Source: an uncultured Phycisphaerales bacterium (lineage in GTDB: Bacteria > Planctomycetota > Phycisphaerae > UBA1845 > Fen-1342). From it: 40,373 bases of DNA. Numbering within the stretch: the first letter of the stretch is position 1; every line of letters starts with the position of its first letter. Shown here in pieces: positions 1 through 40,373 of this stretch. The translations under genes were made by a program, and so were the position numbers. The notes under the pieces are model-generated. The model ran no database searches and was not told the DNA's origin. It saw nothing but the letters and a program-made list of their open reading frames with translations. The DNA lies in NCBI GenBank assembly GCA_903914415.1, contig CAIWOY010000059.1, forward strand, positions 1-40,373. Direction: 5' to 3'.

Positions 1-2
1 AG

Positions 3-311
3 GACCGTTGCCTCTACTTGCGGGCGGTGGTGTGGTCCGCGGAGGCGCATGACGCGCGCCTTGAGCTCGGCAGCGACGACGGTGCGAAGGTCTGGCTCAA
101 CGGCCGCATGGTCTATGAGTTCAACGGCCGGCGGGCGCACGAGACCCTGCGCGACAAGACGCCGATCAAGCTGGACGCGGGTTGGAACGCGCTGCTGGTG
201 AAGGTCGTGGAGGCCGACGGCCCGTGGGCCGTCTCGTGCGCCGTCCGCGACCCCGACGGCAAGCCGCTGGAAGATCTCAAGGTCCAGGCCGAGCCGCCGC
301 CTAAGCCATAG
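3..311 (+). CDS. C-terminal part of a protein ending in a jelly-roll domain (5' truncated)
   Basis: The reading frame is open from the left edge (DRCLYLRAVVWSAE...) to the TAG at 309-311, so this is the last ~102 residues of a longer protein. The segment LELGSDDGAKVWLNGRMVYE followed by a stretch ending GWNALLVKVVEADGPW has the pattern of a galactose-binding-like/PA14-like beta-sandwich: a 'DDG-x-x-V-WLNG' turn and a final 'GWN-x-LLVKV' strand. In planctomycetes this module often closes secreted glycoside hydrolases or other large surface proteins, but the catalytic part is outside the window, so the function of the whole protein cannot be told. The tail is proline-rich (AEPPPKP). The next gene starts 86 bases downstream on the same strand. 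The domain call is from motif recognition only. Confidence 0.6.
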   Translation, partial: DRCLYLRAVVWSAEAHDARLELGSDDGAKVWLNGRMVYEFNGRRAHETLRDKTPIKLDAGWNALLVKVVEADGPWAVSCAVRDPDGKPLEDLKVQAEPPPKP

Positions 312-397
312 CGGCGGACGCGCCTGTTGGTCGTCCGGCTCGGTTGCTCAGCCGCGCGCCCGGGGGTACATTCGCGCCGGATTGGGGCCCGACGGCA

Positions 398-3300
398 ATG
401 CCGAAACGCAAAGACGCGCACAATCAGATCGCGCTCTTCTCAAACGCCGAGCCCAACGGCTCCGCCACGGCTCGCCTGCGCCGCCGTTTGTTCATCCGCG
501 CCTTTCTCATCGAGGAGTCGAAGAAACGCGCGCATCTCTACGGCGACGAGCTCGGCCGGGCGCACGCCATCCTGCACAAATGGGCTGACTTGGAGACGCG
601 CGGCGCCCTCGCGCGCAAGGAAACGTCCCTCGACGCCGAGTTCCTGGGCGAAATCTTCTCCGACGCCCTCGGCTACGCCCCGGCCACGACCGCCGCGGCA
701 ACCTACCAGCTCGAGCGCCAATTCGCCGTCCCCGGCGTCGGCACCGCCGACGGTGCGCTCGGCGCCTTTTCGGTCGGCCAGCCCCCAGCGCCGGTCGCGA
801 TCATCGAGCTCAAATCCGCGAACGTGAACCTCGACACCGACCGGTCCTCCGGCCGCACGCCGGTGCAGCAGCTCTGGGACTACCTCAACGCGACGCCGGA
901 CTGCCCCTGGGGCATCCTCAGCAACTTCGTCAGCTTCCGCCTCTATCACCGCGCCCACGGCTCCCGCGCCTTCGAGCTCTTCACGCTCGTCGAGCTCAAG
1001 GACCACGGCCGTTTCCGCGAGTTCTACCACGTGTTCGGCCCCGGCGGTTTGCTGCCCACGCGCTCCGATCCGACGCCACGCGCCCTCGCCCTCCTCACCC
1101 GCACCGGCGAGCGTCAGCGCGAAGTCGGCGACGAGCTCTATGAGGCGTACAGCAAGAACCGCCTCGACCTGATCCGTCACCTGCACACGAAGCTGGGCAA
1201 ACCGCTCGATACGGCCATCGCGGTCGCCCAGAAGCTCCTCGACCGCATCATCTTCGTCGCCTTCTGCGAAGACCGCGGCCTCCTGCCCCGCAGAATCATC
1301 CAGCGCACATACGAAGACCTCCCGCCGTTGGCCCGCGTCACGAATCCGCGCTGGCGTAACTTCATGGACCTCTTCCACGCCGTCGACAAGGGCCACCGCG
1401 CGTTCGACCTTGAGCAGGGCTACAACGGCGGCCTGTTCGCCCATGACGCCGACGTGGACGAGCTTCAACTGGACGACGACTGGACCAACTTCTTCCGCGA
1501 CATCGGCCGCTACGACTTCTGCGACGAAGTCAACGTTGAAGTCCTCGGCCATCTCTTCGAAAAGTCCGTCACCGAGCTGGAGAAGATCCGTGCCGGCGGC
1601 CTCTTTACCGCGGGCGGCCCCTTCGCTGCGGGCGGTCTCTTGACCCCCCTCCCTGCCAGGGAGGGGCCGGGGGAGGGTGGGACGGTCGCCCCCGCCACCG
1701 CTGGTAGTGGGGCCGGCGTCCCTGCCGGCCCAACCATGCCGAAGTCCGCCCAGCGCAAACGCTTCGGCATCTACTACACCCCGCCCGAATTCACCGACTT
1801 CCTCGTCCGCCAGACCGTCGGTGAGCTCCTCCGCGAACGCTTTGCCGCCCTCGCCCAACACCACGGCGTCTCGCCGTCCGATGCTAACCCCCCTCCCTCC
1901 CAGGGAGGGGCCGGGGGAGGGTCGCAATTCGCGATCACGGCGGGCACGCCATCGGCGCCTCCCGCCTACTACCGCGCCTGCCTCGCGGTCCTGCGTGACC
2001 TCAAGGTCTGCGACCCCGCCTGCGGCAGCGGCGCCTTCCTCATCCGCGCCTACGACTACCTCGAAGAGCAATACGCCGACGTGCTCGACAACCTGATCGC
2101 CGCCGGCGACCCTGACGCCGACAAGCTCGCCGACCAGATTCCCGACCTCATCCTCGCGGACAACCTCTTCGGCGTGGACCTTTCGCCCGAGGCGGTCGAA
2201 ATCACGCAGCTCGCCCTCTGGATTCGCTCCGCCCGCTGCGGCCACACGCTCGCCAACCTGTCGCAGAACATCATCTGCGGCAACAGCCTCGTGGACGATC
2301 CGGCGGTCCATCCGCGGGCGATGACATGGCCGGAGACGTTCCCGGCGGTTTTCCAACGCCCCGCCCCCGGCTTCGACTGCGTCATCGGCAATCCGCCGTG
2401 GGAGCGTCTCAAGCTCCAGGAGCGCGAGTTCTTCTCGCTTTCCGCCCCCGACATCGCCGCCGCCGTCAACGCGGCGGACCGGCGGCGCGTGATCGCCGAG
2501 CTCGAAAAGAAGAACCCCGATCTGTATGCCCTCTACGTCGCCGCCCAGCAAAACGCCGAGCGCACGCTCGGCTACGCCCGCACGTCCGGCCGCTACCCGC
2601 TCACGGGGAAGGGCGACATCAACACCTACGTGCTCTTCGCCGAGCTCGCCCGCACGATCGTCGCCCCCGACGGCCGCGTCGGCCTGCTCGTCCCCTCCGG
2701 CATCGCCAGCGACGACACGACCAAGGAGTTCTTCAACGCCCTGATGAGCGGCCAATCGCTCATCAGGCTGTACGACTTCGAGAACAAGCGCCCGTTCTTC
2801 CCAGACGTCGACAGTCGCTTCAAGTTCTCCGCCCTGGTCTTCGGCGGCGCCAACGTCCGCGTCCCGGCGGCCGATTTTGTCTTCTTCGCCCACCACATGG
2901 ACGACCTGAAACCGAAGAGCCGCCATATCCCGCTCAGCGCGGCCGACATGGCTCTTGTCAACCCGAACACGCGCACGTGCCCGATCTTCCGCTCGCGCCG
3001 CGACGCCGAGCTGACCAAAGCGATCTATCGGCACGTCCCGGTCCTCATCGACGAGTCGCGCGAGGAAGGCGGCAACCCGTGGGGCATCCGTTTCGTCCGC
3101 ATGTTTGACCAGACCAACGACGCCGAGCTGTTCCGGACAGCCGCCCAGCTCGCCAAGGAAGGCCTCAAGCTCCGCGGCAACCGCTGGCAGCTCCGCAACC
3201 ACGTCTTCCTCCCGCTCTACGAAGCGAAGATGGTTCAGGCTTACGACCATCGCGCTGCCGGCGTCGTAATCGACCCCGAAAACTGGGTCCGCCAAGGCCA

Positions 3301-4000
3301 AACCGTCGAGACGAGCCCCGTCTCCCACCAAAACCCCGAATTCGTCACCCAACCGCGCTGGTGGGTCGATCAGGAACGCGTCCGCGCGGCCCTCGGCGGT
3401 TCGCTCCCGCCCGCCGCGCTCTGCTACAAGGACGTGACCAGCCCGACCAACGAGCGCACGATGATCGCGGCGTTCATGCCCCCTGCGGCCGTCGTGAATT
3501 CGGCCCCCCTCGTGATCTTACAGAATGGCATCACCTGGCGCCTTCGCTGCTGCCTCCTGGCCAATCTCAACGCCTTCGCCCTGGACTTCGTCGCGCGCCA
3601 GAAGGTCGGCGGCCTCCACCTCAATTTCTTCATCGTCGAGCAACTGCCGGCCTTCGCGCCCGACGCCTACGCCGAGCGCTGCCCCTGGAAGCCAGCCCAA
3701 ACCCTCGAACGCTGGATTTCCGACCGCGTCCTCAAGCTCACCTGCACCGCCAACGACATGCTGCCCCTGGCCGAGGCCGCCGGCTTCAAGGACGGCGTCC
3801 ACAAGTGGAAGCCCGACGAGCGCGCCCAGCTCAAAGCCGACCTCGACGCCGCCTACTTCCACCTCTACGGCGTCAGCCGCGCCGACGCCGAGTACATCCT
3901 CTCCACCTTCACCGGCACCCAGCGCCGCGACACCGCCGAGACGGGCGGCTTCCGCACCGCCGACCTGATCCTCGCCGCCTACGACGAGCTCGCCGGCTAA
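398..4000 (+). CDS. Single-chain type IIG-like restriction-modification enzyme (Eco57I-type methylase domain)
   Basis: About 1200 residues. The N-terminal region carries a PD-(D/E)xK-like nuclease signature (AIIELKSANV, with E137 and K139). The middle has the N6-adenine methyltransferase motif I (CDPACGSGAFL, near residue 540) and motif IV (VIGNPPWERL, NPPW near 665), and the C-terminal ~400 residues would hold target recognition. Nuclease, methylase and specificity on one chain is the type IIG/Eco57I-like layout, cutting unmethylated foreign DNA while protecting the host. I chose the ATG at 398 because the protein begins naturally there (MPKRKDAHNQIALF); a TTG at 344 in frame is less likely. 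Two glycine/proline-rich inserts before and after the conserved YYTPPEFTDFLVRQTV block are made from short palindromic DNA repeats (see repeat entries). No partner methylase or helicase lies nearby, so it appears to act alone. Whether the nuclease is active cannot be judged. Confidence 0.85.
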   Translation: MPKRKDAHNQIALFSNAEPNGSATARLRRRLFIRAFLIEESKKRAHLYGDELGRAHAILHKWADLETRGALARKETSLDAEFLGEIFSDALGYAPATTAAATYQLERQFAVPGVGTADGALGAFSVGQPPAPVAIIELKSANVNLDTDRSSGRTPVQQLWDYLNATPDCPWGILSNFVSFRLYHRAHGSRAFELFTLVELKDHGRFREFYHVFGPGGLLPTRSDPTPRALALLTRTGERQREVGDELYEAYSKNRLDLIRHLHTKLGKPLDTAIAVAQKLLDRIIFVAFCEDRGLLPRRIIQRTYEDLPPLARVTNPRWRNFMDLFHAVDKGHRAFDLEQGYNGGLFAHDADVDELQLDDDWTNFFRDIGRYDFCDEVNVEVLGHLFEKSVTELEKIRAGGLFTAGGPFAAGGLLTPLPAREGPGEGGTVAPATAGSGAGVPAGPTMPKSAQRKRFGIYYTPPEFTDFLVRQTVGELLRERFAALAQHHGVSPSDANPPPSQGGAGGGSQFAITAGTPSAPPAYYRACLAVLRDLKVCDPACGSGAFLIRAYDYLEEQYADVLDNLIAAGDPDADKLADQIPDLILADNLFGVDLSPEAVEITQLALWIRSARCGHTLANLSQNIICGNSLVDDPAVHPRAMTWPETFPAVFQRPAPGFDCVIGNPPWERLKLQEREFFSLSAPDIAAAVNAADRRRVIAELEKKNPDLYALYVAAQQNAERTLGYARTSGRYPLTGKGDINTYVLFAELARTIVAPDGRVGLLVPSGIASDDTTKEFFNALMSGQSLIRLYDFENKRPFFPDVDSRFKFSALVFGGANVRVPAADFVFFAHHMDDLKPKSRHIPLSAADMALVNPNTRTCPIFRSRRDAELTKAIYRHVPVLIDESREEGGNPWGIRFVRMFDQTNDAELFRTAAQLAKEGLKLRGNRWQLRNHVFLPLYEAKMVQAYDHRAAGVVIDPENWVRQGQTVETSPVSHQNPEFVTQPRWWVDQERVRAALGGSLPPAALCYKDVTSPTNERTMIAAFMPPAAVVNSAPLVILQNGITWRLRCCLLANLNAFALDFVARQKVGGLHLNFFIVEQLPAFAPDAYAERCPWKPAQTLERWISDRVLKLTCTANDMLPLAEAAGFKDGVHKWKPDERAQLKADLDAAYFHLYGVSRADAEYILSTFTGTQRRDTAETGGFRTADLILAAYDELAG
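1643..1678 (+). repeat. 36-base palindromic GC-rich repeat inside the restriction-modification gene, copy 1
   Basis: The unit starts ACCCCCCTCCCTGCCAGG and ends GGGGGAGGGT; its arms pair (CCCTCCCT with AGGGAGGGG). It differs by one base from the copy at 1887-1922. Here it is read in the frame that gives TPLPAREGPGEGG. It sits in a linker between the helical region (TELEKIRAG) and the conserved RKRFGIYYTPPEF block. Confidence 0.85.
1704..1730 (+). repeat. GTAG-type palindromic repeat inside the restriction-modification gene
   Basis: A GTAG start is followed by a perfect 7-bp stem, GGCCGGC (1711-1717) and GCCGGCC (1724-1730), around a 6-base loop. This matches the layout of other GTAG-plus-hairpin units in the window. 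It is read in frame as part of SGAGVPAGPT, so the coding sequence tolerates it. It lies only 26 bases after the first 36-base repeat, which makes this linker a composite of two repeat types. Confidence 0.6.
1887..1922 (+). repeat. 36-base palindromic GC-rich repeat inside the restriction-modification gene, copy 2
   Basis: Thirty-five of 36 bases match the copy at 1643-1678, on the same strand, but this copy is read in a different frame, giving NPPPSQGGAGGGS. It lies between LAQHHGVSPSD and the conserved segment that leads into methylase motif I, so again in a linker. Confidence 0.85.
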
Positions 4001-4101
4001 CTACACACAAGACAATGCACTTGATCGCCTTCGCCCCAAACGCTCAAAAACGCGGCTTTATGGGCCCACCTGATGACCTGTTGATCGCCTTCGACCGCCG
4101 G

Positions 4102-5502
4102 CTACCCGCGGAAGAAGATTAGCGTCGTGAGGAGGAACAGCGGGATCAGCAGCGCCCCTGAGTACGCCATGTACGCGAAGAAGCTCGGCATCTTCACGCC
4201 GGCCTGCTCCGCGATCGACTTGACCATGAAGTTCGGGCCGTTCCCGATGTACGTGTTCGCCCCCATGAACACCGACCCGCAGCTCACCGCCACCAGCAGC
4301 GGCACCGGGATGCTGCCCGTCGCCGTCCCCACGCCGTGCAGCAGTGGCATCCCCGGCGGAGCCAGCGTGCCGGCGGTCTCGAAGTACACCATGTACGTCG
4401 GCGCGTTGTCGAGGAAGCTGCTCAGCACCCCGCTCGCCCAGAAGAAGTGCCACGGCTCCGACAGCCCGAGCTGCGGCCCGCGCACCCGCAGGATCTCAAT
4501 CGGTACCTGCATCGTGATGAAGATGCCGAGGAACAGGCACGCGACTTCGCCGATCGCCGTGTAGTTGAACTGGTTCTCGCCGCGCAGGCCCCGCGGCGTG
4601 GTCAGCAGCGACAGGCCGGCCATCGCGAGCTGCACTAGCTCGCGCAGGTAGTGTGGCGCATGCCACGTTGTGCCCGGGACGGCCTTGGCCGGGTCGAGCG
4701 TGCCCACTGCCAGCACGACGCCCAGCAGCCAGAAGATGTTGACCAGCCCGGCGACCCGCAGCGGCTGGCGCTCGGCCTGGTCGCGAACGAGCGCTTCCGG
4801 CCGCTCATGCCGGTACGCCCAGCCGTCCCAGATGTAGTACACGACGAGCAGGATGCCGACCAGAAACGCCCATGGCCGCCACAGCCGGAGCGTCCACAGG
4901 AAATCGACGCCCTTGAGATAGCCGAGAAACAGCGGCGGATCGCCGATCGGCAGCAGGCTGCCGCCGATGTTCGCGACCAGGAAGATGAAGAAGACGACGG
5001 TGTGCGCCGTGCGCCGCCGCTCGGAGTTGGTCTTGAGCAGGAGGCGGATCAGCACCATGGCCGCCCCGGTCGTGCCGATCAGGCTCGCCAGCAGGCTGCC
5101 GGTCGCCAGGATCGCGGTGTTCACGGCGGGCGTGGCGCGTAGGTCGCCCCGCACCACGATGCCGCCCGCGATTACGTAGAGACTGAACAGCAGGATGATG
5201 AACGGCACGTACTCGACGAGCACGGCGTTCTCGGCCACGGTCAGCACGGTCGGCAGCCCCGCGGACGTGTGGGCCGCGCCGCCCGGCTCGTGCAGCGCGA
5301 GGCCCGTGTCGCGCAGGCCGTAGTACAGTAGCGTGACCCCGGCCAGCGCGAGGGCCACGAGCAGCTTGTTCCGGTTGGACTCCCACCAGTGCCGCGCCCC
5401 GCGTATCAGCGGCAACAGCGCGATCGCCAGCAGAATGGCGACAAACGGCCCGATCCACAGCACGTGCGGCGCATAAGCGTCGGGTTGAGCCGGCGGCGGC
5501 AT
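4102..5502 (-). CDS. Putative sodium:proton antiporter / citrate-type transporter (CitMHS_2-like)
   Basis: A 466-residue integral membrane protein with roughly 11-13 hydrophobic segments. The conserved middle reads ENAVLVEYVPFIILLFSLYV, then GSLLASLIGTTGAAMVLIRL and ANIGGSLLPIGDPPLFLGYL. The repeated 'GT-T-GA' and 'NIGG-x-L-x-P-x-GDPP' turns are typical of the ion-transporter superfamily that includes NhaD, ArsB and CitMHS proteins; the family usually annotated sodium:proton antiporter in planctomycetes and Bacteroidetes fits best. It would exchange cations or organic acids at the cytoplasmic membrane; the substrate cannot be told from sequence. The ATG is preceded by GAGGA at 7 bases. It converges with the restriction-modification gene (101 bases between stops) and lies 41 bases downstream of the GreA-like gene on the same strand, so the two could share a transcript. 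Confidence 0.8.
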   Translation of the reverse strand: MPPPAQPDAYAPHVLWIGPFVAILLAIALLPLIRGARHWWESNRNKLLVALALAGVTLLYYGLRDTGLALHEPGGAAHTSAGLPTVLTVAENAVLVEYVPFIILLFSLYVIAGGIVVRGDLRATPAVNTAILATGSLLASLIGTTGAAMVLIRLLLKTNSERRRTAHTVVFFIFLVANIGGSLLPIGDPPLFLGYLKGVDFLWTLRLWRPWAFLVGILLVVYYIWDGWAYRHERPEALVRDQAERQPLRVAGLVNIFWLLGVVLAVGTLDPAKAVPGTTWHAPHYLRELVQLAMAGLSLLTTPRGLRGENQFNYTAIGEVACLFLGIFITMQVPIEILRVRGPQLGLSEPWHFFWASGVLSSFLDNAPTYMVYFETAGTLAPPGMPLLHGVGTATGSIPVPLLVAVSCGSVFMGANTYIGNGPNFMVKSIAEQAGVKMPSFFAYMAYSGALLIPLFLLTTLIFFRG

Positions 5503-5543
5503 GTACCGTTTCCTCGGCCGTCGTACGCGGGCGCCCCCGGCGC

Positions 5544-7754
5544 TCAGCAGCTCGGGCGCGTCACGGCGCTCGCCAGGTCCATGACCTCGACCGCCACGTC
5601 CTGTCCGTCGAGCCCGACGACCCGCCGCTCGCCGACGCCGGCGCCCATCAGCTTCTGCGCCAGCGGCGCCTGGTAGCTATAGATCCCCTGCTCGACGTCC
5701 GTGTCGAGCGGGCCCAGGAAGGTCATGACTTGCTGCGTGCCGTTGTCGCTGCGTCGCAGCGTCACGCGCGACCCGATCCCGACCTGGTCGGTGGGCACGT
5801 CGTGCGGCTCGATGACGCGAGCCCGCGACAGGTCGTCGTTGATGGCGGCGACGCGGGCGCGGAGCAGGTCGCGCTCCTCCAGGGCGAACCGATATTCGGA
5901 GTTCTCGCTCAGATCGCCGTGCGACGCCGCCTCGCCGATCCGCTTGGCGTTCTCGCGCATCTTGACGTTGACGAGCTCGTCGCGCTCGGCGGTCCGCCGA
6001 TGGAGTCCGGCGCTCGTGGTCCAGACCGTGTCGGGGTCGGCCCACGGTGCGACCTGCTCGGGCTTGACGATAAAGAGCTGCGGGTGCGCCTCGCGCAGGA
6101 TTTCCTGCAGCCGCGACTGCACGGTCGGGCCGACGCCTTCGAGCCGCTGCAACTGCCGCCGGACGGTGATGGCGGCCGCCTCGCTGGACTCCGCCAGACA
6201 GCGGCGGACGCGGGCGAAGTCCTTGATCCCCAGCGCGGTCCGCACGCGGTGCCGATACTCCTTGACCACCGCCGCGTCGGCCCAGACCGTCCGCCCCAGG
6301 GCGCTCAGCGTGTCGAGGATGAGCCGGAACAGGTCGGCGTCGCCCGGCAGCCGCAACGCGCCCGCTCCCTTCGGTCCCTTCCATAGCCAGTACGCCAACT
6401 CCGGGTGATTGGCGAGGTCGGCCAGGCCGGCGTCGATGAAGCTCTGCACCGCCGCGACCTGCCCCGCCTTCACCAGGTCCGTGGTCAGATGGTCCAGCAG
6501 GCCGGCGGGCACCAGCGGCAGCAGCGCCGCGGCCCAACGGGTCCAGTCGTCCGGGCGTGCGGCCCGCAGGGCGGCCCAGGCCCGCTCCCGCAGTCCCTCC
6601 TGCGGAAGGCCCAAGAGCAGCGCGGCCGGCTCGGCCGCGTCGCGCAGGATGCGGCCCGCCAGGGTGCGACTGTCGTTGGTCGCGGGCAGCCCTTTGGCCG
6701 CCAGCGCCTCGATCACGAGGGCGCCGGCGAGGGCGTCGCGGGGTCGCCGGCCGGTCGCCGCGGTGACTTGCTCGCACAGGAAGTCATGGCAACGGCTTAG
6801 CAGCGGTTGGTCCGGCGGTTCCTTCCGCGCGGCCTTCTCGCGGAGATAGGCCTCGATCATGCTCTGCCACTGGGCCGGCTCCTTCTGCGCCGACAAAGCC
6901 GCCCACACCTCGTCCTCGAGCGTTTGGCCCTCGGCGGTGTAACGCAGCAACATCGGCGAGCGGCCCTCGACGATCACGTGGGGCGAGCGCTTGAGTTGGT
7001 TTCGTGCCCGCGTCCACCAGGCCGACCACTCCTTCGCCTCGATGTACTTCGGCACCAGCTCGTGCTTGAGCACGTCCGCGTCGAGGTGCCCGCCATGAGC
7101 GCGGATGAGCCCGATGACCACGCGGACGGGGTCGTCGTGGATCAGGGCGGCGAGCTGGTCGGGCCGCAGGTTCCGCAACACGCGGAAGTCGTCGGGGGCG
7201 AGCCGCTCGTACTCGCGCGAGACGTCGGCGGCGGGCATCGCGATGACGCGATCCGTACGGCGCAGCGTGAACAGCGCGTTGGCGCGATCGATTTCCGTGA
7301 CTTCGACGACCCGCCCGTCCATGCGATTGACCAGCACGTCGCCCGGTTGGAGCGTCAGGCACAGGTCCAGGACGTTCAAGGCGGTGCGGACCGGCCGGCC
7401 GCTCTCGAGTCCGGACGCCTGCAGCAGCGCGGCGAGGCCGGCCGTCGAGGCGTACACGCGGCGGTACAGGTCGGCCGTGATCCGGCGGAGCACGTCGTTC
7501 TGCGGCGCCGCATTCAGCGCCATGCGGGCCAGTTGCAGACCGGCTTGCGGGTCGGCGGCGGGATCCATGTTCTCGAAGATCACCTGCGCGAGGGTCGCGA
7601 GGCGCTCCGCCTGGCCGGCGCGTTCGAATTGCTCGAAGGGCGCGACGAGCTCGGCAAGCCGGAGCTGACCGGCCTCGAGCGCTTCGAAACAGGCGGCCTC
7701 AAACGGTTCGTAGGCGTGGGTCGCGGCCAGTTCGAGCAGCTTTGACGACGGCAT
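5544..7754 (-). CDS. Large helical-repeat protein with a C-terminal GreA/GreB-like domain
   Basis: A 736-residue protein; GreA itself is about 158. The last ~150 residues are GreA-like: an N-terminal coiled coil with the tip sequence SHGDLSENSEYRFALEER (the Asp and Glu of the GreA tip, which coordinate the catalytic Mg in the polymerase secondary channel, are retained) followed by the FKBP-like domain ending GVGERRVVGLDGQDVAVEVM. The first ~580 residues are alpha-helical and TPR-like (LAATHAYEPFEAACFEALEAGQL...). Cleavage-factor activity on backtracked RNA polymerase is plausible; the N-terminal scaffold may tether a partner. An open frame continues upstream to 8129, but that part is the shadow of the glycosyltransferase gene. 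GAGGG lies 4 bases before the ATG at 7754, and an adjacent ATG at 7757 is equally in frame. Confidence 0.8.
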   Translation of the reverse strand: MPSSKLLELAATHAYEPFEAACFEALEAGQLRLAELVAPFEQFERAGQAERLATLAQVIFENMDPAADPQAGLQLARMALNAAPQNDVLRRITADLYRRVYASTAGLAALLQASGLESGRPVRTALNVLDLCLTLQPGDVLVNRMDGRVVEVTEIDRANALFTLRRTDRVIAMPAADVSREYERLAPDDFRVLRNLRPDQLAALIHDDPVRVVIGLIRAHGGHLDADVLKHELVPKYIEAKEWSAWWTRARNQLKRSPHVIVEGRSPMLLRYTAEGQTLEDEVWAALSAQKEPAQWQSMIEAYLREKAARKEPPDQPLLSRCHDFLCEQVTAATGRRPRDALAGALVIEALAAKGLPATNDSRTLAGRILRDAAEPAALLLGLPQEGLRERAWAALRAARPDDWTRWAAALLPLVPAGLLDHLTTDLVKAGQVAAVQSFIDAGLADLANHPELAYWLWKGPKGAGALRLPGDADLFRLILDTLSALGRTVWADAAVVKEYRHRVRTALGIKDFARVRRCLAESSEAAAITVRRQLQRLEGVGPTVQSRLQEILREAHPQLFIVKPEQVAPWADPDTVWTTSAGLHRRTAERDELVNVKMRENAKRIGEAASHGDLSENSEYRFALEERDLLRARVAAINDDLSRARVIEPHDVPTDQVGIGSRVTLRRSDNGTQQVMTFLGPLDTDVEQGIYSYQAPLAQKLMGAGVGERRVVGLDGQDVAVEVMDLASAVTRPSC

Positions 7755-7836
7755 CATTCCCTCATGACTGATCATACAAGCGACGATCACGCCGCGGCCG
7801 TCAGAAGCCGTGACGCGAAGTACACGAGTCCCCGCA

Positions 7837-8943
7837 TCATACACGCTTGGCGGATTCGCTGCGACCGAGCACTTGCGCATACACGCGGAGCACGGCGCGG
7901 ACCGTCGCCTGGGGGTGCAGGTTCTGGTGCGCCCAGGCCGTGGCCTGCGCACCGATCGCTCGGCGCAGTGCCTCGTCGCTGTGCAACTGGAGCAGGGCGT
8001 CGGCGAAGGCGCGCGGCTGGTCGCCGCCGACGAGCACGAGGCGCTGGCCGCCGCCGGGCAGCTCACGCAGCGCGGGGAGATGGCTGGCCACGACCGGGAG
8101 CCCGGCGGCCATGGCTTCGAGCACCGCATTCGGCATCCCCTCGGTCAGAGACGGAAAGAGGAAGGCGTCGGCGGCGGACAAGACCGGGCGCAGGTCGTCG
8201 CACCAACCGAGCAGGTGGACGATCTGCCGGGCAGCGCTCAGGTGGAGAATCCGCTCCAGGGTCTCCCGGTAGGGGCCGTCGCCGGCGAGGAGAAAGCGAC
8301 ATGGGACCGCCGTCATCATCTCGGCGCAACGAACCACGAGGTCGAGGCGCTTAACCGGGTCGAAGCGCCCGGCCCACGCGACGACGAACTCGTGGTCTGG
8401 AATGCCGAGGGCAGCGCGGGCCGCCGCTCGCTTCGGGCGCTCCAGCGGCAGGTCCAGCGATGGCGGCACGACATGCACGTGTCGCCACGGCAGCCAAAAC
8501 GTGCGGACGACGTGTCCGGCCAAGGCTGCGCTGTTGACGATGTGGCCGCGATCCATCCGGCCGGTGAGCCGTTCGGCCCAGGCGTGCCAGCGGCGCTCGA
8601 CTTCGATCGTGGCGGTCGCGGTGACGACGGGAACGCGGTGCAGGAGACCGACCAGGCGGGCGGCGATGTTAGCGTGCAGGAGCGTCGCGTGAATCAGGTC
8701 TGGCCGAATCCGCTGCACGTGCTGCGCGAGGCGCCACAGGGCGGCCCAGTCGTGTGCGCCCGCCGCGCCGCACGCGAAAGTGGGGACGCCGCCGGCGGCC
8801 AGCTCGGCGCTCACCGGCCCGGGTGGTGCGAGGCATCCGGCGAACACCTCGACGCCGGTGTCACGGAGCGCGCGGGCCAGGCGAGCGAGGCGCAGCGGCG
8901 TTCCGCCGCGCTCGTGGTCGGTGACGAGGAGCATCACGCGCAC
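7837..8943 (-). CDS. Glycosyltransferase family 4 (GT-B fold)
   Basis: A 368-residue glycosyltransferase. The N-terminal Rossmann half begins RVMLLVTDHERGGTPLRLARLA with the glycine loop for acceptor binding. The C-terminal half has VVAWAGRFDPVKRLDLVVRC, FLLAGDGPYRETLERI and the nucleotide-sugar signature FPSLTEGMPNAVLEAMAAGLPVVA (the E-x7-E pair is present). It would transfer a sugar from an activated donor to a lipid or polysaccharide precursor at the inner face of the membrane; donor and acceptor are unknown. The start is a GTG with GGGGAGG five bases upstream. The gene precedes the GreA-like gene by 82 bases on the same strand. No other cell-envelope genes are adjacent, so the pathway is not indicated. 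Confidence 0.9.
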   Translation of the reverse strand: MRVMLLVTDHERGGTPLRLARLARALRDTGVEVFAGCLAPPGPVSAELAAGGVPTFACGAAGAHDWAALWRLAQHVQRIRPDLIHATLLHANIAARLVGLLHRVPVVTATATIEVERRWHAWAERLTGRMDRGHIVNSAALAGHVVRTFWLPWRHVHVVPPSLDLPLERPKRAAARAALGIPDHEFVVAWAGRFDPVKRLDLVVRCAEMMTAVPCRFLLAGDGPYRETLERILHLSAARQIVHLLGWCDDLRPVLSAADAFLFPSLTEGMPNAVLEAMAAGLPVVASHLPALRELPGGGQRLVLVGGDQPRAFADALLQLHSDEALRRAIGAQATAWAHQNLHPQATVRAVLRVYAQVLGRSESAKRV

Positions 8944-9274
8944 GTTCGCCTCCCCGCCGTACCTCCTGGGCCGAGCGCGGGGCGCGCGCGGGCATGCAGG
9001 CGGCCGCCACTTTCAGTCACTCGCAGGAACGGACTGCCTGGAGCCTCGAACATGCGTGACAGGGTAGCAGCACGGACCGAGTGTCGAAACACGCCGACGG
9101 GATGCGGGCGGTGTGTCGAAGGTTGTCGGCGAAGGCGAGACAATGGCTGCCCGTGCGCGCTCACGGACGTCTTGACCGCCCCGGTACTATGGAATATGGA
9201 ATCGGAGTTATACTGGTGGTGGACAGCGGGGCTCCGGACGGGCCCCTGTGCGAGTTGATTGTGGGAGGTGAGCG
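8944..9274 (+). other. Intergenic region between divergent genes
   Basis: 331 bases between the glycosyltransferase start (minus) and the small gene at 9275 (plus). I see no protein-coding pattern. It should hold promoters for both directions; the only good candidate is the TATACT box at 9209-9214 on the plus strand. Confidence 0.5.
9209..9214 (+). promoter_or_regulatory. Candidate -10 box for the 42-codon gene
   Basis: TATACT (five of six bases of the sigma-70 consensus) lies 60 bases ahead of the small-gene ATG, in a stretch clearly richer in A+T than its surroundings. No convincing -35 box sits at 16-18 bases; a TTGACC at 9172-9177 is too far for this box but would pair with a weak TATGGA at 9195-9200. 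Confidence 0.35.
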
Positions 9275-9403
9275 ATGTTTGACTTCCAAAACGCCCTCAA
9301 CGGTTTCCTCGGTTCGCTGTTCGGATTTCTCAACGACTTCCTGAACAGCCTGTTCGGATGGCTTGCGACCTTCTTCAGCGGCTTGAACATCAACGTCGGC
9401 TGA
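9275..9403 (+). CDS. 42-residue small amphipathic/hydrophobic protein
   Basis: The frame starts MFDFQNALNGFLGSLFGFLN and ends SGLNINVG. GGGAGGTG lies about five bases before the ATG, one of the best ribosome sites in the window. The composition is striking: 10 Phe, 7 Leu, 6 Asn and 6 Gly, almost no charge (two Asp, no Lys or Arg). The motif NxFLGSLFGFLNDFLNSLFGWL repeats with a spacing of about 9-11 residues, suggesting one or two amphipathic membrane helices. A hairpin follows at 9452-9485. I do not recognise the family; a small membrane protein, a toxin-like peptide or a membrane-curvature peptide are possibilities. It stands alone, divergent from a glycosyltransferase and convergent with a lipoprotein gene. 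Confidence 0.65.
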   Translation: MFDFQNALNGFLGSLFGFLNDFLNSLFGWLATFFSGLNINVG

Positions 9404-9451
9404 AGCGCAGGCGTGAGGCCAGTCCCAAGCGCGCGTGGCCGCGGCTCCTGG

Positions 9452-9485
9452 CAATCGTAGTGCGGCCCCCTCGCACTGGGATTGC
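9452..9485. terminator. Hairpin between convergent genes (possible bidirectional terminator)
   Basis: CAATC and GATTG form the outer stem and AGTGCG and CGCACT the inner stem, separated by a GT/GG mismatch, with a 7-base loop. It lies 48 bases after the small-gene stop and touches the stop codon of the convergent lipoprotein gene. There is no T-run, so intrinsic termination is uncertain. Confidence 0.5.
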
Positions 9486-10057
9486 TAGCGGTCGCGTCGG
9501 GTCTTGACGCGCGCCACCTTGCTGGCGCGGTCGACGCCGATTTGGACCCAGGATTCCCCTCTAACGGTCCCTGGCAGGGGGACAGAGCCGTACATCTTCC
9601 CGCCGGGGTGTGGACGTGGGTCGTAGCCGACCGTGGGACCGCCGAACGGCAGCAGCGCCGCGGTGAGGGATTTGCTTTCGGTGAAGTTGACGGTCGGCGA
9701 CAGCCGGTGCAGGGCGCCGGTATCGACGCCGCCGTACCACGTGCCGACCAATGGCGGGTGGAAGTGGCCGGGGAAGTCGAAGAGGAGCGGCTTGTAGGTC
9801 GGCTCTTCCTTCCCGAGGGCCTTTCGTTCGGCGGGGGTCGGTTCCGGCTCTTTGAAGCTCGGTGCGAGGTCGATGCGCGGCTCAGCCTGTCGGCCTTGCA
9901 CGGCGACGACGGCCTGGCAAGCCGGCTCGGTTTCTTCCGCATGGCTGGGCAACTCGTCCGCCGTGGGCGCGGGCGTCACGCGCGAGCCGGGCCCGGCGCA
10001 GCCCAGCACGAGCCAGAGGGCAGCAGTCGCAATGACCACACCGATCCAAGCGCGCAT
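9485..10057 (-). CDS. Hypothetical lipoprotein
   Basis: A 190-residue protein with a lipoprotein signal: MRAWIGVVIATAALWLVLGC, lipobox LVLGC with the acylated Cys at position 20. The mature part is Pro-rich at first (EPEPTPAERKALGKEEP) and then has a more ordered region, FDFPGHFHPPLVGTWYGGVD, followed by aromatic and glycine residues. I recognise no family. It should be anchored on the periplasmic side of a membrane. It is the last gene of a tight three-gene run, starting 9 bases after the stop of the glutamine amidotransferase gene, so it is probably co-transcribed with sppA and pabA/trpG, although no functional link is obvious. Confidence 0.75.
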   Translation of the reverse strand: MRAWIGVVIATAALWLVLGCAGPGSRVTPAPTADELPSHAEETEPACQAVVAVQGRQAEPRIDLAPSFKEPEPTPAERKALGKEEPTYKPLLFDFPGHFHPPLVGTWYGGVDTGALHRLSPTVNFTESKSLTAALLPFGGPTVGYDPRPHPGGKMYGSVPLPGTVRGESWVQIGVDRASKVARVKTRRDR

Positions 10058-10066
10058 GACCTATGC

Positions 10067-10645
10067 CTACCCGATGGCGAGGAAGTTGGCAAGCAACTTG
10101 TGACCTTCCCCGGTCAAGAAGCTCTCCGGGTGGAACTGCACGCCGTAGAGGGGCCAGTCGCGGTGGCGGACGGCCATGATCTCGGTGGGGTCGTCTTCGG
10201 CGGTGGCGCAGACAATGTATGCCGGGGGCAGGGTACCGTCCTGGATGATGAGCGAGTGGTAGCGGGTGGCCTCGAAGGGGTTGGCGAGGCTCTTGAAGAG
10301 GGCTTGGCCGTCGTGGCGGATGAGGCTGGTCTTGCCGTGCATGAGGCGGCGGGCGCGGATCACTTTGGCGCCGCTGACGTAGCCGATGCACTGGTGGCCA
10401 AGGCACACGCCCAGCAGCGGGACGCGACCGCCGAACCGCCGGATCACGTCGTTGCTAACGCCGGCCTCGCGCGGCGTGCAGGGGCCGGGGGAGATGATGA
10501 TGTGGGCCGGGTGCTGAGCTTCAATTTCGTCGGGCGTGATCTGGTCGTTGCGATAGACGCGAATTTCTACGGCCGCGTCCAGCTCGCCGATGCGCTGGAC
10601 GAGGTTGTAGGTGAAGGAGTCGTAGTTATCGATCAGCAGGATCAT
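10067..10645 (-). CDS. trpG/pabA: Glutamine amidotransferase, anthranilate / aminodeoxychorismate synthase component II
   Basis: A 192-residue class I glutamine amidotransferase. It releases ammonia from glutamine for the chorismate-using partner (TrpE or PabB) in tryptophan or folate synthesis. The catalytic triad is visible: Cys81 in LLGVCLGHQC, His172 and Glu174 in GVQFHPES. The N-terminus MILLIDNYDSFTYNLVQ and the ISPGPCTP motif are diagnostic. The start is the ATG at 10645; the open frame upstream overlaps sppA and is not conserved-looking. It begins 8 bases after the sppA stop. No trpE or pabB is adjacent, so from this window one cannot say which pathway it serves; many bacteria use one such subunit for both. 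Confidence 0.93.
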   Translation of the reverse strand: MILLIDNYDSFTYNLVQRIGELDAAVEIRVYRNDQITPDEIEAQHPAHIIISPGPCTPREAGVSNDVIRRFGGRVPLLGVCLGHQCIGYVSGAKVIRARRLMHGKTSLIRHDGQALFKSLANPFEATRYHSLIIQDGTLPPAYIVCATAEDDPTEIMAVRHRDWPLYGVQFHPESFLTGEGHKLLANFLAIG

Positions 10646-10653
10646 GGACGGAG

Positions 10654-11679
10654 CTACCAGCCGGGCGCCCAGAGGTACAGGAACTGCGGCGACGGGCTCG
10701 TGAGCCACTCGGGCAGGCCGACGTTGACGAGGTTGACCTGGGTGGGGGGCGGGTCACCGTAAGCGTAGATGTTCGCCCGGTAGGCGTAGGGGCGGCTGTA
10801 CTGGACGACCTTGATGGACTGTTTGTCGAGGTTGGCGGCCTGCTTGGAGGCGGCGATCGCGTCGTGCAGCGAGCCGATCTCATCGACGAGGCCGAGCTCT
10901 TTGGCCTCGGGGCCGAAGTAGACGCGGCCGTCGGCCAATTCGCGGAGGCGTTCGCGCGGGATGCGCGTGCGCGACGTGGCGGCGACGCTCAGGAAGCGGT
11001 CGTACATCTTGTCGATGAGGCCCTGGAAGACGGCGCGGTCTTTGTCGGTCATCTCGCGGAAGGGCGAGCCGGCGTCCTTGAGTTCGCCGCTCTTGATGAC
11101 GTTCACGCGGGCGCCGATTTTCGACATGGTGCCGGAGAAATCGGGGGCGAGCATGATGACGCCGATGCTGCCAGTGACGGTGGTGGGGCTGGCGTAGATG
11201 CGGTCGGCGGCGCAGGCGACATAGAAGCCGCCGGAGGCGGCGACGTCGAGCATGGCGGCGATGATGGGCTTACCGGTTCGTTGGCGGAAGGCGCGGAGCT
11301 CGGAGTACAGGATGTCGCTGGCGGTGATGCCGCCGCCGGGGGAGTTGATGCGTACGACGACGGCGCGGACGTTGTCGTCCTTGGCGGCGCGCTCAAGCTT
11401 CTCGAGGAAGAGCGAGACGGGGTTTTCGCCGGGGGCGCCGAGGAGCGAGTTGGAGCGGGCGTCGGTGAGCACGCCGTCGAGGTCGAGCACGGCGATTTTC
11501 TTGGAGGCCCAGGCGCTTTCGCGGATGACGACTTCCTCGACGAGCTCAGGCTTGGGCGGGACGGGCGTGATGAGATATGAGCCTGTGGCGCAGCCGGCGA
11601 GGGCGGCGAGTAGGACGATGGCGGAAGCGAGGAGGCCGCCGCGGGAGGCGCGCGAGACAACGGGGACGTACATGGTCAT
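10654..11679 (-). CDS. sppA: Signal peptide peptidase SppA (36 kDa type, S49 family)
   Basis: A 341-residue membrane-anchored serine protease that degrades leftover signal peptides. A hydrophobic N-terminal segment (GGLLASAIVLLAALAGC) ends in a possible lipobox, so it may be a lipoprotein. The catalytic dyad matches the Bacillus enzyme by motif and spacing: nucleophile Ser149 in DVAASGGFYVAC and general base Lys201 in IKSGELKDAGSP, 52 residues apart. The RINSPGGGITASD segment forms the oxyanion region. GGAG lies five bases before the ATG. It heads a three-gene run with pabA/trpG and a lipoprotein gene, and is divergent from the zincin gene with 85 bases between. Confidence 0.93.
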   Translation of the reverse strand: MTMYVPVVSRASRGGLLASAIVLLAALAGCATGSYLITPVPPKPELVEEVVIRESAWASKKIAVLDLDGVLTDARSNSLLGAPGENPVSLFLEKLERAAKDDNVRAVVVRINSPGGGITASDILYSELRAFRQRTGKPIIAAMLDVAASGGFYVACAADRIYASPTTVTGSIGVIMLAPDFSGTMSKIGARVNVIKSGELKDAGSPFREMTDKDRAVFQGLIDKMYDRFLSVAATSRTRIPRERLRELADGRVYFGPEAKELGLVDEIGSLHDAIAASKQAANLDKQSIKVVQYSRPYAYRANIYAYGDPPPTQVNLVNVGLPEWLTSPSPQFLYLWAPGW

Positions 11680-11690
11680 GGTCGCTCCAA

Positions 11691-11719
11691 TTGGCTCATA
11701 GCGCAGGCCCAGCTATACT
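11691..11719 (+). promoter_or_regulatory. Sigma-70-like promoter for the zincin gene
   Basis: TTGGCT at 11691-11696 and TATACT at 11714-11719 are separated by exactly 17 bases. The predicted start would be near 11726, about 40 bases before the ATG at 11765. The -35 box lies just ahead of the ribosome site of the divergent sppA gene. Confidence 0.6.
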
Positions 11720-11764
11720 TGGGCGACGGCAGACGCTGCAACCGCCCGGAGGCCCGCACGACGC

Positions 11765-12139
11765 ATGATACGCATATCGGAGGCCGATTTCGACCAGGCC
11801 ATCGAGCAGGCGCTGGAGGAGGTGCCGGGCGACTTCCAGCGCTACCTGGAGAACGTCGTGATGGAGGTGCGTGGGCGTCCGGACCGGGCGTTCATGCGGG
11901 AGCACGACGTGCCGGACGACATTCTGGGGATCTACGTGGGGGTGCCGCTGGAGGAGAAGGGGCCGGAGCTGGCGCCGACGCCGCTGCCGGACCGGATCGT
12001 GATTTTTCGCGACAATTTGTGCGAGATGTGCTCGTCGCGGGAGGAGCTGATCGACGAGATTCGCATTACCGTGCTGCACGAGATCGGGCATCATTTCGGG
12101 CTGGACGAGGACCGGCTGGAGGAGTTGGGGTTCGAGTGA
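11765..12139 (+). CDS. Zincin-like metallopeptidase family protein
   Basis: A 124-residue protein of the small 'possible zinc metallopeptidase' family (Zincin_1, formerly DUF1025). The zinc-binding motif VLHEIGHHFGLDEDRLEELG holds the HExxH residues His105, Glu106 and His109 near the C-terminus, the usual position in this family, followed by the conserved acidic DEDRLEELGF tail. The N-terminus (FDQAIEQALEEVPGDFQRYLENV) is helical. Cytoplasmic, since no signal is seen. Substrate unknown. The ATG is weakly preceded by CCGGAGG further upstream. It reads toward the cyclase-like gene, which starts 86 bases later. Confidence 0.88.
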   Translation: MIRISEADFDQAIEQALEEVPGDFQRYLENVVMEVRGRPDRAFMREHDVPDDILGIYVGVPLEEKGPELAPTPLPDRIVIFRDNLCEMCSSREELIDEIRITVLHEIGHHFGLDEDRLEELGFE

Positions 12140-12225
12140 GTTGCGAGTAGCGAATGGCGAGGAGCGAGTTTCAGATCGTGCCCAATCGGCTATCGGCCTG
12201 GGCAGGGAGAATGAGGCTTACCGAG

Positions 12226-13521
12226 ATGAAACGGAATCGCGCCGGTCGGATGTTGGTCGCCACGGGAGCGGCCCGGGATGTAACGGCCGACGCCCGTGTC
12301 GGGAATGTAGCGGCCGACCCCCGTGTCGGCCGTAGAAGGTGGACGGCGTTGCGTCCCATCAGCGCGCTCCTCGTGCTCGCCGCCGCGCTGCCCGTCTCCG
12401 CCCAACCCGCAGCCACGCAGCCGCAGGTTTCGCAAGAGCCGCCGCACGTGTCGTCGCCGGACGGTGCGTCTTTGCGGGCGGAGGCGCGGCGACTGGCCGC
12501 GCGCGGCGCCGAGTATCTCCTGTCAGCACAGGAAAAAGACGGCGGCTGGGGGGCGGACAAAGGGCCGGGCATAACCGCGCTGGCGCTGAAGGCCCTGATC
12601 CAGGAGCCGAGCGTCGGGTTGAAACATGCGGCCGTGCGGCGCGGCGTCGAGCTGATTCTGAAGTCGCAGCGCGAGGACGGCGGCATCTACTCCGCCGAAG
12701 GGCTGCTCAAGAACTACGAGAGCAGCGTCGTGCTGTCGATGCTGGCGGTGCTGAAGGACCCGGCGTACGCCAAGCAGACGGCGGCGTTGCAGAAGTTCCT
12801 GAAGGACAACCAGTGGGACGAGGGCGAGGGCAAGTCGCCGGACGACGCGTGGTACGGCGGGGCGGGGTATGGACATGGGAAACGGCCGGATTTGTCGAAT
12901 ACGCAGATGATGCTGGAGGCGCTGCGCGACAGCGGGCTGCCGAAGGACGATCCGGTGTACAAGAAGGCGCTCGTTTTCATCCAGCGTTGCCAGATGCTCG
13001 GGGAGACGAACGATCAGCCGTTTGCCAAGGGGGCGACGCAGGGCGGGTTCATTTACTCGCCGGTCAACGGCGGCGAGAGCAAGGCGACGGAGACGGTGGA
13101 CGTGGAGGGGCGGGCGGAGCTGCGGTGCTACGGGACGATGACGTACGCGGGGTTCAAGAGCATGCTGTACTGCGGGTTGCCGCGGGACGATGCGCGCGTC
13201 AAGGCGGCGCTGGACTGGATTCGCCGGTATTGGACGCTGGAATACAACCCGAACATGCCGGAGAAGCAGTCGCGCGAGGGGCTGTTCTATTACTACCACG
13301 TGTTCGCGCGGGCGCTCGACGCGCTGGGCGAGCCGGTGATCGAGGACCGGGCCGGCCGTTTGCACGCGTGGCGGCAAGAGCTGGTCGAGCGGCTGCACAA
13401 GCTCCAGCGCGACGACGGCAGTTGGGTGAACGAGGCGGATCGCTGGATGGAGGGCGCTCCGGCGCTGACGACGGCCTACGCGATGCTGGCGCTTGAGGCG
13501 GCGTTTCCGGCGGAGAAGTGA
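12226..13521 (+). CDS. Squalene-cyclase/prenyltransferase-like repeat protein, secreted
   Basis: About 431 residues with an alpha/alpha-toroid fold like squalene-hopene cyclases and prenyltransferase beta subunits. QW-like repeats are clear: LLSAQEKDGGWGADKGPGI, LILKSQREDGGIYSAEG, and LHKLQRDDGSWVNEADRW near the end. The DxDD catalytic motif of true cyclases is not seen, so it is probably a structural or binding relative rather than a hopanoid enzyme. A hydrophobic segment (RPISALLVLAAALPVSAQ) ending before QPAATQPQ looks like a signal peptide, but it is displaced ~45 residues from the start by two palindromic repeats (12277-12334) that encode DVTADARVGNVAADPRVG. The ATG at 12226 is my choice; 12154 and 12211 are in frame, and a later unseen start nearer the signal segment is possible. 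Confidence 0.82.
   Translation: MKRNRAGRMLVATGAARDVTADARVGNVAADPRVGRRRWTALRPISALLVLAAALPVSAQPAATQPQVSQEPPHVSSPDGASLRAEARRLAARGAEYLLSAQEKDGGWGADKGPGITALALKALIQEPSVGLKHAAVRRGVELILKSQREDGGIYSAEGLLKNYESSVVLSMLAVLKDPAYAKQTAALQKFLKDNQWDEGEGKSPDDAWYGGAGYGHGKRPDLSNTQMMLEALRDSGLPKDDPVYKKALVFIQRCQMLGETNDQPFAKGATQGGFIYSPVNGGESKATETVDVEGRAELRCYGTMTYAGFKSMLYCGLPRDDARVKAALDWIRRYWTLEYNPNMPEKQSREGLFYYYHVFARALDALGEPVIEDRAGRLHAWRQELVERLHKLQRDDGSWVNEADRWMEGAPALTTAYAMLALEAAFPAEK
12277..12334 (+). repeat. Two tandem GTAG-type palindromic repeats in the N-terminal coding region
   Basis: Units at 12277-12303 and 12304-12334 share GTARCGGCCGAC followed by CCCGTGTCGG; the second ends CGGCCGTAG. Each folds as a CGGCCGAC / GTCGGCCG-type hairpin. 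They resemble the unit at 40165-40193. They are translated in frame as two DARVG/DPRVG repeats ahead of the signal peptide. Confidence 0.8.
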
Positions 13522-13531
13522 GCGGATCGAC

Positions 13532-14137
13532 GTGAACGGCGAGTCGTCTGAGCGCGAAGAGCAGTCGTCGCCGCCGACGGGGGAGGCGGGTTGGGGGGCG
13601 CCGGCCGCGGAGTCCGAGCAGCCGCTGGAAAAGCAGTTGCCGCCGGACATCATCGCGACGCCGAGCGAGGTGCGGGCCTCGAGCGCGGAGATCGTGTGGT
13701 GGCGGCCGGGGGGGGGGGGTGCGTGGCGGTACGTCGGGTATCGCTGGGTGTTCCTGCTGCCTGCGCTCGGGTATATCGTGCTCGCTGTAGTGGCGTATCG
13801 CTGGCAGTCGCTGCTGGGGGCCTTCTGGCCGCTGGCGTTCAAGCTGTCCATGCTGGTGGCGGCGATCGCGGCGTGGCTGGCGGGCGTCGTCATCCGGCGG
13901 GCGGTGCACGCGCGGCGCGAGCCGTTCTGCATCTACTGCGGCTACAACCTGACGGGGCTGCCGGACAACTACCGGTGTCCCGAGTGCGGGCGGCCGTACA
14001 CGTGGAAGCTGATCGCGGAGTACCGGCGGGACCCGCAGTGGTTCATCGAGCGGTATCGGGCGCACCACAAGCTGCCGGCGGCTGAGCGGCCGTTCGAGGC
14101 CGGACCGGGCCGGCAAAAGTCGCGGGACGGGACGTAG
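13532..14137 (+). CDS. Membrane protein with a C-terminal zinc ribbon
   Basis: About 201 residues. A charged, disordered N-terminus (NGESSEREEQSSPPTGEAGW) leads to two membrane segments (VFLLPALGYIVLAVVAY and LSMLVAAIAAWLAGVVI) and then a four-cysteine zinc ribbon, CIYCGYNLTGL...CPECGRPY. This CxxCGYxLxGL...CPECG module is common in planctomycete membrane proteins of unknown role. The GTG at 13532, ten bases after the stop of the cyclase-like gene, is the likely start; the frame upstream overlaps that gene. The coding sequence contains a run of 12 G at 13708-13719 (encoding Gly-rich RPGGGGAW), a potential slippage site. It converges with ybjQ with one base between the stops. Confidence 0.75.
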   Translation: MNGESSEREEQSSPPTGEAGWGAPAAESEQPLEKQLPPDIIATPSEVRASSAEIVWWRPGGGGAWRYVGYRWVFLLPALGYIVLAVVAYRWQSLLGAFWPLAFKLSMLVAAIAAWLAGVVIRRAVHARREPFCIYCGYNLTGLPDNYRCPECGRPYTWKLIAEYRRDPQWFIERYRAHHKLPAAERPFEAGPGRQKSRDGT

Positions 14138-14138
14138 G

Positions 14139-14477
14139 TCAGGGTTTCTCGGGCTCGATCACGACGGCGGTGCCGTAGCACAGCACCTCGGTCGCGTTGG
14201 CGCGGCTGACGATCTCGGAGGCGTCGTAGCGCAGGCCGACGACGGCGTTGGCGCCCAGCGCGACGGCGTGATCGACCAGCAGCTCATAAGCCTGCTGCCG
14301 CGTCTGCTCGCACATCTCCGTGTAGGCGCCGATGCGGCCGCCGATGATGGACTTCAGGCCGCCCATGATCCCCTGCGCGATCGTCGGCGCGCGGACGATG
14401 ATGCCGCGGACGACGCCGAGGTACATGGCGATGCGATAGCCTTCGATCGTAAACGTCGTGGTCACCGGAATGGCCAT
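14139..14477 (-). CDS. YbjQ family protein (DUF74)
   Basis: A 112-residue cytoplasmic protein of the YbjQ/UPF0145 family, often described as putative heavy-metal-binding; the role is not established. The hallmarks are the start TTTIEGYRIAMYLGVVRGIIV, the central IIGGRIGAYTEMCEQTRQQAYELL and the motif GANAVVGLRYDASEI. The family forms pentameric rings. AGGAG is placed well before the ATG at 14477. It lies 33 bases downstream of recJ on the same strand and may be co-transcribed. Confidence 0.9.
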   Translation of the reverse strand: MAIPVTTTFTIEGYRIAMYLGVVRGIIVRAPTIAQGIMGGLKSIIGGRIGAYTEMCEQTRQQAYELLVDHAVALGANAVVGLRYDASEIVSRANATEVLCYGTAVVIEPEKP

Positions 14478-14510
14478 GGGGCGTTCTCCTGTTCGGGACT
14501 CGGCCGGGGG

Positions 14511-16262
14511 TCAACTCACCGGCTTCCAGTCGATCACCTTGAGCTCTGCTTTTCGCTGGCCGTTCCACTCGTTGATGAGCGGCTCGAACGCAAGCCGGAC
14601 GTGCCGGTGCTCGGCCAGGTGTGCGGCGTGGGCGCCCTGCCCGAACGCGATCGCCTTGCGATAGGCGTTTTGCTGGCGGACCGTGAACTGGAGGTGGGCC
14701 CCGCCGCGCCCAACGACGCGCGGGGCATCGACCAGCTCGACCGCGGCGGTCGCCAGTCGCGGGCGCGGATTCCCCTCGCCGAAGGGTGCGAGGCGTTGCA
14801 TCGTGTCGACGACGCCGGTCGTGACGTCGGCGAGTGCCACCTCGTCGTCGAGATGCAGCTTGGCGCGCAGGTCGGCCGGGGTCAGCCGGCGGGCGGCCTC
14901 GGCGAGAAATGCCTGAGTAAACGCGTCGATCCGGTCGGCACGCAGGCGAACGCCGGCGGCCATCGCGTGTCCGCCGAAGCTCTCCAGGTGTTGGGCACAG
15001 CAGCCGAGCGCTTCGTGCAGCGGGAAATGCCGGACGCTGCGGCCGGAGCCTTGTCCGAGGTCGTGGTCGAGGGCGATCAGGACGGTGGGGCGGTGGAAGC
15101 GGTCGACCAGGCGGGCGGCGACGATGCCGATCACGCCGGGGTGCCAATTGGGGCTGGCGAGGACGATGCCGTGGCAGCCGGCGCGGTCGAAGCCCTTTTC
15201 GACGACCAGCGCTTCGGCCTCGGCACGGATGTGCCGCTCGACGTCCTGCCGGCGGCGGTTTTCGGCGTCGAGGGTTGTCGCGATTTGTCGCGCGCGGTCT
15301 CCGTCGGCCCGCGTGAACAGCTCGACCGCGAGTTGAGCGTGCCCGAGGCGCCCGATGGCGTTCAGGCGCGGCGCGAGGGCGAAGCCGACGTCGTAATCGT
15401 CGTACGATTGCTTTTCCGTGAGCCCGGACACTTCGATCAGGGCTTGCAGGCCGGGGTTGCGCGTGTGACGCAGATGTCGGAGGCCATAGCTCGCGATGAC
15501 GCGGTTCTCGCCGGTCAGCGGGACCACGTCGGCGATGAGCCCGAGGGCGGCGAAGGCCGTCGCGTCGAGCAGAAAGTCGCGGAATTGCGGCGAAACGCGG
15601 GTGGCCTGCGACAGGTCGCGGGCGAGGGCCCAGGCGATTTTCAGAGCCACGCCTGCACCGGACAGGTGCGGGTTCGCACTGACGCCGCAGGCTGTGGGGT
15701 GCACGATGACGGCCGCGTCGGGCAGCTTGTCTTTGGGCTGGTGGTGGTCGGTGATGATGACTTCGAGGCCGAGCTGTTGGGCGTGGCGGACCTCGTCGAG
15801 CGCGGTGATTCCGCAATCGACGGTGATGACCAGGTGGCCGCCGTCCGCGGCGATCGAGGTGAGGGCGTCGGCGTTGACCCCGTAACCTTCCTCGAGGCGG
15901 CGTGGAATGTAGAAGTGCACGTCGGCGCCGGCGAGCTTGAGCGCGTGCCAGAGGATGGCGGTGGCGGTGACGCCGTCCACATCGTAGTCGCCGTAGATGA
16001 CGATCCGCTGCTTGGCACGTACCGCCGCAGCTAACCGTTGCGCGGCGGGCACGGCGCCCGGCAGAGCGTCGGGCGGGAGCAGGGCGTTGAAGTCGGGCGT
16101 CAGGAACGGGCGCACTTCCGCCATCGTGGTCAGGCCGCGATTCAGCAGCAGTTGCGCCAGCAACGCCGGGATGTCCGCGTCACGCGCGAGGCTCTCCCGC
16201 GCCGGGTGCGGCGGGGAGATGATCCAGTCGCGTTGATGCAGTTCGGCGGAAATCGAAAGCAC
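14511..16262 (-). CDS. recJ: Single-stranded-DNA-specific exonuclease RecJ
   Basis: A 583-residue 5'-3' exonuclease of the DHH family, acting in recombination and mismatch repair. The metal-binding motifs are in place: IVIYGDYDVDGVTATAIL (Asp92, Asp94, Asp96), VITVDCGITA (Asp149) and ITDHHQPKDKLP (Asp172, His173, His174). The DHHA1 motif is ESFGGHAMAAGVRL. The C-terminal OB-fold region ends LEVIDWKPVS-like (ELKVIDWKPVS). Length is typical. The start is a GTG at 16262 with only a weak ribosome site. It follows mtnP by 140 bases that contain palindromic repeats. Confidence 0.95.
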   Translation of the reverse strand: MLSISAELHQRDWIISPPHPARESLARDADIPALLAQLLLNRGLTTMAEVRPFLTPDFNALLPPDALPGAVPAAQRLAAAVRAKQRIVIYGDYDVDGVTATAILWHALKLAGADVHFYIPRRLEEGYGVNADALTSIAADGGHLVITVDCGITALDEVRHAQQLGLEVIITDHHQPKDKLPDAAVIVHPTACGVSANPHLSGAGVALKIAWALARDLSQATRVSPQFRDFLLDATAFAALGLIADVVPLTGENRVIASYGLRHLRHTRNPGLQALIEVSGLTEKQSYDDYDVGFALAPRLNAIGRLGHAQLAVELFTRADGDRARQIATTLDAENRRRQDVERHIRAEAEALVVEKGFDRAGCHGIVLASPNWHPGVIGIVAARLVDRFHRPTVLIALDHDLGQGSGRSVRHFPLHEALGCCAQHLESFGGHAMAAGVRLRADRIDAFTQAFLAEAARRLTPADLRAKLHLDDEVALADVTTGVVDTMQRLAPFGEGNPRPRLATAAVELVDAPRVVGRGGAHLQFTVRQQNAYRKAIAFGQGAHAAHLAEHRHVRLAFEPLINEWNGQRKAELKVIDWKPVS

Positions 16263-16346
16263 CCTGTACTGCGTTATTCACCACGGAGGCCAGAACTACG
16301 AGCCATGAGGGTCTTCGTGGGCCGTAAAGAAAGATTTCTCCGTCTT

Positions 16347-16407
16347 CTACGTCGGCCACGGGGGGCCGGCGCTACACAGGCGTCGGCCACGGAGGGCCGA
16401 CGCTACG
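16347..16407 (-). repeat. Two GTAG-type palindromic repeats, overlapping the mtnP stop codon
   Basis: On the minus strand the units read GTAGCGTCGGCCCTCCGTGG (within 16381-16407) and GTAGCGCCGGCCCCCCGTGG (within 16347-16376), each followed by CCGACG. The TAG of the first GTAGCG is the stop codon of mtnP (16403-16405), so the end of that gene lies in the repeat. The hairpins could also terminate the mtnP transcript. Confidence 0.82.
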
Positions 16408-17290
16408 CAGGCGCGCCGGCCTGCAAGTACCTCTCTAACAACACGCCATAACGCCGGGCGATGGTGGGGCTGATTTTCGCGCGATCGGTCCAGATTGCCA
16501 GGTCGAGCCCGGTGTGGACCGGGCAGGGCGCCGGTGGTTTCGCCGCGAACAGTTCGACCGCGGCGCGGATCAGGTCCACGGCGTTCGCGGTCGCAGCCTT
16601 CAGATTGCCGATGATCTCGGTGAGCAGCTCCTGGCGGTCCTTGCCGGGCTCGTGCGGCTTCCAGCAGTCGAAATCCGTGGCGAGCGCGACGAGCCCGTAG
16701 GACAACTCGGCCTCGCGGGCCAGCTTGGCCTCGGGCATCGCGGTCATGCCGATCACGTCGCCGCCCCAGTCGCGGTGCAGGCGCGACTCGGCGACGCTGC
16801 TGAAGGCGGGGCCTTCCATGCAAACGTACGTGCCCTCGCGGTGCACCGTCGCCGCGATCTTGTCGGCGGCGGCGCAGAGCAGGTTCCTCATGCAGGGGCA
16901 GAACGGCTCGGCGAACTCGACGTGCACGGCGAGACCCTCGTCGAAGAAGGTCGGCGTGCGGCGAGCCGTCTTGTCGATGACCTGGTCCACGATCACGAGG
17001 TCGCGGGGACGAATCTCTTCACGCAGCGACCCGACCGCTCCGCTGGCGATGACGTGCGTGACGCCGAGCGACTTGAGGGCGTAGATGTTCGCGCGGTAGG
17101 GGACCTGGGCCGGGTTGAAGATGTGGCCGTTGCCGTGCCGCGCGAGCAGGGCGACCGCGACGCCGTGCCACGGGACGACCCGGATCGGCGTGCTGGGGCG
17201 GCCGAAGGGCGTGTCAACGTCGTGGTCTTTTCCCTCCACGCTGCCGAAGAGGGCTTCACCGAGGCCGGTACCGCCGATGACGCCGATCAC
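16403..17290 (-). CDS. mtnP: S-methyl-5'-thioadenosine phosphorylase
   Basis: A 295-residue purine nucleoside phosphorylase family 2 enzyme that splits methylthioadenosine into adenine and methylthioribose-1-phosphate. Seen: the phosphate loop GVIGGTGLGEALFG, the RHGNGHIFNPAQVPYRANIYA region, VIASGAVGSLREEI, and CMEGPAFSSVAESRLHRDWG followed by GMTAMPEAKLAREAELSYG and LATDFDCWKPHE. The Asp in ATDFDCW is the usual base-binding acid. GTG start with GGAGG seven bases upstream. It follows the mqnD-like gene by 95 bases on the same strand, so it might also act on futalosine-type nucleosides. The stop codon lies in a palindromic repeat. Confidence 0.92.
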   Translation of the reverse strand: MIGVIGGTGLGEALFGSVEGKDHDVDTPFGRPSTPIRVVPWHGVAVALLARHGNGHIFNPAQVPYRANIYALKSLGVTHVIASGAVGSLREEIRPRDLVIVDQVIDKTARRTPTFFDEGLAVHVEFAEPFCPCMRNLLCAAADKIAATVHREGTYVCMEGPAFSSVAESRLHRDWGGDVIGMTAMPEAKLAREAELSYGLVALATDFDCWKPHEPGKDRQELLTEIIGNLKAATANAVDLIRAAVELFAAKPPAPCPVHTGLDLAIWTDRAKISPTIARRYGVLLERYLQAGAPA

Positions 17291-17385
17291 GCACGGTCCT
17301 CCGTGACAAGTTGTCGCGCGCGAACTCCCGTGCCGCGCCAGCGTGCATTATACGATCTCGGGAGCGGGTTGCAGCGCGGACCGAA

Positions 17386-18219
17386 TCACTCGACGAAGTC
17401 GAATTCTCCGACGGCGGGCACCAACTGGGCCGCCGCCCCCTCCGCTAGCAGTCGCCGCACGGCGGCGCGGCCCCGGTCGCCGTAGTCGAGCGTCCACTCG
17501 TTGACGTACATCCCGACAAAGCGGTCGGCGAGCTTCATGTCCAGGCCGCGGCCGAATTGCTGGGCGTGGTTGACCGCTGCGGCGCGGTGCGACAGGCCGT
17601 ACTGGATGCTGGCGCGGATGAGGCGGGCGATGGCACGGCAGTTCTCTGGGCCGAGATCGCGGCGGATCGCGTTTCCGCCGAGGGGCAGCGGCAGGCCGGT
17701 GCGCTGCTGCCACCAGACGCCGAGATCGACGACCAGGTGCAGGCCGTACTTCGCATAGGTGAGCTGGCCCTCGTGGATCAGCAGACCGGCGTCGACGCGG
17801 CCGGCGGCGACCTCGTCCGGGATTTGATCGAACATCACGACTCGTGGTGTGAACGCATCCTTGCCGAGGAGCAGTTGGAGCGTGAGGTAGGCGGTGGTCA
17901 TCAGGCCGGGGATGGCGATCGTGCGGCCGCGGAGTTGTTCAACCGTCAGGGCATTCCGCGCGACGACCATCGGGCCGTAGTTGTCGCCCATGCTGCTGCC
18001 GCAGGAGGTGAGCGCGTACAGGCCGTGGACGTATGGATAGGCGTGGATGCTGAGGGCGGTGACCTCGTACTCGGCGCGCTTGGCGCGCTCGTTAAGCGTC
18101 TGGATGTCCTCGAGGACGTGCTCGAAGCGGTACGGCCCGGGATCGACGGCGCCGCAGGCGAGGCCGTAGAACATGAACGCGTCGTCGGGGTCGGGGCTGT
18201 GGGCCAGGCGGATGCGCAT
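17386..18219 (-). CDS. mqnD: MqnA/MqnD family protein, probably 1,4-dihydroxy-6-naphthoate synthase (futalosine menaquinone pathway)
   Basis: A 277-residue cytoplasmic protein with a periplasmic-binding-protein fold but no signal peptide, as in MqnD, which makes 1,4-dihydroxy-6-naphthoate from cyclic dehypoxanthinyl futalosine. The N-terminal signature AHSPDPDDAFMFYGLACGAV, the LTSCGSSMGDNYGPMVVARN loop, IAIPGLMTTAYLTLQLLL and DAGLLIHEGQLTYAKYGL match the family. MqnA is a close relative but usually lacks the SPDPDDAFMF start, so MqnD is the better call. AAGGAG lies five bases before the ATG. No other mqn gene lies in the window; mtnP follows on the same strand. Confidence 0.8.
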   Translation of the reverse strand: MRIRLAHSPDPDDAFMFYGLACGAVDPGPYRFEHVLEDIQTLNERAKRAEYEVTALSIHAYPYVHGLYALTSCGSSMGDNYGPMVVARNALTVEQLRGRTIAIPGLMTTAYLTLQLLLGKDAFTPRVVMFDQIPDEVAAGRVDAGLLIHEGQLTYAKYGLHLVVDLGVWWQQRTGLPLPLGGNAIRRDLGPENCRAIARLIRASIQYGLSHRAAAVNHAQQFGRGLDMKLADRFVGMYVNEWTLDYGDRGRAAVRRLLAEGAAAQLVPAVGEFDFVE

Positions 18220-18312
18220 CGGCGCTCCTTACCGGAATGTGGGGCATGCCGGCGCGGGAGCATACCCGACATCCTGGGCGGGCGGGAGCGGCGGAGGCCG
18301 CGGGCAGCGTTG

Positions 18313-18585
18313 TCAACCGCCGCTGGAGTTGGTGGAAGTACTCGCGGAGTTGGTGCTGCTGTCGGAGTTGATCGTAAAGACGCCGGTGACGAGGCCGTCC
18401 AGCGCGGCCTTCAGGCCGGCTTCAAGCTGCGGGAAGGCGGCCTGCTTGAAGGCGCGCGTGGCCTCGTCGCCGCACTGGAGGTTGAGGAGCAGGGGGGCGG
18501 CGGCCAGCGCGGCCAGTGCGCGGTACGCGCGGGACCTGCGCCCGCCCCGTCGGTTCGAAGCATTGCTGTTCGTCGAAGCGCTCAT
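18313..18585 (-). CDS. Small hypothetical lipoprotein
   Basis: A 90-residue protein. A basic N-region (RRGGRRSRAYR) precedes a hydrophobic stretch (ALAALAAAPLLLNLQC) that ends in a lipobox-like LNLQC, with Cys38. The mature part (GDEATRAFKQAAFPQLEAGL KAALDG) is helical and is followed by a Ser/Thr/Asn-rich tail ending STNSASTSTNSSGG, which suggests a flexible surface region. GGAG lies six bases before the ATG. It lies 93 bases upstream of the mqnD-like gene on the same strand and is divergent from dprA. I recognise the style as common in planctomycetes, but no family. Confidence 0.7.
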   Translation of the reverse strand: MSASTNSNASNRRGGRRSRAYRALAALAAAPLLLNLQCGDEATRAFKQAAFPQLEAGLKAALDGLVTGVFTINSDSSTNSASTSTNSSGG

Positions 18586-18770
18586 GGTAAACTCCGTCAG
18601 CGGCTCGGCTTTTCGTGGCGTGGCGCGCGACGCTCGCCTGCGCTGCGGCCGGCCGGTGGGTAGGGGTGCAATCCGCGTGCCGCGTCGCGCGGGCTGTCGC
18701 GGGCACGCCGGACTACGCGTAGACTAGGCGCACGAGGGTGCCCCACGCCTCCAGCGGGGGCGACTGACGC

Positions 18771-19946
18771 ATGACGGATGTCGTTTCGAACACGGGACGC
18801 GTTTACCTCCGCTGGGCGCTGACCGAGGGCGTCGGGCCGCTGACGTTCTCGCGGCTACTCATCCAGTTCGGCGACGTCGAGCGGGCGCTGGGCCTGCCAG
18901 CGAGCGCCTTCAAAGCCGTGAAAGGCGTCGGCGACGAGAAAGCGGACAAGATCGCCCGCGGACCCGACGAAACCGAGGTGGAACGCGAGATCGAGTCGGC
19001 CGGCGAGCACGGCGTGCGGATCATCTGCCGCGCGGACCCGGACTTCCCCGAAGGGCTGAAGCGGATTCCCGATGCGCCGATCATCCTCTACGTCAAAGGC
19101 GAGCTGCGGCCGACCGACGCGATCGCGCTGGCCGTCGTGGGCAGCCGACGGTGCACGATCTACGGCAGCGAGCAGGCACGCCGGTTCGGCGAGCTGCTGG
19201 CGGGGGCCGGCTTCACGGTGGTCAGCGGGTTGGCGCGCGGGATCGACGCGTTCGCCCACCACGGGGCGGTGGATGCCGGGGGCCGCGCGATTGCCGTCAT
19301 GGGGCGCGGGCTGACGGAGATCTATCCGCCGGAGAACGCCGCCCTCGCCGGGAAGGTCCTGGAGAGCGGGGCGTGGGTGACCGAGCTGCCGATGGAGGCG
19401 GTGGTGCGGGCGGAGAACTTCCCCGGCCGGAATCGGATCATCGCGGGGATGACGCTGGGCACGCTGGTGGTCGAGGCGGCACAGCGCAGCGGAGCCCAGA
19501 TCACCGCCCGGCTGGCGAGCGAATACAACCGCGAGGTGTTTGCGGTCCCCGGCCGCGTGCAGGACCCGATGTCGATCGGGACCAATGCGCTGATCCGCGA
19601 CGGGGCGGCGAAGCTCACCACGTGTCTGGAAGACATCCTCGACGAGCTGGGCGAGGTCGGGGCGCGGCTGCGGTCGCCATCGCCGGCCGACACGGGCGCT
19701 CGGCGGGAAGGCGCGGCTCCAGCCGAGCCGCGGGGGGCCGCGCAACCGGCCCGCAGCATGCAGCTTTCCGCCGCCGAGTCGCGGGTCTATGGCGTCGTCG
19801 GGTATGATCCGCTGCTACAGGACGCAGTGCTGCGGGCGGCGGAGTTGCCGCCGGGGGAGGTTCTGGCGGCGCTGACGGCATTGGAGCTGAAGGGTCTGCT
19901 TAGGCGTCTGCCGGGCAACTTGGTTGTGCGGCGTGGACTGGCCTAG
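18771..19946 (+). CDS. dprA: DNA-processing protein DprA
   Basis: A 391-residue protein that binds incoming single-stranded DNA in transformation and loads RecA. An N-terminal helix-hairpin-helix-like part (LPASAFKAVKGVGDEKADKI) precedes the Rossmann core: LAVVGSRRCTIYG, VVSGLARGIDAFAHHGAVDA, AVMGRGLTEIYPPENAAL, and the DNA-binding loop EAAQRSGAQITARLASEYNR leading to VFAVPGRVQDP. A C-terminal winged helix (LSAAESRVYGVVGYDPLLQD...) completes it. The linker between core and winged helix (residues ~305-325) contains a palindromic repeat at 19713-19731. No strong ribosome site is seen before the ATG. It stands alone, followed by decayed DNA. Confidence 0.93.
   Translation: MTDVVSNTGRVYLRWALTEGVGPLTFSRLLIQFGDVERALGLPASAFKAVKGVGDEKADKIARGPDETEVEREIESAGEHGVRIICRADPDFPEGLKRIPDAPIILYVKGELRPTDAIALAVVGSRRCTIYGSEQARRFGELLAGAGFTVVSGLARGIDAFAHHGAVDAGGRAIAVMGRGLTEIYPPENAALAGKVLESGAWVTELPMEAVVRAENFPGRNRIIAGMTLGTLVVEAAQRSGAQITARLASEYNREVFAVPGRVQDPMSIGTNALIRDGAAKLTTCLEDILDELGEVGARLRSPSPADTGARREGAAPAEPRGAAQPARSMQLSAAESRVYGVVGYDPLLQDAVLRAAELPPGEVLAALTALELKGLLRRLPGNLVVRRGLA
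19713..19731 (+). repeat. Palindromic repeat inside the dprA linker
   Basis: GCGGCTC, a five-base loop and GAGCCGC form a perfect 7-bp stem. The surrounding GGCTCCAGCCGAGCCGCGG matches, but for one base, the reverse complement of part of the repeat at 27278-27300. It is translated as part of EGAAPAEPRG. Confidence 0.6.
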
Positions 19947-19959
19947 CCGGCCGATCAGC

Positions 19960-20113
19960 ATGAATTACCTCTCGCACTTCGTATATAACCATAGAGATCC
20001 GGGGCTTGGCGGCTACGCCCTACTTTGCCATGGGCGTCGTGCTGCCGGACCTGTGGCTGCGTTTTTCGCGCCAGCGGCGACTAGAGCGTTTTCACTTTTT
20101 ACCCGTTGCATAG
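19960..20113 (+). pseudogene. Frameshifted N-terminal remnant of an AcpH-like (acyl carrier protein phosphodiesterase-like) gene
   Basis: An ATG at 19960 opens MNYLSHFVYNHRDPGLGGYA, the typical start of AcpH-like proteins. The matching continuation PYFAMGVVLPDLWLRFSRQR lies in another frame from 20018, so a one-base shift separates the halves. The second frame then meets a TAG at 20111-20113 just after a TAGAGCGTTTTC sequence, where similarity to any gene seems to end. The gene is therefore both frameshifted and cut short after ~50 codons. It lies 13 bases after dprA. The family call rests on the MNYLSH start and the MGVVLPDLW pattern. Confidence 0.6.
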
Positions 20114-20244
20114 CCACAGTGCCGGAAGAAGCCGGCGGCGGTGGCTGTCAACATCGCTCCGCCACCCGCGACCGTGACATCGTCGCTGGCGAATGTCCCC
20201 TCAGCATCGGCGGCCGAACCGGCGTCGGTGTCGAGCACGCAGCA

Positions 20245-20276
20245 GTAGCGTCAGCCCTCTGCGGCTGACGGCGTAG
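20245..20276 (+). repeat. GTAG-type palindromic repeat
   Basis: GTAGCGTCAGCC, a short CTCTGC centre, then GGCTGACGGCGTAG. The arms GTCAGCC and GGCTGAC pair perfectly. Same layout as the other GTAG units, with a different stem sequence. Confidence 0.75.
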
Positions 20277-20479
20277 CGCCGGCCCCCCGGATTCACCGCG
20301 AAGGACGCGGCGGACGCGAAGGGCGCACCGAGCCGGGCCAGTCATGGCCCGGTCGTAGTTGCGTCGGACCTCCGCGCCGTCGTGCGCGGTTCGGCAACGT
20401 CCGAACCCGCCACGCGAGTGGCGGGCCGGGAAACCTTCGCATCGGCGTGCGCGGTTTGCGGGCTGGAAGGTCAAGAGTA

Positions 20480-20519
20480 TCAAGAGTCTCAAGATTGTGT
20501 GAGGGGGTCTGAGACTCTT
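20480..20519. repeat. Perfect 11-bp inverted repeat
   Basis: CAAGAGTCTCA (20480-20490) and TGAGACTCTTG (20509-20519) are exact reverse complements with 18 bases between. A partial extra copy, CAAGAGTATC, lies just upstream at 20471-20480. Confidence 0.85.
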
Positions 20520-20645
20520 GGCTGGGAGGGCGCACGGAAAGGCGACCGCCGGGACGCCGAGAGGGGCAAGACCGCCAAGGGTACCGGGCGATTGGCATAG
20601 TTCCGGATAAAAAGGCCGCTGGGGCTGCGGGAAGGGGAAGTGTGC

Positions 20646-20685
20646 CAAGTGTGCCAAGGTGTGTACCCCCCCCTTGGCACACTTG
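20646..20685. repeat. Perfect 14-bp inverted repeat
   Basis: CAAGTGTGCCAAGG (20646-20659) and CCTTGGCACACTTG (20672-20685) are exact reverse complements with a 12-base spacer containing a C-run. The word AGTGTGCCA is also tandemly repeated on the left side. Confidence 0.88.
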
Positions 20686-21178
20686 ATTATCCGGACGTAG
20701 CCGGGGTGACAGGGGCAAAGTGGCAGGTGACAGCGGGGTCGCTGGAGCGAGCGATACGGTGATAACGTGATGAGATGACAAGGAGGGCGCCTCCGCACAC
20801 CTCCCAGCCGTCCGCGCGTCGTGCGCAGGCCGGGTCCGTGGACCGAACACGTCGAGTATTCATCGGAAAGCGGCGGAAAGAAAGGCGGGGCGGGGGGTTT
20901 GTGCGAGTTTGACGGCGGGTGGCGGAGATTGGCGGATTCTGGCGGAAAAACCACAGAGGCGGTCCGCAGATTGCACAGATTGACGCAGAACCGGGACGGC
21001 AGGCGGAAAGCGAACTGGTCAACAGGAAACGGGAAACGAGAAACGGGAGACCGGGAAAGTTCGGCGAAGCGGGGTAAAGGGCCAAGGGACCAAAGGGCGG
21101 AGGGACGCAGGTCGGGTCGCCATGGAGCCGACCTGCGCCCCGACGTTTCAATTCACGGACGGGTTGACCGAGCGGTCT

Positions 21179-21412
21179 TTACGACCCGAGCAACTCGACA
21201 AACGGGTCAATGTCGGCAAAGGTCACCCGGCCGTCGCCGTTGCAGTCGGCGTTGAGCCAGGGACAGCCGGGATGGTTCTGGTTCCAGGCCGACTCCCCCG
21301 CGAGGGCTTCGACGAACAAGTTGATGTCGGCGAGCGTTACCCTACCGTCGCAGTCGATCTCGGCGGGACAGGGAGGGGCATCGGTACCTTGGCCGGACGG
21401 CCGGGCCGCTAC
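21179..21412 (-). pseudogene. Orphan C-terminal dockerin-like domain (gene remnant)
   Basis: The minus-strand frame from 21412 to the TAA at 21179-21181 encodes 77 residues: a short linker, CPAEIDCDGRVTLADINLFV, a spacer GESAWNQNHPGCPW, then [20 protein letters not shown] and LGS. These are two calcium-binding dockerin-like repeats of the type that close secreted planctomycete proteins, nearly identical to those at 37.7 kb. A TGA lies directly upstream in frame and there is no start codon, so the rest of the gene is missing. The frame begins in a GTAG-type palindrome (21390-21414). It lies 84 bases downstream of the Kelch gene on the same strand but is not joined to it in frame. Confidence 0.7.
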
Positions 21413-21414
21413 TC
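21390..21414 (-). repeat. GTAG-type palindromic repeat at the broken end of the dockerin remnant
   Basis: On the minus strand GTAGCGGCCCGGCCGTCCGG with a following CC; the arms GGCC..GG and CC..GGCC pair with one mismatch. It marks the point where the dockerin frame loses its upstream part. Confidence 0.5.
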
Positions 21415-21420
21415 AGCGTT

Positions 21421-21437
21421 GGGCACACTTGGTGCCC
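21421..21437 (-). terminator. Hairpin downstream of the Kelch gene
   Basis: GGGCAC and GTGCCC pair around a five-base loop, 60 bases after the stop of the Kelch lipoprotein gene. There is no T-run, so it is only a candidate terminator. Confidence 0.4.
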
Positions 21438-21496
21438 CTCTGGCCTAGCCGACCACTGGCGTTAGACAGGCACGCTCCAAGTCTCGCGCGCAGGAA

Positions 21497-23722
21497 TCAC
21501 TCCACCGGCGGCACGTCAAACTCGACCGGAATCGTACTCACTACATGCCTGTCGACGTCACCCGTGTCAAGCCTCACTATGTACCGGAATTCCAGCGTAG
21601 CGCTTACCGTGCGTGGGTCTCGCTCGTCGCCGTCGAGCACCTCACAGATTGCGCCATCAGTCACCGCTGCCGTCGCCGCGTCGTCGCTCCCAAAAACGTC
21701 GGCGCCGAATTCGTATACCCCTCCGTATGCGGGGTGCAGATCAGGGGATATGGTTAACTTGAAGGCGGGCCCGTAACCGAGGGTCGCGTCGCCCCAGGGC
21801 TTGCCGAAGTGCGCCGTCGCGCTCATGCGGAACCAGAGCTGGTACCGGGGCCGATCTGAGCTCACGGACCCCTGCTGGTAAATGCTGAAGTCGGCGGTAT
21901 CGATCTGCCCTCCCGGGTGGCGGCGATAATGGATCGAGTACGAACCGGTAAAGTCGCGGTCCCAGTACTCGTCCCCGCGGTTGCGGGCACTCACCCGCAC
22001 ATACAGATACCCGCTCCCCATCGTGACCTTCACGGTCGTCTTTTGTTCCTCGCCCATGCTCCCAAACATGTAGTTGCCGTCGATGAGCTCCTCACGCTGG
22101 TTGTACACGTAAACGAGCCCCCCCTTGCGGGAGATATTCTGTACCTCGATGTCCACAATATCTCCGTTGCTAACAGGAATCTTGAACCAGTCCTCGTCGT
22201 GATCGTTCTCAATGACACCGCTCACCACGACATCCAGGGGCATTGTGTACCCGTCGCCTGCGGAGTTCCCGTAATCGTCGGTCGGCGGAGGCGCCGATAC
22301 GGCGACGCCAATCTCGTCCCATGCTACTTGCGGGGGAGACGACGAGTCGCGGACTACCAGCGCGTAGCCCGTGTCTGCCGACGGCGAGACCTGGGGGTTC
22401 TGGTCGGAGCTCGACCACCCGTCTGGTGAGGACCAGTGGAACGAGTATGGCGCCTTGCCGCCGGTGGCCCGCCCTCGTAGCGTAGTGCTTTGGCCTCGAG
22501 TAATGGCGTCGTCGTCGGTGCTCGCGGTGGCCACCAGGGTGGTTTGGCTGGCGCCGGGACCGTCCCCGGACGGGGTTGAATCAGTGCCGGGGCCGGTATA
22601 CACCCACGTCCCGTCAGCAGGGGCAGTACTGGTGCTGCCTCCGAACAACAGCGTCGCGCCGTGGGCGCCGTCGTATACCATTTCGTGATAAGCAAGCGGC
22701 GGGGGGCCATGGACGGGCTGCTCCCGCCAAGTAGTGCCGTCCCATTCCCACGTGTCGTCGGTATATGACTGGTCACGCAGGGCTCCGCCATACAGCACGG
22801 TAACGCGTCGCGCGCTGTCGTAGGCCAGGCCGTGGAGAAACCGCGCTGGCGGGCCGTTTACGGTGCGTTGCGTCCAACTGGTACCATCCCACTCCCAGGT
22901 CTCGTCGCTCAGACCAGGATAGCCGCCGCCGGTATCGCCACCGAAGAGTACGCAAACGCCGCGAGAGCTGTCGTAGACCATCGGCACATTCTGCCGCGGA
23001 GACGGCCCGGTCGTGGCCCGTTGCGTCCACGCGCTTCCGTCCCACTCCCACGTGTCGCCTTGAATTCCGCCGCAGTAGCCGCCGAACAACACGGTGCGGC
23101 AGCGCCGGCTGTCAAAAGCCATCGCAAACGAACCGCGCGCGCATGGGCCTGATGTGCTTCGGAGGGTCCATGCGCTGCCGTTCCATTCCCAGGTTTCACG
23201 ACTGTGCGCCCCGGGTCCGACGTAACCGCCGAAGAGTACGGTCACGTCGCGGCAGGTGTCATAGACCATCTTGTGGGCCAGCCGGCCGGAGGGCCCTGGC
23301 ACATCACGGCGGGTCCAGGCCACGCCGTTCCATTCCCAGGTGTCGGCTAGGTAGTCGCCGCCGCCAAAAAGGACCGTGACCCCGCGCACGCTGTCACAGG
23401 CCATCCCGTGCGCACCGCGTGCGGAAGGGCCAGGTACGGTGTGCAGCGTCCAGGGCATGTCCGGCGAGGCGGAAGTCGTCGAGGGGGACCCCGGCTGGGC
23501 GGGCGCTGAGTTGGGATCACATGCGTCGCCGACTCCATCGCCGTCTGCATCCGCTTGGGATGGATTCGGCGTGTCGGGACAATTGTCCCGCGTGTCGCAC
23601 ACCCCATCTCCATCCCGATCACCGTCGAGGCACGGGCAGCCGGCTGTAAGGCCGAGCACGACAACCAACAAGACTAGCGACACATCCTTGACCTGCGTGC
23701 TATGGAGGACTCCCGTTCGCAT
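21497..23722 (-). CDS. Kelch-repeat lipoprotein with thrombospondin type 3 repeats
   Basis: A 741-residue surface protein. A lipoprotein signal ends LGLTAGC with Cys29. A short calcium-binding thrombospondin type 3 segment follows (DGDRDGDGVCDTRDNCPD and a second copy). Six Kelch-like blades come next, each with VLFGG or VLYGG and DTWEWNG(S/T)xWT, between residues ~90 and 385, enough for a six-bladed propeller. After an Ig-like stretch with YSFHWSSPDGWSSSD there is a beta-rich domain with DEDWFKIPVSNGDIVDIEV, like pre-peptidase C-terminal domains. AAGGAG lies before the ATG. It starts 24 bases after the TPR gene and so belongs to the ECF sigma operon. A binding role at the cell surface is likely; the ligand is unknown. 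Confidence 0.85.
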   Translation of the reverse strand: MRTGVLHSTQVKDVSLVLLVVVLGLTAGCPCLDGDRDGDGVCDTRDNCPDTPNPSQADADGDGVGDACDPNSAPAQPGSPSTTSASPDMPWTLHTVPGPSARGAHGMACDSVRGVTVLFGGGDYLADTWEWNGVAWTRRDVPGPSGRLAHKMVYDTCRDVTVLFGGYVGPGAHSRETWEWNGSAWTLRSTSGPCARGSFAMAFDSRRCRTVLFGGYCGGIQGDTWEWDGSAWTQRATTGPSPRQNVPMVYDSSRGVCVLFGGDTGGGYPGLSDETWEWDGTSWTQRTVNGPPARFLHGLAYDSARRVTVLYGGALRDQSYTDDTWEWDGTTWREQPVHGPPPLAYHEMVYDGAHGATLLFGGSTSTAPADGTWVYTGPGTDSTPSGDGPGASQTTLVATASTDDDAITRGQSTTLRGRATGGKAPYSFHWSSPDGWSSSDQNPQVSPSADTGYALVVRDSSSPPQVAWDEIGVAVSAPPPTDDYGNSAGDGYTMPLDVVVSGVIENDHDEDWFKIPVSNGDIVDIEVQNISRKGGLVYVYNQREELIDGNYMFGSMGEEQKTTVKVTMGSGYLYVRVSARNRGDEYWDRDFTGSYSIHYRRHPGGQIDTADFSIYQQGSVSSDRPRYQLWFRMSATAHFGKPWGDATLGYGPAFKLTISPDLHPAYGGVYEFGADVFGSDDAATAAVTDGAICEVLDGDERDPRTVSATLEFRYIVRLDTGDVDRHVVSTIPVEFDVPPVE

Positions 23723-23746
23723 GGCTCGCTCCTTTTTTCCGGTTGC

Positions 23747-25558
23747 TCAGTTCGGGCGCTGTCGGGTCGCAGCGCCCAGTTCTTCCCACGCTCGGAACTG
23801 CCGCAGAAACGCCGTGCGCTGGTCATCGTTCATCCCGGCGGCCATCTGCCGCGGAACGTACAAAGCCTGCTCGACCAACGCGTGGCCTTCGCTGACATCT
23901 CTGTCATCCCGGCCCACCCCCAGCAGCGCGACGCCGTGCAGCAGGTCCAACTCGGCACGGGCCAGCGGACCGATCGGCGGCCTATCGACGGCGACGGGAT
24001 CTTCGTCGGGACGGGCCATGCGCACCCAGCCGGTGTGGGTGCTGGCCTCCTCCGCGGCCGCTAGGGCCGCCACGCAGTCGCGGCGCGCGATCGCAATCCG
24101 CGCGCTCTCCATCGGGCCGGTGAAGTCCATGCGGCTTTCGTCCATCCGCGGAGAGTACGGGAGCGACTCGGCGTCCTTCATCGCCTGTTCCGCACCGTCT
24201 AGGTTCTGCTCTAAACGGCGCAGGCGGGCCTCGACTAGCAAGTGCTCTCGCAACTTCGCCGCCAGGCTCACGGCGTCATGTGCCAGGCCCTCCCACGGCC
24301 CGTCCGCAGCAGTTACGCGATCAATCTCGCCGCGCGCTGGCCCAAAGGCCAGGTGCCACAGTTGGGTCAGCGAGGCGTCCGCGGCGAAGCTCACCTGAGC
24401 CCGCTCGCAGCGCCGCCGCAGGGCGTAGCGGAGTGCCTCTTCGGCGCGGCCCTGCCACCGCCGGGCCTCGCCAAGGTCGCCCACACTGATGCCCACGCAG
24501 GCCAAGAGCCGGTAGAGCGGCCCGAGAGTGTGACACTCCGCGTCCTTGGCGGCGCGCCCCCGCTCACTCGGCTCATTCGGGTCGCCACTCACCCGATTGC
24601 GGGCGTCGATCGAAGCAAGGAAGGCCTCGCGCGCCTCGTCGAAACGGCCCTGACGGGCATGGATGGCGCCGATGTCGGCGAGAAGCACGAATTCCCAGTC
24701 CCACGACTTGCATTCCCGGCTGCAACGACGCGCCGCCTCTGCCTCGCTCAGGGCCTCGTCGAATCGGCCCAGGTCCCGTAGGTCCCGGATAATCCGGTTC
24801 CACCGCGGCGCAATCTTCGGAATCCCGGCGCACGCGGCGTCCGTGCCAAGAACGGTGATCTCGTCACGCTCCTGTCGATTCGTGCGAATCCGGGCTTCGG
24901 TGACTGTGATGTCCTCTGGGTCGGTGATGCCGCCGCCGGCGAGGAAACACGCCTCGGCGCGGGCGATCCCGTGCGGCCCGGCGTGAATCAGGAAGAAGCC
25001 CACCAGAATTGCCGCCGCCAGGCCAGAGCCGATGAGCCAGCGGGCGCGACGACGCAGCGCGCGCAGGACGCGCGTTGCTACGCGAACGCGTCGCTGGTGC
25101 TCGGGGCTCGGAAGAGGCCCCTCGCTTCCGCTCGGGCTCTGAATGGCGCCGAGCGACTCCACGGGAACCCCTCGCTGGCGCTCGGGGCTCAGAAGGGGCC
25201 CCTCGCTTCCGCTCGGGCTCTGATGGTGAGCACGTGCTCGTGCGAGAATCTCCGCGGCGCGGCGCTCGTTGCGGCCCGGCGTTTGCGCGTAATAGGCGCT
25301 CAGCACGCCGTGCATGGCCCACTGGGCGGGGTCGAAGGGGTCGTCGGCGGTGAGGCGGTCGTCGGGGGGAACGGGCGGCGGAGGTTGGGGTCCCCCGGCG
25401 GACCCCGGCATCACTGCCGGGGCTCCGATCGGATGGGGCACCGGCCCGGAACCCTGAACGCCGAACCCTGGACCATCGGACGGGCCAGAGGCCCATGCTC
25501 CCCGCGAATCGGGTGGTTTTTCAGACATGGAGAGCCAATTGGGTGGTTCTTCAGACAT
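23747..25558 (-). CDS. TPR membrane protein coupled to an ECF sigma factor (putative anti-sigma or signalling partner)
   Basis: A 603-residue protein with one membrane segment (RWLIGSGLAAAILVGFFLIH, near residue 180). The cytoplasmic N-terminal part is Pro-rich and contains FDPAQWAMHGVLSAYYAQTP and a repeat-derived insert. The C-terminal part has TPR-like helices: RFDEALSEAEAARRC, RFDEAREAFLASIDARN and NLDGAEQAMKDAE. The gene overlaps the sigma factor stop by 8 bases, the usual sign of a sigma/regulator pair; in planctomycetes such partners are often TPR proteins with or without a kinase domain. No kinase motifs and no zinc-binding anti-sigma HxxxCxxC are seen. The start region is duplicated in tandem (MSEEPPNWLS MSEKPPDSRG). 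An open frame continues to 26107 but is the shadow of the sigma gene. Confidence 0.75.
   Translation of the reverse strand: MSEEPPNWLSMSEKPPDSRGAWASGPSDGPGFGVQGSGPVPHPIGAPAVMPGSAGGPQPPPPVPPDDRLTADDPFDPAQWAMHGVLSAYYAQTPGRNERRAAEILARARAHHQSPSGSEGPLLSPERQRGVPVESLGAIQSPSGSEGPLPSPEHQRRVRVATRVLRALRRRARWLIGSGLAAAILVGFFLIHAGPHGIARAEACFLAGGGITDPEDITVTEARIRTNRQERDEITVLGTDAACAGIPKIAPRWNRIIRDLRDLGRFDEALSEAEAARRCSRECKSWDWEFVLLADIGAIHARQGRFDEAREAFLASIDARNRVSGDPNEPSERGRAAKDAECHTLGPLYRLLACVGISVGDLGEARRWQGRAEEALRYALRRRCERAQVSFAADASLTQLWHLAFGPARGEIDRVTAADGPWEGLAHDAVSLAAKLREHLLVEARLRRLEQNLDGAEQAMKDAESLPYSPRMDESRMDFTGPMESARIAIARRDCVAALAAAEEASTHTGWVRMARPDEDPVAVDRPPIGPLARAELDLLHGVALLGVGRDDRDVSEGHALVEQALYVPRQMAAGMNDDQRTAFLRQFRAWEELGAATRQRPN
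25091..25223 (-). repeat. Two 52-base repeats inside the TPR gene
   Basis: Copies at 25091-25142 and 25172-25223 differ at three positions. On the minus strand each begins TCAGAGCCCGAGCGGAAGCG. They are 81 bases apart, a multiple of three, and are translated as SPSGSEGPLLSPERQRG and SPSGSEGPLPSPEHQRR. They lie in the Pro/Ser-rich region before the membrane segment. Confidence 0.88.
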
Positions 25559-25562
25559 GGAG
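25505..25562 (-). repeat. Tandem duplication of the sigma-stop/TPR-start junction
   Basis: Copies at 25505-25532 and 25535-25562 (28 bases, three mismatches, 30-base period) both contain CTCCATGTCTGA, the overlap of the sigma factor stop with the TPR-gene ATG. The outer copy (25535-25562) is the functional junction; the inner copy supplies a second in-frame ATG ten codons in. Confidence 0.85.
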
Positions 25563-26102
25563 CGCCTCCGGCCCCAGCTTGCCCAGAATGCAGTCCCGCA
25601 AGGCCGCCCGCGCGCGTTGCAGACGCTTCTTGATCGCCTCGACGCCCTCGCCCACCTCGCCGGCGATCGTGCGGCAGGTCTGATTCTGGCGGTACGCCCG
25701 CTCCACCACCTCGCGTTCGGCCGCCGACAGCGTTTCGAGGCATTCGCGTAACGCCGCGAAGCAGTCGCGGAACACCTCGCCCCGGGCCGGGCGGCTGAGC
25801 CGCTCGAATTCGTCCGCGATGCCCGCAACTGCTTCCGGCGGCAGGATATGGACGTGCCGCCGCTGCGCCGTGGAGCGGCGGAAGTAATCGGCGATCTTGT
25901 TGCGGGCGATCCCGCGCAGCCAGGCGGCGAACGGGCGATCGACTTCGTACTCGGCGAGCTGCGCCCACGCCGTGACGAAGGTGTCCTGGACGAGGTCGTC
26001 GGCGTCGGCCGCGTCGTGCACGCACGCCCGCACGAAGGCGAGCAGCCCGGCCTCATGCTCGCGTACCAGAACGGCAAAAAGGTCTTCTCGAGTCCGTTGC
26101 AC
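25551..26102 (-). CDS. ECF-type RNA polymerase sigma factor
   Basis: A 183-residue sigma-70 family member with regions 2 and 4 only. Region 2: VREHEAGLLAFVRACVHDA, then DADDLVQDTFVTAWAQL and FAAWLRGIARNKIADYFRR (the -10 recognising helix). Region 4: LSAAEREVVERAYRQNQTCR followed by IAGEVGEGVEAIKKRLQRAR, a helix-turn-helix for the -35. The frame is open to 26162, but that stretch is the palindromic repeat at 26136-26158; I prefer the GTG at 26102, which has AAGGGG eight bases upstream and gives a standard length. It is translationally coupled to the TPR gene and probably directs transcription of genes for the cell surface, perhaps its own operon with the Kelch lipoprotein. Confidence 0.88.
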   Translation of the reverse strand: MQRTREDLFAVLVREHEAGLLAFVRACVHDAADADDLVQDTFVTAWAQLAEYEVDRPFAAWLRGIARNKIADYFRRSTAQRRHVHILPPEAVAGIADEFERLSRPARGEVFRDCFAALRECLETLSAAEREVVERAYRQNQTCRTIAGEVGEGVEAIKKRLQRARAALRDCILGKLGPEALHV

Positions 26103-26135
26103 TGCACGCACCCCTTCCCGGCGGTGCCATACTCC

Positions 26136-26158
26136 GGTGCGTCGAGGACGCACCCTAC
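26136..26158 (-). repeat. GTAG-type palindromic repeat upstream of the sigma factor
   Basis: On the minus strand GTAGGGTGCGTCCTCGACGC plus ACC: arms GGTGCGT and ACGCACC pair around CCTCG. It lies 34 bases upstream of the chosen GTG start of the sigma factor. Confidence 0.75.
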
Positions 26159-26324
26159 GCACCCCTATCCCGGCGGTGGTCTACCTCCTATTCGTACCAC
26201 AACGGCGGATGGGGACAAGAAGTGGCGAAAAAGCTGTCAGCGGTCAGCTTTCAGGTGGCAGGCCGCACGCACGCGAGGAACCGGGCTGAGGACAGCCCGG
26301 CTCGGCTGTACGTGGGGCGGCTCG

Positions 26325-26353
26325 CGCGGCTCGGCAGGAGCCTCGCCCTCCCG
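26325..26353 (+). repeat. 29-base repeat, copy 1
   Basis: Identical to 27282-27310: CGCGGCTCGGCAGGAGCC followed by TCGCCCTCCCG. A related 19-base core lies in dprA in the opposite orientation. Confidence 0.88.
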
Positions 26354-26354
26354 T

Positions 26355-26434
26355 GGCGCCCCGCACTCGCGTGCGGGGTTCGGATCGGACGGCAGCCCCC
26401 GGCGCCCCGCACTCGCGTGCGGGGTTCGGATCGG
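26355..26434 (+). repeat. Two identical 34-base hairpin repeats
   Basis: Copies at 26355-26388 and 26401-26434 have the same 34 bases, GGCGCCCCGCACTCGCGTGC followed by GGGGTTCGGATCGG. Each contains a perfect 8-bp stem, CCCCGCAC and GTGCGGGG, around TCGC. They lie just downstream of the amidase stop (26448), where they could act as transcription-end hairpins. Confidence 0.9.
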
Positions 26435-26447
26435 GTGACACGCCCCC

Positions 26448-27185
26448 CTACCGCGACCACGCCCCCGCCGTCGGCGCTGGGCGGCTGAGCGCCGCGGCGA
26501 CGTTGCGGCGGAGCGACGCCATGTTCATGTAGCGGCCGGGGCACTCGGTCTTGTGCGTGATCTCGCCGTGGCCGTAGATCTGCGTCGCGGCGATGCCGGT
26601 CTCCTGCGAGAGCAGGCAGATGAGGTCTTGCAGCGTGCGCAACTGGGCGGGCGTCGGCGACTCGCTCTGGAAGTTGCCGATCAGGCAAATGCCGATGCCC
26701 TGCTCGTTGAAGAAATTGCTGTCCCGCCAGACGCCCATGTAGCGGCCGGCCGAGCTTTTGCAGTGGGCCCCGGTCTCCTGCCCCCGCCAGCGCGGGCCGA
26801 CGTAGAGCTGGCCGTCGGGGTAGTTGACGCCGTTGCCGATCACGAAGTGGTAGCCGAGGCCGTTGGACCAGCCGCGTTTGTGGTGCCAGGCGTCCATGCC
26901 CTGCGGCGTGGCGTTCTCGGCGGCGGAGTGGTGCACGACGATGACCTTCCAGCGGCGCGGGCTGATGCCGCCGGGCGGGATGATGTCGGAGCGCTTGACC
27001 GCCCCGCCGCCGTATTCCGGCACCGGCGCGGGCTGCGGCGCGGGCGGCGGGATCGGCTTGATGGTCGGCGGCGGCCGCGTGCCCAGTACCGGGCCGGGTA
27101 CGCCGCCGGGCGTGCTCTTGGGCGGAGCCTGGCAGCCCGCCAGCAGCAGCGCGGCCGCACAGACCAGGACTGCAATCCGTTGCAT
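26448..27185 (-). CDS. N-acetylmuramoyl-L-alanine amidase (amidase_2/PGRP type) lipoprotein
   Basis: A 245-residue peptidoglycan hydrolase that would cleave the bond between muramic acid and the peptide stem. The lipoprotein signal MQRIAVLVCAAALLLAGC has its Cys at 18. A Pro-rich linker (~40 residues) leads to the catalytic domain: WKVIVVHHSAAENATPQG (zinc ligand among His85/86), GYHFVIGNGVNYPDGQLYVG, GIGICLIGNF, and YGHGEITHKTECPG with His206 and Cys215 as the remaining ligands. GGAGGAG before the ATG at 27185; the longer open frame upstream runs into repeats. It would act in the periplasm, in wall turnover or recycling. Planctomycetes do have thin peptidoglycan, so this is not out of place. 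Confidence 0.9.
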   Translation of the reverse strand: MQRIAVLVCAAALLLAGCQAPPKSTPGGVPGPVLGTRPPPTIKPIPPPAPQPAPVPEYGGGAVKRSDIIPPGGISPRRWKVIVVHHSAAENATPQGMDAWHHKRGWSNGLGYHFVIGNGVNYPDGQLYVGPRWRGQETGAHCKSSAGRYMGVWRDSNFFNEQGIGICLIGNFQSESPTPAQLRTLQDLICLLSQETGIAATQIYGHGEITHKTECPGRYMNMASLRRNVAAALSRPAPTAGAWSR

Positions 27186-27227
27186 ACGCCTCTCCTCCGC
27201 GCACCGCGGCGGACAGGACCTCGCACC

Positions 27228-27357
27228 AGAGCGGTTTCGACGATGCCGCGTTGCCCGGGGAGGGCGAGCCTCCCGGCGAGCCGCGGCTCGGCAGGAGCCT
27301 CGCCCTCCCGACCGGGGCCGCGCCCAGCCGACGCCAGGTTCTTTCTGAAACCGCTCG
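27228..27357. mobile_element. MITE-like 130-bp element with 10-bp terminal inverted repeats
   Basis: GAGCGGTTTC at 27229-27238 and GAAACCGCTC at 27347-27356 are exact reverse complements. The interior is itself palindromic: GGGAGGGCGAG on the left pairs with CTCGCCCTCCC on the right, with CGAGCCGCGGCTCG at the centre. It contains copy 2 of the 29-base repeat (27282-27310). It has no gene and lies in the amidase-hsp20 divergent region. Similar left-end words are at 20084 (TAGAGCGTTTTCAC) and 40081 (TAGAGCAGTTTCC). A mobile origin is inference. Confidence 0.5.
27282..27310 (+). repeat. 29-base repeat, copy 2
   Basis: Identical to 26325-26353. It is the right half of the large palindrome inside the MITE-like element, which suggests that the copy at 26.3 kb is a half element. 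Confidence 0.88.
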
Positions 27358-27495
27358 AAACGCAGAATATACCGGCGGCGTAGCGCGCGTCCAGCGCGAT
27401 TTGTCGCGAGGCGCGGCGGGCGGAGGTACAATCGAGATGTACGGTGGGACGGACCGGGCCGACCCATGCCGCCGGCCCCGCAGCGGTGAGCAGCC

Positions 27496-27921
27496 ATGTC
27501 CTTCAGCAAGTTCGGCCACGGCGAGCGGATGGATGAATGGTCGCGCAAGGTCCACACCATCATGGATGAGATGCGGAACCGGATCTTCTTCGAATACTGC
27601 GCGTCCGGTGCGTGGCCGCCGCGGGTCAACGTCTACGCGGGCCGCGATGCGTTCTACGTGTGCGTCGAGCTGGCGGGCCTGGAGCGCGACCTGGTGTGCG
27701 TCGAGTGCATCGACGAGCACCGGATTCGGATCAGCGGGCAGCGTCCGCAGCCGCGCGTGGGCGTGCTGGAGGCGCCGTTCAGCGTCGAGCTGATGGAAAT
27801 CGACGAAGGTCCGTTCTGCCGCGAGATCGACCTGCCCGACGCGGTGGATGCCGACACGATTGAGAGCTCCTACGACCGAGGCTATCTATGGATCACCGTC
27901 CCGAAGAGCCCGAGCCGTTGA
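27496..27921 (+). CDS. Small heat-shock protein (Hsp20/alpha-crystallin family)
   Basis: A 141-residue ATP-independent holdase. The alpha-crystallin domain runs from about residue 43 (RVNVYAGRDAFYVCVELAGL) to the end: ECIDEHRIRISGQRPQPRV, then the loop, FCREIDLPDAVDADTIESSY and the terminal strand RGYLWITVPKS. The C-terminal IxI-type anchor is absent or reduced (the protein ends KSPSR). The N-terminal arm is helical (MDEWSRKVHTIMDEMRNRIF). The lon start codon lies within its last codons, giving a 34-base overlap, so the two are translated from one mRNA: a holdase coupled to a protease. The promoter was not convincingly found. Confidence 0.88.
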   Translation: MSFSKFGHGERMDEWSRKVHTIMDEMRNRIFFEYCASGAWPPRVNVYAGRDAFYVCVELAGLERDLVCVECIDEHRIRISGQRPQPRVGVLEAPFSVELMEIDEGPFCREIDLPDAVDADTIESSYDRGYLWITVPKSPSR

Positions 27922-30470
27922 AAGACGGAGCGGCGACCGAGACGTCCGCGACGGAGACGCCGGCGACCGAGACGCCGGTGGCCGAGACGCCGCCGGCCGA
28001 GCCGAACACGCGCGCCGCGCGCGGCGGCGGGCCGGAGAAGGCCGATGCGCTGCCGCGCGACCTGCCGGTGCTGCCGGTCCGCGAGGTCGTGGTGTTTCCG
28101 GGAACGGTGGTGCCGCTGACGGTCGGGCGTGAGAAGTCGAAGCGGCTGATCGACGCGGTGCTGGCCGGCAACAAGCTGCTGGCGATCTGCACGCAGCACC
28201 GGGCGGACGTGGAAGACCCCTCGATCGACGATATCTACCGGGTGGGGACGGCCGCGAACGTGCTCAAGCTCCTGCGAATGCCCGACGGGACCAACAGCCT
28301 GCTGGTGCACGGGCTGGTGCGGATCGGCATCGAGGAGATGGTCGCGACCGAGCCCTACTGGCGGGCCCTGGTCAACGCGCACGAGGACGAGGCGCCGGAC
28401 TCGCTCGAAATCAACGCCCTGGTCCACTCGGCGCGGCAGACGGCCGAGGAAGTGATCGCGCTGAGCCCGAACGTGCCCGACGAAGCCAAGCTGATCCTTG
28501 ACAACATCGACCAACCCGGGCCGCTGGCGGACTACCTGGCCGCAAACCTCTCGCTCGGCACGCCGCAGAAGCAGGAACTGCTGGAGACGTTCGACGTGGC
28601 GGACCGGCTGCGGAAGGTGATCGCAACGCTGAACAACCAGCTCGAGGTTCTGCACCTTTCGCAAAAGATCCAGGAGGACGTGCGCTCGCACATCGACAAG
28701 TCGCAGCGCGAGTACTACCTCCAGCAGCAGCTCAAGGCGATTCAAAAGGAGCTGGGCGAAACGGATAGCCGGTCGACGGAGCTCGAGGACCTCCGCAAGC
28801 GGATCGCCGAGGCGAACATGCCGGAGGCCGTGCTCAAGGAGGCGACGCGCGAGCTGGGCCGGCTGGAACGCATCTCGCAGGGCTCGCCCGAGCACGGCGT
28901 GATCCGCGACTACCTCGACTGGCTGTGCCGGATGCCCTGGAGCAAGGAGACGAAGGACAATCTGGACCTGAAACGGGCGGAGGACGTGCTGAACGCGGAC
29001 CACTACGCGCTGGAGCAGGTCAAACGCCGCATTCTGGAGTATCTCGCGGTCCGCAAGCTGAAGCCGGAGGGCAAAGGTCCGATCCTGTGCTTCGTGGGGC
29101 CGCCGGGCGTCGGCAAGACCTCGCTGGGCCAAAGCGTGGCGCGGGCGCTGGAGCGGAACTTCATCCGCGTATCGCTCGGCGGCGTGCGCGACGAGGCCGA
29201 CATCCGCGGGCACCGGCGGACGTATATCGGCTCGATCCCGGGGCGGATCGTGCAGGAGATCTGCAAGACCGGCTCGCGGAACCCCGTGTTCATGCTCGAC
29301 GAGGTGGACAAGGTGGGGACCGATTTCCGCGGCGACCCGGCGGCGGCGCTGCTGGAAGTGCTCGACCCGCAGCAGAATCACAGCTTCACGGACCACTACC
29401 TGGACGTGCCGTTCGATCTGTCCAAGGTCCTGTTCATCGCGACCGCCAACCAGATGGACCCGGTGGCACCGGCGCTGCAGGACCGGATGGAAGTCATCGA
29501 GCTGTCCGGGTACACGACCGCCGAGAAGCTGGAGATCGCCAAGCGGTACCTGGTGCGGCGACAGCTCGACGAAAACGGCCTGACCGACCGGAACATCCGC
29601 TTCGCGGACGACGCTCTGCGGACGATCATCGAGTCGTACACGCGTGAGGCCGGCGTCCGCAACCTGGAACGCTCCATCGCAACCGTGCTCCGCGGGCTGG
29701 CCGCCCGCGCGGCCCGCGGCGACCCGGTGCCGGAGATCGTCGCGGTGGGCGCGCTCGAAGAGCCGCTGGGACCGCCCAGGTTCGAGTCCGAGCAGGGCTT
29801 GCGGCAATGGGTGCCGGGCGTCGTCACGGGATTGGCGTTCACGCCGGCCGGCGGCGACATCATCTTCGTCGAGGCCGCGAAGATGCCGGGCAAGGGGACG
29901 TTCACGCTGACCGGGCAGATCGGGGACGTCATGAAAGAGTCGGCCCAGGCCGCCCTGTCGCTGCTGCGCTCGCGCGCGGAGGAGTGGAAGATCCCGGGGG
30001 CCTCCCTGCGCAACATGGATCTCCACATCCACGTGCCCGCGGGCGGCATCCCGAAGGACGGGCCGTCGGCGGGGGTCGCCATGCTCACGGCCCTGGTGTC
30101 GCTGCTCACCGGGCGGCCGGCAGACCCGACGGTCGGGATGACCGGCGAGATCACGCTGCGCGGGCAGGTGCTGCCGATCGGCGGCGTCAAAGCGAAGGTG
30201 CTGGCGGCCCATCGCGCCGGGCTGAAGACGGTCATCCTCCCGGCCCGGAACAAGCCCGATCTGCATGAGGTGCCGGCTGACGTGCGGAATGAGTTGCGGT
30301 TCATCTTTGCGGAGAAAGCCGAGGACGTGCTGGCCGCCGCGCTGAGTCAGGCGGCCCCGCCATCGGCTGCTCGTGCGCCGGCGAAGAGGAACGCCACGCG
30401 CGCGGATCGCGTGCCTGGCGGCGGCGGCGGGCAGCGGAAGTCGGCGCGGGGGGTCACCGCCGGGCGGTAG
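27888..30470 (+). CDS. lon: ATP-dependent protease Lon
   Basis: An 860-residue LonA-type protease that degrades misfolded and regulatory proteins in the cytoplasm. After a low-complexity N-terminus made of ATET/AETP repeats come the LON substrate domain (LPVLPVREVVVFPGTVVPL...), the coiled coil (SQREYYLQQQLKAIQKELGE), the AAA+ module with Walker A GPPGVGKT (404-411) and Walker B PVFMLDEVDK, and the protease domain with Ser727 in KDGPSAGVAM and Lys770 in GGVKAKVLAAH, 43 residues apart as in E. coli. The C-terminus has a short basic extension. The start at 27888 overlaps hsp20; a later GTG is possible because the repeat-rich N-terminus is not conserved. Confidence 0.96.
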   Translation: MDHRPEEPEPLKDGAATETSATETPATETPVAETPPAEPNTRAARGGGPEKADALPRDLPVLPVREVVVFPGTVVPLTVGREKSKRLIDAVLAGNKLLAICTQHRADVEDPSIDDIYRVGTAANVLKLLRMPDGTNSLLVHGLVRIGIEEMVATEPYWRALVNAHEDEAPDSLEINALVHSARQTAEEVIALSPNVPDEAKLILDNIDQPGPLADYLAANLSLGTPQKQELLETFDVADRLRKVIATLNNQLEVLHLSQKIQEDVRSHIDKSQREYYLQQQLKAIQKELGETDSRSTELEDLRKRIAEANMPEAVLKEATRELGRLERISQGSPEHGVIRDYLDWLCRMPWSKETKDNLDLKRAEDVLNADHYALEQVKRRILEYLAVRKLKPEGKGPILCFVGPPGVGKTSLGQSVARALERNFIRVSLGGVRDEADIRGHRRTYIGSIPGRIVQEICKTGSRNPVFMLDEVDKVGTDFRGDPAAALLEVLDPQQNHSFTDHYLDVPFDLSKVLFIATANQMDPVAPALQDRMEVIELSGYTTAEKLEIAKRYLVRRQLDENGLTDRNIRFADDALRTIIESYTREAGVRNLERSIATVLRGLAARAARGDPVPEIVAVGALEEPLGPPRFESEQGLRQWVPGVVTGLAFTPAGGDIIFVEAAKMPGKGTFTLTGQIGDVMKESAQAALSLLRSRAEEWKIPGASLRNMDLHIHVPAGGIPKDGPSAGVAMLTALVSLLTGRPADPTVGMTGEITLRGQVLPIGGVKAKVLAAHRAGLKTVILPARNKPDLHEVPADVRNELRFIFAEKAEDVLAAALSQAAPPSAARAPAKRNATRADRVPGGGGGQRKSARGVTAGR

Positions 30471-30533
30471 CTCCGGCTGCGCGGCCCGGGCCTGGGCGGC
30501 CAGGAGAGCGGCTGGCGTGAAAAGACCTAACCC

Positions 30534-30547
30534 GTTGTCTGGACAAC
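30534..30547. promoter_or_regulatory. Palindrome just upstream of the HU promoter (possible operator)
   Basis: GTTGTC-TG-GACAAC is a perfect 6-bp dyad 8 bases upstream of the -35 box. Its placement suits an activator or repressor site; no regulator is identified. Confidence 0.35.
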
Positions 30548-30555
30548 AATTCCGC

Positions 30556-30584
30556 TTGATCGCCGGGTGCCGTTGCCGTATGAT
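30556..30584 (+). promoter_or_regulatory. Sigma-70-like promoter for the HU gene
   Basis: TTGATC (30556-30561) and TATGAT (30579-30584) are separated by exactly 17 bases; each matches four or five consensus positions. Transcription would start near 30591, leaving a leader of about 100 bases before the ATG at 30694. Confidence 0.65.
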
Positions 30585-30693
30585 TGTGAAATGATGGCGT
30601 CCGGCGACGGCTCGGCCATGGGCGTAGACGAATAGTGACTAACACGTGTGGGGACTGGATGGCAAGTGTGGACACGGCGTGTTGGGGAGCGTA

Positions 30694-31050
30694 ATGGATA
30701 CCGTGACGAAGAAAGACCTGGTCGATCGGATCGCAGACAAGACGGGCAGCAAGCGGGTGGTGGTCAAGCGGATCATTCAGGACTTTCTGGACGAGATCGT
30801 CCATGAGCTGGGGACGGGCAACCGGCTGGAGTTTCGAGATTTCGGCGTTTTCGAGATTCGAGCGCGCGCGGCACGCACCGCCCAGAACCCGAAGACCATG
30901 GAGAAGGTCTACGTTCCCCGCAAACGCACCGTCAAGTTCAAGATCGGCCGTCTGATGAAACAACGTCTGTTCAGCGACGGCACGGACCCCAAGGTTGCCC
31001 GCGCCGTGACGAACAATCCGGAGCCGCGGGCCGCAGGCGACGGCAGATAG
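30694..31050 (+). CDS. HU/IHF family DNA-binding protein
   Basis: A 118-residue nucleoid protein that binds and bends DNA as a dimer. The N-terminal helices (TKKDLVDRIADKTGSKRVVV) and the start of the beta arms (LEFRDFGVFEIRARAARTAQ NPKT) are typical, with the intercalating NPKT (usually NPxT) tip. After the canonical ~92 residues there is a 25-residue tail (DPKVARAVTNNPEPRAAGDGR). GGGGAG lies before the ATG at 30694; an in-frame ATG at 30646 is less likely because it precedes only glycine-rich sequence. It has its own promoter downstream of lon and converges with the aconitase gene. Confidence 0.92.
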   Translation: MDTVTKKDLVDRIADKTGSKRVVVKRIIQDFLDEIVHELGTGNRLEFRDFGVFEIRARAARTAQNPKTMEKVYVPRKRTVKFKIGRLMKQRLFSDGTDPKVARAVTNNPEPRAAGDGR

Positions 31051-31136
31051 GTCCGCGTCTTCCGGGTTCGACTCATAAAGGCTGGCAGAATAATCACTTA
31101 CGGGGGAGCCGCGGCGTGGATGCCAGCGCCGGCCCA

Positions 31137-33854
<2,718 letters not shown>

Positions 33855-34187
33855 GGCGTCTCTCCCGTCTGAAGCCCCGAGGGCTCGGGATTGCAGCCCG
33901 TGGCGGCGTCGCGTACTGGCCGACGACGACGTTTTTACTAGGCTCGCTGGCCCACCGCAAGCCGTGGCGGCTGGCCCGGTCCAATCGATCCAGCCGTCCA
34001 CGCGTCTGGGCGTCGCGCGCACCGCAGGCCCACACGTCACGCTCGTCAGTCGAAGTGCCGCTAGTGTAGTGTCCCATTGACACTGCGACGTACGGGAGCC
34101 GCGACATTTATGTCGCGCGGTGCGCCCGCGCGGCCTGAAGGCCGCGGCTCAGCCCGCCGTACGATGGGTTTCTTCCGAGACACCACC
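33855..34187. other. Intergenic region upstream of aconitase with transposon-end-like and hairpin sequences
   Basis: 333 bases without a gene. It should include the aconitase promoter, which I cannot place. It holds the nested palindrome at 34089-34163 and, at 34059-34084, the word CGCTAGTGTAGTGTCCC with a 6-bp AGTGTC/GACACT hairpin. The first 12 bases of that word recur at the left flank of the IS630-type gene (40255-40266), so a decayed insertion-sequence end is possible. Confidence 0.45.
34089..34163. repeat. Nested palindrome after the cyclophilin gene
   Basis: An outer stem CGTACGG / CCGTACG and a next stem GAGCCGCG / CGCGGCTC enclose two smaller hairpins, CGCGACA-ttta-TGTCGCG (34100-34117) and GCGGCC-tgaa-GGCCGC (34130-34145). 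The whole could fold as a three-way junction. It lies 24 bases after the cyclophilin stop and may end that transcript; an origin from a repeat element is also likely. Confidence 0.65.
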
Positions 34188-35159
34188 CTAGCCCGGCGTC
34201 CTCGACGGCGACGGCGGCGGCAGAAGCGCCGGGGCCGGCGGCGGTGGTATCGGCGCCGGCGAAGGCGGCGGAGGCGGCGGGGGTTCCGGCGCCGGCGAAG
34301 GCGGCGGAGGCTCCGGCTCCGGCTGTAACTGCGGCGGCGGCGGCACTTCGTCCGGCGGCGGCGCCGGCTGCGCCGACGGCGGCGGCAACGGCGGCTCCGG
34401 CATTATCGACGACGGCGACACCGGGATCAGCGTCCCCTCCGGCGAAACCCGATACGCTTTTTGGATCACCGGCGGCTCGACCGGCTGCGTCCGCTCCTGC
34501 GGCAGGCCCGGATCGGGACGGGTGGCCACCCCCTTGATGCGGTCCACCACCTCCATCCCCTCCACCACCTTCCCGAACACGCAATAGCCCCAGCCGTCAC
34601 CGCCCGCGGAGTTGGGATCCAGCCCCGGGTTGTCCCGGACATTGATGAAGAACTGCGCCGTCGCCGAGTCCGGCCGTCGGGCCCGGGCCATCGCGATCGT
34701 GCCCCGCACGTTCTTCAACGCCGTGGTCCGCGCCTCGTTCTTGATCGTCCGCCGCAACCCGACCGTCTTCGCCTCCGTCGCGCTCGTGTAGCCGCCGCCC
34801 TGGATGATGAAGTCCGGGGCAACGCGGTGGAAGAGCGTGCCGTTGTAGAAGCCGGAGTCCACGTAGTACAGGAAGTTCCGTACGGTCACAGGGGCCGCCT
34901 CGGAGTCCAGTTCCACCACGATCCGGCCCCACGTCTCCGTGCCCAGCCCCACCTCGAGCGCGACCCGCAGCGGGCTCACCGTGTTGCGCGCCGCCGGCGT
35001 ACCCCGCGGAGAGCGCGGCATGACCGGGGCGGCGTGCGGCCGGGTCGCTGGGCGACCGGGCGTCAAGGGCGGCGTGTCGTGCGGCTCGCCGACGGCGGCC
35101 CAAGCCCAGCCGAGGACCGCGAGGACGGCGAAACCCGTTCGGAAAGAAGCGACGCTCAT
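34188..35159 (-). CDS. Cyclophilin-type peptidyl-prolyl cis-trans isomerase, exported, with a Pro-rich tail
   Basis: About 323 residues. A signal segment (SFRTGFAVLAVLGWAWAAVG) is followed by a disordered part and the cyclophilin domain: IVVELDSEAAPVTVRNFLYY, GFYNGTLFHRVAPDFIIQGG (active-site Arg and Phe in FHRV and the QGG motif), ALKNVRGTIAMAR, SATAQFFINVRDNPGLD and YCVFGKVVEGMEVVDRI. This domain accelerates proline isomerisation during folding, here in the periplasm. The last ~80 residues are almost only Pro with Glu, Ala and Ser (PPPPQLQPEPEPPPP), perhaps a wall-spanning tether. AAGGA lies seven bases before the ATG at 35159; a GTG at 35165 is also in frame. Confidence 0.9.
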   Translation of the reverse strand: MSVASFRTGFAVLAVLGWAWAAVGEPHDTPPLTPGRPATRPHAAPVMPRSPRGTPAARNTVSPLRVALEVGLGTETWGRIVVELDSEAAPVTVRNFLYYVDSGFYNGTLFHRVAPDFIIQGGGYTSATEAKTVGLRRTIKNEARTTALKNVRGTIAMARARRPDSATAQFFINVRDNPGLDPNSAGGDGWGYCVFGKVVEGMEVVDRIKGVATRPDPGLPQERTQPVEPPVIQKAYRVSPEGTLIPVSPSSIMPEPPLPPPSAQPAPPPDEVPPPPQLQPEPEPPPPSPAPEPPPPPPPSPAPIPPPPAPALLPPPSPSRTPG

Positions 35160-35180
35160 ACTCACATCCTTGCTTGGCGG

Positions 35181-35200
35181 CCGGCGCGGGGGCGCGCCGG
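35181..35200 (-). terminator. GC-rich hairpin between the thioesterase and cyclophilin genes
   Basis: CCGGCGCG and CGCGCCGG form a perfect 8-bp stem around GGGG, 16 bases after the thioesterase stop and 22 bases before the cyclophilin start. No T-run. It may end or attenuate the upstream transcript. Confidence 0.5.
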
Positions 35201-35215
35201 GCCGATACGGATACG

Positions 35216-35644
35216 TTACTCACCTCGCTCGGGAACCACCACCCCGCACAGCCGATCGTACAACGCATCCGGAAGCGGCAGCGGCCGCCCGTCCCGCCCG
35301 ACCGAAACCAGCGTCGAGCGCGCCTCGGCCAGCAGCCGCCCGTCGCACGTAAGTCGATACCCATGCTCGACCCGCACGGGCGTCATGCGCTCCGTCGCCG
35401 TCGTCAGCGTCAGCAGGTCGTCGTACCGGGCCGGCGCCCGGAACCGGCATTCGAGCCGTGCCACGACGTAGAAAATGCCCTCGGCCTCCATGTCGCGATA
35501 GCGCACGCCGCTCTGCCGCAGCAGCTCGGTCCGTCCCTGCTCGAAATAGACAAAATACTGCGCGTGATGGAGATACCCCATCGCGTCCGTCTCGGCGTAG
35601 CGGACGCGGATTTGGATGTCGCAACTCGAAACAGGTGCCGCCAC
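35216..35644 (-). CDS. Acyl-CoA thioesterase, hot-dog fold (YbgC/4-hydroxybenzoyl-CoA thioesterase family)
   Basis: A 142-residue enzyme that hydrolyses acyl-CoA esters in the cytoplasm. The active-site motif VRYAETDAMGYLHHAQYFVYFE contains Asp20, the catalytic acid of the 4HBT class, and the following helix FEQGRTELLRQSGVRYRDME is typical of YbgC proteins. RLECRFRAPARYDDLLTLTT and VEHGYRLTCDGRLLAEARST form the beta sheet. The start is a GTG at 35644 with a GGGAG nine bases upstream. Substrate not predictable. It lies 93 bases downstream of the metallophosphoesterase gene on the same strand. Confidence 0.9.
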   Translation of the reverse strand: MAAPVSSCDIQIRVRYAETDAMGYLHHAQYFVYFEQGRTELLRQSGVRYRDMEAEGIFYVVARLECRFRAPARYDDLLTLTTATERMTPVRVEHGYRLTCDGRLLAEARSTLVSVGRDGRPLPLPDALYDRLCGVVVPERGE

Positions 35645-35737
35645 GGGCCGAAACTCCCGCTCTTATACGGTTTCCGGGCGCCCGGGTTGCGGCGGAGCGG
35701 GCTGCGCCGCTTCACGCCGCGCGGCGGGCGCCGCGCC

Positions 35738-36589
35738 TCAACGTCCTTCGTACAGGCGCGTCCCCAAGAGGTCGTCGAGCGCCGGCTCGGCGAGGATCTT
35801 CCGCACGGTGGGCTCGAGGTCGTATTCGACGCGCGCGAACTCGATCTGCGCGACGGTGCAGGCCAGGGCCGCCGCCACGACGCCCTGGCTCGCGCCGCCC
35901 GGCGCCTGCGGCGAGCGCTGCACGACGACGTAGCTGGCGCGCTGGTCGCGGTCGCGCGGCTGTCCGACGCTGCCGACGTTCACGATGACGCGCTCTTCCT
36001 CGACCTCGTAGAACGGCGAGTCGGGCAGCTCGTGGGGCGGGTCGAAATACGGGTCGTCCACGAAGACGCCCGGCTGGTGCGTGTGGCCGACGAAGCAGAC
36101 CCGCGCATCGAGCCGGTCGAAGTTAGCTATGACCTTCTGCGGGTTCGTGAAGACGTCCTCCGGGAAGATGTACTCGTTCAGCGGCCGGCGCGGCGAAGCG
36201 TGGAAGAACAACACGTCGCGGTCCTTGTGCCGCACGGGCAGCTCGCCCAGGAATTTCCAGCGGGCGTTGCGCACCTTCCGGTCGGGCTCGTCTTCCAGCA
36301 CCTGCCGCGTCCAGTAGCAGGCGCGCTCGGCGGGCAGGTTGAAATTGGTCGGCTCATAGAGCAGGGCGTGGTCGTGGTTGCCCATCAGCGTGACGCGACA
36401 GCGCTTGCGGACCAGGTCGAGGCATTCCTTGGGGTTGGGCCCGTAGCCAACGATGTCGCCGAGGCAGATGACCTCCTTGATCCCGCGCTCGTCGATGTCC
36501 GCCAGCACCGCCTGGAGCGCCTCCAGGTTGGAATGAATGTCGCTGATGACCGCGAGGCTCTTGTTGTTGGTGTGGCTGGGCTTGGTCAT
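35738..36589 (-). CDS. Metallophosphoesterase (YfcE/calcineurin-like family)
   Basis: A 283-residue cytoplasmic phosphoesterase with two metal ions. All motifs are visible: Asp17 and His19 in VISDIHSNLEAL, Asp45 in CLGDIVGYGPNP, Asn71, His72 and Asp73 in LMGNHDHALL, and the C-terminal VGHTHQPGVFVDD. The SDIHSNxEAL...GDxVGYGPxP subgroup is found in many bacteria as putative phosphodiesterases or protein phosphatases; the substrate here is unknown. The start ATG overlaps the stop of the Trm112-like gene by four bases (ATGA), so the two are translationally coupled. Confidence 0.92.
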   Translation of the reverse strand: MTKPSHTNNKSLAVISDIHSNLEALQAVLADIDERGIKEVICLGDIVGYGPNPKECLDLVRKRCRVTLMGNHDHALLYEPTNFNLPAERACYWTRQVLEDEPDRKVRNARWKFLGELPVRHKDRDVLFFHASPRRPLNEYIFPEDVFTNPQKVIANFDRLDARVCFVGHTHQPGVFVDDPYFDPPHELPDSPFYEVEEERVIVNVGSVGQPRDRDQRASYVVVQRSPQAPGGASQGVVAAALACTVAQIEFARVEYDLEPTVRKILAEPALDDLLGTRLYEGR

Positions 36590-36780
36590 GTCGGGCGCTG
36601 CTCAGGCTCCTGGGGCGGCTCGGCCTCGTCGGGGATCAACACCGGCCAGCGCTCCTCCACCCGATATCGGAGGCCGCACCGCGCGCAGACCAGCCGAGCG
36701 CCACGCAACTCCAGCGGCCCGTGGCAAGCGGGCACCGGGCAGGCCAGGATGGCCAGCAGTTCCGGGCTTAGTGACGGCAC
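36586..36780 (-). CDS. Trm112-family small zinc protein
   Basis: A 64-residue protein starting at a GTG with GGAG five bases upstream; the frame is open to 36867, but the extension is not protein-like. The pattern LSPELLAILACPVPACHGPL, then LVCARCGLRYRVEERWPVLI PDEA fits Trm112/UPF0434 proteins (two CxxC-like pairs, the 'YPVxxGIPxL' equivalent being RWPVLIPDEA). In this family the protein partners methyltransferases or acts as a small chaperone. The N-terminal Cys pair is CPVPAC, with a wider spacing than usual. Its stop codon overlaps the metallophosphoesterase start. Confidence 0.82.
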   Translation of the reverse strand: MPSLSPELLAILACPVPACHGPLELRGARLVCARCGLRYRVEERWPVLIPDEAEPPQEPEQRPT

Positions 36781-36860
36781 AGGCACTCCGGCGCGGACCA
36801 CAGGCCCGCAATGATAAAGATAGGTGTCCGCCGACGCGAAATCAATCGACCGCCGGGGCG

Positions 36861-37670
36861 TCACCACTGCCGCCAGTCGGGCACGTAGTGCGGGTCGTTA
36901 TCCGGCCCCACCGACCCGACGCGGAAGCGTGGGGACGTGATGCGCCCGCCGGTCGGCGCCAGCGACTCCGCGTGCCCGTCCGCCAGCGCAACATCCGCGC
37001 GTCCCAGGTGGCGAAAGCACGTCGTCGGGTTCGGGTTCGCCCGCCAGGGCCCGTTCGCATACAGCAGCGGCGGATCGAGCAGGGCGTTGTTCTTCGGCTG
37101 CGCGCCGCCCAGGTCGATCAGGGTGTCGCCGAACGCGAACAGCCGCTGCGGCCGCGGCAACACGTCGAGGTTCTTCCACGGCTTGTCCGCGATACAGCCG
37201 GGCCCCGGGGCGCTCCACCCCGGCGTGTGCGGCGGGCAGAGGTAGTACCCGTTATAGCCGTAGGTACTGGTGACGGCGCGGGCGTTGCCCTGCGGGGTGT
37301 ACGTCCCCCAGGGTTGATCGGGGCACTCGTAGACGCCGCCCACGCGGAGGTCGCTGCCCAGGTAGGGCCAGACAAAGCCGCGCGTGTGATCGACGCCGCG
37401 CGCATCGTTCGTCCCCCACCAGTAGATCGCCGGGCCGTCGCCGATGATGTCGCTCTGTGTGTACGCCAGCGGCATGGCCTTGCCGCCGCTGTCGCTGGCG
37501 TACATGTGAAAGGCGTGCGCAAGCTGGCGGAGGTTGCTGGCGCACTTGACCCGCCGGGCCTGCGCCCGGGCCCCGCCCAGCCCGGGTAGCAGGATCGACA
37601 GCAGCAGCGCGATGATCGCGATGCTGACCAGCAGCTCAATCAGCGAAAACCCGCGGACACGTTTCATCAT
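36861..37670 (-). CDS. Type II secretion-like pseudopilin with H-X9-DG motif
   Basis: A 269-residue protein with a class III prepilin leader: KRVRG cleaved before [20 protein letters not shown]; Glu at +5 of the mature protein is Glu12. After the membrane helix comes a mostly beta domain with Cys, Tyr and Gly ([16 protein letters not shown]), then the planctomycete H-X9-DG signature, [20 protein letters not shown]. These proteins (DUF1559-like) occur in tens of copies per planctomycete genome; they probably form short pseudopili or surface structures, role unknown. The ATG overlaps the stop of the dockerin-like gene (ATGATGA), so it is translationally coupled to it and lies under the same cobalamin riboswitch. 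Confidence 0.88.
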
Positions 37671-38377
37671 TCGACGCTCGCTTGGCCGAGCCGCGCCACG
37701 AACGGATCGATGTCGGCGAACGTGACCTTGCCGTCGCCGTTACAGTCCGCGTTCAGGCGGCGCCCATGCGGAAACACGGCGTCATACGCGGACTCACCGC
37801 CCAGCGCGAGCACGAACGGATCGATGTCCGCAAATGTGACCTGCCCGTCGCAGTTTACGTCGCCTGGAATCGCCGCCGGCACCAGCGGCGTGACCGGCAC
37901 GCTGGTGTAGTCGTCGCCGGGGAGGGCGAGCCACCCATCGGTGTCGCCGTCGTACAGGACGCGCAGCGCCGCGCCCCAATCCGAATAGCCCCAATTCTCG
38001 CCGTCGTCGCTGCTCACCCAGTAGCTCCAGTACGAGTCCGGCCAGTTGTCGCTGGCGTGGTACGTAACGCCCGCCCGCACGTACCAGATGTCCGTGACGT
38101 ACCCATCCGGCGCGGCGTAGCTCAGGCCGATGTCGGCCGCCTGGAGCGCGTCGAGCAGCTCCATCCCGGTGATGCTCGGCGCAGCGAAGCGGTAACCGAA
38201 GGCGAAGCTGTTGTGATTGCCATCGCCCGGCCAGAAGTCGACCACCCAAAGCACCGTGTTCGTCCCGCTGCCGACCCACGTCTCCACGTCCACCTGCCCG
38301 AGGTCGTACGCCCCCGCCGTGCACGCCAACGCCACGAGCAAACCGACCCCCGCGACCCCTTTCATCCCGAACAACAT
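37667..38377 (-). CDS. Secreted protein with two dockerin-like calcium repeats, under a cobalamin riboswitch
   Basis: A 236-residue exported protein. The signal peptide [23 protein letters not shown] leads to a domain of ~150 residues with unusual aromatic content: [61 protein letters not shown] do not recognise a named family. The C-terminus has two calcium-binding dockerin-like repeats, [20 protein letters not shown] and [25 protein letters not shown] lies before the ATG at 38377. It is the first gene after the riboswitch at 38594-38826 and is coupled to the pseudopilin gene. Inference: an extracellular cobalamin-related protein, perhaps a B12 or corrinoid binder, held on the cell surface; no heme or corrinoid ligand motif can be proven by eye. 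Confidence 0.72.
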
Positions 38378-38468
38378 GCGTTCCTCCACGCGGCATCGCC
38401 GCGGCACGTCGCGCGCGGCCCGCAGCCGCCGCGAGACGTCAAACAAGTCGGTGCACCCGCGCGCAGGC

Positions 38469-38512
38469 GCCGCCAGGCGTGTCCGCGATCGCGGCCGTCA
38501 CGGCCTGGCGGC
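38469..38512 (-). promoter_or_regulatory. Hairpin in the riboswitch leader (candidate expression platform)
   Basis: GCCGCCAGGC (38469-38478) and GCCTGGCGGC (38503-38512) are exact reverse complements; the 24-base loop contains a further CCGCGATCGCGG palindrome. It lies 82 bases downstream of the aptamer and 91 bases before the start codon. No T-run is seen, so control by translation or by Rho is as likely as intrinsic termination. A word AGCTTTCAGCCATCAGC lies just upstream of it. Confidence 0.45.
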
Positions 38513-38593
38513 TGAAAGCTGATGGCTGAAAGCTGAGAGCTTTAGAAAAGCGGGCATGTGCGCTCGCCCTTCCCGCGAAGGTGCGCCGACGAG

Positions 38594-38826
38594 CGGTCAC
38601 ACTGGCAGGTCTTCTGACTTCCGGGTGCGTCGCGCGCCGCAGCACGCGACTCCTACAAGCTGCGCCTTCTCAGCCGTTGCTCCGCGCCTCGCTGGGCGAG
38701 TGCGGCCCCCCGCGGCCAATGACATTTGCAGCGTTCGTACCCGGTCACAGCGACGGGGTCGTTCCGGACTTGCACCGGATTCCCTATTCTTCCGGCCGCT
38801 CCAAGCGACCGGACACCAGCGACCAA
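38594..38826 (-). ncRNA. Cobalamin (AdoCbl/B12) riboswitch
   Basis: On the minus strand the conserved blocks occur in the right order: GGGAATCCGGTGCAAGTCCG (38765-38784), then GACCCCGTCGCTGTGACC (38743-38760), GAGCAACGGCTGAGAAGG (38665-38682), and AGTCAGAAGACCTGCC (38604-38619, the B12-box end). The ends GGTCGCTGG (38816-38824) and CCAGTGTGACC (38595-38605) pair as P1. The length of about 230 bases and the spacing fit class I cobalamin riboswitches. It reads toward the dockerin-like gene whose ATG is 217 bases downstream; the gene on its other side is divergent. Binding of cobalamin should lower expression of the downstream operon. Confidence 0.93.
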
Positions 38827-38922
38827 CTCGACATGTACCCCGGCGCCAAGCCGCCGTCAAGGCCGTGCGCGGCACGTTCAGCATTCCGGAGCCACTAGCC
38901 GGGCCACGACCGCCTTCCCATA

Positions 38923-40083
38923 ATGCCCGCGATGCACATTTGCCACGTCATCACCCGGCTCATCGTCGGCGGCGCGCAGGAAAACACCGTCCTGACGTGC
39001 GAGGGGCTGCACCAGCGCGGCTACCGCGTCACCCTCATCACCGGACCCACCCGCGGACCCGAGGGCAGCCTCGTGGGCCGCGCCCGCCGCGGCGGGTACG
39101 AATTCATCGAGCTGCGCGAGCTGATCCGCGCCGTCAATCCGTGGATGGACACGCGGGCCCGGCGGCTGCTCAACCTGGAATTCCGCCGGTTGCGGCCCGA
39201 CGTCGTGCACACGCACAGCAGCAAGGCCGGCATCCTCGGCCGCCTCGCGGCCCGCGACGCCCGCGTGCCGCACGTCGTGCACACGATCCACGGCATGAGC
39301 TTCAACCGCACGCAGCCGTGGCTCGTCCAGCGCACGTACGCCTGGCTCGAACGCCTGGCGGCGCGGCGGACGCACGCGATCGTGACCGTGGCGGACGCGT
39401 TGAGTGAGCAAAGTGTGGCCGCCGGCATCTGCCCGCGGGCAAAGCTGCTGACCGTCTACTCCGGCATGGAGATCGAGCAGTTCACGCCGCGCGCTGACCT
39501 GCGGGCCCAAACGCGGCAGGCGTGGGGCGTCGACGACGACGAGGTCGTGGTCGGTACGGTCGCGCGCCTCTTTCGGAAGAAAGGCTACGAGCAGCTCATT
39601 CCGATCATGGCGGATGCCGCCGCGCGGGAGCCACGGCTCCGGTTCGTGTGGATCGGCGACGGCGCACAACGCGGCGAGTACGAAGCGGAGCTGGGCCGGC
39701 TCGGGCTGCGCGACCGCACGCGTCTCGTGGGCCTGGTGCCGCCGGGCGACGTCCCGGCCATGCTCGCGGGCTGCGACATCCTGGCCCACACGTCGCAGTG
39801 GGAGGGGCTGCCGCGCGCGGTCGTCCAGGCGCTCCTGATGCAGATCCCCGCGGTCGCATTCGACATCGACGGCACGCCGGAGGTCGTCCTGGACGGCCGC
39901 ACCGGGCGACTGGTCCCGCTGAACGACCTGCCGACGTTCGCCGCCGCGCTGTGCGATTTGGCGCGTGATGCCGAAAGGCGGCGCGTGCTGGGGCGGGCTG
40001 GCCGCGAGCATTGCCGGGAGCGTTTCGACTGGCGGCGGATGGTGGACCAACTCGAAGCGCTGTACCTGCGGCTGAGCGGCTAG
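38923..40083 (+). CDS. Glycosyltransferase family 4
   Basis: A 386-residue GT-B glycosyltransferase. The N-terminal half has HICHVITRLIVGGAQENTVL and RPDVVHTHSSKAGILGRLAA, the usual GT4 acceptor-domain motifs. The C-terminal half has VVVGTVARLFRKKGYEQLIP, VWIGDGAQRGEYEAEL and the donor-binding HTSQWEGLPRAVVQALLMQI PAVAF (E-x7-E variant). The HTHSSKAGILGR segment is typical of the WecA/EPS-type transferases that act on cell-surface polysaccharides. It starts about 100 bases from the riboswitch on the opposite strand. The ATG at 38923 was chosen; one at 38932 is in frame. No strong ribosome site. Confidence 0.9.
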   Translation: MPAMHICHVITRLIVGGAQENTVLTCEGLHQRGYRVTLITGPTRGPEGSLVGRARRGGYEFIELRELIRAVNPWMDTRARRLLNLEFRRLRPDVVHTHSSKAGILGRLAARDARVPHVVHTIHGMSFNRTQPWLVQRTYAWLERLAARRTHAIVTVADALSEQSVAAGICPRAKLLTVYSGMEIEQFTPRADLRAQTRQAWGVDDDEVVVGTVARLFRKKGYEQLIPIMADAAAREPRLRFVWIGDGAQRGEYEAELGRLGLRDRTRLVGLVPPGDVPAMLAGCDILAHTSQWEGLPRAVVQALLMQIPAVAFDIDGTPEVVLDGRTGRLVPLNDLPTFAAALCDLARDAERRRVLGRAGREHCRERFDWRRMVDQLEALYLRLSG

Positions 40084-40164
40084 AGCAGTTTCCAGAACGA
40101 TGCGTCGCACCGGGAGGGCGCGGCACCATTCATAAGAACGCTGTAGAGCGACTTCAATCAACCC

Positions 40165-40238
40165 GTAGCGGCCGACGCCCCGGTCGGCCGTAGGATACCA
40201 ACTGGTTTTCTACGTCCGGCAGGGGCGCCGGACGCTAC
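40165..40238. repeat. Two GTAG-type palindromic repeats in opposite orientation
   Basis: The unit at 40165-40193 reads GTAGCGGCCGACGCCCCGG then TCGGCCGTAG; the unit at 40210-40238 reads on the minus strand GTAGCGTCCGGCGCCCCTGC then CGGACGTAG. They face each other with 16 bases between, in the spacer before the IS630-type gene. Confidence 0.85.
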
Positions 40239-40332
40239 ACCCCGGCCGAACCCGCGCTAGTGTAGTTATTCATAATTAGTGCAACTTATTGAGCAGTTGT
40301 CGGTATCCCTCTCTGGCAGGAGGATGATACCG

Positions 40333-40373
40333 ATGCGTAGAGCCCCGCAGATTGCCTTGACGGACGAGCAACG
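40333..40373 (+). mobile_element. Start of an IS630-type transposase gene (truncated by the window)
   Basis: Only 13 codons are visible, MRRAPQIALTDEQ, cut at the right edge. This is the common start of IS630-family transposases, which continue with a helix-turn-helix and a DDE domain. AGGAGG at 40318-40323 gives a 9-base spacing to this ATG; an in-frame ATG at 40324 is too close to it. Upstream the A+T-rich stretch from 40257 (CTAGTGTAGTTATTCATAAT) may be the left end of the element. The call is from a very short peptide and should be treated as likely, not certain. Confidence 0.6.

Follow-up and report, generated by a model that had tools for sequence, protein, structure and literature searches.

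The window analysed here, 40,373 nucleotides of contig CAIWOY010000059.1 from an uncultured Phycisphaerales bacterium (assembly GCA_903914415.1), opens on a gene for an Eco57I/MmeI-like restriction-modification enzyme. Its likely ATG lies at 398, which gives a coding region of 398..4000 (+) and a protein of 1200 aa. The ORF matches PF07669 (E=3e-21) and PF20473 (E=2e-11), retains intact methylase motifs (DPACGSGAF and NPPW), and is itself intact, with a strong coding signal. Within it lie two copies of a 36-base palindromic unit, a short tandem repeat, and a palindrome of another family (Table 1).

Table 1. Positions of the restriction-modification gene, its repeats, and other features of the window
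Feature	Position	Strand	Remarks
Host ORF, Eco57I/MmeI-like restriction-modification enzyme	344-4000	+	Open from 344, 1218 aa
Imperfect tandem copies of GCGGGCGGCC[C/T]CTT (AGGLF-TAGGPF-AAGGLL)	1608..1642	+	Belongs to the extra segment at site 1; in no homologue
Palindromic unit copy 1, bare form, ACCCCCCTCCCTGCCAGGGAGGGGCCGGGGGAGGGT, read TPLPAREGPGEG	1643..1678	+	Starts on a codon
GTAG-tagged REP-like palindrome, another family, GTAG-TG-GGGCCGGC-gtccct-GCCGGCCC	1704..1731	+	Encodes part of AGSGAGVPAGP
Palindromic unit copy 2, bare form, ACCCCCCTCCCTCCCAGGGAGGGGCCGGGGGAGGGT, read (N)PPPSQGGAGGG(S)	1887..1922	+	Starts on codon position 2
Six repeat copies ~147 nt apart within one gene	22638-23405		Probably a repeat protein
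Two tandem pairs of GC-rich repeats, 74-81 and 46 nt	25069-25223 and 26350-26441		Resemble more repeat families
Cobalamin riboswitch	38587-38835	-	87.5 bits; sole Rfam match, elsewhere than the unit

A preliminary description of this DNA had reported two 36-base units, 35/36 identical and read in two frames of a single gene, and both the coordinates and the frames are borne out; the copies differ at one base. Copy 2 has a CCC/CC loop, a type common to 9 of the 76 copies found in the genome. The third palindrome had been correctly placed between the units and in a different family, but its end was given one base short, at 1730. It carries the tetranucleotide GTAG at 1704-1707, and its single-strand fold beats 200/200 shuffles (z -3.9). 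There is one exact copy in the genome, with imperfect relatives elsewhere that bear a GGAGT- or GTA-type 5' tag.

The protein was aligned with 16 planctomycete homologues, from Phycisphaerae and beyond, at 43-75% identity (its own paralogue at C408 among them), a comparison that the preliminary description had suggested for deciding whether the repeat-bearing segments are extra. Both segments are missing in 16/16 of these restriction-modification homologues. The extra material comes to ~32 residues at site 1, encoded by the unit together with the AGGLF-like tandem repeats and the GTAG palindrome, and to ~16 residues at site 2. Close relatives have no copy of the restriction gene. AlphaFold2, run with these homologues, returned a mean pLDDT of 69.5 for the protein, with residues 401-459 and 494-518 scoring below 50; in the same numbering, copies 1 and 2 of the unit occupy residues 416-427 and 497-509, and the GTAG palindrome falls at about 436-445. 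The model gives both segments as linkers of low confidence; the preliminary description had likewise placed the insertions in linkers.

Site 2 is, by sequence comparison, probably a recurrent landing place for repeats. The G022 relative (75% identical) has a different repeat there, GAGCCGCGCCCGTTAGGAAGCGG. In another restriction-enzyme relative (L156, 4780-4950), several copies of this second REP family (RAATVRERESS / PLPDGRGS) stand directly before the catalytic NPPW. On L228 and L229, RAYT genes have copies of the family of G022 site 2 and L156 on their two sides, in opposite orientation.

To place the unit in its genomic context, the genome (4.74 Mb in 464 contigs) was searched with the pattern CCCTCCCTNNCAGGGAGGGGNNGGGGGAGGG, allowing up to 3 mismatches. 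The search yielded 76 matches, versus 0 for the reversed pattern, and the unit is therefore not a product of chance. This count, another check put forward in the preliminary description, establishes that the repeat is not unique to the restriction-modification gene. Taken by itself, the 36-mer folds as a single strand no better than its dinucleotide shuffles do (z 0.1 and 0.7), and no Rfam family matches it; the support for the 36-mer is its repetition, not its folding energy. Beyond this genome, the unit is present in 20/100 relatives (21/101 counting the window's own genome), the richest of which, a genome of the same family, has 96 copies. Few of the genomes sampled across the phylum contain it: 9/392 (at most 2 mismatches, own genome counted). 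Its distribution is therefore patchy, like that of mobile repeats.

Alignment of flanks revealed that ~31-34 of the 76 copies are embedded centrally in a 78-bp element, GTGTGCCTAACAGAACCC-[core]-TCGAAACGCCCGGGTTTTGATAGGCGCTC. This longer form has imperfect 18-bp terminal inverted repeats (14/18 matching) and is bounded by a TNA duplication, which is identical on both sides in 13/31 copies (shuffle mean 5.7, P 0.00035); the centre base of TNA alone is identical on both sides in 22/31 (expected 11). The terminal inverted repeats and the TNA duplication together identify the 78-bp form as a MITE. It also folds better than shuffles (z -3.3). The element plus its duplication measures 81 bp, exactly 27 codons, which predicts 27 additional residues per insertion. 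Molybdopterin dehydrogenase has precisely these +27 residues, as does polyprenyl synthase by comparison with a family member without the insert, and a kinase of the phosphoribulokinase/uridine kinase family with two tandem copies has +54. The MITE form is scarcer in genes than the bare form (4/21 vs 30/55, Fisher P 0.009). We considered whether the copies in the window are full MITEs and rejected this, given that their flanks match at no more than 4-6 of 16 positions and 6-9 of 24; the copies at 1643 and 1887 are the bare core form. In G003, which belongs to another genus of the same family, the copies are bare with different flanks, and the core therefore looks like an older, independent repeat.

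A codon model was trained on the fetched regions and used to classify each of the 76 copies, a copy being counted as genic if both its flanks scored as coding in a shared frame or if it lay within a called gene. At least 21 of the 76 copies are genic, versus ~79% of the sequence that is coding, a strong depletion (P about 1e-21) that is expected if most hits in genes are purged. Four of the six possible frames are used, reading TPLPxREGxGEG (5 copies), PPPSQGGxGGG (7), TLPxPLPxREG (5), and PSPGPSLxGRG (6, including two with weak support). These four are nearly stop-free, being open in 73-75 of 75 copies. The remaining two frames are open in 57/75 and 34/75 copies and are used in 0/23, an absence that has a P of about 0.002 after weighting for stops, in a test made after seeing the data. 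Because these two frames are unused despite the weighting, the choice of peptide appears not to be wholly neutral.

The genes that host the unit include those for NAD-dependent DNA ligase (ligA), GlnRS (glnS), AlaRS (alaS), Mfd (mfd), an AcrB-like transporter, and UbiD, together with the phosphoribulokinase/uridine kinase family protein, polyprenyl synthase, and molybdopterin dehydrogenase. In LigA, GlnRS, polyprenyl synthase, and molybdopterin dehydrogenase, the unit falls at positions with little or no counterpart in solved homologues.

Comparison with a sister species (G001) at twelve other filled genes gives the insertions a relative age. The site is empty in 9/12 of these genes in the sister species, and in the other 3/12 (polyprenyl synthase, the AcrB-like gene, and a BcrAD-type ATPase) the same insert is present in the same frame, with substitutions. 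A CitF-like gene provides a fourth insert common to both species. Some insertions are therefore recent and others old, and they can outlast speciation.

As a rule, REP palindromes go together with RAYT transposases. At 35 RAYT (PF01797) loci, 5 in the genome of the window (G000) and 30 drawn from part of the matches in ten other genomes, no RAYT gene was flanked by the 36-mer (0/35), and the flank tables contained no GTAG or CGTC tag at the ends of the 36-mer. A search for an insertion sequence with the terminal repeats of the MITE returned only more MITE copies (two truncated or at a contig end) and weak scattered matches, in a 464-contig assembly whose repeat regions are incompletely assembled. 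A DDE transposase that leaves TNA duplications is implied by the MITE form and was not found in this assembly; we suggest the IS5-like group as a candidate for it.

Other palindromes in the genome do pair with RAYT genes. For instance, a 169-aa RAYT at about 3565-4254 of L080 (G000 C48) is flanked by GTAGCGGCCGACCCCCGTGTCGGCCGTAG in a classic REP transposase unit, and GTAG repeats similar to those at this RAYT also occur in the window at 12280-12335 and 40165-40193. A second RAYT, at 976-1587 of L082 (G000 C379), is flanked by inverted CAGAGCCCCGAGCGCAAGCGAG, and a repeat similar to CAGAGCCCCGAGCGCAAGCGAG adjoins the palindrome in the BcrAD-type ATPase gene and probably also in alaS. Moreover, RAYT domains themselves are found in frame within larger ORFs. 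A 1629-aa isoleucyl-tRNA synthetase ORF (L081, G000 C18, 6590-11476, minus strand) holds an in-frame RAYT of about 200 aa (PF01797, HVH motif) directly before KMSKR, where solved enzymes run on without a gap, and GGGTGGGGTGGGCGTCTCGCCCGCC-type repeats flank it. A PF01797 domain likewise lies in frame within a valyl-tRNA synthetase ORF (L229, G298 C7, 1-3210, minus strand), where inverted GAGCCGCGNCCGTNAGGNAGCGG repeats flank the transposase, and another within a DNA methylase ORF of a different planctomycete (L242, G095 C149, 1-3162, plus strand).

We propose that the 36-base unit is, very probably, a non-autonomous REP/MITE-like mobile palindrome that inserted twice independently into linkers of the restriction-modification protein, is translated there, and is tolerated. 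Two copies would have entered two flexible linkers of the gene independently and would be translated as Pro/Gly-rich disordered loops. Their persistence could be explained by a net insertion that keeps the frame, by a GC-rich unit that is nearly stop-free in four of six frames, and by linkers that would put up with extra residues. The comparisons among homologues and species show the insertions, the preserved frame, the linker positions, and the long retention between species. We infer that the inserts are neutral selfish DNA rather than selected. We also infer the mode of movement, in which the bare form would be moved by a REP-like or recombination route and the 78-bp form, as a MITE, by a DDE transposase leaving TNA duplications.

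The crowding of a tandem repeat, two units, and a GTAG palindrome into one gene might suggest that the restriction-modification gene is decaying and that the inserts are tolerated only because its protein no longer works. We regard this as very improbable: the ORF is intact, its coding signal is strong, and DPACGSGAF and NPPW are kept, and the presence of the unit in the essential or core genes ligA, glnS, alaS, and mfd indicates that a dead host gene is not needed. It is very unlikely that the palindromes are instead DNA or RNA signals selected in the gene, such as a hairpin or G-quadruplex switch or an mRNA processing or pausing site. Four G-runs able to form a G-quadruplex on the G-rich strand are kept in 75/76 copies, although the search pattern itself imposes this, and the fold of the 78-bp form also fits a signal. 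However, copies are depleted in genes, where they occur in both orientations and at different places in unrelated genes; relatives manage without the units, and Rfam offers no match.

Descent of the two units from a duplication within the gene, rather than from two insertions, would account for their 35/36 identity. The flanks are wholly different, however, as are the frames, and the 1887 copy, with its CC-type loop shared by nine copies, resembles copies elsewhere no less closely than it does the one at 1643; such a duplication is highly improbable. Finally, we give almost no credence to an assembly or binning artefact in which a repeat was collapsed or misplaced in the 464-contig assembly. 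Some copies do stand at contig ends, but others are well inside contigs, the placement is in frame, and the same inserts occupy the same gene sites in the independent genome of the sister species.

A stronger version of the mobile-palindrome proposal is that the element has evolved to do no harm in genes, as a frame-neutral parasite that lands in protein linkers and adds disordered loops to core enzymes genome-wide; the same trend would extend to the in-frame REP transposases in tRNA synthetases. This reading arises because the element and its target duplication together have a length divisible by three and because four frames are nearly stop-free, and we consider it possible but doubtful.

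Several known systems resemble the one described here. The Rickettsia palindromic elements (RPEs) are palindromic repeats found genome-wide and in frame in conserved genes, and at least one tested case, in guanylate kinase, is translated (PMC2229807; PMC10969869). The preliminary description had likened the units to RPEs, and the comparison holds in the sense of "works like": a palindromic repeat has spread, inserts in frame into conserved protein genes, and leaves empty sites in relatives. RPEs, however, measure about 105-150 bp and belong to Rickettsia, whereas here a 36-bp GC-rich core or a 78-bp MITE is used in four frames in a planctomycete. We do not file the unit as an RPE, because its host is a planctomycete; the likeness is one of behaviour.

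The GTAG/CGTC REPs are 20-40 bp palindromes that occur inside ORFs, sometimes twice per ORF, including those for DNA ligase and tRNA synthetases (Di Nocera 2013, PMC3733652). The 36-mer is like these super-families in its genic placement but has neither a GTAG/CGTC tag nor an adjoining REP transposase; of the two palindrome families in the gene, it is the one at 1704-1731 that bears GTAG. In-frame fusions are known for the MITEs ERIC/RU-1 and the 107-bp Correia element, which have terminal inverted repeats, a target duplication, and open frames fused to host genes (PMC2229807). In contrast to these, the element described here makes 81 bp together with its duplication, a multiple of three, and its core also exists without terminal repeats.

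Within the PVC superphylum, REPs inside genes are known from Opitutus terrae, and Planctomycetes too have been reported to contain REPs (PMC3733652), and so the novelty is smaller than was implied by the earlier statement that such elements have not been widely described in planctomycetes. A literature search for in-gene palindromes in Phycisphaerae turned up no relevant report. New in the present case are the family itself, the pair of bare and MITE forms, the frame-neutral arithmetic of 81 bp, the use of four frames, and the matched empty and filled sites of species pairs in Phycisphaerae.

These observations point to another bacterial lineage, beside Rickettsia and unrelated to it, whose working proteins regularly gain peptides from small mobile palindromes. 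The 27-codon length of the inserted DNA, together with mostly open frames, offers a concrete reason why the element survives in essential genes. Moreover, species pairs with both empty and long-kept filled sites make it possible to test whether such inserts are simply tolerated or shape the proteins that carry them.
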